Source: Trissonchulus latispiculum (lineage: Eukaryota; Nematoda; Enoplea; Enoplida; Ironidae). From it: 64,000 nt of DNA. Location: NCBI GenBank assembly GCA_030248195.1, contig JASAND010013050.1:34832-98831 (forward strand), in the 5' to 3' direction. The notes under the pieces are model-generated. The model worked only from the letters and a program-made list of their open reading frames with translations, did no database searches and was not told the DNA's origin. Position numbers and translations under genes: made by a program. Below, piece by piece: positions 1-64,000 of this stretch (within the stretch, counting starts at the first letter, position 1; every line of letters starts with the position of its first letter).

Positions 1-295
1 GATGAATACAATAAATCTAGTAGGCAACCCCGACGACTTTTACAACAATAACACTTCACAATAAATTGTTTCGCTTCCAGCAACGAAAGCTCATCAGGAG
101 GCTTTGCTAGATCTAATACAATAAATCTAGAAGGCAACCTCTACAATTTACAGACCCTTAATTCTTTTATTTTTTCTTTTCATGTGTTTTCATAATTATT
201 CATTCTTTTCTCTTTTCATAGTCTTTCTTTTGCAATGTTATTTTGATTCTTTGTTTTAGGGTCGCTTTTTACACATTCAATATTTTACATTATTG
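1..295. other. non-coding stretch with short direct repeats
   Basis: No gene is supported. A 22-base word (ACAATAAATCTAG followed by a variable base and AGGCAACC) occurs near position 7 and again near 117, about 110 bases apart. It lies downstream of the minus-strand ORF at 296. It may be part of an array that continues beyond the window edge. Confidence 0.4.
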
Positions 296-926
296 TCACC
301 AACCATTAGGGTTTCTTCTTTCTTCTTTAAACTCAACCATGAAGGTTGCAGTTTGCAGTTCAGTTGTGGGTTCAAATTGCAGGTTCTCACAGGCCTCCTC
401 GAAGCAGGTTTCGGTTAGGCACCACCCATGGATACCGTTACGATTCTCCCGCACAATTCGACCGATTTCGGTTAGAATTTTGGTAGCCATGGAGATACCA
501 GTGGAACCCATGGGAATTCTCATCAGGTACAGTTCTTGTCTTACCGCTTCTTCCAACTGGTCGATGTCAACTTCCAGGACCTTTTCCAGTACTTTCTGGA
601 AACTGTTGCCCAAGGGATAGCGGTTATTGATCGTGTAGGTAATCATTTTCCGGACAAGTTTGGACGTTCGATCCATGTTTGTTGGACGCTTTTCTATCAG
701 GCACCGTTCCAGTTTTTCTGTCGGGATATCTTCTCTCGGCGTCTCCATTCTGATGCATTCACATTCAATTTCTTCCATCCATCGTTTCTTCAATGCGTCG
801 ATGTTGTAGTTTCGTAGTTCCATAAGTTTCGCCAGTAGTTTCTCTGAAGCTAGGTGTAGTATCGTCGTGATCAAAGTCCCTCAACTTTTCAGCTAATCTC
901 ACGGCCGTCATATTAATGTTATTCAT
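296..926 (-). pseudogene. polymerase-associated ORF, copy 1 (frameshifted)
   Basis: I do not recognise this family. It is a diverged tandem paralog of the ORF at 1346-2092. Both end with a block around TCFE.ACENL.FEP and ATFMVEF..ERR, and both carry a GTTGI(S/Y)M motif in mid-protein. The long frame covers 874-296 (192 codons). The ATG in the position of copy 2's start lies at 926 in another frame: it encodes a few residues resembling copy 2 (TAVRLAEKL versus TAANLADKL), then the frame is lost. This copy therefore looks frameshifted near its N-terminus. It lies on the same strand as, and downstream of, the family B DNA polymerase, so it may be an accessory gene of the same virus-like element. 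No transmembrane segment or zinc motif is visible. Confidence 0.55.
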
Positions 927-1320
927 AATGTCTGAAACACAAATATAGTTATTATATCGGTATTAGCACCGGTTTATTTGCTGATGTATCATGTTTCGTC
1001 CTCGCCACAGGACTCATCAGGCACCAAAACCATCGAATGAGCATGGTTAGTTGAACCATCCTCACGCGCTGGTTGGCAGGTGCGACAGGACACATTTTAA
1101 CTTTCTTCTTTTTAATTCACAATACTTCTTTTTATTCTTCTTTAAGGACTTGTAATCTTTTAAGTCCATTTCTTTCTTGTGTTCATATTTTTGTGTGTCC
1201 CTCCTAGAGATACACTTGTGCTTTTTCACTTGAAACGGAACTACAAATTTCGCACTGTGTATCTCTATCAACAGTTATAACAGACATGTGTTTTTGGTAT
1301 TTTGATTATGCAAGTATAGA
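927..1320 (-). repeat. duplicated leader, copy 1
   Basis: About 390 bases upstream of the copy-1 ORF are nearly identical to the region upstream of copy 2 (2093-2490), offset by about 1.17 kb. Both begin beside the start codon with AATGTCTGAAACACAAATAT. The leader is more conserved than the ORFs it precedes, so the duplication may be maintained by gene conversion or by selection on a promoter. No canonical TATA box can be assigned with confidence. Confidence 0.75.
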
Positions 1321-1345
1321 CATTCACAACAAGTTTTGTTACAAT

Positions 1346-2092
1346 TTACTCATCGCAGCAGTTTATTCCAGGCCACATCCATTCATCATAAAGCATTTGG
1401 CGTCCTATTTGCTCCCTCACATCATATAGGTCACTAGGTTTTCTTCTCTCGTCTTGAAACTCGACCATGAATGTAGCAATTTGCAGTTTATAATTTGGTT
1501 CGAAGTTCAAGTTCTCACATGCTTGCTCGAAGCAGGTATCAGTTAAGCACCACTCCTGTTTACCGTTACGTTCTTCACGAACAATACGTTCAATCTCCAT
1601 TAATATCTGGGCACCCATGTATATTCCAGTAGTACCCATGGGAATTGTCTTTCTGTAAAGTTCTCTCCTGACCTCTTCTTCTAATTGGTCCATGTCAACA
1701 GGAAGCACATTTTCCAAGGCGTCTTTGAAACGGCTATAGTAAGTGCGACAATCACAGATAGGGTTTGAACATACGAGGTTGAACTGTTTAATCATTTTCA
1801 TCACCAATTTAGAGGTTCGACTTACACCTGCAGGCCGAGCATTGACCAAACATCTCTGTAAAGTTTCTTTAGGAATGTCTGCTTTCGGATTTCGGGCTTT
1901 ACCAAGTTCACACATGACTTCTTCCGTCCATCTGTTCCTCAAGACTACCACGTTGTAATCCATCAATTCGATCACGGCTGTTGGCAAATAATGTCTGATA
2001 TCACCCTCGGGATCCCTGCAGCCAGCAATAATCAGCTTGTCCGCTAAATTTGCAGCAGTTAACTTATCATTAGGAATTGGAAGGTTAGCCAT
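1346..2092 (-). CDS. polymerase-associated ORF, copy 2 (hypothetical protein)
   Basis: An intact 248-codon minus-strand ORF starts at an ATG at 2092. I do not recognise the family. The protein is soluble-looking and rich in charged residues, with seven or more cysteines but no clear zinc-finger spacing. A central segment around MDQLEEEVRRELY, with TIPMGTTGIYMGAQILMEI, is shared with copy 1, as is the C-terminal CENLNFEP region. The C-terminus is longer than in copy 1 and ends in a Trp-, Pro- and Cys-containing tail. It sits between copy 1 and the polymerase on the same strand, so a role in the same virus-like element (structural or replication accessory) is an inference from position only. 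Confidence 0.6.
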   Translation of the reverse strand: MANLPIPNDKLTAANLADKLIIAGCRDPEGDIRHYLPTAVIELMDYNVVVLRNRWTEEVMCELGKARNPKADIPKETLQRCLVNARPAGVSRTSKLVMKMIKQFNLVCSNPICDCRTYYSRFKDALENVLPVDMDQLEEEVRRELYRKTIPMGTTGIYMGAQILMEIERIVREERNGKQEWCLTDTCFEQACENLNFEPNYKLQIATFMVEFQDERRKPSDLYDVREQIGRQMLYDEWMWPGINCCDE

Positions 2093-2490
2093 AATGTCTG
2101 AAACACAAATATAGTTATTATATCGGTATTAGCACCGGTTTGTTTGCTGATGTGTCCTGTTTCGTCCTCGCCACAGGACTCATCAGGCACCAAAACCATC
2201 GAATGAGCATGGTTAGTTGAACCATCCTCACGCGCTGGTTGGCAGGTGCGACAGGACACATTTTTACTTTCTTCTTTTTAATTCACAATACTTCTTTTTA
2301 TTCTTCTTTAAGGACTTGTAATCTTTTAAGTCCATTTCTTTCTTGTATTCATATTTTTGTGTGTCCCTCCTAGAGATACACTTGTGCTTTTTCACTTGAA
2401 ACGGAACTACAAATTTTGCACTGTGTATCTCTATCAACAGTTATATATATGTTTAACAAACATGTGTTTTTGGTATTTTGATTATGCAAG
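2093..2490 (-). repeat. duplicated leader, copy 2
   Basis: This is the second copy of the ~390-base leader described at 927-1320, directly upstream of the intact ORF start at 2092. It contains the same block with CACAGGACTCATCAGGCACC and a pyrimidine-rich stretch on the plus strand. It separates the ORF from the end of the polymerase coding region at 2517. Confidence 0.75.
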
Positions 2491-2516
2491 TACATATACA
2501 ATTTCATACACAATAT

Positions 2517-3941
2517 TTATATTAGGAGGGGTTTCGTCGATATATGGTCAGGCTGTACTTGTCTTTTGACATATAGGTAGGATAGGGCATTGCGTTGTTG
2601 TTTGTACTGTAGGGCTTCCGAATTATTGACCATGAATCCGTGGTTAGTCCCGCCCTGGGCTTCATGATCACCCAGTAGGACCTCCATGAACATTTCCTTT
2701 GTAACAGTGTTAGTTGTCTTTGATAGTCCTTTGGTGGATAGTTTCTGGTTAGTGCACCATCCTATATAGGTCTTTGAATTCAGTGCAATCATTCCATCTC
2801 CCGACGATTCCTGTTTGAATAGGCCAGGGGTTCGTTGTTGGTAATCAGTCAGGGCAAGGTATCGATGTTTCATTTCCTCGTAGAATTTCCGCTTCGACTC
2901 TGGAATTGCCGCTTCAAGTGATTCATGGGCCAGTGCGAAGTATAGACTGTCTGTGTCTATTTCCATCATTTGCCAGTCGTCTCTATCCAATACGGCATGA
3001 AGGAAATCGTAGAAGTCCAACATAGTTTCCTTCGCATACTGGTATACGAAGAAGGCAATGAGGGTTGGCAGACCAAACTTTACTTTCTTCTTGTACATGC
3101 AGATTTCGTTGATGTTATCCGTTATAGGATCCATTGAGTGAAACAGGGGGTCGTTTATGAATTTCGGGGTTTTGTTGTCGTCGCAGAATATGATATTTCT
3201 GTGTTTTTCCAAGTCAGTCAATGTTCGGCCATAATAGGATTTTCCCTGCAGCTTGAACAGCTCGCCCTTGATCTTCATGCTTGGGTCTCCATCTGCTTGA
3301 CGGTGATTATTGGCAACTTCATCAACCAGGTGCTCGAATGCGTTGGCTTGAACGAATTCTATTGCCTGGTACACCCGGGTCACCACCAGTCCACCAGCCA
3401 GGTATCTAGTCAGCAATGGTGATGCCAATAGGATTTTCTGGGCGTGATAACTACCAACTAAACATCGCCGGGGTTTCTTCATTTGACCCGTTTCCAAGGC
3501 GAATGCTTCCATAGTATCACCGATGTCATCAATTCGGACTTCTACGTTTTTGAATATCGGTGGCATCTCAGCGTACAGTTCCAACATTTCCTGATCATAC
3601 CAAGGCACTTGAATATCGACTTCTACAACACCAAAGAACTCTCCACTTTTAACTTGATTCAGCAGGTCCTGTGCATTATGGTCCTTTTCCACGCGAACTT
3701 TCAACTCGTACTCACTGCGGAATTCCCTGCTCAGGTGATTCTGTCGGAAGTCACACTCCCACATTTCGATGTACTCAACATCCTGCTGCTGGAAGACTTC
3801 CTTTTGTCGTTCCATTCGTTGTCTGATCTCAGTGATTCTTTCTGGATCCATTTCTCCTTTGAATCTACAGTCTGGATCCTCATGCTGATGCCAATAGCAT
3901 CCATGGAACTGCATGACAATCGGTTTCTCGTGCCCAGGCAT
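2517..3941 (-). pseudogene. family B DNA polymerase, C-terminal (palm) part
   Basis: This 474-codon segment carries the polymerase core of a DNA_pol_B_2-type (protein-primed, organellar/viral) enzyme. Visible landmarks are the FHGC.WH block at residues 12-18 typical of this animal-transposon lineage, motif A around VDIQVP (Asp109) followed by EMPPIFKN, the motif B region GKSYYGR (233-239), and the motif C DTDS at 329-332 with both metal-binding aspartates. It would replicate a linear viral or Polinton genome. The reading frame upstream is a different one: the sequence immediately before residue 1 (3945-4252) continues the N-terminal half's frame, so a frameshift near 3945 separates the two. 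The C-terminus extends about 140 residues past motif C, so the end looks complete. As it stands it cannot be expressed as one enzyme. Confidence 0.85.
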
Positions 3942-4252
3942 GAATAGACGTATCCATCAACTGGATATCTGGATGTTTCGTGATAGAACACTTTCTGACC
4001 GCCATTGAATCGGTGCTGTATCCTGACTGAGTGGACCTCTCCTGTTGTTTCCTGAGCGTCTCGTTCCAATACTGTGCGCATCCATTCTAGCCATAACAGT
4101 TCCATCTTGCACATGGTGTAGCCAGGTGTGCGTTTGAATTGTACAGTCAAGTTCTGGGTGACTTGCCATTGCCACTGAATTCTATTACCTTCTTCTTGTA
4201 CAGTCAAGGGTCTTGTTGCAGGCGCATGACGAACATGTTTTATCTTTTCTTT
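3942..4252 (-). pseudogene. polymerase middle segment between a stop and a frameshift
   Basis: This piece is in frame with the upstream 4253-6496 segment but lies beyond an in-frame TAG at 4253-4255. It encodes a recognisable continuation of the polymerase, ending in the PVDGY motif that in this family precedes the FHGC.WH block. The coding sense then jumps frame near 3945. There is therefore one nonsense codon and one indel, both in the exonuclease-to-palm linker. Confidence 0.75.
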
Positions 4253-6496
4253 CTATTCTCCTTCTTTAGGTTCCCATAGCCCGTAGATACCAGTTGGCAT
4301 AGGACGACCCAGACTGTGAAGGTACAGGCCATTCGCATCGTAGCCCAGAATTTTCTTGACTAGCTTCTTGTTGTTGATCATTGTCACACCGGCTTCATGA
4401 TAGCGATGGAATACCATGGACGGACCTCCAACTATGTTGTTTTTAATCAGGTGATGGAGATGGTGTGTCTTCTGATTCCACAGGGTGAACACATGTTTTG
4501 GATGTATGGACTGGAACATGTGGATCATACTAACACCTGGAAGGCTGACTGCTTGTTTGAACATGTCGATGTTGAGTGTTTTGAAGTGATCAAACATTTT
4601 CTGAGCTGCTTCTAGGAAGGGAACGACGTCCAGGTTATTATACGAGATAAGCATCGCTTTCATCGTACGGAATCCATTTTCGTTCCATATTTGCTGTACT
4701 TCAACATACTGTTCATCGGTAAGGTCGGAGTTTTTCAGGGTGGAGTGGAAGTCAGCTTTCGGTGGAAGGTAGTTTTGATTCAACTTTTCAATGTCAGTCA
4801 GCCATTCGTAGGGCCAGTATCCCTTGCCTTCGCTGACCTGGAACGCCTTGATCCGTTTTTCGAGATAGTTGGTTATGTCCAGGAATATGATATTGTTTGT
4901 CCCCATGGTCATGTAGGTATTGTTCTTCTTGACTGTGTAGTTGACCTGAACTTTTGCTTGCACAAGGAACGGGATCAGGTATTTCTTCATCAAGTTCATG
5001 TCGAATTTTCCAGAGCAGAACTCGAGCACTACGAGCTGTCGGATCCAGCGATTGAATCGTTTGTACAGGATACTCCAGCGTTTGTTTTCCATCATTCTTC
5101 CTTTTAGGTCACCGAGATCCATGTTCTGTTCCTTTAGTCGATTCGCTTCTCGCACCAGTTGTTGATACTCTGAATTCTTTTGTTGAAGGATGTGCAAGAC
5201 GTCACCATATTTTTCCTTCATGCATTCGAAGGCTTTTTCGCTGATCTCTTCTAGGTATAAGTACATGTTAACCACAATCTCTGTGGGTTCTCCATTGGAC
5301 ACAAAGCATTTTGCTTCTTCGTATCCGGGTACATTTGAAGCCACGCTGACACTAGCAGGTATCAGTGTCTGTGTATAACACAGTTTTCCAGCTGTTGGTT
5401 CACGTCTTTCAAACAATGCTTCGAAGTCGTAGGTGGCCCGGTACGGATAGAAGTTGTCCTCTGGTAGTGTTATCCCTTCTTCTCGCAATTCCTGATGGAT
5501 TGACTTTGGCAGACCGAATCCTCCACCGGGGTAGATGTACTCTGTCTTAGGACCACTGCAGTTTTCCATGTGCTGTTTAGCATTTCCATGGTGGTCAAAC
5601 AAGCGATCACACTTTGTACATCTCCAACACTTGGCGTACAGTTCTACGTCAGTGATCAGACTGAAGTGATTTTCATACAGGTTAAGGTTCACTGTTATTG
5701 GATAGGTTGTCAGTGACAATCTGATGATGGCTGCATGTGGCTCTGTAATTTCTTCAGTTTCCATAAGTTCTTCTTCTTGTTGTTCTTCATCAACTGCTTC
5801 TTCCTGGTTCTCTTCTTCTTCATCGCCCTCTTCTTCTTGTTCTTCATCTTCCCCTTCTTCTTCTTCTTCTTTACCTGCCTCAGTTAGAATGAAGGGATTC
5901 TGTTGCAAGGCTGGAGCATCTACCATCGGAACGTCATTTTCTTCCTCTGGCTCCGGTTCTTCCAGCACTGCTAGAGGAATAATGTTTGGTTCACAGACGG
6001 CATTCAGTAGTTGTTGTAGACCCTGTGCTGGTTCAACCTCCATTGGTTGTTCCTCGTTTGGTTGTTCCCCTGGAATTCGCATCTCGTATACATTGATGTT
6101 CACATCAAATAACTTTTCCAAGTCTTTCAGTTGGCTCATCTTCACTCCATGGAATGGTTTCCTTGCATCCCGTCCTGTCTTATGGCACCAATGTCTGAAG
6201 AATCCTTTTGCTATCTTTTCCACATGCCTCGGATTTCCTTTCTTTGCTGCTGCAATGCACCGGAATGCGCAAAGATTATCTTCGTATGGAGCGCTGGTGT
6301 TCGGTTTGGTGTCGAAGGCTCGGATTGCGGGACATCGTTTAATCGACTGGGGTAGATTAACTGGTGCCCCAATGAGTCGAGATGGCATGGCGTATATAGT
6401 CACCAACATGTTCGTCAAGCTATCCACCACGTATTTGGTATTTGGTCTTTGATGAAGCGCCCATTCGAGTTGAAGATGAAGCGCCCTTAATGTCAA
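4253..6496 (-). pseudogene. family B DNA polymerase, N-terminal and exonuclease part
   Basis: This 747-codon segment is the N-terminal half of the virus-like polymerase. In order: a conserved Polinton-type N-terminal domain (NLCAFRCIAAA at 74-84, then the FHGVKMSQLKDLEKLF and NINVYEM region to 139); a strongly acidic Glu-rich linker (about 179-250); a CCHC-like zinc finger with C293, C296, H309 and C313; and the start of the 3'-5' exonuclease with DFE at 357-359 (Exo I). The length and order fit the large PolB of Maverick/Polinton-like elements in animals. The ORF ends at a TAG at 4253, and the same frame carries on as polymerase sequence, so the stop is a premature nonsense codon. The Glu-rich linker explains the Ser-rich antisense reading frame over 5.7-6.4 kb. 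The acidic tract is encoded by GAA/GAG runs that may be length-variable. Confidence 0.85.
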
Positions 6497-7237
6497 ATTT
6501 ATCCTTTAAATGGCACATAAAATCACACTCAAAATCGTCTTTTATTTTCAAAATTATGTTAATTCTTAATTAGAATACACAATTCTAGTCGTTTTATATG
6601 ATATACAATAGGCGTAATCGTTTAAATTAAATTACACTCAACGTCGTCCTATATCTCAACATTTTCTTTAAGTAGAACATAAAATTTCCAATCTTTTGAT
6701 ACGTAACCCATCAGGATTGTGTGACGATTCCCCCAAAAGGGACATGCCGCTGTCAAAATGTTGACAGTTACATGTCAAATGCAATGGTCACTTGAGATTG
6801 AAGGAGAGTTGAAGTAAAGGAAAATCGGAGAAACTGTAAAGAAAAGATGGGGGTCTTTTTGCGAATTTCGAATCTTTTACATTCCAAGCTAAATAACACA
6901 AATTTTAATTTCAAAGTTAAAATGAGGATATTTGTAATAATTAAATGAATTCAAAGCTAAAATAATTTCTTCAAAAATTAACTAAAGCAAGTAAACTTCA
7001 AAAATAAGTACATAACGTAACTCACCAATTAAAAGCAATCTCTACATTTAACACAAACGATCTAAATTTAAACATAACATTAAAATGGTTTTGCACTATG
7101 CACTATGACCTTAAGATTTTATAAGGTTCATAGATTTGACCTTTCTAATTTCTAGTTGTACTTACGTGTTAGTCTACGGCGTCATAAATCTTTCGTAAAC
7201 AATACATTGGCTCAAACGGCACCCAATCACACAGCCA
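6497..7237. other. AT-rich intergenic DNA with diverged satellite monomers
   Basis: No ORF is supported. Blocks such as ATTTTCTTTAAGTAGAACAT followed by an AATCTTTTGATACGTAAC word (near 6660-6710) are diverged relatives of the tandem repeat that starts at 7238. The remainder is low-complexity AT-rich sequence upstream of the polymerase. Confidence 0.5.
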
Positions 7238-7885
7238 CACAACAGCTGTTCTACATACCAACTAAAACAGTTACACGCATTCCTCTATGTACATTTTCTT
7301 TGACTAGAACACAAAATTTCTAGTCGTTTGACAGCATGTTGCATAACTGCTTAAGCCTTCACAACATTTTCATTAATTAGAAAATAAAATTTTCAGTTGT
7401 TTGATATGCTACGTGGCCCTTTAAATTAGAGCACACTTAAAGTCTTTCTTTATCTTAACATTTTCTTTTATTAGAACATAAAATTTGCAATCTTTTGATA
7501 CGTAACACAACAGCTGTTCTATATATCAATTAAAACAGTTACACGCATTCCTCTATGTACATTTTCTTTGACTAGAACACAAAATTTCTAGTCGTTTGAC
7601 AGCATGTTGCATAACTGCTTAAGCCTTCACAACATCTTCATTAATTAGAAAATAAAATTTTCAGTTGTTTGATATGCTACGTGGCCCTTTAAATTAGAGC
7701 ACACTTAAAGTCTTTCTTTATCTTAACATTTTCTTTTATTAGAACATAAAATTTGCAATCTTTTGATACGTAACACAACAGCTGTTCTATATATCAACTA
7801 GAACAGTTACACGCATTCCTCTGTGTACACATTTTCAAACACAAAATTTCAAATCGTTTGATATGTAACACAGCAGGTGTTCCTT
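7238..7885. repeat. tandem repeat, unit about 268 bp, ~2.4 copies
   Basis: Each unit begins with CACAACAGCTGTTCTAYATA and includes CTAGTCGTTTGACAGCATG and ATGCTACGTGGCCC. Unit starts are near 7238, 7505 and 7774. Units one and two are nearly identical; the third is partial and diverged. Each unit contains shorter internal sub-repeats of the form TTTTCTTT..(A/T)AGAACA.AAAATTT, and related monomers occur upstream at about 6560-6720. This suggests a local satellite with higher-order structure. Confidence 0.8.
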
Positions 7886-8258
7886 TCATAGTCAAAAATG
7901 GATGTGGACCCATTTTCATTACGAATTCCATGAAAACAAAGTATGTGGTCTTTATTAACTAAGTTATTACTTGAAACAGAGCAAGACATTTTTGAAAGTT
8001 ATATATATGTTACTAAACTCGGATAAAATATTAGCTCATAATATAATTAATCTACTCTTCATCAATTAAAATTAAAAGCGTTAAAGCTTAAAATTAAAAT
8101 TCGATTAAGCTATATTTAAAGGCAAATATGTGCAGCAAGCCAAACCCCAGTCAACACTATTAATAAAACTGAGAATTTGCATTCAAGCCACCATCCTCCG
8201 GTTTTTCTGAAAATTTGAGAAGTAAAGTTGCATAAGTTTCGTTGTTATTGGTTTGTAG

Positions 8259-8372
8259 ATTCATCCGCCAGCCGGATACGAATCAGATGGCCTCTGGCCG
8301 CTGGATGGGGAGCCATCAGATACCAACGAGTATCTGACCGAGGATGGAGAAGAAGAAGAAGACTTTGGCTGA
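8259..8372 (+). CDS. possible terminal exon encoding an acidic C-terminus
   Basis: After a pyrimidine-rich stretch ending in TTTGTAG, an open frame of 37 codons runs to a TGA at 8370-8372. It ends in the acidic tail EDGEEEEDFG. An ATTAAA lies about 115 bases further on and could serve as a poly(A) signal. The codon pattern and acidic composition look coding, and the style resembles the acidic second exon of the RING gene at 22196. No upstream exon was found. I cannot assign a function, and it may be a relic. Confidence 0.35.
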   Translation: MHPPAGYESDGLWPLDGEPSDTNEYLTEDGEEEEDFG

Positions 8373-8689
8373 AAATGCCGCAATTGGTGATGGTTCAATG
8401 AAAGGAGGACAGTTGATGAACTTTTTCATGTATTGTATGCGTAACTGTCTTTTAGTAAACGCAAATTTTATTTCGTCTTGATTTATGATTAAAGTGTTTT
8501 AGCTAGAAAAAGAAAAATTTATTCCATATTTTATTTTAAAAAAGGAGCTGGAAAATTTAGTTCAATGTTTTAGTGCTTGTAAAATTAAATTACACATTTT
8601 TATTAGAACATTCCATTCCTTCCTTTTCTGTGCATGCAAATTGAAGAATCTAGCTAAATTTTTCAGCAAGGACTAGCATCCCAGAAAAA

Positions 8690-9055
8690 CAGGTGTTCAT
8701 ACAGAAATATTAATCACTAGTTAAACTTTGCAGTAAGTACATCCTTCTTTGCTAAGCAAGCCAGAACTATAAATTTTAATCTCGGACTAAACTTTACAGT
8801 AAGCACATACAGTCATTGAAGGAAAGTTAATTTTTAAGGACTGGCATAAGTACGTGTTAATACAGAAATTTTAATCTCTAGTTAAACTTTCCAGTAATTG
8901 AAGGAAAGTTATATTTTACAAACTGGCACAAGCAGGTGTTCGTAATGAAATTTTAATCTCTAGTTAAACTTTGCAGTAATTTAAGGAAAGCTAATTTTTT
9001 ACAGACTGGCATAAGCAGGTGTTCATATAGAAATTTTAATCTGTATTTAGCTCCC
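8690..9055. repeat. degenerate tandem repeat, unit about 90-100 bp
   Basis: Four or so copies of a block occur: AAATTTTAATCTCTAGTTAAACT, then a GCAGTAA word, GAAGGAAAGTTAATTTT, and ACTGGCATAAGCAGGTGTTC. Copies diverge by substitutions and small indels. The array ends beside a GCTAAGCAAGCAG word that also occurs near its start (8751-8763). No coding sense is apparent. Confidence 0.7.
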
Positions 9056-9584
9056 TCTTTGCTAAGCAAGCAGATGGTTAAGGTAAGGGCGGTAGCTTCA
9101 TAGACAATAGGAAGAGGAGGGCGGCATCTTCAAAGGAAAGTACGAAGGAGGAGGTTGTATAATCATTATATTATCAATACTGTTCCGGGACTATATTACG
9201 TTCTTTAGCCTAAAGGGTCGGCGATGTTGACCAAATTATCTCTGTTTGTAATTAATTTTCATTAACCGAAGCGTACTCTGCGGTGCAGAAAATCACTATA
9301 TCTATATCACACAATATAGCAATATGTATATAACAATCACACCCTTAATCAACTAATCTTTCTTCACTCTCTTGAAAAACGCTGAGTTATCTGTTTAACT
9401 AACCAGATGATCAAAAATAAAATGCACCGTTACTTATGTTAGATGTTTTAGACAAATCAAGAATTCACCCCAATAATAATAAGATGCTCATTAGCTGTAT
9501 GTTTACAGCTGAATTTCCACAACACAGCTGCATAAAGTTAATATTGGACCCAATCGAGATAAAACCGGGCACTATTTCTTGGTA

Positions 9585-10000
9585 GTGAGACACTTCGCCA
9601 CACTTTAATTGCTCTTTTTGCAAATGCGTAAAGGGAATTCTCAAACACTCAATAGAAAACAAAAGGGAAAGGAGGGGGCCAGATAAACAGTGTGTTAAAC
9701 CTGAAACGATTTTGGTACACTGCATCAATACTTTATGGTAACTTTATAAAGAAAATAAGAAAAATTTTATCATTTAAATTAGTCAAATTTTATTTTTTAT
9801 TATTAGTACATATTTGGACTTTATTAACATTTTATAAAAGTTTTGCCAAAATAAAAACAACAAATAATTATAGCATAAGCAAACTCTTTTAATTTTGTAA
9901 CGATTGCCCCCTCTTTCAACATTACAGTTAAAACCTTTAAAAATATTTAAGTCAAAGGTCAAGTATCCAAAGAGAACAATAGTGTGGCGAAGTGTCTCAC
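9585..10000. mobile_element. MITE-like element with 20-bp terminal inverted repeats
   Basis: GTGAGACACTTCGCCACACT at 9585-9604 is perfectly inverted at 9981-10000, and the complementarity continues imperfectly for another 20 bases inward. The 416-bp interior is AT-rich with no transposase. I see no clear target-site duplication in the flanks (GGTA on the left, AATC on the right), so the superfamily cannot be named. It abuts the 3' remains of the BEL/Pao element. Confidence 0.6.
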
Positions 10001-10271
10001 AATCCTATTTCTTGAGCCGGTCGACCTCTGTCCCGGTGACATAGTCCTTCTTTTGTCTTTCGGTCTCTATTTGGACTGTTCGGGCGCGATCTAGGATAGA
10101 CTTCGTACCACATATGCAGTGATAAAAGGATAGCATCAGCTCTTACAGATGGAAATCGACAGCTTGGACCAAGGTAAGGGAAAGGATAGGGAGCTATCAA
10201 TTCATATGCCTCCAAGCTTCCAAATATTTTCTTTTCAGAAATATCGACTAACAATATGTGCCCAAAAGTAA

Positions 10272-10781
10272 TCACAACCTTAAATTGCACCAATGACAGG
10301 TAAGGTTAAGTCTCGACTGACTGGTAACCCAGTCGATAGCCATCGCTATGCAGCCTGCCGATTCCTTGGAAATGGTAGGACTGCTGGCGCTTTGTCTAAT
10401 TTCTTTTACTCTTCTTGAAACGAATTGAGACTGAAGACGGGTTGTTCTGATCCTTTGTAGTACATACTTTGAGTCGGTCCAAAGCATCATGTTTCCTGTT
10501 GGCAATGTTAAGTGACCGGAAATATATTTCAGGCATCTTGTTCCACAGAGAATGGCTAAAAGTTCAAGCTGTGGTATGGTTGCAGCTCTGCTTGTAGCCA
10601 ATCTAGGTTTACTAAAGAGAAGATGAGTTTGACATGTACCAGGGCACTCAATTCGTAGATATGCAGACGCAGCGTAGATCGCGGCTGAGGCATCTGTGAA
10701 ACAGAGTAGACTGTATTTCCGGCACCGGAAATATTTCGGTAAGCAGAAATCTTGGAAACTGTACCAAGGGAATGTTTTCAA
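10272..10781 (-). pseudogene. BEL/Pao retrotransposon RNase H fragment
   Basis: A 169-codon minus-strand frame has the RNase H signature of BEL/Pao elements: FTDASAAIYAASAYLR, then ATIPQLELLAILCGTRC, then LWTDSKYVL. These correspond to the catalytic Asp, Glu and Asp positions. It continues the reading direction of the RT fragments at 10994-11527. The following frame (9997-10293) is a poor match to anything and could be the start of the pol C-terminal region. The element is broken into several frames and should be inactive. Confidence 0.75.
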
Positions 10782-10993
10782 AATCCTCTGACAGTTTCTT
10801 CCATATGGTCTTGTCTTCTACTGAAGTTTATCGTTCCAACCTGACGGTGTTTCCCATAGTTTGCTCTACAACAACTTGGTCTGTACAGTAACAGAAGTAA
10901 AGTAGCCAAGAGAATCATAGTATGGTGCCATCGATTTTAGAATCTCTCTTCCGGATACTTTGAATCCCTGGTGTGATTTCAGCTGTGGAATTG

Positions 10994-11527
10994 CTATTGT
11001 GTCTTTCTGAACATTCCAACGAAGTCAAGTACCTTCATGGTTATATCGGAAACCTTGTCTTCGTTTGGAAGGTAGCACATGAAACTCTGATCATTGCTGG
11101 CCCATTCCCTTATGCTCATGGTCACTTGTTGGATGATAGTTTTTGCTTCATAGTAGAACATTGATGCAGATATTGCATCATCCATACCTGTTACCAGGTT
11201 GTCGACGTGAGTGCTCTCCTGTATAGTCGTTGATACCAAACTGTCGTATTTCTGAAGATGAAATTGCACATTTGCTGCCAACAGAAAAGGGCTGGCAACC
11301 ATCCCAAAAGGAACCATGCAGAATCTTTATATTTGTAGTTTTTCTTCTACCGCAGGTTTGTGGATGTCGTTTATCCAAAGCAATCTAGCTAAATCTCTAT
11401 CTGCCAGTTGTAGGCCAACCTGATAGAAAAGCTTTTTAATGTCGGCCAAAATGTCAACTGGTTTATCCAAAATCGTAGTAGCAAGCTGACTAAATCTTCT
11501 AAGAGTACCGGTCATCTGTAGATGCAT
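10994..11527 (-). pseudogene. BEL/Pao reverse transcriptase fragments
   Basis: Two overlapping minus-strand frames carry successive RT motifs. The upstream part has ADIKKLFYQVGLQLADRD, corresponding to ADIEKAFLQ with the catalytic Asp, then RLLW. The next frame has PFGMVASPFLLAANVQFHL, the BEL-type PFG block, and HVDNLVTG, corresponding to the YVDD box, here HVDN. A frameshift near 11325 separates them. Substitutions at conserved sites and the shift show that this is a decayed copy. Confidence 0.75.
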
Positions 11528-12443
11528 TCATTCAAACTAAGATTTGATTTTTGGACTGGGCTGACCCGTCGTAGACAATTCTGTCCTTTGTCGTAGTTAT
11601 TTGTAGTGTCAAGACGCCATGATGTGGGATATAATGGAAGAACGGACCATGCTGGTATCGTTGTTAACCAGTTCAACCACAACCTTACTGCTAAGTGTTC
11701 TCAAAAGCGAGTGTAGTCTGCCCAAAGCCAACTCAAAATTGTCTAGCAATTCTATGTCGCTGCCATTGTAGGGCCATTTTACGTAGTATCTTCCGTTTGA
11801 AAATGATATAGAACTCAAAAACTGATGGAGAGCTTTATGGTCATCAGTATGTTCTATGGATTCTTTGAGTGACAGTGACAGAGACCTTAGGTTGAAATTG
11901 TTCTTCAGTTTCTGAATGCTTTCCACAAGCCTGAACAATGCTGATGTTTGCCAGAGTTACCATTGAGATTGTGTCGTCTCTGTATAAAGCATCCTTATCT
12001 GAGCTTCTACCGGTTACAATCGATCCCAACTTTGTTTAGATGCAGTCCGGTCTTTAATTTGTGCATTTCCATGGTCATAAGATCCATGCAGTAGTCTGAT
12101 CCTATCAGAAGCTCAACAGTGGTATCTTCACTTTGTTGTGGTAAAGTATCAGCTAGACTTAGATCAAGTATAGATAGTTCATCGGCAATGTTCTTTGTAT
12201 CTCCCTTGTAATCTGTTCAACAATGTTCACAGTCATATTGTAGCTTTAACCACATTTTAGCTTAATACAAAGAACAGTTGTTGGGCTTTTTTGATCTAGA
12301 TTCAAAAACTGTATCCATGTGACGTCTTTATTGCGTGGCCAAATGCCTGCATAAAACCTTCTACTTTTCCTAAAAACATTTGCTTTGCTAAACTTCTGGG
12401 AGTGAGTTTGTCTGCTGGATCCTTCATAAGAATGATATACCAA
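11528..12443 (-). pseudogene. BEL/Pao protease/linker and gag-side remnants
   Basis: Minus-strand frames at 11609-11938 contain YYVKWPYN, matching the GRY.VKLPW block that precedes RT in BEL elements. Around 12030-12230 a frame reads ELLIGSDYCMDLM, the C-terminal part of the BEL aspartic-protease region that leads into the GWV.SG block. At 12246-12443 the coding sense changes frame again and I cannot assign it. Start codons are missing or non-ATG. The upstream gag is not recognisable. Confidence 0.55.
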
Positions 12444-12483
12444 GATTTAATACGACTTTTTCTTTTCTTATCAAAAATATGCC

Positions 12484-13150
12484 CTGTTGTGGGATATTAT
12501 CCATTAGGGCACTAGTAGCTGCCTGTGCAGCAGCGCAGCATTGAAAAGTACAGGTAGTGCTATCTTCATATGCGTAGCGTAAAGTATATTCTATTTGATG
12601 AAATTGTACAGCTTTGAACTATTTTGACAATTGTCTTATTCATGAATGATAAAGGTGATTTCTTTTAGGCTAGCTACGCCACTAGCACAAAGTATATATA
12701 AGCGAGAGAAAGTCTAGGTTTGCGTCAGTTGGGGTTTTGTCAGCATTGGGGTCGGGTGACTTTTATCAGTTGGGTAGGAGACGTGGGTGAAGTTTAGGTG
12801 TACGGGAGTGGGTAACGCCCTCCCTGGTGCTCTTTGTGTCTTGTTATCGTGCTCCCCTTTGTATTTTCTATTAGTTTTGTATGTCCATTCTAAAGTTGGT
12901 ATGAGTATTTTGTATTCGTTATAGTAAAACCTAACTGTTATTTTGTCTATTAGCTTTGGAGACGGTCGTCTAAGGCTCATAGGTGACTCTATTCTAATTT
13001 ACTCGCTAACCTACAACTCTCTTGCATCTCTCACTTGGCTAGGACTGGATATCACCCACTGAATACCTACTTGCAATCGTTTACTGAAGTCCGACATAGT
13101 TTACTACAGAGGTACACGCACAGTATCTTCACACTGTGTTATATGAATAA
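12484..13150. other. gene-free stretch, possible BEL LTR
   Basis: This is the region directly upstream of the BEL pol remnants. It starts TGTTGTGGGATATT at 12484, and candidate ends in ..AACA occur near 13149, so it has the TG..CA boundaries expected of an LTR. There is a TATATATAAGCGAGAG sequence at about 12690 on the plus strand. No matching second copy exists in the window, so the LTR call is tentative. The minus-strand ORF at 12714-12980 shows no recognisable domain. Confidence 0.3.
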
Positions 13151-13173
13151 CACTATATGACCATAGGTGACAA

Positions 13174-13475
13174 CTACGCGTAAACGATAGAATCAATTTG
13201 CTGCTTTTTTGAATCCCTGTCATCAAGTACTACTAAAGTACGTTTGCCACTTTTCAATGCATTCATATCTGGCAAACCTTTGATAAACTCTACTTTTTCA
13301 ATTTGATCAAATATCTGCTGCCAATCACTAAAATTCCAAACTATTCTTTCCGGTGAAGGATTAATCATTTCGCTCGAGAAACGAAGCAGGCGTGAAACAA
13401 AAGTAGTTTAACCTGCTTTTATTGGGGCGGCAACTATGCAGGTAAAGGGTGTTGGAATTTGAGGAAAGGAGTCGG
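13174..13475 (-). pseudogene. Polinton/adintovirus packaging ATPase fragment
   Basis: A minus-strand frame has the layout of the P-loop ATPase that packages DNA in Polinton-like viruses. There is an N-terminal PFTCIVA lead-in, a Walker A region, TTFVSRLLRF, then PERIVWNFSDWQ, and FIKGLPD, ending in TLVVLDD (Walker B-like). The Walker A lysine position is occupied by a TAA stop (..PIKAG* before TTFV), and the frame ends soon after Walker B at 13174. The protein would therefore lack its nucleotide-binding loop and its C-terminal half. The only remaining ATG-initiated frame, from 13368, is 64 codons. It is on the same strand as the capsid and polymerase remnants at 16.3-18.4 kb and probably belongs to the same dead element. 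Confidence 0.75.
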
Positions 13476-14164
13476 GATCATCTTATCTGCATGACTTTCT
13501 ACTATTCAAAACGACACATTTTAATTAATTCGTTTGACATAAGACACACTGCATTCATACAGCCCCTCAAATTATTTAGACAAATTGACGAAACCTTCAC
13601 ACCAGATCAGGGTGTTTGACCTGGTAACCTGGGCGGTTTCACAAAAATCGACTGCCATGCGAGTACTATGTGTTACTACTAGCAATGCTATAGCGAAATG
13701 CAAGTGCGAGTGTTTCATAAAACATTTTGAGAACACGACCAGATTAAGTAAGATTCTGCTATTAACCAAAAGGATTCTGCTGCTGGTGCGGGCAACAAGT
13801 TTGCTAGTTCAGGGCTTGCATGAAAAAAGGTAATTTAAAAAAATCGTGTCTTTTCTTTCCGAGGATCAAACTATTTAAAACTTCGACATAGCGACAAGAA
13901 CAGATCTTTGTTCAGGTCACGAAAGTTTGAATATAATATAACAACAATGCAAAAGTTATTACGGTGTGTCTGTGAGTTCTCTAATCAAAATTGACTAGAG
14001 AAGTAGTCGGCTGCTAGTTACGAGTTCGGCAGCAGTAACTAGAGTTTTATGAAACAGGTAGTTGCAGGCAGCAGCTATATTTAGTCGCACTCGACCATCT
14101 ACAATGCTCACAAATCCAGCACTAATAAAAACTCGACTGCACAACTTTCAAGAAACACATTAGC

Positions 14165-14420
14165 TAGTCGACCATACATGTGCTTGGGGAGGTTGGGGGA
14201 GGTTTCACTCCCCCCCAGACCTAGAGCTCACCCCCATAAGGTAGCTCACCCCCTCCAGAGTAGTGGATTTTTGAGATCTCTTGGACCACTCGCCACCGCC
14301 ACCCTCCGTCACCCCTGTCTTACTTAGCCATAAAGTCTGGATTTCCATGTTGTTTGTTTAAGCGTCGCATTTTATTCGGATTTCTGTAACCCTTTTGCAC
14401 ATAGGCATAAATTGTCCTTT
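14165..14420 (-). repeat. inverted copy of the RING-gene 3' region
   Basis: Read on the minus strand, 14420-14165 matches the plus strand at about 22515-22750. The shared sequence includes TATGTGCAAAAGG, GAATAAAATGCGACGC, AAACAACATGGAAATCC and GGCGGTGGCGAGTGGTCC, and it then diverges into C/G-rich sequence and a CACATGT word. It is a dispersed duplication of the last coding part and 3' flank of the gene family at 21641-22611. This ties the two regions to the same element or gene family. Confidence 0.75.
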
Positions 14421-15300
14421 TCAATGTTTGCCCATGTACATATGAAAAGTCTTCACATAAATTCTAATTGAGTGTCACTGTTTGCACAAAGAATTCAAAT
14501 CATTTGAACTAGGTAGCTTCTGATTGGTTGATTTGTTAAGTGCTTGTTTCTAATTTGCTAGAGCTATCTATCTAGTCGAATAGTTAGAAGATCCTTTTTG
14601 TCAATTGGAAAGCACTTGGATTGAAATGGATTTCAACTTGACCTACGCTTCTGACAGCTTTGGGAAATTTCTGCGTCTGCTTTTCCTGATTATAATTCAA
14701 CTGCTTGATGCTAGTCAACTATTCTGGATTTTGAAGTTACTGTGCTGATTCTGCCACAAAGCTGAAGCCAGGGAGTCTATGTAGTCACAAAAGAGCCTGC
14801 TGCTACTGCAATCACAGCAAAAGGATGTCTTCTCGGATCAGTCGAAATGTTAGTCAAGCAGCAACTCACTGTTATCCCAACTGCCCTTCTAAGGCAACCG
14901 TTTTAATAGAACTGTACTACTAGAATCGTCTCATCGTATCAACTGAAAGTGTATGCTCCACACTTGAATGCTTCTATCATTTTCCCATTGGATAATTTGA
15001 ACAATGGGACTTCCGAAATAGTCGGGACTGTCATATCCAGTCGAACAAGCGTCAACACATACTAGCACTGGATTAGAAAATAAGTGGGTAGAAGACCCGA
15101 TTGCAAGTTCTTGCATGCCACTGATTGCTACTAATTTCCACGTAAACATTTTTGTCGCTTCTTTCTTCACTTTCCCACCTTTTAAGTGTTTGCTCTTGGA
15201 GATAAATTGTACATGGGGAGGCACGTATACAAACAGATGCAGTTACACAAGGATTTCACATGAATCGGCATAATTACAATGCTTTCTCAGTCAATGTGCA
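14421..15300. other. no assignable gene; open minus-strand frame at 14931-15224
   Basis: A 97-codon minus-strand frame (14931-15224, no ATG at the track start) encodes Lys-rich then hydrophobic sequence around MQELAIGSSTHLFSNP. I cannot place it in a family. Because it lies between the ATPase and capsid remnants on their strand, it may be a decayed Polinton gene. The remainder shows nothing. Confidence 0.3.
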
Positions 15301-15684
15301 CTAGCAACTTTGTTTTCTATAAGCATATATACATAAAGAACACCAGTAAATTACAGTATTTTTATCCATTTTATATACGTCAACCAGTAATGTACAGTAG
15401 GCAATAAAGGCAATTATTCTACCTGTATTACTTCTTTCTCGGACTACATTTTGAGCAATTAATCGAATATGATCTAGAAAACAGTCTGAACTTTTGGAGT
15501 AGGAAGGCTCAAATTGTGATCGTGGAAATTGCATTTGACAAATTTGTCTACCGCATCCATCATTCCAGTACTGAATATCTTCTTTTACTTGATCGATAGC
15601 ATTCAAATACCAAGTGAGCTCCAAGTCTGGTAGTGAATCGTCCACAAACGTGGCAAAGTTGTAATCGTTTTGGCTGTGTACTCG
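15301..15684 (-). CDS. Bcl-2-like ORF (putative apoptosis regulator)
   Basis: A 128-codon open frame without its own ATG ends at 15301. Near its C-terminus it has NTGRIIAFIAYCTLLV, resembling the BH1 core NWGR(I/V)VAF followed by a hydrophobic helix, and it is preceded by a predicted helix (CFLDHIRLIAQNVV). The C-terminal part is hydrophobic. Bcl-2-family proteins block mitochondrial apoptosis, and viral homologues are known from several DNA virus groups. The frame overlaps the ATG-initiated ORF 15560-15811 in another frame, so either a short frameshift or splicing would be needed to give it a start. Position among Polinton genes supports a viral origin. The BH1 Trp is replaced by Thr. The assignment rests on one motif and is tentative. 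Confidence 0.35.
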   Translation of the reverse strand, partial: RVHSQNDYNFATFVDDSLPDLELTWYLNAIDQVKEDIQYWNDGCGRQICQMQFPRSQFEPSYSKSSDCFLDHIRLIAQNVVRERSNTGRIIAFIAYCTLLVDVYKMDKNTVIYWCSLCIYAYRKQSC

Positions 15685-15811
15685 TTAATCGCTTAGGCTT
15701 TGATGCTTTTTTGCGAGTCCAAGCTCCAAGGGCAACCAAGTCCATAATGCACTCACAGTTCTTAGATCTAAGGCACGTTTTGCAGCGTTTCGCCATTAGA
15801 AATGAAATCAT
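15560..15811 (-). CDS. small Cys-rich ORF upstream of the Bcl-2-like frame
   Basis: An 83-codon ORF starts at an ATG at 15811. Its N-terminal third has C-x2-C-x4-C-x-C (CKTCLRSKNCEC), followed by a Lys/Arg-rich stretch and later CHVC, so metal binding is possible. The last third overlaps the Bcl-2-like frame and is probably out of the true frame. The N-terminal part may be the real start of a protein that continues in the other frame. No family recognised. Confidence 0.35.
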   Translation of the reverse strand: MISFLMAKRCKTCLRSKNCECIMDLVALGAWTRKKASKPKRLTSTQPKRLQLCHVCGRFTTRLGAHLVFECYRSSKRRYSVLE

Positions 15812-16071
15812 TCTACAAATTCGGATGATTTATAAGAAAACGCATTACCAGAACGGAGGGAGTTTTAAAATCGCAATTGCTTTATTTTGAGCAATACTTC
15901 TCGAGACAAGGTAAGCTGTTCAAACCACCCAAACATAATTTGCTTATCATCTGCCATGCACAGCTTCCAGCTACTGTCTGCAGCCACATACGGACACAGC
16001 AAGCTTTCAGTCTTATTCAGTATACAACGATGGTTAGCACAGTCATCAATAAAATGTTGAAACTTATAGAA

Positions 16072-16296
16072 TTATTTCATTGTCAATACCTTTCTTACCG
16101 AGTTTTGAACGAAAGCAACACTTCCGTTTTCTAATATCTCAATTGTTACTGGCTGAAATGGTACATTTCGTTGTACGTATAAACAAGTCAAAATAACCAC
16201 ACTGAATGTAATTGTTAATGAAAAAGACGCAAAAATGATGGTTATTGCTTTTTTCTGCATGTTTCTGCATACATTGTCTATTTCGTAAGATTTCAT
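16072..16296 (-). CDS. small single-pass membrane protein
   Basis: From the ATG at 16296 the frame encodes 74 residues. A short basic N-terminus (ending ..MQKK) is followed by a hydrophobic span of about 24 residues (AITIIFASFSLTITFSVVIL then TCLY) and a polar C-terminal tail. This predicts one transmembrane segment. It starts nine bases after the capsid-protein stop codon at 16305, which suggests a compact viral gene array. Polinton-like viruses often encode small membrane proteins next to capsid genes. No specific homologue can be named. Confidence 0.5.
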   Translation of the reverse strand: MKSYEIDNVCRNMQKKAITIIFASFSLTITFSVVILTCLYVQRNVPFQPVTIEILENGSVAFVQNSVRKVLTMK

Positions 16297-16304
16297 AATT
16301 GCTT

Positions 16305-16988
16305 TTATACCTTTTCCCAAGAAGGATTCCTATTTTTGTCAAGCTTCATGAGAAAGTTATATTCAGCTACACAGAAAACAACGATTGGTGAACCCAGAGC
16401 TTCCTTATAGTCAATTTTAATTCTGATTGTACCGTATTCCTCGGGACTAATATAGTTGCAATTAGTGGAATGATCAGGAGTCAAATCAACGCATGTAATG
16501 AAGAATCCCACTCTATAGTCATCCCATTTAAATCCAAGGTCAATATTGTTATAGTTTAAACCTCTAAGAAATTCCATAAATAAATTTGGATACTTATATT
16601 CTTCAAGAGTTTGCACTGGTGTTGAATGTGGAAGCAGCATTTCATTTTTATAAACATAGATTTGTTGAGCACCAAATTCCAAAAAGTAAAATGGGTTATT
16701 CTGCAAAGAACAATTATACGCTGACTGCTTCACCATGAATATGTAAACTCGCCTTGGAAGAGAACCACTATAAGGTACCCAATCCAGATTTTGTTCACCA
16801 ACAGAAATTGTACGACAGTTAGTATCATAGCGAAGAGCTGGATATGTGCAGCCTGCAGAATTTAAAATTTTGTTATGTTGTAGCAGTGCCTGATCACTCA
16901 GCTTAATTCGAGATACATACATTTTGGCATCTGATATTTTTAAAATACGCTCCACTTTTTTTACCAATAAAAATGAGTGATAATCCAT
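16305..16988 (-). pseudogene. Polinton/adintovirus major capsid protein, C-terminal part
   Basis: A 227-codon ORF matches the conserved second half of the double-jelly-roll major capsid protein of Polintons and adintoviruses (the family that appears in animal annotations as F54H12.2-like). Landmarks in order: ALLQHNKIL, RTISVGEQNLDW, the SLPRRVYIFMV and NPFYFLEF blocks (about residues 75-105), YKYPNLFMEFL, the DYRVGFFITCVDLTPDHS block typical of the FDLTPD motif, and a C-terminal VVFCVAEYNFLMKLDKNRN like the YAEFD...IDKNRN ending of the family. The complete protein is roughly twice as long and the N-terminal jelly roll is missing, so this is a truncated copy even though the remaining frame is open. 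It forms the icosahedral shell in the virus. Confidence 0.8.
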
Positions 16989-17098
16989 TCATCAGTAGGT
17001 AGAACGACTCTTTGCAGTGCTATCTGGCTTGCTTCCACAGGTGTAGCAAGTTGGATTTTCATATTATTAAGTGGTTTAGCTATTATTACAAATTCCAT
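16961..17098 (-). CDS. short ORF upstream of and overlapping the capsid fragment
   Basis: An ATG at 17098 opens a 45-codon frame with a Val/Ile/Leu-rich start that ends at a TAA at 16961-16963. It overlaps the first codons of the capsid ORF in another frame. It may be the preceding part of the capsid gene displaced by a frameshift, or an independent small gene. There is no recognisable motif. Confidence 0.3.
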   Translation of the reverse strand: MEFVIIAKPLNNMKIQLATPVEASQIALQRVVLPTDEWIITHFYW

Positions 17099-17432
17099 TT
17101 TTTGCTAAATCGACAGATTACTTGCTTTTATAACTTTTGCCAATGCATTATGTGACTGATGCAACTGTTGAAGTGATCTGTTGCCAGTAATTACACATTT
17201 TCCAGTATAAAAAATAAGTGCAGTGCTACCTGCTTTTAGTTCCAAGAAATTGCAGGAAATCTTACTGGAGTGAAATTTAACAAAAAGCTGTGTCGCAAGT
17301 AGCTATATATCCAGGACAAGTCGAGCTTTCTCCCTATATCACAAGTTCCGACAATTATTTGTATTTTCAACTCCCATGGTTGCACAAGATAGCCTAATCT
17401 GGGGGCAGTTACATAAAACTTTTTATTTACTA

Positions 17433-17466
17433 GACTCGACTACTAGCAGAGTCTAGTAGTCGAGTC
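17433..17466. repeat. perfect 14-bp inverted repeat (hairpin)
   Basis: GACTCGACTACTAG is followed by a 6-base loop and its exact complement. It sits exactly where the polymerase-N homology (which ends near 17467) stops, and where the polymerase core should follow on the minus strand. It could mark a deletion junction or an insertion footprint. Related TAGTCGA words are scattered at 14.1-14.2 and 17.3 kb. Confidence 0.8.
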
Positions 17467-18425
17467 AAGTAGCTAAACTGTTCGATACAAGTGTTGTCTT
17501 CACGTTTGGATATGTACAAAGGAATGATGCTGTTATTTTCTAGACCGTAAACGTTAATTCGGAGGTTGTTTTGGTCTTCCACTCTGGGAACAGCTGAAAC
17601 CGCTACAGGAAATTGAATACCAGCGAAGTTTAATTCGTTAGAGTAAGCAGTGTAATTCTAAATTCTTTCGGCATGGACAGCGACAGGATGGAGAGCAGCC
17701 AATAAGCACCACTTAAAGCACTGGTTGTCACTATTCTGAACATTAATGACTGCTTTTTAGTCGATATATTTGGGGGTAGAGTAATGTAAGAGGAGCCTCT
17801 GAGAGGACTATATCGGGCAAAGTGAACATCTAAATGACAAAGCTCTCGAATAATCCAACCAGAACCTTGACGGAGAAAGTTTTCAATGTTGTTGTGAACT
17901 TCAGCGAATGCTTCTGTAATTTCGTTGTTAATATCATTTCCTCTGAGTATGATCCTGTTTTTAGTTAGTAAAGTGGGCGTCCATTGTTTCTCCCGGATTG
18001 ACGTCCCTTTCGAAGATTATTTTGAGGCTCAGCCAGAGCTTTACTCCATATTCGTTTTCCAAAATATGTTCGATAGCATCTTTGATTGCTGCTGCCTGAG
18101 AATTCAGAAAAGAAACGGGATCCTGTTCATTTGCGGGTAGTAGCTTTAGTGTCCGCAATGAATTATTTAATGCGGTCTGGGTAAATTTAGTTGTTTTTCT
18201 AGGACATTTTCTGGGAATCACAGCAGGAGACTTTGATTTCCTTGGCAATGCCCTTTTTCTGTTATGTATTTCTTTATGTTTACTTAAATCGTTGGTTCTG
18301 GAGAAGGATTTTGAGCAAATAGAACAAGCAAAATTATTCTTCCTTTCGTGGATTTCTCGAATGTGGCGATTCAGAGCTTTCTTCTCTGCGAATGATCTGT
18401 TGCAATTATGACACTGAAAATGCAT
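17467..18425 (-). pseudogene. Polinton polymerase N-terminal region with C2H2 fingers
   Basis: From an ATG at 18425 the frame encodes two C2H2 zinc fingers (C5/C8 with HIREIH, and C33/C36 with HKEIH), a basic linker, and a domain ending near DAHFTN at 17961. The homology then continues in other frames. One has GSGWIIRELCHLDVHFARY and GSSYITLP; after a further shift another has VINVQNSDNQCFKWCLLAALHP, an in-frame TAG, ELNFAGIQFPV, and INVYGL..IIPLYIS. That series is the characteristic N-terminal part of PolB-linked proteins in Polintons. The exonuclease and polymerase core that should follow are absent. At least two frameshifts and one nonsense codon make it dead. It differs in type from the 2.5-6.5 kb polymerase, so a second element is represented. 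Confidence 0.8.
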
Positions 18426-18834
18426 TTAGTTTATGAAATTTGTTATGTATTATTACATTATGATGAATTTCTGCACATGATGACGAATTTCTGCATCTAT
18501 AATAAATCAGGGTTCACTAATTCAAATCATTAGTTTTTAATAAAAGCACGTACTGTGTAAGATTTTGGCGAGACTATACTGATAATTGAGTCTTCTGATA
18601 CTGTTTGAGCATTTGCGCAAATCGTTGCTTCAGCTACCTGAAAAATACTTTAGATGAAAAAATAGACTAGATTTCCACAGTTTAGCGTGAACAAATGTGA
18701 TATTGTGTTAGGAAGTTGTCAACTAACGCAGGAAGTTAGCACAGCTTTTTCATGTATGTGTTTCACTTGGCTAGCAATATGAAAATTATAGTTGTGGATG
18801 GTTGTAAAACAGTTGCGATAAAATCAACTAAAAA

Positions 18835-19495
18835 AATTGCAGTAGAAAGTTTTCATTCTAAATGGTTGTAGGCTTAAAGTCAGTTGGGATAAAATCAACT
18901 TGCATTTCACACTGAAAAGATAAGTTGTAGTAGAAAGTTTTCATTCTAAATGGTTGTAGGTTTAAAGATAAAATCAACTGAAAAGATGAAATTATAGTAG
19001 AAAGTTTTCATTCTGAATGGTTGTAAGTTTAAAGTCAGTTGGGATAAAATCAACTTGCATTTCACACTGAAAAGATAAAATAGCAGTAGAAAGTTTTCAT
19101 TCTAAATGGTTGTAGGTTTAGAGATAAAATCAACTAAAAAATTGCAGTAGAAAGTTTTCATTCTGAATGGTTGTAAGTTTAAAGTCAGTTGGGATAAAAT
19201 CAACTTGCATTTCACACTGAAAAGATAAAATTGTAGTAGAAAGTTTTCATTCTAAATGGTTGTAGGTTTAGAGATAAAATTAACTGAAAAGATAAAATTG
19301 TAGTAGAAAGTTTTCATTCTGAATGGTTCTAAGTTTAAAGTCAGTTGGGATAAAATCAACTTGCATTTCACACTGAAAAGATAAAATTGTAGTAGAAAGT
19401 TTTCATTCTAAATGGTTGTAGGTTTAGAGATAAAATTAACTGAAAAGATAAAATTGTAGTAGAAAGATTTCATTCTAAATGGTTGTAAGTTTACT
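18835..19495. repeat. higher-order minisatellite (~89 + ~67 bp)
   Basis: Nine copies of AGTAGAAAGTTTTCATTCTA/G start near 18841, 18929, 18996, 19085, 19146, 19235, 19302, 19391 and 19458. The spacings alternate (88, 67, 89, 61, 89, 67, 89, 67). The long monomer contains GTCAGTTGGGATAAAATC and CATTTCACACTGAAAAG; the short one lacks part of it. The repeating unit is therefore a dimer of about 156 bp, present about 4.5 times. It is AT-rich and non-coding. Confidence 0.9.
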
Positions 19496-20007
19496 GAAAT
19501 GTCCGACCTTCAAAACTCTCTTCCATTTTTTAAATTTATAACACTGTTTGCTGGTGACTGTTGTGGAGAAATCTCAGGAAGTGTGTTGTGAATGTTTTGC
19601 ATGTTCTCGCAAAAACTTTCCCAAGCTCCGTTTAGCTTTTTCAGCCTTTCTAATAATGGCACGTGAAAAGACTAACTACAGTTGAAATATTAGTCTACTA
19701 ACAGTCTTAGTTCTGATTGACTGCTCATATTCTATTTTCTATTCTATGTTGTCGGTTTTCATTGGTTGAAGGTGTTCACCTCTTGTGTTAATTAGATTGG
19801 ACTTCAGCTACTTCCGCGGTGGGTGGAGCTTCCCCTGGCTATCCCAGGTTCGCCTTTCGCCGCTGGCCCTTTAATCTCACACTGTTGGACATGCTACTGG
19901 TTTTTGTGCAGCAGACGCCTCCGTGTGGTCGGCTTTTCGACGCCGATCTCATAAGGTTAGTTTGCAAGCATTTCACACCATACCAGACAAGTTCTATTTG
20001 GACAAGT

Positions 20008-20109
20008 TCAGCGTACTTTAGACGTCGACTGCTTCCATTTTATGTGTCTGGTTAGGGCGTCGCGTCGGGACAATAAAAGTTTGCAATGCGGACACTGGAA
20101 CGAATCCAT
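20008..20109 (-). pseudogene. truncated C2H2 zinc-finger start of a Polinton-type ORF
   Basis: An ATG at 20109 opens 33 codons beginning MDSFQCPHCKLLLSRR and then DALTRHIK, ending at a TGA at 20008. The start resembles that of the polymerase-N ORF at 18425 (FQC..C, then AL.RHI). It has one finger, with the second histidine missing, and then stops. It is best read as the amputated start of another copy of that gene, on the same strand. Confidence 0.45.
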
Positions 20110-20434
20110 GTGCTTTGAACTGTTACTCAGTGAACTAAACTTCTCCCCCTTGTCTCTTGTCTTATATATTTGCCGGATTGCACCATATTTACATATTATT
20201 GCGATAGATTGCCTCATTTCTTTCACAATTTTCATTTCAAATTCTATTACTTTGGTCTTATTGCGATAGATTGCACAATTTCCTTGAGGTTTTGTAGTCG
20301 GAACCCACAATTTCTTTGAGGTTTTTGTAGTCTGAACCTCATTGTTACATGACAGACTAAAGGTAACTTTGAGTTAGCGATGACCGCTGTGTCAATAAAA
20401 GAGTGTTTAATCTTTCATATTGAATCTTTAATCT

Positions 20435-21032
20435 TTGATTTTGCCAAACTTGTTCGCCGCTAAACGGATAATGTTTGCTACAGTAAACAAAGGACTAGAG
20501 GTAAATAGCAGGACGACAACCTCTGCTTCAATATTTGCGTTAGTCCTTAACAATCTCAATTGCTACCGAAAGTTAGGTAAATCAGTTCAGAAATGTCCAC
20601 CTGAAAATACGTTGACCAAAAATGTTTGTCTCTCCACATGTGTTTGAGAAACACGGAAAGCACTCCAATCAAAAGGCTGGCAAAGTTTTCGGAAACGGAA
20701 AAAGATTTTGCAGTGGATCCGCTGCTGTGTTAATTGCAGCACCGAATGGCAAAATCAGCATTCAAATGAAAATATTGTGCTGCTCTGGTTTCAATTCGAT
20801 TACAATATTGGCATCACTTGCAACGAAGTAACCACAAAGACAATTAAGGTGCATACATAATTAAGAAATATTTAATTTAAAGAACATTCATTTCTGAAAT
20901 AAAAGCTAGCGATACAGTTATGTTTCTTTGTTATTTGCATTTCATTCAGTAATATATTTTAGGTAGTGCTCAACAAGAAGCACAATTTTGTAATAACCCC
21001 TTTCCCGGATGAAGATCTTGAAGAATCGTTTT
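20435..21032 (+). CDS. unidentified gene, probably two or more exons
   Basis: Plus-strand frames at 20435-20647 and 20622-20831 have coding-like composition. The second contains GKVFGNGKRFCSGSA and ISIQMKILCCSGFNS before the frame closes at GAAGTAACC, a possible splice donor. After a TATATTTTAG acceptor ending at 20962, a short exon encodes NKKHNFVITPFPDEDLEESF and ends at TAA (21030-21032). I do not recognise the protein, and the first frame may be displaced by one shift near 20630. The exon structure is a proposal from splice-like motifs only. It precedes the RING gene on the same strand. Confidence 0.35.
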
Positions 21033-21640
21033 AAATGTTATAGGTTTTCTGTAAGCTGTATTTGTTCTTTATGTAATTGTTGTAATAAAAATGAAAAAAT
21101 GAAAAAGAAACCAAAAAAACAGGGGGCTCACACATACTAGGTAAGTGAGCTAGCATCGGAATAGCAGTACACTTGCATTAGGTACTGTGTGATTCCTCCC
21201 TCACATAGTGACGGTTGCGATGCAGCTAAAAACACTAGCCAAACTTGCTACACTTCATCACTTTAAATCTGCATTAGAACTATAACTACGTACAACTCGT
21301 TAGGTAATGTTTACAGATTTCCTATTATTAGCAAATAAGAACGCGGTAAGTATTCTTTACTAATACTATCTGCGATATTTGTTAAGTGAAAGTCTGTTAC
21401 TATTTACACAAGCTATGAGGTAGGTAAGCAAATAGTCTCTGTTGATACAAAAATTGTATTTGTTGGATCAATCTGTCTCAATCTGTCTGACTGTCGGTTC
21501 ATTTTATCTGTGACCACGGTGGAAGGAGGGTGCATAGTTGTTTTTTCATCTATTTTTTTATTTTATATTAGACGACATTTTCAAATGAAACTTTATTGTT
21601 GTGTCACATTTTATAAGTTGCACTTTATATTTTAGAAAAA

Positions 21641-22480
21641 ATGCCTTCACCAGTTACTGAATGTCTTGTCTGCATGGAGAGAGCTCCTGATTGCATTTTT
21701 GGAGGCTGCGACCCGATATATTGCGGTTCTCAGCCGTCCGCGTGCCTCCGCTGCACTATTAAATTGGCGGAATCTGAAACGCTGAAATGTCCAGCATGCC
21801 GGAAGCCTTTCACTACTTATTCCCATAATGGCGAGCATTTTCAGCTAACTGTAAGTAGTCTACTATTTAATATGAAAGAAAGAAGAAAGTCATGTACCTT
21901 GTTGGTAAACTAAATATATAAGTAGTCCTAGTTACCAATATTTAGTAAAAAATTATAAAGCCGAATAGAGCACATTTTATAACTATAATAGTAATAATAT
22001 CATAAATTACTTACAAATTGAGTACAGGTTATAATACTAGGTAATTATTTATAATTGTATGTAACAACGGTACGTATCGTTTCTAAAATTGTTAGGACAT
22101 AAATCTTTGAGCAAAATACGAAAATGCACCTAGCAGACCTGAATTCTTGATAAAATAATGATAGCCATGCTTTTGTAGTAATATTTTATTTTTAGGATTC
22201 TTCAAACGACGTTGAATACATTCCCCTACCTCCAACACCTGAATGGTTCCTTCCACGACCCCCTACCCCAGCCATTTTGGATCCGTTTGCCGAATATGAC
22301 CCCAATACGTGGGATTCGGACGATGACAAAGAAGAGGAAGTGGAGGTCTTAGAAGTGGACCACTCGACATCGCTCCCTCCGTCCCCACAATGGCTGCTCC
22401 CTCACCCTCCTACCCCAGCAATGGAGGAGGAAATGGAACCCCTAATGGGCATGATGTCGAAACCGATGATGAAATCATAG
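21641..22480 (+). CDS. RING-finger protein, two exons
   Basis: Exon 1 (21641-21850) begins at an ATG preceded by AAAAA and ends at ACT|GTAAGT. Exon 2 (22196-22480) follows a TTTTTAG acceptor. Both join in phase 0, giving 164 codons ending at TAG. Exon 1 encodes a compact RING-like zinc domain with C8, C11, C18, C23, C28, C36, C39, C50 and C53, without the usual His, so a variant RING probably acts as a ubiquitin E3 ligase. Exon 2 is Pro- and Asp/Glu-rich with two related blocks (PTPEWFLPRPPTP and PSPQWLLPHPPTP). LVCME within the finger fits LxCxE, the Rb-binding consensus. A second open frame covers 22390-22611, so the 3' end may be alternatively spliced or shifted. A partial inverted copy lies at 14.2-14.4 kb. 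Confidence 0.6.
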
Positions 22481-22611
22481 ACATTGCCAGCGACACTGAG
22501 ACTTCCGAAGCCGGACATCAAATGTCCTATGTGCAAAAGGGATACAGAAATCCGAATAAAATGCGACGCTTAAACAAACAACATGGAAATCCAGACTTTA
22601 TAGCTAAGTAA
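22390..22611 (+). CDS. overlapping acidic frame at the RING gene 3' end
   Basis: This 73-codon frame overlaps the end of RING exon 2 in another frame. It encodes an acidic stretch with VETDDEIIDIASDTETSEAG and then a basic tail with NPNKMRRLNKQHGNPDF. A third frame over 22508-22563 reads KCPMCKRDTEI, a RING-half-like CxxC. The downstream part is conserved in the inverted copy at 14.2-14.4 kb. The gene may have another exon or an indel here, and I cannot choose between the frames. Confidence 0.35.
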   Translation: MAAPSPSYPSNGGGNGTPNGHDVETDDEIIDIASDTETSEAGHQMSYVQKGYRNPNKMRRLNKQHGNPDFIAK

Positions 22612-22639
22612 GACAGGGGTGGCGGTGGCGAGTGGTCCT

Positions 22640-25036
22640 AGAAATCTCAAAAGTCCACTACTCTCCAGAATCCGGATTTTGGGCAAAAAACCGGAAATGC
22701 CGCTTATCCGGCGGCCTGAGGCCGCCTGAGCATCCTCCCCCCTAACTTCCCCTCCTGCACATGTCTGGACTAGAATCGACAGCTGGCGAAGTCTAGTTGT
22801 CAAGTCGGGTAGGAGAAAGTTTCATAGAACTGTCCCCCTGGTTTCATCTCTAATCCAATCTCCTGCCATGCAGAGGTGGCTATATAATAGCAAAGATTTA
22901 AGAAGTTAAGAACATTATTTCAACAAGTTTTTATTTCGAGGAGAAGATTGACGGCCTCGATATGGTTCCTCCTGCGCCCAACATATTACCCTATCATTAC
23001 AATAAAAATTGCATCCCAAACAGATCCTATGCAAGCTAAGTAGTTAAGGGGGGGCTACGAATTTCATTAAAAGTTCGATGTTGGAAAAGCAAGCTCGTCT
23101 TTTTAACAGTATTAGGATTGATACAAAATAGTTTATAGTTTGAAAGTATTCCATGCAGCGTAGCGTCCTATGGAGCCATCAGAAATTGGTGTTGGTCGGT
23201 CCAAAGCTCGACATGACACGTACACAAACTTCGCCTCGCCCTGATCGCTATGCGCAAGGTACGGTACCCAAATTTTCCAGAAACAGTTCTGACATATAGT
23301 GCTTTGACATCATGGAAAATAATCTCTAGACCATTGCATTCTTTTCTGTGCGATACAATAAAAGTGCGAAAAATTGGGTGTTGCAGGTCTACATGGGTGG
23401 AGGTTAACTAACGTCTAATGAGCTGTGGTTTACCAAATGAACCCAACTTTGCTCCAATTAATACTCCAAGTATCTGTCTTAACTTATGTAAAAATGACGT
23501 GCGTTCGCAGTACTAGATTCCATTTTCGATATTGTCGCTGTTATTTGGTGCCATTTTGAAGATGTGAGTCAATTACTCCAAAGTACTGTGGCAGAATCGG
23601 CTGAAACTTTGCGCATTACAGGCCAGTGAGTGTACCAAGATGTGCAGAAAGCCAGGTCACTAAACCTCGCCTCAATGTTTAGAAAAGATTGATTTCTCGA
23701 AGTATGGATGGCGATCGCTCCAAAAAGCTTTAAGACAGTTGTAAGCGCATACTGAACGAAAGAAGCGTTATATCGAAAAACGGATATCATATTCGATTCA
23801 GCAGACCAAATAACCCATATAAGCAGTTTTTCGGCAAAATCGGAGACAAACCTTTTGCCAAATTTCAAACTTTGAGCTGTAATAGCTGAAGAAGTAAGCA
23901 ATGCTCGAAAGCCGAAAAATTTTTTATATTTAGCACTAGTAAAAGTTAACATTTATGGCTGAAAGTTTCAGAATTGGTCAAACCGTTAATCCAACAGAGC
24001 TGAAAAAACTTCATTATTTCACAATTAAATTGAAATTTTCTCCAGTATGATATCTCAACCTGAATCAAATAATCGTTCTTCAATATTTCGAAAATATCTA
24101 AATTAAAATGTGTAAGCAGAATCCTTTATTCTAGCTAATTAATACTAATCCTTTAAACTATCTCCGTTTTGTAAACAAAATGTCCAATTACAATTCTAAA
24201 AACCTGAAAGTTAGAAACCTATAATTCCATTTTAAGCTTATACCGTCCGCCTTATTCAGTATTTTCTCACCTTGAGGCAGTTTCCCGCCGTCTTGGTTGC
24301 TATTGCCAAGCTGGAGGCAACAACAGTCGGTTTGACGGCCGTTTTATTAGTTTGCATCATTTAAAAGTTCTCAATTCAGACTGTGGTAAGTGCTTGGGCT
24401 ATATACGATTATATGCTGAATATAAGATTTCTAAGGATTGAGCAGGAATTGGTTTGCATATTGGCATGCTGGATATTTGCTGAATGATATAAAGCAAGTT
24501 AATCATTTCGCTAGTCACAATGACATAACTGAAGGCAAGAACTTTTTGTAAGTGTTATTGCGCCGGTTATTTTAGTCGCCATAGAAACTCTATAGTTCTT
24601 CCAATATTTTCTTGGTTCTGAACGATTCTGAATTCGGACTGAATGAGTCAGTGATTCTCACGGACTGCAATCAAACAATAGAAATAATCCATATTTGGAA
24701 TTATTGTAAATTATTATAAATGGTCAATCAGGATTTGTACTGTTGCGTACGATCCAAAGCCGCACTTAGCTACTTGTCACTTTAACACAAAACACAAGCG
24801 TGAGCGTTTAGTTGGTTTTGGGATTTCACGTGGGGTAGTCGCCCCTTTTTGACTGACAACTTCACACTTCAGCGCGTTTTGGGCGGGGCACAGTATTTGG
24901 GTGATCACCTTGGATTTCGTGTCTGGGTTTGTTCCTTTTTTGTATTTTTATTTTTCTTATAGAAATTGTGTTCCGGTGCTTACTGTAGGCTTAATGTGAA
25001 ATTTAATTTGATTGTGTAAGTCCATTTTTGCAAAAA
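22640..25036. other. gene-free stretch
   Basis: No supported gene. Near 22942-23041 a short open frame (VPPAPNILPYHYNKN) ends at TAA and might be a relic exon. The minus ORF 23569-23952 has no recognisable domain and an unremarkable composition. The rest is AT-rich intergenic DNA up to the gypsy LTR at 25037. Confidence 0.4.
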
Positions 25037-25194
25037 TCACAGTAAACTCGCATCACTCTCAGATTTTGCCCATTTTGTTTCGTAGTTGACTAGGGAAACC
25101 GAACGGTAGGATTTGACATGCGCACACTCAGTTGAGCCTCGGCATAATTGTAGATCGTTCAAATTAAATTGTTTGTTCAGAGATTCTTTTATTG
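25037..25194 (+). repeat. outer gypsy LTR, left copy, part before the nested insertion
   Basis: The stretch from TCACAGTAAACTCGCA to TTTTATTG matches 40293-40429. It includes GGATTTGACATGCGCACACT and TTGTTCAGAGATT. The LTR is interrupted at 25194/25195 by the nested element and resumes at 37872. The left boundary is where similarity to the right LTR begins, so the true start may lie further left. Confidence 0.8.
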
Positions 25195-25526
25195 TGTCAA
25201 CTACCGGTTTACTGTCCGGTAACTAAACCGGTAACTAGATGGCGGAACGATAGCAGGTTCTATTTAGTCCCTAACTAGGATGCAACTCGCTTCAAGAAAA
25301 TAGAAATATCCTAACTAAGCTTCCCTAATTAAATGATAAATAAGGCATAGTATTTACTGAAGAACTTACGATGGTTTGAATGGACATAATAAATGGCGGA
25401 ATAGCAATACAATGAATGGCACTATTGGCCGCAACACGTAATACCGAGACTAATACATTGATCATTCATGAAACACAAGTAGTGTAATTTGGGGCGGATT
25501 ACAGTTAGTAAAGTAGGTTTTTAACA
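25195..25526 (-). repeat. 3' LTR of the nested gypsy element
   Basis: 332 bp, TG..CA, very similar to the 397-bp copy at 37475-37871. It lacks a segment of about 65 bp, between CGCAACACGT and GAGACTAATAC, that the other copy has. The adjacent inner sequence on the minus strand, CCAGGGGGATGA, is a plausible polypurine tract. Confidence 0.95.
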
Positions 25527-26851
25527 TCATCCCCCTGGAAATAATTTTAGCGCCTGATAAAATTCCAAGATAACGAGAATGCTACCGTAATTCGAGTAAA
25601 GAATAAAAATAAGTAAAGTCCCATTTCCAACTCCGTATGAGCGGACCTAAACCGTGCAACACCGTGCGGTGCGCCATTCAGATGCCCACATAAGAGTGAA
25701 AGAAAGAACTTCAAAAGGAAGAAAGATTGGTAGCTATTGGTAGTCAAAATACAAGTAACCTCAAAACGTAGGGGTTAGATGTTTCACATTGAACGCAAAC
25801 TTGATAGCAATATTAGACTAACTGTAAATCCAATTTAGAAAAACAAAAAGAAACGTAAGCTCAATAAAGAAGAAAGATCCCACAATAGAAAAATAAGTAC
25901 CCTAAAGCCACTATTGTATAAAACCTCACAATCACACAAAACCACAACACACAAAACATTCACACTTACAAAATACTTATATAGCGCGCACAATACAGTC
26001 AATTCACTGCTTTACAAGAACAATATACAACATATATCCTATACACAGTATAAAAGTACAAGTTACCTTTACAACGATTTCAATACATCTTATCTTTACA
26101 ACAGTGAAAAAAGACTAAATACGACAAAATACTGACAAACAATTAGGTTGATAATGGATCTTATTACATGGCATTAAACTATGCATTTCATAAGATAAAG
26201 GTAGCTTACGCTAACAGTACAAAATTCAATTACTGTACAGTACAAAGAAAGAAACAATTATAGACTAACTATAGATTCACAGATTGAACAGATAAATGTA
26301 ATGAGCAGAACAAAAACTGCCGTATCAGTACAATCCATTCTAACTCAACTCTTGGACCTTGGCATAAATGCCCTTAGCATCAATGAATTGCATTACCGAG
26401 ATGGTAGTTTAGAAGAAAACAAATTTCAACATAAACAATCCAAAGTAAACCCAAAATAAACCTAACTTAAAGATCCAAAATAAGAAAAATTCAAGAATTT
26501 AGTTTGTCCGAAAGATAGCAAATTTTAAGTAACCTAAACTCACACAACTAAACCACAAATACAACTACAAATATCAATTTACAGGTTCATCCCCAGGCGA
26601 AAAATACGAGTACCTACGAGTTACCAACACAAACCAACACATACACCCTGACAAAGCCAAAATAATTTCAAAAACTATACAAAATCAAAACTAACTACAC
26701 AAAGAAAGATAGACAAAATAGAGAAAATAACTAACTAACTAACAGACAAAATATAAAGCACAGAAAATTTAAGACAAAGAAAATATGACTATGAAATTCA
26801 AAAGGCAAAATATTATGGCAGTTTAACAGTTCGTAAATATGATGGCTGATA
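25527..26851 (-). other. 3' non-coding region of the nested gypsy element
   Basis: About 1.3 kb between the last stop codon and the polypurine tract. It is AT-rich with many ACAAAAC/CACAC words. No supported gene is present. Confidence 0.6.
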
Positions 26852-28363
26852 TTAGGCCTTGAGATTGAGCATGAAAGCACCGTTGGAAGGAATGCAGATG
26901 TAGATATCGAATGGCGCATACACCTTATCAAAATCAATAAGAAATATTCTATCCATGGCTAAACGTATTGCTTTGCAAATGACCAAAACTTCACGCCAAT
27001 TATGACTATGCAATTTTGAGTAAAGCCAATCCAAATACACTCCTTTACTGAGGGGTGCGAGAACCTCCTCTTGTTCTCCGTGCGTGAATAAAGGTCTTTC
27101 TTCCAACCATTTCTGATATTCTGGTATAGCCTTAATCAATCTATTGGCTTCGAGCCCATCATCTTCTAGCCACGTAAAGTCCAAGATGTCACGAAATTCA
27201 GCTGGTTGCATAACTGGTCTTACCTCATCGTCTAGCATTTCCTTCTTTATTTTACTACGATGCTGCTTTGCTCTATCGGAAAGTTTCTCCTCTGGCACTA
27301 TCAGTCCTACAGATGGTTGCGCACGAGCTGGCTCATCATACACCTGCAGCGCTCGTTTTCTTTCCCTTTTGGCCTGTTCGACTCGTCGCACTTCGTTTCA
27401 AACTCCAAGGAATTCCTCTGAAGATGGTTCAAACACTGCATTTGGCACTACATTAACAATTGCCCCTTTTGCCAATCTGGATTTGGTAATCAACACGGAG
27501 TAAGGGTAAATACCCAAACGTCCATCGGGACCAAATGCGTACAAACTCCTTTCCACTAGAACCTCGTCTGTCAATTCACTGACCACTTCAGAAATATTTG
27601 GTTTTCCAGCCTGTTCATTCCGTAGGTACTTAAGAAGCACCGTTTTAGCATTCCAATTATTAATTCCAGATACAGGCGGTCTAAGTAAATAGGAAAAATG
27701 CTCATTATGCGTTAGCATAGTTTCTCTAGCTCGAATCTGAATAGGATGTACATCTTCCAATTCTGGAATCCCTTCTGGCATCTGAGCTACTGCCACAAAC
27801 TCATTCTTATGCAGGGAATTGATCAACACAACATGGAAAGTATGATGATTAGCTTGATTTGGAATTCCATTAAACTGTGTAGTAATCAACTCGACATAAA
27901 TTCCTGTTTGTGGTGGCGCATAATTCGTAGCCTGTGCTCGTTTAACTATATCAATGAGCCCTCTCACATTCAAAGAAAATTCGGAAGACTGAGCTGTTTC
28001 TGGTAAAGTTACATGTCCTTCGTTTGAACGACTTGCAGACTCTTCCACAGACTCAGATTCCTTTTCCTGATGTTCTGTTGGATAGAGATAATTTTGTCCA
28101 AATGCCTGTTTCCAATGAGCCACACTAATTTCATCGTCTGTCTCAATATCCTCTACCAATTTCACCTGCTTTGGAGATCTGGATGGAGATGAAATATCCC
28201 TCATTTCTGGCAATTCAGGTAGTACTGGAGGTGGAGGTAAGATTCCTGATGGTCCTGGCTGTTGCTCTGGAACCGGTGGATCAACTAACTCCAACTCCTC
28301 CTCTGGAAGCCGGAGTGAACTCTTTTGGCCATGAAAATTCCAGAATTTAGAAGAAAAGCGCAA
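26852..28363 (-). pseudogene. extra C-terminal module of the gypsy polyprotein (unknown domain)
   Basis: The frame downstream of integrase holds about 500 codons, split by one in-frame TGA at 27398-27400 after FLGV; both halves are in the same frame. The first part is Pro-rich (PEQQPGPSG, PPPPVLPELPE) with acidic stretches, then a folded-looking domain around TGIYVELITTQFNGIPNQ and HTFHVVLINSLHKNEFVAVA. The second part is basic (RVEQAKRERKRA) and then rich in Trp and Leu (ILDFTWLEDD, YLDWLYSKLHSHNW). I do not recognise a family. It occupies the place where env would be, but it has no signal peptide or membrane anchor, so it is not an envelope gene. A structural or host-interaction role is only a guess. 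Confidence 0.6.
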
Positions 28364-28932
28364 AATATAGAATTAATTTGTCCTAAATTACAAAGTGCAC
28401 ATATAGTTTCAGTCATAGGAAAGTTTGTTTGACAAGATACAATCATTTTAATTTTAATTTGGGGAAGGGGGAAAAGTGGACTTCGGTTGTTGGGTAATTG
28501 GAGCTGTGGGCAGGCAACCGAATGAGTAAAGTTTATGGTAGTAGATATAACTTGACATGGTTGAGATTGATGTACTTTGGTCTCTTCCGTTTCCGTTTCC
28601 GTAGGCAACTCTTTTTGTTGCACCATATTAAGTTCTTTACTAACGACTTGAATATCATCGTCATGATGTTCATTTACATTGTTATTATTAAGTTCTTGGT
28701 CGGTTTCAGTGGGTTTTAGTACACATTTACGTACGACAATATCATCATCGATAGCTACAGTATCCTTATCTACGGACGTATCTACGACATCAGTACCAGT
28801 GGAAGCAGTTGGATCGTCAACGTTTATTTCCAACTCCTCCAAAGTTTCAGGGTTTATGTCAGGTAATAGCTTCAAGCTATTTACATGAATTACCTTACTA
28901 ATGTCACCCTTTTTCATATCACGTAAGCGCAC
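28364..28932 (-). pseudogene. integrase C-terminal tail and linker
   Basis: This frame begins with RLRDMKKGDISKVIHVNSLK, the continuation of the GPY/F-type C-terminal domain of gypsy integrase, whose KYDGP start lies in the preceding frame at about 28960. A one-base shift separates the two. A Asp/Glu/Thr-rich linker then follows (NVDDPTASTGTDVVDTS and EETKVHQ), leading toward the extra module at 28363, which is in another frame. Confidence 0.65.
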
Positions 28933-29906
28933 ATTTTGATCAGAAAGGACCTCAACAATTCTATAGGGCCGTCGTACTTGGGTGCCAATTTAGAAAGAGT
29001 ACCCGTAGGTTGTGGCACTTGAGTAATGTTACGCATAACAATTTGACCCACTTCAAAATTCTTTAAACGCACACGTTTATCGTACCGCTGTTTTACAAGT
29101 TCCGCTTTATCAGCTATAATTTGAGCTGTAAGATGCCAGTTTTCAGTCAAAGTTCGTATTAAAGAAGTCTTATAATTAACAAGAGAAGTTACTGGCTTAT
29201 CAATGTTTTCAAACAAAAAATCTTCTGAAACTTGACAATCCCGACCAAACAACAAAAAATACGGTGTATCTTGAATAGTAGAATGCAATGACGTTCTATA
29301 TTCATGCATAGCAAAAGCTAACTTAACGTCCCAATCGCGTTGATTAACATCTACGTACTTCTTAACTATTTCGCGTATAGTACCGTTTACCCGTTCTACT
29401 AAACCAGTTGACTGAGGATGGTAGGCAGTGGTACGTAACTTTTTTGTACCCATTAATTTAAAAAGCGCAGTTGTGACTTCTGCCTGAAAATTAGGACCTT
29501 GGTCCGTTACGACCTCAGTAGGGACTCCGTATCGTAAAATAAATTCATTCAAAATGATACGTATTAAAGTTTCAGCTTTTTCGTTCCTTAAGGGCCATGC
29601 TTCTGCCCAACGGGTAAGTTGATCAATAATTACGAAAACACAAACATTCTGTTTTTTGCTCGTAGGAAAATGCATAACGTCAGCGTAAACTCTCTCAAAA
29701 GGTTTTGTGACTGGCGGATAAATTTTCATCGGAGCTTGAGGGTTCCTCGGGCCTATCGAAAACTTAGCACAAACAATGCAATTACGTACGTACAATTTCA
29801 CATCAGTGAACAAAGTAGGCCAATAATATCTAGTCGCACCTTTATAATCAGTTTGAGGAATACCCTGATGACCACCAGTATCAATAGCAGAATGATATTG
29901 TTCCAA
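28914..29906 (-). pseudogene. gypsy integrase
   Basis: Integrase joins the cDNA to the host genome. The 330-codon frame has the HHCC zinc region (H5, H13, C43, C46) and the DD35E catalytic core with D76 (ADVMHFP), D135 (TDQGPNF) and E171 (GLVERVNG), with exact 35-residue spacing. It ends with the beginning of the KYDGP domain and is then shifted out of frame. The start is not an ATG, as expected for a polyprotein. Catalytic residues are intact, but the frame breaks on both sides would prevent expression. Confidence 0.9.
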
Positions 29907-29983
29907 AATATAATCGCGAAATTTTCTAGGAACACAAATTAAACGTCCTGAACCTTTTTCCTTTTGGCGTGAATATCAGTACG

Positions 29984-30758
29984 CTATCGATACAAAATAC
30001 CGTTTTCATATTCAAAGTCAGCTTGACTACTTATTAGAGTCCAAGTTAAGTCGTCTTTGGGCAATGTGCCTTTTTCAAGATACGTAATAAAAGAACCAAA
30101 ATCAGCGTCAACTTTAAGAGCTTGAGCCCATTCGTCGTCAGAGTATTTTTCAATAACACAAACTGGCGGGAACATATCACCCGTTACAACAAATTCATCA
30201 GATACGTACTGATTTATATTCATATATAACAGATTTATATTCACCTTCGTCGCTCCGGTCGTTAGTATCAACGACGGAAGTTTGAGGGTTACGAGACAAA
30301 CAATCTGCCACAGGATTATCTACGCCTTTTCGATGTTCAGTTCGAAAATTGAATTCAGAAAGTACAATAGCCCATTTGGCAATTGGAGTATAGCCTTGAT
30401 TTCTAGCTTTTGCAAAAATATACTTTAGGGCTTCATTATCAGTATACAAAGTGAACTGTCTATGGCGTAGGTAATGCTGAAAATGTTTACAAGACCAAAC
30501 AACGGCAAGACCTTCTAATTCCACAATTTTATAGCGTTTTTCTGCACCAACTAAAGATCGACTAGCATACGCAATAGGTTTAGGCTTTTTCTCTCCAGGT
30601 TGATCTTGTTCTAAAACTGCACCGAGACCCACGACACTAGCGTCTGTAGTTAAAATAAAAGGTTTATCCCAATCTGTGTATGCAAGAACTGGTGCGTTTA
30701 CTAAAGCCTGCTTTAGAGTTTCAAAAGCTTTTTGACACTGATCGTTCCAATGAAAACC
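29984..30758 (-). pseudogene. gypsy RNase H and connection
   Basis: After an in-frame TAA at 30759-30761 the RT frame carries on with WDKPFILTTDASVVGLGAVL and the 30198-30632 segment: KRYKIVELEGLAVVW, LYTDNEALKYI and DNPVADCLSRN. These give the Asp, Glu, Asp, Asp set of RNase H. The next frame (29984-30271) holds the linker leading to the integrase zinc region (EYENGILYR). RNase H removes the RNA template during reverse transcription. Here the nonsense codon and a frameshift near 30200 disable it. Confidence 0.85.
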
Positions 30759-32126
30759 TTAATCCTTTTTCAACAAAACATTCATTGGTGCCGCAATAGA
30801 ACTAAAGTTGCATATAAATCTCCGATAATAACCTGCCATACCTAAAAAACCACGTAGCTGTTTGATAGTAGTAGGTACTGGAAAATTTTGAACCGCAGTC
30901 ACTTTACGCGGATCTGATTCAATGCCCTTTTCGGAGATAAAATGTCCCAAATATTCGACCTTTTTGCGGAAAAACACACACTTTTTCATTTTCAAACGTG
31001 AACCATGATCTGACAGCTTTTGAAAAACCACTTCTAGCATTTTTAGATGGTGAGATTCGTCGTTCGATGGAATTAACAAGTCGTCAATGTAAACTGGCAA
31101 TTCTGTGAAAATTCGTTCCATAATTCTTTGAAAAGTCGCAGGGGCATTTGTCAAACCAAAAGGCATGACACTAAAATGAAACAAGCCCATATGTGAAATG
31201 AATGCGGTCTTTTCCTTATGAGGCTGGAACATCTCGATTTGCCAATAACCGCTATTTAAATCCAATGTTGAAAAGAATTTCTCTTTACTGAACATATCTA
31301 GAATTTCGTCGATTTTTGGTAAAGGGTAGCGGTCTTTTCTTGTTATTTTGTTCAACTGACGATAATCAATGACAAATCGGGTTGTTCCGTCCTTTTTGCC
31401 TACAAGCATGCACGGTGAAGACCATTGACTATCTGATGGAACACAAATGTCTTGTTCTAACATTTTCTTTATGTGCTTTTCGATTTCAGCCCTTTCCATA
31501 GGGTTCATCCTATATGCTTTTGCTGTTACTGGACCTGCCATTCCTGTAGCGATGAGATGTTGTCCTGTACTGCATCTTCCAAGATTTTCTGGTGTAGCAA
31601 ACACATGTACGTACTTACGTAGTAGATCTTTGAACTTACCTTTTGCCTTTTCCGAACATTCGAACTTGTCCAATTGAGCTTCTTTGAGAAATTGTTCGTA
31701 CAGTTCTTCTGGTGTAGGTTCCTTAGTCGCGTTCCGCGTTTCTTGAGACGTTGAAGGTGTATCTACGTACGTATTTTCAGTAGTTGCAGAAAAAATTTCA
31801 GCTTTTACAGACTTAGGTAGATCATATTCGCATACGTACTTCTTTTCAAACCACGTATCACTCAACTGTAGAAACGATTCCTTGCCTTGACGATTTTTTA
31901 CAGAAACTAAGTCGTCTGCATAGGCTAGTACCATTCCAGGATGTAAAGTGCTACGATTCCAGGCTCTTCGCCCAAATTCCACACTTTGATTTCTTGGGTT
32001 TTCCCCTTTTGAGATAATTCCTGGAACAACATAACAATCGTACTTTTCCAAAATATTCATGGAATTTCGTACTAGCTTAGGCGATTCTTCGAATCGTGAA
32101 GGCCAAGGAGCTATTTTCGTATTCAC
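30759..32126 (-). CDS. gypsy reverse transcriptase
   Basis: 455 codons in the pol frame. The RT fingers and palm span about 200-400: SSPCMLVGKKDG (236-247), RFVIDYRQLN, FFSTLDLNSGYWQI (Asp289), MPFGLTNAPATFQ (321-333), and the catalytic YIDD at 346-349. The thumb region YLGHFISEKG and LRGFLGMAGYYRRF follows. There is no ATG at the start; the frame is entered from protease across the A8 tract at 32183-32190. A TAA at 30759 stops it just before RNase H. RT copies element RNA into DNA. Confidence 0.9.
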   Translation of the reverse strand: MNTKIAPWPSRFEESPKLVRNSMNILEKYDCYVVPGIISKGENPRNQSVEFGRRAWNRSTLHPGMVLAYADDLVSVKNRQGKESFLQLSDTWFEKKYVCEYDLPKSVKAEIFSATTENTYVDTPSTSQETRNATKEPTPEELYEQFLKEAQLDKFECSEKAKGKFKDLLRKYVHVFATPENLGRCSTGQHLIATGMAGPVTAKAYRMNPMERAEIEKHIKKMLEQDICVPSDSQWSSPCMLVGKKDGTTRFVIDYRQLNKITRKDRYPLPKIDEILDMFSKEKFFSTLDLNSGYWQIEMFQPHKEKTAFISHMGLFHFSVMPFGLTNAPATFQRIMERIFTELPVYIDDLLIPSNDESHHLKMLEVVFQKLSDHGSRLKMKKCVFFRKKVEYLGHFISEKGIESDPRKVTAVQNFPVPTTIKQLRGFLGMAGYYRRFICNFSSIAAPMNVLLKKD

Positions 32127-32173
32127 AATTGATGATTTCGTACGTACAAATGGTAAGTCCCACTCATCATCAG

Positions 32174-33235
32174 TCAGGTCAATTTTTTTTGACTGTCCTC
32201 ACAAGTTATAGAAACCCATGCCTCAGAATTCACTGGAATCGTAGTTCCTACTCGTAGACAAATATTCGAAACGGCTGGCTGTGCTTTTCCAATAGTTTGC
32301 AAAATGCTGCTAATCTGCGGTGCCCCCAGCAACGGAACTTCTTTAAATAAAGGATGGTAAACTGAATGGCGTCCCATGAGCATTGACCAATTGTAAAAAG
32401 ATAGAAAATTCATACCAAGAAATATGTCATAGGGACAAAAATCACTTATTAAATACTCATGAGCCCATCTATAGAAAGAAAGTTCAAATTTTACTGAACC
32501 TGAGAAATTTATTGGCGTTCCGTTAGCTGCGGTAGCTTGCTCACAAGCTCCATCTCCAAAAGTTAAGCTTTCCGGGCATTTTTGCTTTAGATGTTCCACA
32601 AAATTCTTTGAAACCACAGAAATATTAGCGCCCGTATCAATAAGAGCCAAAGTATTTACGCCTCCCACTGATGCTACTATCAGCGGTGAGTGAGCCGGTG
32701 GAATTTTTGTCTGAGCACCGAAAAAATACTGATCCTGATGCACAAAAGCCGCCAAATAGTTCCGATTATTCGTCACGAAGTCAGTTTTAGGTGCCTTTTC
32801 TGGCTGATGAGCAGAATTCAGATGATTTATTTCGAAATTATCGTTTTCCAAATCTGACGTTTCAGACTGACTTTGGTCTGACAGTGAACTTTCAGAAGAA
32901 TCATACTCAAGAAGAAATCTTCCAGGGAAATCTGGGTCTGGACTCTTATGAGAACGTTGTTTCTGAACAGATTTCACCTTTTTATTTGAACGAATTCGAC
33001 CTGATGATGAGCTAGGTTCGTCTTTTCGTCTATTATCGTCATTAGTTTCCTTCTCCACATTCGAAAATGAATCTTTCGCTGCACTTTCCCCGGAATCAGG
33101 TGCATCATCAATTGTTCTGAGTCGATTTAATCGTGTAACTAACTGGTCTTGAGACATATTCAACGTTGTTTCCGTTGCATTTGCTGTATTTGCATTTTTC
33201 GTCTCCGACTTTTTGTATTTTGAGGCATCTGACAA
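32174..33235 (-). CDS. gypsy aspartic protease region
   Basis: 353 codons. The first 150 are Ser/Asp/Glu-rich linker; the retropepsin follows with ALIDTGANISVVS (D200-T-G) and later DIFLGMNFL, the ILG-like second motif. It processes the Gag-Pol polyprotein and acts as a homodimer. It ends at the TGA that follows the A8 tract, so RT needs a -1 shift. The catalytic motif is intact. The upstream end overlaps a gag-side frame separated by a shift near 33240-33410. Confidence 0.85.
   Translation of the reverse strand: MSDASKYKKSETKNANTANATETTLNMSQDQLVTRLNRLRTIDDAPDSGESAAKDSFSNVEKETNDDNRRKDEPSSSSGRIRSNKKVKSVQKQRSHKSPDPDFPGRFLLEYDSSESSLSDQSQSETSDLENDNFEINHLNSAHQPEKAPKTDFVTNNRNYLAAFVHQDQYFFGAQTKIPPAHSPLIVASVGGVNTLALIDTGANISVVSKNFVEHLKQKCPESLTFGDGACEQATAANGTPINFSGSVKFELSFYRWAHEYLISDFCPYDIFLGMNFLSFYNWSMLMGRHSVYHPLFKEVPLLGAPQISSILQTIGKAQPAVSNICLRVGTTIPVNSEAWVSITCEDSQKKLT
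32183..32190 (-). promoter_or_regulatory. possible -1 ribosomal frameshift site (A8)
   Basis: On the minus strand eight adenines (TCAAAAAAAATTG) lie just before the protease-frame TGA at 32174. A slip of -1 at AAAAAAA enters the RT frame, which continues with DLTDDEW in the expected place. This is where gypsy elements often place the gag-pro/pol shift. Equally, a simple one-base indel in the homopolymer could explain it. Confidence 0.5.
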
Positions 33236-33407
33236 TTTTGCAGCATTAGTTGTACAGGTTTCATCTTTCTTGTTTGAATTCGTCAGAACTAGGTCACCAG
33301 TATCAGTGACGTGAACCTCGAATTCCTACCTACAGATGATTCCTGACTACCTACCCCAGCTACCCTAGCACTAGATACTTGCTGACTTGCTGTTGTCCCT
33401 TGCTGTG

Positions 33408-33854
33408 TCACATATTGGCGCCAATTTGTACTTGGGAGAGCGGCAGAGTTCCCCTTGAAAACCTGCTGTTTTCCCAAATACGCGCACGTTGGGTTTGATT
33501 TGCTCCTAAAAGCAAATTTAAAGGTTGTGTCACTGCAAGATACTGTTGCACATTAGCATTTCCATTATTGCCACTAGCTGGAGTTCGGGTAGTACCTGAA
33601 CCCGTACTGTACCTGTTTTGAGAAGGGGGGCGCACGTTCCAATTCCTGAAATTTCGTGGCCCTCCACGAAAATTTGGTACACGTGGAGCAGAATACTGAT
33701 TTCTAGAATAATTCTCCCGACTATAGGCGTAGTAGCGGGAATTATTCTGATAATTTGCATTTCCATTGTACGTATTTCGAGGAAATGTAGAAAAACCTCT
33801 TCTAAACGGTCTATTCTTAAATCTACTAGAATTTACAGGAAAAAGTGGAATCAA
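33408..33854 (-). pseudogene. gag C-terminal Asn/Arg-rich segment
   Basis: 148 codons rich in Asn, Arg, Tyr and Pro (SRENYSRNQYSAPRVPNFRG). It lies between the zinc-knuckle segment and protease on the element's sense strand and shares its composition. There are no metal-binding cysteines. It probably forms the RNA-binding, disordered tail of Gag, displaced by a frameshift. Confidence 0.6.
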
Positions 33855-34105
33855 CGGCTGAGATAAAACATTCTGTACACGTTGCTGTTGATTCTGCTGT
33901 ACATTATGGCCATTCTGAGGAGATCGAGGAAAAAGGGAGGGGGTTGGGGCTATTTAGAGCCTCCACCAAAGTACGTATATCCAAATTTTGCAATAAACTT
34001 TGCAATACCGACTGTAACAAATTTAAGGGGTTTTCCATGGAATTTTGAGATCTGGAACCCCGAGTAACATCCGCATACGCAGGTGTAAAAACTGTACAAA
34101 TCTGA

Positions 34106-34897
34106 TTAGCACTCAAGACCTTTTGATCCGTAAAAAGTTTTGAAAGACCCTCCAAAAGATTTGGGGGTTTTTCCGACACTAGATTGACTCGCGGATTTTT
34201 CTGCGTTATATACTTGGCTTTTCGGGTAGGGATTCGACTGAGGAGGGGCACCCCCGGAATTTGCTGTGCTCCCCGCTTGCTGAAAATTCTGCAGAAAATT
34301 CACCAACTGACTAGTAGGGTCCATCTCCTGTTGGACTGGAGTAAGGAAATTTACGCCATTTTGACGACGATTCGTGCGAAAAACCCGACCACTAGGGTCC
34401 ACAAAAACATTCGCATTTTGATTCCGGTTGTTGGAATTTCCTCCCCGACGGCGTCCTCGACCGTTATAGTTTCCTCTGTTTCCTCTATTCCAATCTCGGC
34501 CAGAATTTTGATTGGAATAGTCTGAATTATCATAATTTCGGTTGGTATTGTACTTCCCTCTGGAATTACCACGATTTCCAAATCCACGCCGATTTGGATT
34601 ACCTCTGCCTCTAAATCCCGAATTCTTTTGGCGATTTAGAGCGCATTGAGGCGATATGTGGCCAGGATTTCCACATTTGTAGCAAATCCTCTGATCTTCG
34701 GCCTTTTCATCCGTAAGTTTTTCCTTCGATTCTGTAGATGCCTGTACGGCATTTCCCGCACCAGAAGCTGAGCTCGTAGAGGGTTTTTCTGAGCCCACTG
34801 GTTCACCTTTCGTAGCTTCTAGAACCAAATCCCTGTGAGCATTTCGAATTTTGCCCTTTTTCAGCTCTTCTTCCAATTCCTCAAGTTTCACGTCCAT
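34106..34897 (-). pseudogene. gag nucleocapsid with CCHC zinc knuckle
   Basis: 263 codons including CYKCGNPGHISPQC, a canonical C-x2-C-x4-H-x4-C knuckle at about residue 72. An extended Arg/Gly/Asn-rich region follows (RGRGNPNRRGFGNRGNSRG). The knuckle binds element RNA during particle assembly. It lies downstream of the capsid-like segment at 35146-35576 and is separated from it by frame breaks around 34900-35140. Confidence 0.85.
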
Positions 34898-35145
34898 AGG
34901 ATCTAGTTTTTGAGTTTCGTCCGAAGAAACCGTACAAACTTTCGCCTTAGATTTTCCCCGTTTTGATCTTTTCCGGGTTTTTTTCTACCTTTTCAGATTT
35001 TTCAGACTTTTCCGATTTATCGACTCGGCTGAGTCAGAGTCACATTCCTCTTCGACAAGCGAAATTTTGACCACGATTTTTCGCAGTTTTACCATTGTAT
35101 GACCCCAACTTTCCAGGTCAGAAAGTAGGGAAACTCCAACATTTT

Positions 35146-35576
35146 TTAAACTGCTTTTGAGACCTTTTCTGAGTTCTCGAAAATATACACTGCTCTTTCG
35201 TCATCAGTGGCCTTGGGAAATGCCTTTCTAGCCAAAATTTCCAAATCTGACACAAAATCCTGAACATTTTCATTCGATTTTTGCGTACGTACATAAAATT
35301 GCCTAGAATGTTCCAAGGCAGTTTTCTGAAGTGGTTCAAAAAGCATTTTTAGGAGTTCAACCATCTCCTTGTACGTACTTGGCATTCCCAGAGAAGAATG
35401 TCTATGGATGATTTTTTTCACACAATTTGCCAATAAAATTTATCCTCGCCGATATAATTTGCCTTCGCAATGGCCTCAAAATTAATTATCCATTCGTCGG
35501 GAGTTAGAGAGGTTTCCCTCCCGTTATAATTACTCAAACCCTTAAAAAGAGTTATTAAATTCTTCAATTCGGCCAT
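35146..35576 (-). pseudogene. gag matrix/capsid start
   Basis: The Gag ATG is at 35576: the frame starts with MAELKNLITLFKGLSNYNG and includes TPDEWIINFEAIA, the W..FE motif of gypsy Gag. It ends at a TGA near 35430. The sense continues in another frame from 35433 with STYKEMVELLKMLFEPLQK and NVQDFVSDLEILARKAFP, typical of the capsid N-terminal domain. One frameshift therefore interrupts the capsid, and a second break follows near 35140. Confidence 0.75.
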
Positions 35577-37454
35577 TTTTGTTCTTTTTCTTCACGTAAA
35601 CGAGCTTGTAATCGCGTTTCCAGATTTCTATTTACCACGTAAATTTGCTCGATTGTATCAGAAACTTGGTCAAAAATCTCCCAAATTCTACCAAAGCTCG
35701 TATCAAAAATGTATTCCTCTGCAATCACTTCAATGGCGAGAAATTTTCACAAAAATATGACAAATTCGTCGAAAATAACACTAATTTGACCTCTATCGGC
35801 CTTATATACGTCTACAAAAAATTGCAAAATCGTCGGCAAAATTGCTTCAAAAGGCAAAATAAACGTTCCTGATTAAATCACAAGTAGGGGGGGGGGTTGG
35901 GAATATTGTTATGAAGGACATTTGCGTTGATAATTGAAACATTTTCAACAATATATGTCCAAAAATTGGTGAATCGGGGGATGGGGGGGGGGGGGTACAA
36001 AATCAAGCCAAAATTACGTTTTTGACACGGAAATCAGTCGAAATTTCTCCTAGATCGACGTTTTGCGCCTAGGACGGTCGTTATTTGAAGCAATTCGGCC
36101 TAAAAATCGTTCAAAATTCGGTTTTTGGGTCGATTGGGGGGGGGGTTCGAAATTTTATTTTAAAATTTCCGAAACTTCGAAATTTTGGCGATTATGGGTC
36201 CCCAAAAAATTATGCAACACTTGGGGGGTTTCCAGAAAAATTATTCATCCAAAAATTTGCCAAAATTCGACGAAATTTTACCTTTGGGGGCATACCTGAA
36301 CAGGAGGTCAAATTTCACTGACCCTTTTGGAAGCAAATTTTGGTACCCCTTGTGAGAGCTTTTTTAAAGCAATTTTTAAGCGATTTTTGCCATTTTTTAA
36401 CAAAAACAGCGATTTTTGGCCAAACGCGTTTTTTGGACGTTTTTTTAGCAAAGAATAGTGATTTTAAGTGAAAAATTCCTGTCGTAAATTTTAAAGGGAA
36501 ATTTCTGTCGTAAAAAAATTTTTAAAGAAAAAATTTCCGTAGAAATTTTTGTAGTAAAACCTATTTTTTGGGCAATTTTCTAACCCCTTGTGGCCAATTT
36601 TCTTACCCCTTGTGAGAGCAATTTCGCGACCCCTTGTGGACGATTACGCCGAGGGGGGGGGGAATTTCCCCCCCCCTTCCTCCCCCCTTGTCCACCTGTG
36701 TTTGGGGGGGGGGGGGTGGGGGGGGGGTCGAAATTTTGCCTAGAAAGTGCCTAAAATTGCAAAATTCTAGCAATTACGGGTCTTTATACAAAAATTATAC
36801 AACACTTGGGGAGTACCCACAAATTTTATTTAGGCAAAATTTTGCAAAAATTTGACGAAATTTGCCCTTGGGGGGGGGTACAAAATATTACCGAAATTCG
36901 GCAATTTTTGCAAAATTTTACGAATAATGCTCCAAGTTCAGCTTCTGTTGCTTTCCCTTCGTGTTAAGGTTTCTCAGTATCGAGAAAATTCGGCACAAAG
37001 GTTGTGGAAAAATCCACGAAAAATTTTCTAACTACAAAAATTTGAAAAATTTTCTCCCGTCTTGGGGGTGTGGGGGTGGGGGGGTTGGGATCCTACCTTA
37101 AATCTACCTAAAATTTACTGCAAAATAGGTCATTGGGCTGCCCCAATAACGCAGTATCAGTTTCTAAGCCGTCCCCCAACTCAGAACTTCTGGGGGGGTG
37201 GGGGTGGGGGTAAGACAAGTCCCCCAACGGACTTTCCCGACTTTTCAAATTTGCCATTTTTCAGAGTTGCACCCTACACAATAGAAGAATTTAAAAATCT
37301 TCAAACTTAAACAAAAGCATTTTAAAAGATTCTCCTAATTTTTGCGATTCTAAAAATACAAACCTTTTTCAATAAATCGCAAAATTAAGTTCAAAAATCG
37401 TTTTTGAAGGATCACGAAATTTGAAACTTTTTCAATTCAGCAAACCGGACAGTG
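35577..37454 (-). other. long G/C-tract leader of the nested gypsy element
   Basis: Nearly 1.9 kb between primer-binding site and Gag ATG with no supported ORF. On the plus strand it has many runs of eight or more G (near 35886, 35980, 36137, 36653, 36703, 36871). It also has an internal duplication: about 36125-36292 and 36715-36880 share AATTATRCAACACTTGGGG and a TTCGACGAAATTT-like block. Short repeats of ACCCCTTGTG occur near 36340-36640. The plus-strand ORFs here are artefacts of this composition. Confidence 0.6.
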
Positions 37455-37472
37455 GTCCTGTCACGGTCGCCA
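37455..37472 (-). promoter_or_regulatory. primer-binding site (tRNA-Arg-like)
   Basis: Two bases inside the 5' LTR, the minus strand reads TGGCGACCGTGACAGGAC. This is complementary to a tRNA 3' end of the form GTCCTGTCACGGTCG plus CCA, which I recall as the acceptor and T-stem of animal tRNA-Arg (UCG). The 43-kb retroelement uses a similar site. Confidence 0.8.
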
Positions 37473-37474
37473 AA

Positions 37475-37871
37475 TGTTAACTACCGGTTTACTGTCCGGT
37501 AAATAAACCGGCAACTAGATGGCGGAACGATAGTAGGTTCTATTTAGTCCCTAACTAGGATGCAACTCGCTTCAAGAAAATAGAAATATCCTAACTAAGC
37601 TTCCCTAATTGAAAGATAAATAAGGCATAGTATTTACTGAAGAACTTTACGATGGTTTTAATGGACATAATATATGGCGGAATAGCAATACAATGAATGG
37701 CACTGTTGGCCGCAACACGTACCAAAGAAATAACCAGACTGATTACATAAGCAATTAAGCTAACTTATATAAGCTAGATGGTGGCTGTTTGAGACTAATA
37801 CATTGATCATTCATGAAACACAAGTAGAGTAATTTGGGGCGGATTACAGTTAGTAAAGTAGGTTTTTAACA
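37475..37871 (-). repeat. 5' LTR of the nested gypsy element
   Basis: 397 bp, TG..CA, matching 25195-25526 closely except for an extra segment of about 65 bp that includes CTAACTTATATAAGCTAG, a TATA-like element. It is flanked outside by the ATTG target duplication and inside by the primer-binding site. Confidence 0.95.
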
Positions 37872-37896
37872 ATTGTGTTCAACCGAAATCTCTACA
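37872..37896 (+). repeat. outer gypsy LTR, left copy, part after the nested insertion
   Basis: ATTGTGTTCAACCGAAATCT followed by CTACA matches the end of the right LTR (40425-40448). The first four bases are the target duplication of the nested element. It shows that the 12.7 kb element landed inside this LTR. Confidence 0.85.
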
Positions 37897-40292
37897 AACT
37901 CTCTGGTGAGTAGCATTTCAGATTCCTGGCGTCCGTTACCCGGACATTTAAAATGTTTCGTGACGTTTCGTTTATTTAGTGAATTACCGGCACCAGAACA
38001 TTTTGGCAGCTTTTTGAGCCGACGTTTGAGAAGTTTATTTGCCGGGAGGTCGGCGGTGGGGGGAAATGCTCCCCCAAAATTGTCAAAATCCAACTCCCCC
38101 CAAAGTTCTCAGTGTCCCCCATTGCCAGTACCCAAAGTTGTTATCTCTTCCGCAGCAGTGTTTTGTCCCGGCTCCACCCCTTCCCAAAATAAAATTTCGG
38201 AGCCCCCCAAAATCATCTGTCGAAACTCCTCACTCCCAATTTTTCGGGGGGGCGCTTCGCCCCCCCCCCCCCACTCCACCGGTCGGGCGGCGGGGTCCGA
38301 CTGTTCGTTATTTGCAGTCAAGTTCTGAAGCTAAGTGTTTGGGGAGCACTTCAAAATGCAGCGGTCCCAGATAGTCTAGCTGTTTCGCTGTGGTCTCGTC
38401 AAAATATCACCTGTCCCCTACTTTGGACCCAGAAAATGCTTAAATTTCGGGGAAACTGCTGTTCTTGTATTTGGGGGACCGATTTCGGGCCCCCCCGGGC
38501 CATTTCTCGGTTTGCTTTGCAGTCTCCGGGGGCTGTAGCCGCGCTGAGGGCAATAAATTAAGCACTATGGGAGGGGGGTACTCTCCCACAAAATTCGGGT
38601 GCTGTTCAGCCTTCCCAGTCCCTCCCCGGTGCGGTAGAGTTACAGCTTAGCCAAGCCGGCGGTGAGCCCCTCCCCTTCAAAATTTTCCTACCCTCAAGAT
38701 TTTCTTGGAATTTGAAGACGGATCAGTCGATAATTCCGCTATCAATATATCAAGATTCGGACGTGTCCGGGGGGGATTGGTTCGGTTCGGCCCCTTACAG
38801 GTCAGTTGTCCGCTGGGAGAAGCAGAAAATTGTTGGGGATTCTCCTCCCCATGCTCCGACAGCTGTGGGTCAAAATTTACATACTCCATTGGGGGCCACA
38901 TTTCGAGTAGGTATGACGGTTCCAGAGCTAAATTTGAGCCGGACCGACCTCAATTATCTGGCTCCTCGGTCTCTACATACGGGCGGATTCATAATGCCTT
39001 GTGATCAGTACAGAAATTCGATCCCAAGTCGGAAAACCGCTCCGCCTCATATTTCTCTACATCGAACTCCACTTTGTAAACGGCGTCCCGCAACCCCGAC
39101 GGCTTATCATACTCGACCGGCCACCCCCTACCCTAGAGGTCCCCCACCTAGCACTCAAAATCCACCGCTGGCCTCTCCAGATAGGTTGGCCCAGCAAAAT
39201 TCCTTGTATCAGTCGGACCCTACTTATTGCCCCATCCAGCCGCAGCCCTAAGTTCAATTGTATGAGGGGGTTGAAATTGCTGCTCCGGAGCAGCATCAAC
39301 GACATTAGTTGTCTCAGGTACGTTATCAGTCTCCAAAAGACCAATATCCGAAGGGGCAATATTTTGTACGTACGCCCCTAATTTTCAATATGACACTCTA
39401 AACCAACAGGTGTATGAGAATCCGGTGATTCGTGAGTTTAGACAGAAGTCATTTGTGGGAAGGAGCTCATCAAAATCTCCCTCCCGTCCAGGTACCACCG
39501 TATGTCCCTCAGCGGGCTTCGTTGAACCCGTACTATATGGATGCGATGGTGCCTTCTCACGCCCATGCGAATGACTTTGTAGCTCAAAATCGCTTTCCTA
39601 GTCCGGTGGAGGTCCCGTATACTCCGAATCCCTCTCATCTGCGGTCGCCCTCAGGGAGGCCAAGGGTGAAGTATCGACTTCCACCAAAAACGGTCGCCCT
39701 CAGGGAGGCCGCCCCCTCATTCTCGGCCGCACCAAGTTTACGTACATCAGCCATCAGGTCCTCCACCACCACCTCCTCTAGTTTTTGTTCCATTTCCATA
39801 TCCGGTTGACCATGTATATAAAAACTCCATGGCCCCCTAAGGCATCTCGTCAGCCGACCCCAGACACAATGGAGGCTACGGATATTTCAGTCTCAAAATA
39901 CGATGCAACTTTCTTTCGCTATTATTTAGAGGTCCTGAGGATGACCCTCGGTATAATCCCAAATACTTTGATATTGGTTTTATACATTTGATTGTTAGTT
40001 ACCTCAATTTGAGTCTGCAGTAGCAGTTAAATCCGTACCGCAGAATCAGCCTGGGCGTTTGTTGTGGAATAAATTGGCTGGAAAGGCCCAAATGTTTGCT
40101 TCCCAGGCACTGTTGAGTCTTCCGTCGTTGAGTCATATCATGGGTTTTCAGAATTTATTAAATCAGTTCCCGAAGCCACATCTTTCGTTGCGCGAGCTCG
40201 ACTTTTGCGCATCAGAAGCAGCAGCTGCACAACAAATTCCTGCCTCACTATATTTCAGAACTAAAGGCTATGGCTGTCGACATTTGGGACGG
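37897..40292 (+). pseudogene. degenerate gag of the outer gypsy element
   Basis: Plus-strand coding sense is scattered over several frames with many stops. Recognisable parts are a Pro/Tyr-rich stretch (QVPPYVPQRASLNPYY and FPSPVEVPYTPNP, 39480-39620) and a capsid-like block near 39925-40200 with FRGPEDDPRYNPKYFDIGF, and then NKLAGKAQMFASQALLSLPS, the ..L.GKA......L.. pattern of gypsy capsid. No protease, RT or integrase remains, so the element is a gag-only deletion derivative. G/C homopolymers (e.g. 38248-38275) are abundant. Confidence 0.55.
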
Positions 40293-40448
40293 TCACAGTA
40301 AACTCGCACTTTAGTTTTTGTTTCGTAGGTGGCTACGGAAATAGGACGGCAGGATTTGACATGCGCACACTCATTTGAACCTCGGCATAGTTCTAATTAA
40401 ATCGTTTGTTCAGAGATTGTTTTATTGTGTCTAGCCGAAATCTCTACA
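40293..40448 (+). repeat. outer gypsy LTR, right copy
   Basis: From TCACAGTAAACTCGCAC to CGAAATCTCTACA. It matches 25037-25194 plus 37872-37896, with an internal deletion near 40312 relative to the left copy. The two LTRs are more diverged than those of the nested element, so the outer element is older. Confidence 0.8.
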
Positions 40449-40772
40449 CAAGAAACACTAGCGCCAGACAAAAATTAGGTACATTCAAAAGTTTGAGAAC
40501 TTAAATTGGGGGCTTTTGTTATCTTTGGTCCTAGTTCATTACACCCTTTCTATTTCGTGTTCATATTCAGTTCAGTTTTACAAGATTATAAACGTCAGAC
40601 TGCTGTACCTTTCCTTGGCTGTGCCCACCAAGAAACTAGGCAACAGTTGTCTTAACGAACCTACAAACACTACCCTAGAAAATGTTCAGCTGTGATTAGA
40701 GGTACCTCTCACCTTTAAATGTAGTGTATTTACGGGGAATTTCTGAAAAAGATTAAACACAACAGTATTGCC

Positions 40773-41738
40773 ATGAATTCATCTGAATCTAGTACCCAGT
40801 TTGACCCCTATGTTATAATTCTTGGCGTCTACTTTGTCGAAGGCATCCTTCAAGTTGGTTTCAATGCCATCCTGGTAGCAGTTGTCATGGTAACGCCTGT
40901 TCTCCGAGAAAAAGAGTTCGTCTTTCCAGCTGGTTTGGCAGTTGCAGATGGCATAACAGGAGCTGGGCAAATAGGGGCATCAGTTAATAGATATCTGATA
41001 GCACAAAGTGGAAGTAGTAGCAAATTGGTTCTATCCTCATACTGTAAAAGCCAAGCGCATACACTATTATTCCAGTGGGGTGCATATGCTTCATCATTGA
41101 TTGTATGCATGATATCGATAGACAGATTTATTGCATGCAGCAGCATTAAGGTTTATGCTAAAATTAGTCGGAAATATGCGTTGATTGCCACCGCTTCATG
41201 CTACATCTTAGCCACAATCAACGTAATGGTAAATGTCGTCGTAATGTCAACCAGTGAAGATCTGGTGTCAATATTTTGCTTTGCTGGAAGCAGCATGCCA
41301 CATTGGAGAAGCCAAATGCATCGGGGGTTTCAGATGTTGCTTTCCTACTGCAGTGTACTGATATACATTTCTGCTTTGATCATCTTAAAATGGAATTCGA
41401 AGACCCAATATTCGGATGTTTTAAAGAAAATGGTGGAAAGGCAGCGAAAAGTAAATAAGTCGCTACTACATTTGGGTACCTGCACATTTTGTTTCTTCTG
41501 TATACCTCTTACACTATCCGTGTTTATTGATGATATCGTCTACAATTTGACGGTAAAAAGGTATCTGGTTGGTACATTATTTTTTGTAATGAACATAAAT
41601 TCCTGTTACAACATTGTTTTGTACTATTTTAAAAACCGAGACTTTAGAAACTCACTGAAACACATAATTAATCCTTGGAAAAGCACAGCTGTTGTTTCCA
41701 TCAGTCAGTCACAATTTAAAGATAACAGACGTGCGTAA
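40773..41738 (+). CDS. rhodopsin-class G-protein-coupled receptor, single exon
   Basis: An intact 321-codon ORF from ATG at 40773. Seven hydrophobic spans lie near residues 13-38, 47-70, 98-120, 134-158, 186-206, 231-252 and 262-286. Class A landmarks: Asp59 in TM2 (AVAD), Cys91 before TM3 pairing with Cys169, DRF at 116-118 in place of DRY, and NSCYNIVLYYFKNRDFR at 276-292, equivalent to the NPxxY helix and helix 8 with Pro replaced by Ile. The short termini, lack of introns and divergent motifs recall nematode Srsx-type and other invertebrate orphan chemoreceptors, so a ligand cannot be given. It would sit in the plasma membrane and couple to G proteins. It is the only clearly intact host-like gene here. 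Confidence 0.85.
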   Translation: MNSSESSTQFDPYVIILGVYFVEGILQVGFNAILVAVVMVTPVLREKEFVFPAGLAVADGITGAGQIGASVNRYLIAQSGSSSKLVLSSYCKSQAHTLLFQWGAYASSLIVCMISIDRFIACSSIKVYAKISRKYALIATASCYILATINVMVNVVVMSTSEDLVSIFCFAGSSMPHWRSQMHRGFQMLLSYCSVLIYISALIILKWNSKTQYSDVLKKMVERQRKVNKSLLHLGTCTFCFFCIPLTLSVFIDDIVYNLTVKRYLVGTLFFVMNINSCYNIVLYYFKNRDFRNSLKHIINPWKSTAVVSISQSQFKDNRRA

Positions 41739-41814
41739 AAGAAATTTACAAATATCAAAATGCCAGGAGATAATCGACAGCAATTGCGAGCTTTTGTGGT
41801 TTCGCTTCGATTTA

Positions 41815-41940
41815 AAAATTCGCTGAAACACATTTAATTTTTTAGAAATGCACTGCTTTTGTATATATCACTCAATCACAATTTAATGTTAGCAGACTTA
41901 CGTAAAGTCTACATATTACATTTATCAAAATGCCACTAGT
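41815..41940 (+). pseudogene. degenerate tandem duplicate of the GPCR 3' end
   Basis: AATTCGCTGAAACACATTTA, CACTCAATCACAATTTAA and TTATCAAAATGCCA repeat the end of the receptor and its 3' flank (about 41645-41765) with substitutions and small deletions. It is a small local duplication of the receptor tail, no longer coding. It hints at past tandem copies. Confidence 0.7.
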
Positions 41941-41944
41941 AAAA

Positions 41945-42320
41945 AAGGTACAGTGACCCCTGTAGAGAACTCCAACCTACAGAAGGTTATAGGGTGCCCG
42001 TGCCGGTGCTTATCTCAGGACTCGCAGCCCGAAGCCAGGAGCGACAACTCTAATGCTGACTACGTCTGTGGAAGGGGGGCCAGTCCTTCTTCAGGCATTA
42101 CGCCAGAACACAGACTCCTGTTACCTTCCCACCACAGTGGTACCCATTTACCGACCAGTGACGGATAGTCTGCTGGGTTGAGTGGAGAGCCCACGGCGAA
42201 CCGATATGTGCTTAGTCCCTTGCTCTAGGGGATTTGAGAATGCCTTGTGGCAGAGAGGGTTAAAACCTAGAATCGTAAGATCTTTAGTCGAGCGCCTTAT
42301 CACTCGGCTGTCACAGTACC
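41945..42320 (-). mobile_element. tRNA-derived SINE
   Basis: Read on the minus strand from about 42320. There is an A-box-like AGCCGAGTGATAAGG (42296-42310), then about 30 bases, then a B-box-like AGGTTTTAACCC (42257-42268; consensus GGTTCGANYCC with two changes), as in a Ser/Leu-type tRNA head. A GC-rich body of about 300 bases follows, containing AATGGGTACCACTGTGG and GGGAAGGTAACAGG, resembling the conserved central domain of several metazoan SINE families, and it ends near a T/A-rich stretch at 41941. The plus-strand ORFs here are not real. No clear target duplication was found. Confidence 0.65.
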
Positions 42321-42429
42321 GAGTAGACACGTATTACCGGTACAGGGCTGTGCTTTTCAACTGTAAGCTCAACGTGATACTTGGTGATTTATCAGTCATT
42401 TTTGAAAATTTAAAAGGTTATTAAACTGA

Positions 42430-43062
42430 TTGTAAAAGTTACCAAAATCAGTATATAGCTACCCACGTTCAATGATCTCAGGGCATTTGAAAGACTTAGT
42501 CAAGCTGTTGTTTATTTTGCCTGGAACTGGATGGTTCTACAGAAGCAGGTTTATCAGCAACCATTTACAGTTAGGCGCCCTTACTAACTAAAACTTGTAG
42601 TTGAGCAATTAAAACACCCAATTTACCAATTAACAAATTCATCGTTTTATCTACAAGTTCGTTTGAAATTTTATTGGGCGGTAGCAGTATTTCATAACAT
42701 TTCTGTTGATTTTAGTTCTAAATTAGTGTGGAATATTTCGTATTCTTTCGTGAAAATCTTCATAAACGATAAAACAAATTCTAACCTTAGCTAATCGGGT
42801 AGTTTCTCACTATGGAGTTTGAATTCAAAAAAGTGTGGGTATTAGTGGAGTTGTCTTGTCAGTTAGGTGTTAGTTGGTTGAGCGATTTGGGCGGGATCCG
42901 TTAGTTTTTATGTGGTTAAGCTTAAGTTGGCAGCTGTGACTATTTCGAATCTCAATAGTTCATTCATTGTGCATATTTGGTTAATTTGTTGAGATTCAGT
43001 GTTTTGGAAGTGCGAAGATGTATATTTGAATTTGTTTAAGTGAAGTAAAAGTATCGTGTTTT
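42430..43062. other. gene-free stretch, may hold the 5' part of an LTR
   Basis: No gene is supported. The region directly precedes the first amplified LTR end and may include the U3 of that retroelement, but the second and third units do not contain it, so its limits cannot be set. Confidence 0.35.
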
Positions 43063-43204
43063 CCTAATTTTCTAGTTTTACTGTTTTGAGAGTAAGGCGC
43101 GAGGAGAAACTTACCTAGGCATACACTACCGAGCGAAGAACCTGCACATTTCTTTATTAACAGTTAATCTGACAGTACACTGAGCAACCACATTTCTACA
43201 AAAT

Positions 43205-43223
43205 TGGCGACCGTGTCATGCGG
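43205..43223 (+). promoter_or_regulatory. primer-binding site (tRNA-Arg-like), repeated at 44215
   Basis: TGGCGACCGTGTCATGCGG begins four bases after the LTR end. Its first 11 bases are identical to the site of the nested gypsy element, which points to the same tRNA acceptor. The same sequence recurs at 44215-44233 in the second unit. Confidence 0.7.
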
Positions 43224-43226
43224 TAA

Positions 43227-44077
43227 ATGCCTCTTTTTTCTCCTCCTAATACTCGCGCCAGATCAAAAGAACAAAAAGAAAAAGTTTTTCTTTTTGAAAA
43301 TTTGCCTGCTCATCAGGCACCTGAGGTAGACGAAGTTTCTGCAATGTCACAACCTGCCACGTCTGGATTGGGGGGCGGGGGAAATCTCCCCCAAACCGGT
43401 ACCAGTTTAGGTGTAGGGGGGACGCCGCGTCCAACGTTGACTGGGGTGGGTCGGGGTTCGCTCCGTCCCTCCCCAGTGGCCCCAACTCCCAGTTCGACTG
43501 TTGTGCATGTACAAACTTCGCAAAGTTCGGGGGTGGGCCGGGGGAAGTCCCCCGGGTCCCACTACTCAGCTCACCTGGGTCAGCCTGGGGCTGTGCCTGG
43601 GTCAAATGTCCAGTCTATTGGTGCGGGGGGGTACAGCGAAATGTTGCAGCAAACTTGGGGGGGACCGCTACTTGCGGTAACCGAACAGTCGCCTGCGCCA
43701 GCGGGGGGGGTCTCTCCCCCCCAGGGGTGGGTTCTGTCCCCCGGGAGTTTGAAGCGGCGGTCTCAGAATTTCAGGACAGATTTGATGGAATGGATCCGTC
43801 TACGGTCTGTCTCGCCCGGGAGACCACAGTTCAAAATTTGGGAGGGGCGGGCCCCCATCTGGTGTCGCGCTATGCTGTTTCTGTTCCGGCTCAAAATGTT
43901 GTTAGGAGGACTGATTATGTTGAAAATTCGGCCGAAACCTCTGTTCAAATGGTGGGGGGAGCGGCTCCCCAGTCAGTTTCTCGTTTCGCTTTGCCGGCAC
44001 CTTTGTCTGTCAATACGTGTGAGTCAGATTTTCCGGCTGGGAGGGCCCTTCCTCCGGGGGAAGGGGGCTTTGCCTAA
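43227..44077 (+). pseudogene. gag-like N-terminal ORF, unit 1
   Basis: ATG at 43227 soon after the primer-binding site. The first 155 codons are low-complexity Gly/Pro/Ser/Thr (PATSGLGGGGNLPQTGTS). The coding sense then appears to pass into another frame at a G8 tract near 43703 and continues as FEAAVSEFQDRFDGMDPSTV and NVVRRTDYVENSAETSVQ, ending at TAA at 44075-44077. It looks like the disordered N-terminal part of a retrotransposon Gag; the capsid core and zinc knuckle are missing. Homopolymer indels explain the frame changes. Confidence 0.6.
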
Positions 44078-44236
44078 TTTTCTAGTTTTACTGTTTTGAG
44101 AGTAAGGCGCGAGGAGAAACTTACCTAGGCATACACTACCGAGCGAAGAACCTGCACCTTTCTTTATTAACAGTTAATCTGACAGTACACTGAGCAACCA
44201 CATTTCTACAAAATTGGCGACCGTGTCATGCGGTAA

Positions 44237-45068
44237 ATGCCTCTTTTTTCTCCTCCTAATACTCGCGCCAGATCAAAAGAACAAAAAGAAAAAGTTTTTC
44301 TTTTTGAAAATTTGCCTGCTCATCAGGCACCTGAGGTAGACGAAGTTTCTGCAATGTCACAACCTGCCACGTCTGGATTGGGGGGCGGGGGAAATCTCCC
44401 CCAAACCGGTACCAGTTTAGGTGTAGGGGGGACGCCGCGTCCAACGTTGACTGGGGTGGGTCGGGGTTCGCTCCGCCCCTCCCCAGTGGCCCCAACTCCC
44501 AGTTCGACTGTTGTGCATGTCCAAACTTCGCAAAGTTCGGGGGTGGGCCGGGGGAAGTCCCCCGGGTCCCACTACTCAGCTCACCTGGGTCAGCCTGGGG
44601 CTGTGCCTGGGTCAAATGTCCAGTCTATTGGTGCGGGGGGGTACAGCGAAATGTTGCAGCAAACTTGGGGGGGACCGCTACTTGCGGTAACCGAACAGTC
44701 GCCTGCGCCAGCGGGGGGGGGGTCTCTCCCCCCCAGGGGTGGGTTCTGTCCCCCGGGAGTTTGAAGCGGCGGCCTCAGAATTTCAGGACAGATTTGATGG
44801 AATGGATCCGTCCACGGTCTGTCTCGCCCGGGAGACCACAGTTCAAAATCTGGTGTCGCGCTATGCTGTTTCTGTTCCGGCTCAAAATGTTGTTAGGAGG
44901 ACTGATTATGTTGAAAATTCGGCCGAAACCTCTGTTCAAATGGTGGGGGGAGCGGCTCCCCAGTCAGTTTCTCGTTTCGCTTTGCCGGCACCTTTGTCTG
45001 TCAATACGTGTGAGTCAGATTTTCCGGCTGGGAGGGCCCTTCCTCCGGGGGAAGGGGGCTTTGCCTAA
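44237..45068 (+). pseudogene. gag-like N-terminal ORF, unit 2
   Basis: Second copy of the ORF at 43227, nearly identical. Here the G tract at 44712 has ten G rather than eight, so the second part (from VPREFEAAASEFQ) lies in a third relative frame. A 24-bp deletion removes the segment around the NLGGAGPH block. It ends at 45068. Confidence 0.6.
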
Positions 45069-45201
45069 TTTTCTAGTTTTACTGTTTTGAGAGTAAGGCG
45101 CGAGGAGAAACTTACCTAGGCATACACTACCGAGCGAAGAACCTGCACCTTTCTTTATTAACAGTTAATCTGACAGTACACTGAGCAACCACATTTCTAC
45201 A

Positions 45202-45912
45202 TTAGTATAATGTAATGTTAAATGAAAATTGTCTTTCAGAATATAAACCTCCAGTTCACTTAGCTGATAATTCAAATATTCAAGTTTGAGCGCCTACTGA
45301 GTCAGTTATGGTTCAGCGTCTGCAGTGGGCGGTTGTGTTTCTACTTTCCGTTTTTATGTGGTCATGTCATGTGCTCTTAGTTGGTCCCGATTTTCTGAGT
45401 TTCGTGGGTTAATTGTGTTTTGTTCACGTTTCATTCTGTGCTATTTTTCCTTTTGGGAAATGTTTGGTTCCTGTTATATTTGATGTCCTGCAATATAACA
45501 GCAATTGTTTGCCTAATGTCTTGAGTTTCCTAATTTTGTATTTCTCAAAATAAACTTGCGGCACTGGAAAACAGATGCCGTCACGTTCTTTAGTTGGATA
45601 GGGTAAGCGGGCAAGGGGTACCTAAAAATTTTTGTCTTCGATTTTGCTGAAAAGTTGAAAATAGGGATTTTCAGGGTCGTAGGGTAATATGCAGTTTGCT
45701 TTTCGATGCAGCTTTTCGTTGGCTCAGTATAAGCTTAAAACGAGATATTGACTAAATAATAGTATACGTAAATTTGATCAGTTTAAAATGAAACTTGTGA
45801 CCGAAAGAGGCGCCAAACATACGTAGTGTCGAGTCGAGGAGATTGTAAAAATTTTCGACCTTCGAAAGATTAACTGGTTAATGTGAATTTAGAATTACAT
45901 CATGCGAATGCT
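45202..45912. other. gene-free stretch
   Basis: No gene is supported. The part from about 45830 to 45934 recurs in inverted orientation at about 49745-49840, sharing TTCGAAAGATTAACYGGTTA and the word before GAATGCTGTTGCA. Confidence 0.5.
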
Positions 45913-45962
45913 GTTGCACATCTTTTGTTCTTAAGGGGGTGTCGCCGGGTATCAAATTTTAT
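45913..45962 (+). repeat. direct repeat left of the copia fragment
   Basis: GTTGCACATCTTTTGTTCTT followed by AAGGGGG and GTCGCCGGGTATCAAATTTTAT. The same sequence occurs at 46946-47001 with six more G and one substitution. The two copies bracket the copia fragment. Confidence 0.85.
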
Positions 45963-46763
45963 CTGACGAAGTTGTTGCAGAAGCACGGTATGGCTGATTG
46001 CAAGCCAGTATCAACTCCTCTGGATCCTGGCCACAAGCTAAAGAAGTTGGAAGTAGCAGAACCTGGCCTTGATCTGGAAAATAAAAGTGCTTACCAGTCC
46101 ATTGTGGGTGGCCTGCTATATGCTGCAATAGCTACCCGCCCTGACATAGCTGCCTCAGTGGGAGCTGTGTGTCAGTATACCTCTAATCCTGGAGTCGAAC
46201 ACTGGGTGGCTGTAAAGCACATCCTCCGCTACATTAAAGGGACTTTGACTTTTGGCTTAGAGTATACCAGTACAAGTTCATCTGAAGCTTTGGTTGGATT
46301 CTCTGATTCCGACTGGGTTGGAAGTCTTGATGATAGAAGATCAACATCAGGCTACCTATTCAAGATTGCTAACGGTCCAATCAGCTGGACAAGCAAGAAA
46401 CAGACGACTGTGGCTCTGTCTTCTGCCGAGGCAGAGTATGCTGCTCTGAGTCTTGCAGCGAAAGAACTGATTTGGTTGCGAAATTTGCTGGATGAAATGG
46501 GATACTGCCAACAAGACCCAACGGTGATATACGAAGACAATCAAAGTTGCATTGCACTGGTCAAAAACTTTGTATATCATGCACGCAGCAAGCATATTGA
46601 GATCAAGCAGCATTTTATCCGAGAACGGGTGGCTAACAAAGAGATTTCTGTGGTTTATTGTCCTAGCAACGACATGGAAGCAGACATTCTCACTAAACCA
46701 CTTACCAAAGACAAGTTTGTGCACCTTAGACACAAAATGGGTGTGCATGATCTAATCGGTTAA
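45939..46763 (+). pseudogene. Ty1/copia RT end and RNase H fragment
   Basis: 274 codons open, starting at a GTG with no ATG, so the 5' part is missing. The first 30 residues contain the copia signature YLTKLLQKHGMADCKPVSTP. RNase H follows with D123/D125 (SDSDW), E164/E166 (SSAEAEY), D200 (YEDNQS), HARSKHIEIKQHFIRE, and the C-terminal DILTKPL motif. All catalytic positions are intact. After the TAA come GTGGGAG (polypurine-like) and TGATGGAG, perhaps the start of a 3' LTR, which runs until the direct repeat at 46946. A recent but truncated copy. Confidence 0.85.
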
Positions 46764-46945
46764 GTGGGAGTGATGGAGTTAATAACCTATTAGATCAATA
46801 TCAGATTTGTGCCAATGCATAGTTAAAGAGAAAAGGAAACGTAACGAATAGCTGTAATCAGCTTAAGAAGCTGCGTTTTCCGATATCTTTGTATCTGCTA
46901 TTAAAGCCATATATTCTGTGCCTGCTAACCCTATAAACTATAAAA

Positions 46946-47001
46946 GTTGCACATCTTTTGTTCTTAAGGGGGGGGGGGTGTCGCCGGATATCAAATTTTA
47001 T
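46946..47001 (+). repeat. direct repeat right of the copia fragment
   Basis: Second copy of the ~50-base repeat described at 45913-45962, with a longer G tract (11 G). Copia insertions normally duplicate only 5 bp, so this is not a standard target duplication. Confidence 0.85.
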
Positions 47002-49292
47002 AGTCACCGATTTCACTCATTTTCGGTTATAAGATACCTCCATATGTGTCCAAAAATAAAACAAATTCCTAGAGTCCAGGGTCAATCCAGTTAGGAGATG
47101 TTGCAGTCAAGTCCATACAATTTAGTATTTACGCCAGTATACCTCTCTGAGTGTTTCGAAGTCGTGTATACATACATAGTATGACAAAGGACAGCGACCT
47201 AGCCAATATATCAAATTGAAGCATCTATCAGGGCTATTTAGTGCTGTACAAATGACAATGATACGCCAAGTAGCAAGCAAGTAGGAGTGCTTGAAAGTTT
47301 GATCAGACAGCTTTGCAGAAACTTGGTGCAAGAAGACAAAATGTTCAGGACATCGAGAGCTTCAATTTGATATAAAATTTGGTTATATCTGGGAAACTTA
47401 AAAATTTGCCATTTCTTGATTATATAGGCCTCCATCATCGAACTGAGGCATGTATCCACAGTTCAACATTAGCAACTGCAGTGAAACTTAACACACATCT
47501 TCCTTTCATATGTGCTAATTGGCACACCAAATTTGGTTGGAATATTTCGGGTTTCACCCGACGTATGGGCCATTATATTCAAAAATTTGAGAAAATGTCG
47601 TATTTTGAGGCAAAACGACAACGCGGTGACCAAAAGTGTGATCTACTCCCAAGCAGCTGCGGGGATTGTGTATATGCAAATTGAACCTCTATTTGTGTAC
47701 TGTATATTAATATTATGCGCGAAATTTATGTGGCATGACGAAACATATCTTTGGTGGCATTTTTGTAAGTCAGAATTGCGCAAAAGCCGAACTCATCCAA
47801 CTTTGAAAATTTCCAGAAAATAGCTCAGCCAACACAAAAACACCTGATATAAGATATTATATTAACACGCTACGTACGTAGTCTAGATTAACATTTTGCA
47901 AAGCCATTGCTCATTTGCTCATGTCTTGCACAGCGCTCAAACTTTTAGTCACCGCGAAATTTTCCTAACTTTTTCGGTTTCCTATGTTTAACACATGTCG
48001 GGGTCACCTTTGGAGGACTATTGTGAATGATAGGGAAAGTTTTGCAACAAACGAAACTGTCTTGTTTTGCGGACCCATGGGGAGCACACGCGCGTTGGCC
48101 TCTAAAAGAGACAACATTCCGCCAATGAGTCAGAGTACTTGCTGATGCTACGTGCGTAGTGTTTTGAAGCTAAGATATATTAGGCTATTATTTGGCAATT
48201 TGAACACCTCAAAGCACATTGAAACTGACTTCCATCTGTACTTGCAGATCTAGCCGGTGCGTGCCTAAATACCAAATATACAGTCTCATTTTCTTTAGCT
48301 TACATCAGGATTGATGGCTAATTAGTCGCCAATTTATAAATTAAATTTATCCGCCGATCGCGACTAGAGTTCATACCACCACCATAACCACCACCACAGG
48401 CAGTGACGGTCCATCAGATGATTTCGCGCCCCACACAGCCATATTTCGATAGATTATTCGGTAGATTTGGTAGTAACAGACATTCGACAGGCTTGCACTC
48501 ATAAAGGACTAACGAAACTGATATCCAAAGAAACGAATATATGTAGCTAATTTGCAATGCAAAATCTACTGCAATCTGTCTGCCGATTACAGTTTCCAGC
48601 GGAGGGGTGTGTGAAAAATTCTGAATATTGTACAGAACCCCCTGCGTGTACTTATTTTCTAAATTGTTTGAAATGATTTTAATTACTGTAAGAAATATCG
48701 TGCTATAAAATCTCGTAAAAATAATACAGGGTTGACAGATTTCTACGCCCCCTCTGGCTAAAAAAACCAGCTGTATATGATAAGCATAGGGCTAAGAGAA
48801 CAGTATTTCATACCTGCATGTGTTAAAATATCTATAACCCGAAGCAAACCTTTAGGCGGAATAAATATGTGAAAATGAGAAAAATCAGAGATGGTCGAAA
48901 ATTGGCGATCCCTCCCCCCCTTTAGACGCTATCTGGTGACAACTTTCAAATGAAATTTTAGAATAATGGCTTAGAATTTTAGAATCATTTTAGAATCACC
49001 ACTAGAGGGCTTCTCTTCTTGGCATTGCGTAACGGTGCTCCGCCCACAATACGTTTGGGAGGGGGAGTCGACCAAATCAGACAGATATTCTTCTCCGTTT
49101 GGTGGGTTCTATTCGAAAATGGGTCCCCGTTTGGGGGGGGAGCGGTCTCCAACAGCCAATCAGAATGAGCCATACTTAGCCTACTTGAGCTCCCCCCCAA
49201 ACGGGGACCTTTTTCAGGGACCCCCCCAACGGAGACCTCTTTCAGCGAACCCCCCCCCCCCAAACGATGACCACTTCTGGCTGCCCCCCCAC
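47002..49292. other. gene-free stretch
   Basis: No supported gene. ORFs at 47.1-47.8 kb lack ATG starts and domains. The segment at 49050-49290 is G/C-tract rich, with repeated CCCCAAACGGGGACC-like words that create spurious ORFs on both strands. GACAACTTTCAAATGAAATT at about 48939 recurs inverted at about 49710. Confidence 0.5.
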
Positions 49293-49656
49293 CAAGCTGA
49301 CACACGGTCAATCTTTTCGTTTGTGGTGGCTGTATGTGTCACGGTGCAGTTTTCCCCGGTGATACAAAATTAAATACGTTTTTAATAGTAAGTAAATTGG
49401 CAAGATTAGAGCTACTTTTCCGAAATTTCTTATGAAAGATTTGATTTTGTAATATAGAACTTCGTTGTTAAAACCTAGTTTTACGCAAAAATCTTTGCAT
49501 AAACCTAGTTTTACGCAATGTCTTCGGGCCATCCTAATTTTACTCAAAAATTATTATATATTATTAAAAAATTATTTAATTTGTATCACCTGGGGAAAAC
49601 TGCACCGTGACACATACAGCTACCATAAACGAAAAGATTGACCGTGTGTCAGCTTG
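49293..49656. mobile_element. foldback (long inverted repeat) element
   Basis: The left arm (49293 to about 49380) reads CAAGCTGACACACGGTCAAT and later GTGTCACGGTGCAGTTTTCC. The right arm (about 49565-49656) is its complement with only a few mismatches over some 85 bases. The centre is about 185 bp and AT-rich. There is no ORF, so it may be a non-autonomous foldback or MITE. No target duplication is obvious. Confidence 0.8.
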
Positions 49657-49659
49657 ATC

Positions 49660-52147
49660 AGTTAGTGTTTTCGTTTTCGAAAGTTTTGTTTCTCATCATA
49701 TGATTCTAAAATTTCATTTGAAAGTTGTCACCAGACAGCGTCGTAAGAACAAAAGATTTGCAACAGCATTCACTTGATGCAATTCTAAATTTACATTAAC
49801 CGGTTAATCTTTCGAAGGTTGAACATTTTTAGAAACGCCTCGACGCTAAGCATCTTACCCTTTTCTTTAAAATTAACAAGTTTTGTTTTAAACTAATCAA
49901 ATTGCGTATTTTGTTATTCAGACAAAATCTCTCTTAAATCGCATAAAAATAGTGTGCTGCCGGAAATACGGTTTTTTTAAAATGTGTCTAGTTTAATTCT
50001 GTACAAACCTTTGTATTCTAACAAACTGTGCACTGTGCACTGGGTTCAGTTTTGAACCGTTTATTTTCCCAAAATGCTTGGATCGTCAACACAAAGTCCC
50101 CTTAGGACATTTTGCTTAATTGAACCAATTATTTTTGGAGATTGGAGTATATATGTAAAGAAAAAGGTTTGGCTAATAGACTTTTGGTAGCTGAGAGATC
50201 ATTAAACAGACTCAATTTCTAACTTTTATTCAACTCAGCCCTTTCTATCACACAAGTTTGGGGGTCGGGCAAACTTGTTCCTTTAAAACAATTATTTGAG
50301 CACTGGTGAAATGGCTCTTTTCTCCTCAAGCTACTTAATAGTAAACTGATCGCTCACTAAACTTCGTGATCAGTTTACTATGATCCTTACCTAGTCAGAG
50401 CTTCCGTAACTAAAACAGTGGTCCACTCTGAGCCTCAAATCAAATCCTTAGTAATAGCCAACAAGATACCTGGTAATTCGAAATCTACATTTAATGTAAA
50501 CAGGGATAATCAAAGTACAATATTTTGTCCTCACGTTTCAACCAATTACAAAGATGAAAGTTACAAGTGGAGTTAAGGCAATCTAGATCACGAGACTCAA
50601 GGTTTTAGGTTCACGTTAACAATACTAAATAGCTCACAAACACAAACATAGAATCCGGCGGTAAATTTGCGTTCTATCCTCTTATGACCACTTTGGTTTC
50701 AACCCTTGAAACTTTACCTTTACCTTTAGAAATGTGTAATCCAAATGTAGAAACAGATATCACAAATAAGATCCACTGGGGAATTGCACGAAAGACTAAA
50801 CAGGTGAGATGGGGTGACCAACAAACAGCAACAGACTTCAGCTTTAACCACAACAATAACTTCTAGGCTCAACAGGCCAACAACTGACGACACAGACCAG
50901 GCGTATCAGCCCACAAAAAGTATATCCAGACCGAAGGTTCTCAACACAACCTTACTCGAGCGAAGTCAACCCCAAACTGAAGTCTTTAGGTCAGTCACCC
51001 AATCCCGTCACAGCTCTGTCCACGTGCAATTCTCCCTTCTTCGGTCTCTTTGAAATTCCTTTTAAGTTTTGCGTGACTATTGAAAGAAAGATCCATACGT
51101 CATGATAAGCATGACGTATGCGTTTGCTCAAGGGCTCATGGGGTTCCCCAAATCTTCGTTTAAAGCCGATTAACCCCATCCCTTGAATTTGAACCCATAA
51201 ATCGGAAAACACACCAATTAACGTAGCAATCCAAGCAAACAGAAACGTGCAATTAACAAAGACATTTCTACTATTTTTCTACCACTTCTAAACTATACAA
51301 GGTTCCGAGAAAAAGGTTAGCCTGTCAGACATTACACAAGAGGCCTATACAATTCAAGTCGAACATTGAACATCAAGGGTTAATACACAGAGAATTAGTT
51401 GAACGCACAATTAGATTAGAGTTAGTTAATGCTAGCACACGTACATATTCTACAAATCAGTTCGAACTTCACACAGATTCATACAGAGTCAAGAGTTTGA
51501 AACACAGGAAGTCAATACAGAAGAAATATTATCATCATGCAGCATTCAACACAAAAATTCTAGCTTGTTTTTTAGCTTGATTTAGTCCAAAACCCACATT
51601 CTCTAGACATCTCTAAACAAAGCTCAAAATCTTCCTATTACACTCTCCACCGCAAAAAATGGTACAAAGTTACACTAGGGGTGTGGATTATCAAGACAAG
51701 GAGGTAAGTAGCAGTAATTAGATAAAATAGAATAGTTATCGAAACACGAATACAGGCAGAGAAGATTAGGGTACAGGTGTGGTACATGCAGTGCAGTGAG
51801 AACAGTAAATTTACAATCAGTCAAAAGGGGACAAGCATAATAAGTAGTGCAAAAGCAATGGCATTAGTCAAGACAGTATAATACAAACGATGCAGTGCAT
51901 GTATAGTGGCAGTTCAATAGTCAATCGATGATCAGGATCAAAAATAGGCTTCACCGGTGGAAATAAGATCAGCAGTTCGTGCAGCAGCCAGAATAGAGTC
52001 TATGGCCGAGTCTTCGGAGGGCTGGTGACGATTCCAGCAGGGAGGCAACCAGGAGACTGTGGGGCGGACCGCGTGTGCTGGGAATACACAGGCGCGGCAG
52101 GACTGACGATTCGATGATATGTGGGGGTGTTTTAGCAGTTCTCTGGA
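49660..52147. other. gene-free stretch with hairpins
   Basis: No supported gene. 49743-49840 is an inverted copy of about 45840-45934. Two perfect inverted repeats are present: TAGTAAACTGATC at 50339-50351 with its complement at 50368-50380, and CATACGTCATG at 51094-51104 with its complement at 51110-51120. ORFs here are short and without domains. Part of the region may be the 3' LTR of the element at 53.6-64 kb. Confidence 0.5.
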
Positions 52148-52336
52148 GTGCCGGGAAAAGCCGGCGGAGCGGCGAGGTAGGACAGTGCTGTAGGGCGAAG
52201 TTCCGGGATAAGCTGACGGAGCAGCGATGGATGGTATCCCAGACACACGAGAGTTCCGGGATAAGCTGACGGAGCAGCGATGGATGGTATCCCAGACACA
52301 CGAGAGTTCCGGGATAAGCCGGCGGAGCGGCGACGT
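52148..52336. repeat. 53-bp minisatellite
   Basis: Two identical copies (52200-52252, 52253-52305) of a unit starting GTTCCGGGATAAGCTGACGG, a partial third from 52306, and a diverged relative from 52148 (GTGCCGGGAAAAGCCGGCGG). Because 53 is not a multiple of three, it reads through in all frames and creates the spurious ORFs at 51.9-52.5 kb. Confidence 0.9.
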
Positions 52337-53603
52337 GATGATGATTACCAGGGCTGACGGATGATCCGATCTGTACTGATGGTGAACCACTGCATCGAGG
52401 CAAAAGAACCCAAAACGCCATTGCTGAGAAACAGCCTAGAATGTATCGAACGACAAAATGAGACATAGTACCCACAGTACGGTGGATGAGAAATCACCCA
52501 CCGACAAACAGAAGCAAAGCAAAAACAGTTCACTGTTAGTTCAATTAAGCCTTTATGGTAGTAGAAACGAGGCAAAACGAAGCAAAAGCGGTAAGAATAG
52601 CCATCAAATTCAGCCTTAGGATGCGAGTATCGGGTTAGTCTAGTGCGCGTTCGTGTTACTAAAAGTCAATCCAGTTTCTTCTGATAAGTTTTCGAAGTAC
52701 ACGCAATTCTCGAAGGTCAGCAAAGCATTAGAGGGTAACCGGCAAAACTAATACAAACTCAAACAGTGCAACAGGGTGAGAAAGAAACAACACAAAAACA
52801 AAAGGGTGCAACTCAGTCCAGGTGAAGTTAAGCTCTTGAATTGTGAAGCAGGCCATCCAGTGCAGTGATCCCTTGGCTCTAGTGCAGATCAGAAACAGTC
52901 AGGCAAACGGGAAAAACAGGGCTTCTAAAACTAGTACAGACATGGGCACGGGTTAACAGATAATAATTGCTACTCCCACGGTATTCTACAAACATTTAGT
53001 TCTACTCCTTCACAAGCACAGTGCGTTCCAGGCTTTTAAGATTCTGCTCATAGAAACGTGTTATCATTCATCTGCGTTAGGATATCAGTGCAAACTACTA
53101 CTTCAAAGAAACTACAGGAAACTGGTGCGTTGGTGAGATGCTGTGGCTGCAAACAACTGAAAACATAGAAAACCAACGAAATACAAGAGATAAAACAGAA
53201 TACAGCTAAAACGACGATAACAATAAGCAACTCTCTTCCTTTCGCTGTGTGTCAAGGGTCAATGGGTCCGGCCATGGTTTTTGGGCCGTATATTCAAGGG
53301 ACATTACCGTGTTAGCTTATTGTTACCTCACACGTGTGATCATGCATACAGAGGTTAGTGGTGTTCAGTGCAACGTAACAGTACAAAGACAGGGACGGGA
53401 CTTTCAACTTCAGAAGTGGGATTCGTTTAAACATTTCAAAAAACAGGAAATTCTCGCTCTTTTGTGCCAGATCTTAGAGTTCTGCTTTCTCATTTTGCCT
53501 TTCACGGTTAGACTTCAAACAGATCTTACAAGGGGACAAGGGACTTCAAACTTCTCGCTTTTAGGGGAATGGGGACCACCCGAAACATCAAACCAACCGT
53601 GCC
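52337..53603. other. gene-free stretch downstream of the accessory genes
   Basis: No supported gene. On the minus strand GAAAGGAAGAGAGT at about 53240 is a polypurine run followed by TG, a candidate polypurine tract and LTR start for the element encoded at 53.6-64 kb. The 5' LTR is outside the window, so this cannot be tested here. Confidence 0.35.
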
Positions 53604-54302
53604 TTAAAAGTCAACAGCAAGGAGATCATGCGGAAGTAGGGGATGCGCACGATGCGCATTAGCAAGCAAAGAATAGATCCGGGGGGCAGAATGCTGCAGA
53701 AAAGTTCTGCCACGCCCCCGGAAACCAGGCAACTCATGCAAAATGATCACAGACTCACTCATGCAGAGACGATTGGGACAAACCAGATTAGCAGGGCGCA
53801 ACTGCTCAGCATGCTTCAAAAGTAGGGCCTTAGTGGGGAAGAAATCAAACTGTAACTGAAGGGGAACGGGAAAGAAACGGAAAGGAACAGAATAGTACGA
53901 AAACTTAAAGCGCCAGAAACAGTGAACACAAAGAGCGACACAGCATGACACCACCTCAGGACCTAACAAACTAACGGGGGAATACGGACGAAGAATACCT
54001 GCAGACGCAGGTCCACAGTAAACCTTTCCTGTATGATAGCAGATCTTGATCTCCGGCGGCAGACAGGCGGATTCGCACAGAGGACCTTTCTGTGCCTCAG
54101 ACAGGAGCCACTCTCCTTCGGGACCAGGGAAATGGAGAAACCGATGAATCAGAGGACGGGGAACCGGCAGATCACCAGAATCAGAAGAATCAGAAGGGAA
54201 CTGGATCTCAGGCTCAACAGAAGTGTCAGAGGAGGAGGTTTGGGAACTGGAGGATTCGCTGGAGAAATGACGGACGATCCAGGTAGAAACACGCTCAGCC
54301 AT
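53604..54302 (-). CDS. accessory protein B of the OTU-gypsy element (unknown function)
   Basis: An intact 232-codon ORF from ATG at 54302. The first 55 residues are Ser/Asp/Glu-rich; a hydrophobic and aromatic domain follows. Conserved with the neighbouring ORF at 54477-55103 are CVALCVHCFWR (versus CTFLCVECWWR), SYYSVPFRFFP (SYFGVPITLFP), the CPNRLC pair (CPNIKC), LHELPG (LHEIDG) and a C-terminal PHDLLAVDF (PHDVLDF). The CxxC plus CPN..C cysteines could bind one zinc ion. No signal peptide is evident. I know no family with this pattern. Its position after pol on the same strand suggests a retrovirus-like accessory gene, probably expressed from spliced RNA. Confidence 0.6.
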   Translation of the reverse strand: MAERVSTWIVRHFSSESSSSQTSSSDTSVEPEIQFPSDSSDSGDLPVPRPLIHRFLHFPGPEGEWLLSEAQKGPLCESACLPPEIKICYHTGKVYCGPASAGILRPYSPVSLLGPEVVSCCVALCVHCFWRFKFSYYSVPFRFFPVPLQLQFDFFPTKALLLKHAEQLRPANLVCPNRLCMSESVIILHELPGFRGRGRTFLQHSAPRIYSLLANAHRAHPLLPHDLLAVDF

Positions 54303-54476
54303 GATACTGTAACAGAAAGGAAGGTGGGTAAGAAGCAGATAGACTAAACATTCTTGAGAGATAGACCTAGCAGCTATTGCATTCTTGATGGTGGCAGACT
54401 AAAGCTCAAAATGATCTTACAGGATTAATAGGATAAGAGATGCAACTAAGGGTAAGTGGGAGAGGAGCCTAGGACC

Positions 54477-55103
54477 TTAAAGAACATTAGGATGATAGAC
54501 AGGACATTCACGGGACATGCGCATGCGAAAATCAAGAACATCATGCGGAATAACATCATGCAGAACATAGGGCATACGGGCAAGCAACAACTTAGCTTCA
54601 TCACACAACAATTGCATTCCATTAGTGTAATACCACCCATCAATTTCATGCAAAAATACAACATACGGAGACTGACATTTAATGTTAGGACAACGGTACA
54701 TCCCACCACCAGAAGAGGGGACAAGCTGGCGCAACCTCAGTTTTAGGGGATCTCGGGACAAACGGACATCATCATGCAACGGAAATAAAGTAATGGGGAC
54801 ACCAAAATAACTCAACGCAGTACGCCACCAGCACTCAACGCAAAGAAATGTGCAAACTTGTGCCAAAAGGGGACTTTGCAAATGAAGTCGACAGTTAATT
54901 TTAAAAAGACTAGCCATACGAGGATCTGTGTAAACATCTACCGTTCCAGGTAGCATTTTCAAGCCGTCAGGAAGTGCGTTTGGTTCACGATAGGGCCCCT
55001 GCATTTCAACGGGACAATCCATTCCTAGGGGTTCACTTTCAACGTCATCACCCTCAACTTTATCGACTGACGGAAAAACATCAACGATCAACTTTGGAGC
55101 CAT
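54477..55103 (-). CDS. accessory protein A of the OTU-gypsy element (unknown function)
   Basis: An intact 208-codon ORF from ATG at 55103. The N-terminal 60 residues are acidic and Pro-rich. The rest is the same domain as in the ORF at 53604-54302: CTFLCVECWWR, SYFGVPITLFPLHDD, CPNIKC, YVVFLHEIDGWYY, and PHDVLDF near the end. Identity to its paralog is low, but the order and spacing of Cys, Trp and His-containing motifs are kept, which argues for an ancient duplication with both copies functional. It starts about 1.1 kb after the polyprotein stop. Function unknown. Antagonism of a host factor, as for retroviral accessory proteins, is only an inference from position. Confidence 0.6.
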   Translation of the reverse strand: MAPKLIVDVFPSVDKVEGDDVESEPLGMDCPVEMQGPYREPNALPDGLKMLPGTVDVYTDPRMASLFKINCRLHLQSPLLAQVCTFLCVECWWRTALSYFGVPITLFPLHDDVRLSRDPLKLRLRQLVPSSGGGMYRCPNIKCQSPYVVFLHEIDGWYYTNGMQLLCDEAKLLLARMPYVLHDVIPHDVLDFRMRMSRECPVYHPNVL

Positions 55104-56215
55104 GCTTCTCTACCACTTTCTAAAGTGCAAACGCAATTTCAACTTCTGATTCAGTTCGCTTCCTTTTCAACACTTTTCACCCTGTGCACGAGTAATCAAC
55201 TAATCCACAATGTTAGAAAGTTAAACTCGACATCAAACCGTTAGGAACGCAGTTGCAATGTACTGACTTTTGGTTACCTATCCCTTCCAAGATACATCGA
55301 ACAAGACACAGTGCAGTTAGTATTAATTGCATGCAACACAAACTAGCTAACATCAACAAACAGACGAACATACGATTAGTAATATTTCCGTAGCTACTTA
55401 AATCATTGCAGTTCAATCACATTACATAGAAACATAGAATCATTGCAGTCATGTCATTGCACAAAATACAGTAACAATAGTAAAATTGCAAAAAGAAAAA
55501 TAGTTTTGCATTATTTTTGTTAGTTTTCGATATTATGTAACTTTTTAGGTATTTTCGCTAACAATATTACTTTTTCTAGTACATTTTGTGGTTTTGTCAA
55601 ATAAATCTCTCTATACAAAAAGTACAATCAACCCGTATAACAAACTTGCATATTTTTATGAGGTTTTTTTTGATACAGTTTTCTACATTTTTATGGGGCT
55701 AAGTTTCAAAAGGAAACCCTAGCTTTTGATTGCAGCGGTGTTTCAGATTGAACGTAGAATCGCTGCCTTTTATAGCATAGCTATACAAAATTTGCGGACC
55801 GTAACCTCTGCGAACTTTGCCGATACCATCGGAAGTTGTTGAATCCGAGGTGCTGTGCCCAACCTGGAGCGGATCGGCTTCACTTAATACAGTTCTTCCT
55901 CTTGGTACTGATCGTATGTACCGAGGCAATGCCCATCATGGAGCAACTTTAACATAATCTCAGTTCTAGATCGACGGCTTTGATGTTATTGCCGGGACCT
56001 CTTATTCACAAACAATTCTAAAAGTCGCAGTTAGAGCAGTTTGGGTCCAGCCAGAAGGGAAACAGTTTATAGACTTTACAATTTAGTGTGCTAAGCACAG
56101 TGATAGAGCTGTACACTTTTTAGAACATCCTGCCAAAACATGTTCAAACGATAACTTTACAAATGTACAGTAGATGCTATTTTACAAATCACAGTATGGT
56201 TTAGCGTCCAAGTGA
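55104..56215 (-). other. spacer between polyprotein and accessory genes
   Basis: No supported gene. A minus-strand frame at 55699-55929 lacks an ATG. The spacer contains AT-rich stretches around 55500-55680 that could hold promoter or splice signals for the accessory ORFs, but no consensus element is clear. Confidence 0.4.
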
Positions 56216-59200
56216 TCACTCAGACGAGCGCTGATCCTTAATTGGATCTGAAGCGGTTCGCGTTAGTCGCTGCGAACGACGAAAAGGGTTCTGAAATAGC
56301 GGCGAAGGGCCCGAGAATAGAGGGCTATTCGCAAACAATTTCTTAACATCTGCAGGTGGAGGAGTCCTATCAGATGCTTCAGGTGGGGAGGACTGTCGCG
56401 AAGAACTGCTAGTCAACTCAAGGGTGCTAATTTTGGGATCCTTGCCTGTAGGCCATTTGCCATGGAGGGGTTCCCTTACTGACAGCACTACCATGAAGTG
56501 ATCGCTATTGAGGTTATAGAGATAAAGAATGCAGCGCTCATACTCTTGTTCTTTTCCGAGAAGAGCTTCGGGTGTAAAAAGTTGCCAAGCCCATTCCTTC
56601 CCAAATTTAGAGTAAGACATTATTGGGGTGTGCAACCAAGCTGCGGCCAGAAATAACTCATCATCTGTAGCGAATTCTGCAGCTTTCTGCAATCGTTTCT
56701 TGGTTTCCTTCATATCAGTGAACATATTCTTAAACCGTTTCTTATGCTCATAGGTACAGAGAAATTCATACAGATCCTGCCGAATATCAGCCCAAGAATC
56801 TTCTAAACCTGTTAGAGCAAGGGAGAGTGCACGATAATAGCAATTTCCATCCCCTAATACGTCTATTACCTCATATGGTTCGTATAGCGGCATGTGCTGC
56901 ATCAAAACAGGTAAGCGGTGACGAACCCGGAAACCCCGAAGTGCAGCCATTCTTTGTTGCCACCTTTCGTCGATAGGGTTAAAGAATTTGCGTCTATTAT
57001 AGTATAGAGGATCCTGTTGTTGCGAAAGTGACTCATCTGACAGGTATTGCGGCGCGTCGCTATCCTCGCTTGCAGAATGATCACTCAGTACCCTAAGCTG
57101 TGGTCCCTTCCCTTTCTGTTGAGTTGGGGAAAGCGGAACCCTTTTCCCAGAAGTTGAGGCCACCTTTGGGCGCTCGTCGGGTGGGGGTTCTAGCTGCTGT
57201 GCACTCTTTCGTCTGGAGGCACGCGTCTGCGGTGCAGGTCTGTTCTCCTGCTCCTTTTGACGGTCAACAGCAGGCCTAGTAGCCTTTTTGCTTTCTGCTT
57301 GAACGGGAGGGGGAGTCGGCTTTTTAGCAGTAACTAGTTTCTTTGGAACCGAAGGTTCCGGCGTTTCAGAATTGGATTCCTGGTCCTCATCGTGTTCATG
57401 AATAGGTGCCGTAATTACCCGGGGTTCAACACATGGAAGCATGTTATTGAACTGGATGTTAACCCGCTTGGCGCGGCGGTTCCCTGCCGGGTACACAGTA
57501 GCTACACATCCAAAAATTTTCTCTATTCTATATGGGCCGGTTCTCTTATCGAGCAATTTATAAACTTGATCACGCTTAGCAACGTTAGACGCCTTGATCA
57601 GAACTAAATCTCCCACCTGATAATTTGGCTCTACTGCTCTCTTGTTGTACTGCTCATCCTGTACCTCACGGGCGGCGGCAGCTTTTTCACGGGCCAGTGA
57701 CCAAGCCAGTTGTATAGCCTCAGTGGCCTCCCGAACATAGTCAAAACCAGAATATTTGCGGTCAGTGGGGATCGACACGTTAGTGGCACTGGGTAGGACT
57801 GGATCCCAGGCGTGCAACAGGTAATGCGGTGTCTCCCCGGTGGTAGCGTTTATGGAGGTGTTGTAGGCAAATTGACAAAACGGGACCATGTTGTCCCATT
57901 CTAGGTGGTTTTCGGAAACCGTAGCTAACATATCTAATAGCGTTCTATGCCAACGCTCAATCTGTCCGTTAGCGGCGGGGTGGTACTTGGTAGTTTCAAG
58001 TTTCCGTGTCTGAACAAGTGCACAAATTTCCTTATTCAGAATTGCCACAAATTCCTTACCCTGATCCGAAATTAGAGTTTTGGGTGATCCGTATTGCAAA
58101 ATGATAAACTCAAGAAAAGTTTGAGCCACCGTATAGGCAGTTTTGTTCTTGATGGGTATAGCAATAACATATTTAGAGAATGCGTCAATGAAACTAAGAA
58201 CATGTTTCATCCCACTTTTAGAAGTTTTAGAAATATCCATCAAGTCACAATGCACGCGCTCAAATGGCTCTAAAGCCAGCGGAGGATGTCGCAGCAGGGC
58301 TCGAGGATTTCGAGGAGGCCCTTTCCGCCTTTGACACCGTGGACAGGATTGAATCCAATTTTTGACATCAGTACGCATTCCGGGCCACCAAAAGTGCTCG
58401 GCTAGCCGATAGAAAGTTTTGTTTTGACCGCCATGCGCAGCATATGGGCTGTCATGACACGCGGCTAATGCCTCCTCTTTGAGGACTTCCGGCACGGCCA
58501 AAACCTCCAGTGTGGTGTTGCGCATACGCTCCAAGTGCACTAGGACTCCTTCACGCAGGTCGCATTGCTCAGCGAGAGCAGCGATCCGTACAGCCCTATT
58601 GAAGTTACTCGGCAATCGATGAGTTTGTTTGTACGTCATAATCTCCCCGAGGAGCAAATCATCTTGCTGCAATTCTTGCAGTTTGCTCCAGGATTTGGGA
58701 TTCAAAATTACGTTCGAGTTATCACGGACAGCGACTTCAAAAACGTCTCCGAAGTTGGCGCTAAGTCTACCCTTACGTTTCCGTCGGCCGGTTTCGGTCG
58801 ATTTGAATTCAGCACGCAGCGGTTCACTCTCAGTGGACTCACTGTTCCCTGCCATCTTTTGAGGAAGGGGCGAGTCAGATTCAGACTCGAGCGAGGTCTG
58901 GTGAGATTCTGCATCCTGATCAGATTCCAGTAGCTCTGGCCCAGGGGGCAGACGCGGTTGCTTCTTAGGAGTCGGCTCGCTGTGCTCAGACTCGTCTGAT
59001 CCGGAGGCTTGCGAAATTTTGGAAACTTTAGATCGCAGGGCGGACGTGCTCTTGCGGGCTCGATTTCGCGAAATTATCGGTGCGATTTCGTCGCGTGTAG
59101 GTGTGCGGTCCCTCTTGATCACTACCGAGTTTATATGCGCTACAAACTCTTCGCTTTCCTCCTGGTGCAAAGGTACACCGTTGCGTTCGCTATCGCCTGT

Positions 59201-62200
59201 ATTCCCCTTAACTCCGCGTGCGATGTCAGCAAAGAGTGGGTTGCGGGATAGTCCGTCCGCATTTCGCAGTTGGGGGTTATTTCGGTGTTTTATCTCGAAA
59301 TCATACTCAGAAAAGGTCATCTGCCAGCGGGCTAGTCGCGAATTTCGAGGGGGGTGCTTCATAAGCCACCGTAAGGCGGAATGATCGGTAAACAAAGTGA
59401 ATGGGGGCCCCCCGTACAAATAGTGCCTGAAATGTTCGATGCCAAACTTCATAGCCAAACACTCCTTGTCATGTGTTGAATAATTTCGCTCGTATTTCTT
59501 CAGGGAGCGGGCCGCGTAGGCGACGGGATGATATTTTCCGTCATCCTGCTCCTGAGACAACACTGCTCCTAACCCCAAGTCTGACGCGTCAGTATGAAGG
59601 ACAAAACCCTTGGCTAGGTCGGGGTGTGACAACACGGGAGCTTCCACTAAGCTTTTCTTGAGCAATTCGAAAGCCTGCTGGTGAGTGTTATTCCAAACGA
59701 ATCGTACCCCCTTCTTTTTGAGCGAATAGAGGGGAGCGGCAAGGTGGGCGAATCCCTTAATGAATTTCGCATAGTACGCGCACATGCCTAAAAAACTTTC
59801 CACATCCTTAATATTTTTGGGGACGGCTAAATCGTGAATGGCCTGAATCCTTTCCTTTAGTGGCTCGACCCCCTGTTCAGAGATGATATGCCCCAGATAG
59901 GTAACAGATTTCTTTAAAAAGTGGCACTTTTCCGGGTTCATTTTAAGGTCAGCAGCACGTAATCGGTCAAAAACTTCTTGCATTATCTCGAGGTGTTCCT
60001 CAAAAGTTTTAGAAAAAATAAGAATGTCATCAATATAGATGATACACTTTTTCCACTGAAGATCCCCGAGAATGCGCTCCATGCATCGCTGAAAATTTCC
60101 GGGCGCGCATTTCAACCCGAAGGGCAAAACATTATACTCAAATTGTCCATGAAAGGTGTTAAAACTGGCCTTAGCTTTAGATTCCTCGTCCAGCTCAATT
60201 TGGTTAAACCCCTTGCTCAAGTCAATAGTGGAAAAGAATTTTGATCCTTTCAGTGAGGTCATAATATCATCTATCCTAGGTATAGGATAGACATCGGGAT
60301 CACTGATTTTGTTTACCTTGCGAAAATCAACACACAGGCGCAATTTTCCCCCAGGCTTCGGAACATAGATCATGGGAGAACTCCAGGGGCTAGTGGATGG
60401 ACGAATTAAGCCATACTTTAGCATTTCCGTCAGTTCCTCTAAAAGCGGCTGTCTAAGGTGTACCGGGAGTCGGTAAGGTGTAGCATAGATGGGCTTAGCT
60501 TCTCCCGTGTTAATATGAGCGCGAAAAATAGTACACTTTCCTATATCGAAAGGATGCTGAGAGAAACAACTTTGGTTTGCATTCAACAATCCCAAAAACT
60601 GCCCCGTTTCTGAATCAGATAAAGTACTTTGATCAAAGGAGATTTTTTGCATTGGCTCAGAAAGATCGGTGAAAGCACATGGTCGGATACTCTTGAACGC
60701 CTTCACTTGGTGAGAAAACCTCTCTATGGCTCGAGTGAGTTTATTCCGGAAATGATTCCCCAACCGGATAGTTTCCCCATGTTCATCGCGCAACTTTGCA
60801 TAGGGAGAGGTTCCCTTTTCGGATCCTAATTCCCGCCTAGGTACTACATTCCCGAGAGTGGTGTTCTCGTAGATAGTATGATCTTGGCCGGTCTCGTTTC
60901 TCATAAGCACAGGTATGTGCTGTCGGCTCAAGTTTACCAAAGCAGGCAAAACTTGCAAATTCGGCTGACCGAGCTCGAATTTGGTATTTTCTGGCTCGAA
61001 AATTCCCTCATAGTTTATCGGCTGCATACTCTCAATTAAGGCTGGTACTGCCACCTCTGCATAGGCAGGTATTACCACCTTCCGCATGGCAGAGACTCTA
61101 AAGGCGGTTTCCGTCAGAGGGGCGTGTTGTATTAATTTTGCCGTCATAAGCGGATGCGTGGCCTTTTTCAACTGAAACTCGCCCTTTTGAAAGTTTAACG
61201 CCATTTCACCACCATGCGCTAGGATAAAATCGGTTCCAATGAGACAATCCTCAGCTAGTCCCTTAGGGACCAAGAACGTATGCATGATTTTCACCCCGGG
61301 TGTGTCATAAAACCCAACAGGCACTCGCACTGCGCCCCGAAATTTTAAAGTTTGTCCGTTAATTCCCTCAGCCCGTGGGGTGTGTGACAGTGGTAACAGC
61401 GGTAGTTTCAACGTGCGTACCAAATCCTCACTCATCAGACTTAAGTTTGCCCCTGTATCTACCAAGGCCTGTATAGGCTGCTCACCTATGTCTACTAGGA
61501 TCATGGGCAAGGGTCGATGGGGTACGGAGACGGCATTGTGGTCCTGTTCCCGTGGGTGTTTTCCATGCGGCATCCCTCCGACCAGGTTTAACCCTCGTAC
61601 CCGCTGTGTGTCGGGCGTCTGAAAAGGTAGAGTGATCCGAGTACCTTCCGGAGTTGGCCAGGTTATCGTATGTTGTCCTAAATCTAGAGAAATTTCCCCC
61701 GGGAAGGTGATCATATAGTCTGATCCGATAATACACTCAACAGTTAAATTATCGACTACTAAGAATTGCCATTTCCTATTCGGCATTTGCCGTTCAGCTC
61801 CTTGAAAGAAAACTGGCGCGGTGACTACACCGGCAACCGTGCATCGTTCCCCATTGGCCGTCCGTATATACTGGGCAGGATCAGCTGCTTCCAAGCGAAG
61901 TCCTAGTCGTCTAACTAAACCCGAGGACATGGCCGAAACCAATGCTCCCGTGTCGAAAAGTGCCTGAACCGGTTGTCCTAAAATCATAAGGCTAATTAAG
62001 AGTGGTACCGTGCGAACCATCAGAACCGAATGTGCGTTGACGGGTCTACGGAAGTTGCGGGAGGAAGCCCGTGCAGGAGCACCACCACCTTGCGGGTCCA
62101 TTTCCACCACCTGCGGTCCTTTGGCTTTTCCTGGCCTTTTAAATGGGCTCGTGGCAGCGTCGGAATGCTCAGTACTAGTCCTACCCTTAATGCGATCGTC

Positions 62201-64000
62201 CTCTGAATCAGTATTTTCTTTGGTATCCTGCCGGGAAAACCTGACTATCCGACAGTCGCTACCTCTACGGTTCCCTATATGTAGGTCTATCAGAGGGGAG
62301 GTGCGGCTATCCTGGCTATCATCGGTTAGTAGCTGAGCACTTGCCTCCAAGTCAGCGCAATAATCGGACATGGATGAGGCAATCGAGGTATCCCGTGCCA
62401 AAGGGCGATATCCCGGTGTAGCCTGACAACGATTGGCTGCTGCCTTTCGTACCCTGTCTAATGATTCATTAACGGGCGGAGCCTTTGAGCGGAGAGGTAT
62501 GGTTTCCTCCTCCGGAGATACAGATCCTAACTCAACGGTCGGCTCATCATCGTCGCTGAACACCGGCTCGTTAACCCGACGTGCATCCATGGGAGCTGAA
62601 ATCTTAGGTCGCAGTGGCGGTGGACTTGGTCTAGGTTTCCTACGCACTCTGTCGCGGAATTTCCGCCCACAAGGGGTAACCCACCAGACGATTACACAAC
62701 CAATCAAGATAATTATAATTACTATGGTCAGACCGTGGTTTAGCTGTAAGGGAATTAAGGGTAGGTGCACATATTTTCGCATCTGATTATGTATCAAGTT
62801 GCGTGCCTGTTCATTTTCATATTCAGCAGTAGAAAGTTCTGTGAAGTGTAACGGGATCCGGCCCAAAGGCGCCGGGACTACAATTTCACGTAATTCTGCA
62901 GTTGTCACTGTAGTTCGAGCAATTCCTAGTGTGCTGGTCAGAATAGTGTTGCCGATAATCAAGTGGAGATATTGTCCATGCTCGAACCAGAGAGTGCCAG
63001 TGCCTGGCACAGCTACTCGCTCGCCCTCAGCAACATGATTCAGGGCCGGTGAACGTGCGACAATAACTTCTGTGTAATTTGTGCGGATCAGCACCCCAGC
63101 AGGGGTGGTACGATAAACTGTCGAATTGTCCAAAACTTTAACTTGAACATACTCTGCACAGCTAGCATACTCCCTTTTTAAGGCCTCATCCGAAAATGAA
63201 ATCAAAATTTGCAAGCATTTAGCCTTCAAACTAGTAACAATAGCGTTTGGTGGGCAGAACCAAAGACCGGGAGCTGTCTTACACTCAGAGACATCTATCT
63301 CCCTCACTTCTCCCGTATCCAACCGCTGAGCGTAGTCAGGCATGGGTGCTAGCGCAGTGATGCCCCGTTCCCGAGAATTATACCCAACGTTGTGAACCGC
63401 GTACAATGGACGCACCTCTTGTTCTATTGGGACAGGCACTTCTAACATAAAGCCAAATCGTAGAGTCTCGAAATCAATTTTGATGGGATAGACTTTCCCG
63501 AACTGATACACCAAACTGGGCTCCTGTGACAGTAGCGAATTCCGCAGTGAGGGGTGATTTCGTATGATTTCTTTCAAAGTTTGTAGATTTACCAAACTAG
63601 GTGTGATTTCCGAACGGAGTCCTGCGTGCATTACCGAATTCAGTCCGTCCCTCAGGGACGAGGTGAAGATATGGGCCAGCAACTGCATGTAAATTTGCCT
63701 CATGTACGAGAAATTTGAACACCTAGCCCGAATTATTAAAGTGGTTAGATCCTGTACCGTATGATGTAGGAATGCATAGATTTCTTCGTTTGCGTGCACA
63801 ATTTTCTTGACCGAGTCAGTAATTTTAAGCTGCTCTTCTCGTAAAGTATGAAAGCCCTGCTCAACATATTGCACTTTTCGTTCGAGCTTACCCATATGAT
63901 TGGTATTGGCTAAACTATTGGCAATTCCCCCTATTCCCAGGGCTCCGGCCAGTAGAAATTCAATAAAACGTTTTGGACGTGGATGCGAATTTTCAGACAT
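56216..64000 (-). CDS. Env-PR-PR-RT-RH-IN-OTU polyprotein of a retrovirus-like gypsy element (partial)
   Basis: One open frame of 2594 codons runs off the window at 64000, so the true start is unseen. Residues 8-11 (RPKR) are a furin-type site, followed by a Gly/Ala-rich fusion-peptide-like segment (12-32), a heptad-like helix (36-68), a Cys-containing ectodomain, a transmembrane segment (424-441) and a basic anchor: an F/Env-type C-terminal subunit. After a charged linker come two retropepsin domains (DTG at 683-685 and 848-850). RT has D1260 and YIDD 1322-1325; RNase H has D1471, E1513, D1539 and D1582. Integrase has H1849, H1856, C1886, C1889 and D1919, D1979, E2015, then a GPYRI domain (2155). 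An OTU domain spans about 2376-2515 with DGNC (Cys2387) and HF (His2501). No break is present. Internal ATGs, for example at residues 471 and 634, could allow separate pol expression. Confidence 0.9.
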   Translation of the reverse strand: MSENSHPRPKRFIEFLLAGALGIGGIANSLANTNHMGKLERKVQYVEQGFHTLREEQLKITDSVKKIVHANEEIYAFLHHTVQDLTTLIIRARCSNFSYMRQIYMQLLAHIFTSSLRDGLNSVMHAGLRSEITPSLVNLQTLKEIIRNHPSLRNSLLSQEPSLVYQFGKVYPIKIDFETLRFGFMLEVPVPIEQEVRPLYAVHNVGYNSRERGITALAPMPDYAQRLDTGEVREIDVSECKTAPGLWFCPPNAIVTSLKAKCLQILISFSDEALKREYASCAEYVQVKVLDNSTVYRTTPAGVLIRTNYTEVIVARSPALNHVAEGERVAVPGTGTLWFEHGQYLHLIIGNTILTSTLGIARTTVTTAELREIVVPAPLGRIPLHFTELSTAEYENEQARNLIHNQMRKYVHLPLIPLQLNHGLTIVIIIILIGCVIVWWVTPCGRKFRDRVRRKPRPSPPPLRPKISAPMDARRVNEPVFSDDDEPTVELGSVSPEEETIPLRSKAPPVNESLDRVRKAAANRCQATPGYRPLARDTSIASSMSDYCADLEASAQLLTDDSQDSRTSPLIDLHIGNRRGSDCRIVRFSRQDTKENTDSEDDRIKGRTSTEHSDAATSPFKRPGKAKGPQVVEMDPQGGGAPARASSRNFRRPVNAHSVLMVRTVPLLISLMILGQPVQALFDTGALVSAMSSGLVRRLGLRLEAADPAQYIRTANGERCTVAGVVTAPVFFQGAERQMPNRKWQFLVVDNLTVECIIGSDYMITFPGEISLDLGQHTITWPTPEGTRITLPFQTPDTQRVRGLNLVGGMPHGKHPREQDHNAVSVPHRPLPMILVDIGEQPIQALVDTGANLSLMSEDLVRTLKLPLLPLSHTPRAEGINGQTLKFRGAVRVPVGFYDTPGVKIMHTFLVPKGLAEDCLIGTDFILAHGGEMALNFQKGEFQLKKATHPLMTAKLIQHAPLTETAFRVSAMRKVVIPAYAEVAVPALIESMQPINYEGIFEPENTKFELGQPNLQVLPALVNLSRQHIPVLMRNETGQDHTIYENTTLGNVVPRRELGSEKGTSPYAKLRDEHGETIRLGNHFRNKLTRAIERFSHQVKAFKSIRPCAFTDLSEPMQKISFDQSTLSDSETGQFLGLLNANQSCFSQHPFDIGKCTIFRAHINTGEAKPIYATPYRLPVHLRQPLLEELTEMLKYGLIRPSTSPWSSPMIYVPKPGGKLRLCVDFRKVNKISDPDVYPIPRIDDIMTSLKGSKFFSTIDLSKGFNQIELDEESKAKASFNTFHGQFEYNVLPFGLKCAPGNFQRCMERILGDLQWKKCIIYIDDILIFSKTFEEHLEIMQEVFDRLRAADLKMNPEKCHFLKKSVTYLGHIISEQGVEPLKERIQAIHDLAVPKNIKDVESFLGMCAYYAKFIKGFAHLAAPLYSLKKKGVRFVWNNTHQQAFELLKKSLVEAPVLSHPDLAKGFVLHTDASDLGLGAVLSQEQDDGKYHPVAYAARSLKKYERNYSTHDKECLAMKFGIEHFRHYLYGGPPFTLFTDHSALRWLMKHPPRNSRLARWQMTFSEYDFEIKHRNNPQLRNADGLSRNPLFADIARGVKGNTGDSERNGVPLHQEESEEFVAHINSVVIKRDRTPTRDEIAPIISRNRARKSTSALRSKVSKISQASGSDESEHSEPTPKKQPRLPPGPELLESDQDAESHQTSLESESDSPLPQKMAGNSESTESEPLRAEFKSTETGRRKRKGRLSANFGDVFEVAVRDNSNVILNPKSWSKLQELQQDDLLLGEIMTYKQTHRLPSNFNRAVRIAALAEQCDLREGVLVHLERMRNTTLEVLAVPEVLKEEALAACHDSPYAAHGGQNKTFYRLAEHFWWPGMRTDVKNWIQSCPRCQRRKGPPRNPRALLRHPPLALEPFERVHCDLMDISKTSKSGMKHVLSFIDAFSKYVIAIPIKNKTAYTVAQTFLEFIILQYGSPKTLISDQGKEFVAILNKEICALVQTRKLETTKYHPAANGQIERWHRTLLDMLATVSENHLEWDNMVPFCQFAYNTSINATTGETPHYLLHAWDPVLPSATNVSIPTDRKYSGFDYVREATEAIQLAWSLAREKAAAAREVQDEQYNKRAVEPNYQVGDLVLIKASNVAKRDQVYKLLDKRTGPYRIEKIFGCVATVYPAGNRRAKRVNIQFNNMLPCVEPRVITAPIHEHDEDQESNSETPEPSVPKKLVTAKKPTPPPVQAESKKATRPAVDRQKEQENRPAPQTRASRRKSAQQLEPPPDERPKVASTSGKRVPLSPTQQKGKGPQLRVLSDHSASEDSDAPQYLSDESLSQQQDPLYYNRRKFFNPIDERWQQRMAALRGFRVRHRLPVLMQHMPLYEPYEVIDVLGDGNCYYRALSLALTGLEDSWADIRQDLYEFLCTYEHKKRFKNMFTDMKETKKRLQKAAEFATDDELFLAAAWLHTPIMSYSKFGKEWAWQLFTPEALLGKEQEYERCILYLYNLNSDHFMVVLSVREPLHGKWPTGKDPKISTLELTSSSSRQSSPPEASDRTPPPADVKKLFANSPLFSGPSPLFQNPFRRSQRLTRTASDPIKDQRSSE

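What the first reader, a model, noticed from the sequence alone, without database searches (positions are those of the whole stretch)
56216..57100. OTU-type cysteine protease fused to the C-terminus of a gypsy Pol
The frame continues past integrase into a domain with DGNCYYRALS (Cys2387) and NSDHFMVVL (His2501), the OTU deubiquitinase signature. OTU domains are known in some non-LTR elements and RNA viruses, but I do not know a described Ty3/gypsy lineage with one at the Pol C-terminus. It could remove ubiquitin from element proteins or host defence factors, or cut the polyprotein.
Basis: partly seen in the sequence, partly recalled or inferred. Interest (0 to 1): 0.9.

Follow-up and report, generated by a model that had tools for sequence, protein, structure and literature searches.

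The report
Deubiquitinase-type domain in retrovirus-like element
A large, retrovirus-like mobile element in what looks like a roundworm genome ends its polymerase protein with an OTU domain, an enzyme type that removes ubiquitin tags; many copies in the genome carry it, and in the copies compared it is under strong selection, so the element very likely uses it, perhaps to protect its own proteins.

Summary
One open frame (56216-64000, cut by the contig end) encodes Env-like, protease, RT, RNase H, integrase and then an OTU domain (Asp2384, Cys2387, His2501). Pfam OTU passes its cut-off; the AlphaFold model has pTM 0.82 and the 50 structural matches listed are OTU domains. It recurs: 150 of 150 scored places in this genome match the window's OTU (519 candidates), and 20 of 20 hand-picked copies carry integrase then OTU in one frame. 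Between copies OTU dN/dS is 0.00-0.07 (16 computable pairs of 20). OTU-bearing integrases form one clade (99/98), sister to a Gag-Env-Pol protein without OTU. One measured copy is about 18 kb with 1.5-kb LTRs; Env lies between Gag and Pol. Precedent: Ginger1 DNA transposons have integrase plus C-terminal OTU (PMC2836005); a Ginger1-like one lies in this genome, but its integrase is not sister. No OTU-bearing LTR element was seen in the papers searched. Most likely it is a deubiquitinase made with integrase that protects element proteins; activity and substrate are untested.

The parts
56216..64000 (-). Open frame, 2594 aa, [Gag missing]-Env-PR-PR-RT-RNaseH-IN-OTU; its 5' part is beyond the contig end
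   Evidence: matches to the window's OTU lie in frames up to 3396 aa, and the 5' pieces examined begin with Gag
56474..56890 (-). OTU-type cysteine protease domain (aa 2371-2509, the span aligned to OTUD3)
   Evidence: Pfam PF02338, PDB profile match, AlphaFold model and structural alignment
56840..56842 (-). codon of the predicted catalytic Cys2387 in DGNC (Asp2384 at 56849-56851)
   Evidence: Asp and Cys identical in 21 of 21 full-length OTU rows, which are 19 different copies
56498..56500 (-). codon of the predicted catalytic His2501
   Evidence: identical in 21 of 21 rows, 19 different copies
56981..57430 (-). low-conservation linker between the integrase GPY region and OTU (approximate bounds)
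   Evidence: alignment A2; dN/dS 0.00-0.18 in 17 computable pairs, in most pairs higher than in the OTU
58004..58495 (-). integrase: H2C2 zinc domain (58322-58495) and rve catalytic core (58004-58270); GPY motif near 57538
59303..60364 (-). reverse transcriptase (59882-60364) and RNase H (59303-59620)
61208..61993 (-). two aspartic-protease domains (61715-61993 and 61208-61510), each with a DTGA motif
62678..64000 (-). Env-like region: RPKR furin-like site, hydrophobic stretch after it, transmembrane segment at 62678-62734
   Evidence: sequence, hydropathy, 35% identity over 417 aligned positions to the Env-like region of P0117; no Pfam match over its cut-off
54477..55103 (-). accessory ORF 1, 208 aa, unknown; like ORFs in related copies
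53604..54302 (-). accessory ORF 2, 232 aa, resembles ORF 1 by eye, unknown
50154..51642 (-). 3' LTR (TG...CA) of the window copy
   Evidence: match to the LTRs of copy C12481

Best explanation
The window holds roughly the 3' three quarters of an env-bearing Ty3/gypsy-type LTR retroelement (about 18 kb in the one copy measured end to end). Its single large frame runs Gag-Env-PR-RT-RNaseH-IN-OTU. The last domain is an OTU-fold cysteine protease with Asp2384, Cys2387 and His2501 as predicted catalytic residues. Shown: sequence family, predicted fold, conserved catalytic residues, in-frame position after integrase in many copies, one clade of carriers, very strong purifying selection. Inferred: it is a ubiquitin (or ubiquitin-like) hydrolase, made in the same polyprotein as integrase, so that it enters particles with Pol and accompanies integrase or is released from it by the element's aspartic protease at the variable linker. 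Most likely it removes ubiquitin from element proteins (integrase, Gag, or the integration complex) so that they escape proteasomal turnover before and during integration.
Against: No activity, substrate or localisation was tested. The OTU of the window clade is only 25-29% identical to that of its sister clade, with far longer branches than the integrases, so target or specificity may have shifted, or the OTU may have been replaced. The dN/dS pairs share sequences and are not independent, and two of the 16 rest on two synonymous changes. Protection of element proteins is an inference from fusion to integrase. Two of the 20 picked copies (L027, L028) have their OTU broken.
Confidence: 0.5

Rival explanations
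1. The OTU is a deubiquitinase aimed at host defence: delivered by the particle or made early, it strips ubiquitin from host restriction or signalling proteins, as nairovirus OTUs do in animals (recalled).
For: Nairovirus OTU domains are among the nearest solved sequences and folds. The OTU differs greatly between the two sister clades (25-29% identity), as counter-defence proteins often do. The element has an Env-like region and accessory ORFs, so it looks retrovirus-like.
Against: Within each clade the OTU is nearly invariant at the protein level (dN/dS 0.00-0.07), not a sign of a current arms race. It is fused to integrase rather than free.
Confidence: 0.28
2. The OTU cuts the element's own polyprotein, for example between integrase and linker, like viral papain-like proteases.
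For: It is a cysteine-protease fold inside a long polyprotein; one LxGG-like site (residue 806) lies between the two aspartic-protease domains.
Against: The frame already has two aspartic-protease domains. LxGG occurs twice against 0.7 expected in shuffles, and LRGG not at all. Its relative P0117 has the same Gag-Env-Pol layout without OTU in its frame.
Confidence: 0.1
3. The OTU binds ubiquitin or a ubiquitin-like protein and steers integrase to marked chromatin, its protease activity being secondary.
For: Gypsy integrases fused to chromatin-reader domains are reported (PMC12477816, passages).
Against: The predicted catalytic residues are invariant in the rows counted, which a pure reader would not need.
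Confidence: 0.1
4. The OTU is a passenger: an old capture with no present use.
For: Such captures are common in mobile elements (general knowledge). Two of 20 picked copies have a broken OTU (L027, L028).
Against: dN/dS of 0.00-0.07 in 16 computable pairs and unchanged Asp, Cys and His in 19 of 19 full-length copies counted.
Confidence: 0.02

Closest known systems
Ginger1 DNA transposons (Bao et al. 2010, PMC2836005)
   Same: Gypsy-type integrase with H2C2, DDE core and GPY motif followed by a C-terminal OTU (or Ulp1) cysteine protease; passages read.
   Different: Ginger1 are DNA transposons with terminal inverted repeats; the window's element has RT, protease and LTRs. A Ginger1-like copy in this genome (C18420, L053 and L005) has an integrase that is not sister to the window's.
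Ty3/gypsy LTR retroelements with env (errantivirus-like)
   Same: PR-RT-RNaseH-IN order, LTRs, Gag with CCHC in related copies, an Env-like region with furin-like site and transmembrane segment.
   Different: Env lies between Gag and PR in the same frame, not downstream of Pol (the usual place, recalled), and Pol ends with OTU.
Viral (nairovirus-type) OTU proteases and human OTUD1, OTUD3, OTUD5
   Same: Same fold and catalytic Cys region.
   Different: 8-21% identity in the 50 structural rows; cellular or RNA-virus proteins, not in a retroelement.
Ectocarpus Gypsy lineage with a NADAR domain at the N-terminus of Pol (PMC12477816)
   Same: A gypsy lineage that took up an unusual enzyme domain; sister subfamilies here have a NADAR ORF.
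   Different: There NADAR is inside Pol, here it is a separate ORF 3' of pol; the word OTU does not occur in that paper's main text.

Membership tests
OTU cysteine proteases (PF02338) | profile match above the curated cut-off | tested here: met
   30.8 bits against 23.3; 14 of 14 members of A1 match at E<=0.01
OTU cysteine proteases (PF02338) | catalytic Cys in DGNC and His near the C-terminus | tested here: met
   invariant in A1 and in 21 of 21 full-length rows, 19 copies; two broken copies (L027, L028) and the Ginger1-like rows were left out of that count
OTU cysteine proteases (PF02338) | OTU fold | tested here: met
OTU cysteine proteases (PF02338) | deubiquitinase activity | not testable with these tools
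   needs an enzyme assay
Ty3/gypsy LTR retroelements | PR-RT-RNaseH-IN order with H2C2 and GPY | tested here: met
Ty3/gypsy LTR retroelements | direct LTRs with TG...CA | tested here: met
   one copy measured, C12481: 5' LTR 40316-41800, 3' LTR 56951-58398, 39 substitutions in 1431 aligned columns; no clear target-site duplication was seen by eye. The window holds only the 3' LTR. A first look with shorter flanks found no LTR pair in 15 copies, and pairs in the others were not sought further
Ty3/gypsy LTR retroelements | Gag with CCHC zinc knuckle | tested here: met
   6 of the 7 5' pieces examined (of 15 fetched) show a CCHC; L047 does not. The window copy's Gag is off the contig
Errantivirus-like env-bearing gypsy elements | env downstream of pol | tested here: not met
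   Env-like region is upstream of PR in the same frame
Ginger1 DNA transposons | gypsy-type integrase with C-terminal OTU | tested here: met
Ginger1 DNA transposons | DNA transposon with terminal inverted repeats | tested here: not met
   RT, PR and direct LTRs are present
Ginger1 DNA transposons | integrase groups with Ginger1 | tested here: inconclusive
   one partial Ginger1-like integrase from this genome groups elsewhere (97/98; 99/96), but on a long branch

The most novel reading that the evidence does not exclude
A whole clade of endogenous retrovirus-like elements in an animal (probably a nematode) carries its own deubiquitinase as the last domain of Pol, packaged with integrase: a first case in a reverse-transcribing element, in a Gag-Env-Pol layout, with a sister branch that also carries a NADAR enzyme.
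Probability: 0.45. Interest if true: 0.8.

Novelty: new variant of a known kind. Interest (0 to 1): 0.66.

Why it matters
Ubiquitin affects the life of integrases and capsids, and retroviruses use host ligases and deubiquitinases (recalled, not read here). An element that brings its own OTU would give a self-contained case in which the role of ubiquitin in integration can be tested with one enzyme and one point mutation. The pairing of gypsy-type integrase with OTU both in Ginger1 DNA transposons and here hints that integrase-type recombination itself, rather than reverse transcription, benefits from local ubiquitin removal. That link is an inference.

Tried and rejected
Found nothing: protein search with the OTU part of the window frame (2101 candidates, none at E<=0.001; only proteins of 0.55-1.75 times 2594 aa are candidates); viral contigs; genome contigs gave four weak loci in records named as bacteria, not followed; protein search with the integrase-OTU alignment gave 144 hits among 7999 scored candidates, and none of the 120 listed shows PF02338; among the 120 RT relatives listed of 1393 none shows PF02338 either. 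Ginger1 OTU proteins, which are known to exist, did not show among those listed, so these database negatives are weak.

Rejected: chance motif (profile, fold and selection argue against it); assembly artefact joining a host OTU gene (19 full-length copies on different contigs); OTU and integrase taken over as one unit from the Ginger1-like transposon of this genome (integrase trees put it elsewhere). A first tree left the single origin of the OTU carriers unresolved (64/19); with two more OTU families and four OTU-less relatives it reached 99/98. The database rows in the trees were 22 picked by hand; P0083 and P0121 gave too short a match; P0011, P0113 and P0124 were dropped after and P0132, P0136 and P0194, as long, partial or to shorten the tree. 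An OTU tree was also built, but with two Ginger1-like rows as its only outsiders it cannot test whether the two retroelement OTU branches share one origin. LTRs were first missed because the element is longer than expected. Pairs saturated at synonymous sites (4 of 20 for OTU and integrase, 3 for the linker) give no dN/dS.

Not done: the Cys-His distance was not measured; plain Foldseek searches were busy and not repeated. No RT tree. Repbase is not held here. C. elegans Cer1 (PMC10309623, outline and passages) was looked at as a comparison; the word OTU does not occur in its main text.

Full report
WHAT IS THERE. The reported stretch codes on the minus strand. One frame, 64000 down to 56216, gives 2594 residues without a stop and runs off the window; the window ends where the contig ends (C8861 has 98831 bases and the window is 34832-98831). 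Pfam, run on five pieces, gives two aspartic-protease regions, RT, RNase H, integrase zinc domain, integrase core and last OTU PF02338 (E 4.6e-7; 30.8 bits, cut-off 23.3). The first 520 residues have no Pfam match over a cut-off but show an RPKR site, a hydrophobic stretch just after it and a transmembrane segment at residues 423-441, and are 35% identical over 417 aligned positions to database protein P0117, which has CCHC fingers, the same Env-like region, PR, RT, RNase H and IN in one 2540-aa chain. So Env sits between Gag and Pol in this lineage.

IS IT A ONE-OFF. A whole-genome search (733.8 Mb, 21732 contigs) with PF02338 scored 150 of 316 candidates and 136 matched; its top hits are not this element (L001 looks like a host OTU gene, L002-L005 are Ginger1-like or unassigned). 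With the window's own OTU, 150 of 150 scored matched (519 candidates), the window itself among them; by my count 36 of the 150 lie in open frames over 3000 residues. I fetched 20 copies picked by hand for frame length and variety: in 20 of 20 the integrase precedes the OTU in the same frame, and in two (L027, L028) the frame then breaks inside the OTU. Of every tenth row (15 rows, counted by hand), six have frames under 1000 residues; I fetched five of these six (not C439): 5 of 5 have integrase sequence just upstream of the OTU, each with a broken frame somewhere in that stretch. Six more integrase relatives were picked: two (C16813, C7053) have an in-frame OTU (profile E 5e-74 and 1e-66), and four (C11562, C14537, C20827, C19664) close their frame 28-83 residues into the 1.5-kb piece fetched from the integrase end, with no OTU in it.

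IS IT USED. Nei-Gojobori counts on 20 pairs of copies: for the OTU 16 pairs have a computable dS and dN/dS is 0.00-0.07, with dS from 0.02 to 0.9 and 2.26 in one near-saturated pair; integrase 0.00-0.01 in 16 pairs; the linker 0.00-0.18 in 17. In four pairs among L013-L016 the OTU proteins have no amino-acid difference; in two of these (L013-L015, L014-L015) dS is 0.32, in the other two there are only two synonymous changes. Asp, Cys, the Glu of the AT(D/E)xE motif and His are unchanged in 21 of 21 full-length rows, which are 19 different copies; the two broken copies and the Ginger1-like rows were left out. The pairs are not independent. dS in some pairs changes sharply between integrase and OTU (L013-L014: 0.152, then 0.019), which suggests recombination between copies (inference).

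THE ELEMENT. Copy C12481 has a 5' LTR at 40316-41800 and a 3' LTR at 56951-58398, both TG...CA, 39 substitutions in 1431 aligned columns, 26 of them within the first 230 columns where the alignment is ragged. That copy is about 18.1 kb with a frame of 3393 residues. The same LTR lies in the window at 50154-51642. Between pol and the LTR the window copy has two ORFs of 208 and 232 residues, with like ORFs in related copies and no Pfam match over a cut-off. In sister-branch copies the same side holds an ORF (490-530 residues in L011, L012 and L019) with a NADAR domain: L011 E 8.8e-12 and L012 3.6e-11 are above the Pfam cut-off, L010 (partial) is below it, and L022 of the window's own branch has none. 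Six of the seven 5' pieces examined show Gag with CCHC.

WHERE IT BELONGS. On an integrase tree of 28 rows the nine OTU-bearing retroelement rows form one clade (99/98), with P0117, which has no OTU in its chain, as sister (100/99); the four OTU-less relatives of this genome lie elsewhere. P0117's contig is 8305 bases, so a separate OTU gene further 3' is not excluded. A smaller earlier tree had not resolved this (64/19). The same genome has a Ginger1-like transposon (C18420): integrase core, GPY motif and an OTU, with inverted repeats on both sides. Ginger1 with integrase plus OTU is described in PMC2836005 (passages). Its integrase groups with P0122 and P0125, not with the window's (97/98, long branch). 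So OTU was joined to gypsy-type integrase at least twice, or moved between such integrases; the trees cannot say which. OTUs of the two retroelement branches are 25-29% identical, no closer than to the Ginger1-like OTU (21-32%), and their branches are much longer than those of the integrases, so a replacement of the OTU within the clade is not excluded.

HOST. A seven-transmembrane receptor gene at 40770-41735 matches the Srsx chemoreceptor family (PF10320, E 1.3e-11) and the general rhodopsin family (PF00001, 1.5e-11) about equally. Srsx as a nematode family is recalled, so a nematode host is likely but not shown. The species is unknown.

HOW IT MAY WORK. Shown: domain, predicted fold, catalytic residues, position, selection, clade. 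Inferred: ubiquitin hydrolysis, packaging with Pol, release at the variable linker, and protection of integrase or Gag from the proteasome. I hold protection of element proteins as most likely (about 0.5), action on host defence next (0.28). Polyprotein cutting is unlikely: two aspartic proteases are present, LxGG occurs twice against 0.7 in shuffles and LRGG not at all, and P0117 does without OTU in its chain.

NOVELTY. In the held library, searches pairing OTU (or ovarian tumor) with retrotransposon, gypsy, LTR retrotransposon, integrase, Ty3, Metaviridae or transposable-element words listed the Ginger1 paper as the only one I saw on OTU joined to a gypsy-type integrase. Searches list only 20 of 592 and 25 of 1213 papers. 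In PMC2577118 and PMC2774666 OTU means a taxonomic unit, and in PMC10216681 and PMC11943222 it is an unrelated gene (passages); of the rest, apart from PMC2836005 and PMC12477816, I saw listings. 'gag-env-pol' with LTR retrotransposon and envelope gave none. Subscription papers and Repbase are not covered. I therefore call it a new variant of a known kind.

Noticed in passing
L011:345-1934 (-), L012:3938-5512 (+), L010:834-1946 (-); by eye also L009, L017, L018, L019: Sister subfamilies carry a separate ORF with a NADAR domain (PF08719; two of the three tested above cut-off) 3' of the OTU-ending frame. NADAR in retrotransposons is reported for Ectocarpus Gypsy and oyster Tx1 (PMC12477816, passages).
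   Followed up: partly
whole genome G000; also C8861:27846-28283 just outside the window: NADAR domains are very numerous in this genome: 2478 first-look candidates, 150 of 150 scored match, at 124-150 bits, far above the NADARs of the OTU elements (27-46 bits). Which genes or elements carry them was not examined.
   Followed up: no
window 62678-64000; L034, L052, P0117, P0057: Env-like region lies between Gag and protease in one frame, in two subfamilies examined and in P0117: Gag-Env-Pol order instead of Gag-Pol-Env.
   Followed up: partly
window 61208-61993: Two aspartic-protease domains in tandem in the window's frame; a sister copy (L052) shows one DTGA motif by eye.
   Followed up: no
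C14027 (L026, L047): A copy with a 2507-aa open frame whose integrase has lost conserved catalytic-region residues and whose Gag lacks a CCHC match, while the OTU keeps Asp, Cys and His: decaying, or perhaps kept for something other than integration.
   Followed up: no
C18420 (L053, L005); L002-L004: Ginger1-like transposon with gypsy-type integrase, GPY and OTU, and inverted repeats; L002-L004 hold related OTU pieces.
   Followed up: partly
window 53604-54302 and 54477-55103 (-): Two similar-looking accessory ORFs of unknown function, with like ORFs in the window's sister subfamilies.
   Followed up: partly
P0057: A database pol protein labelled Nitrospirales MAG is 69% identical to the window's RT region and has an Env-like region before PR: probably animal contamination of a bacterial bin.
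   Followed up: no
window 43059-45201: Tandem duplication of about 1.1 kb at 97.5% identity.
   Followed up: no
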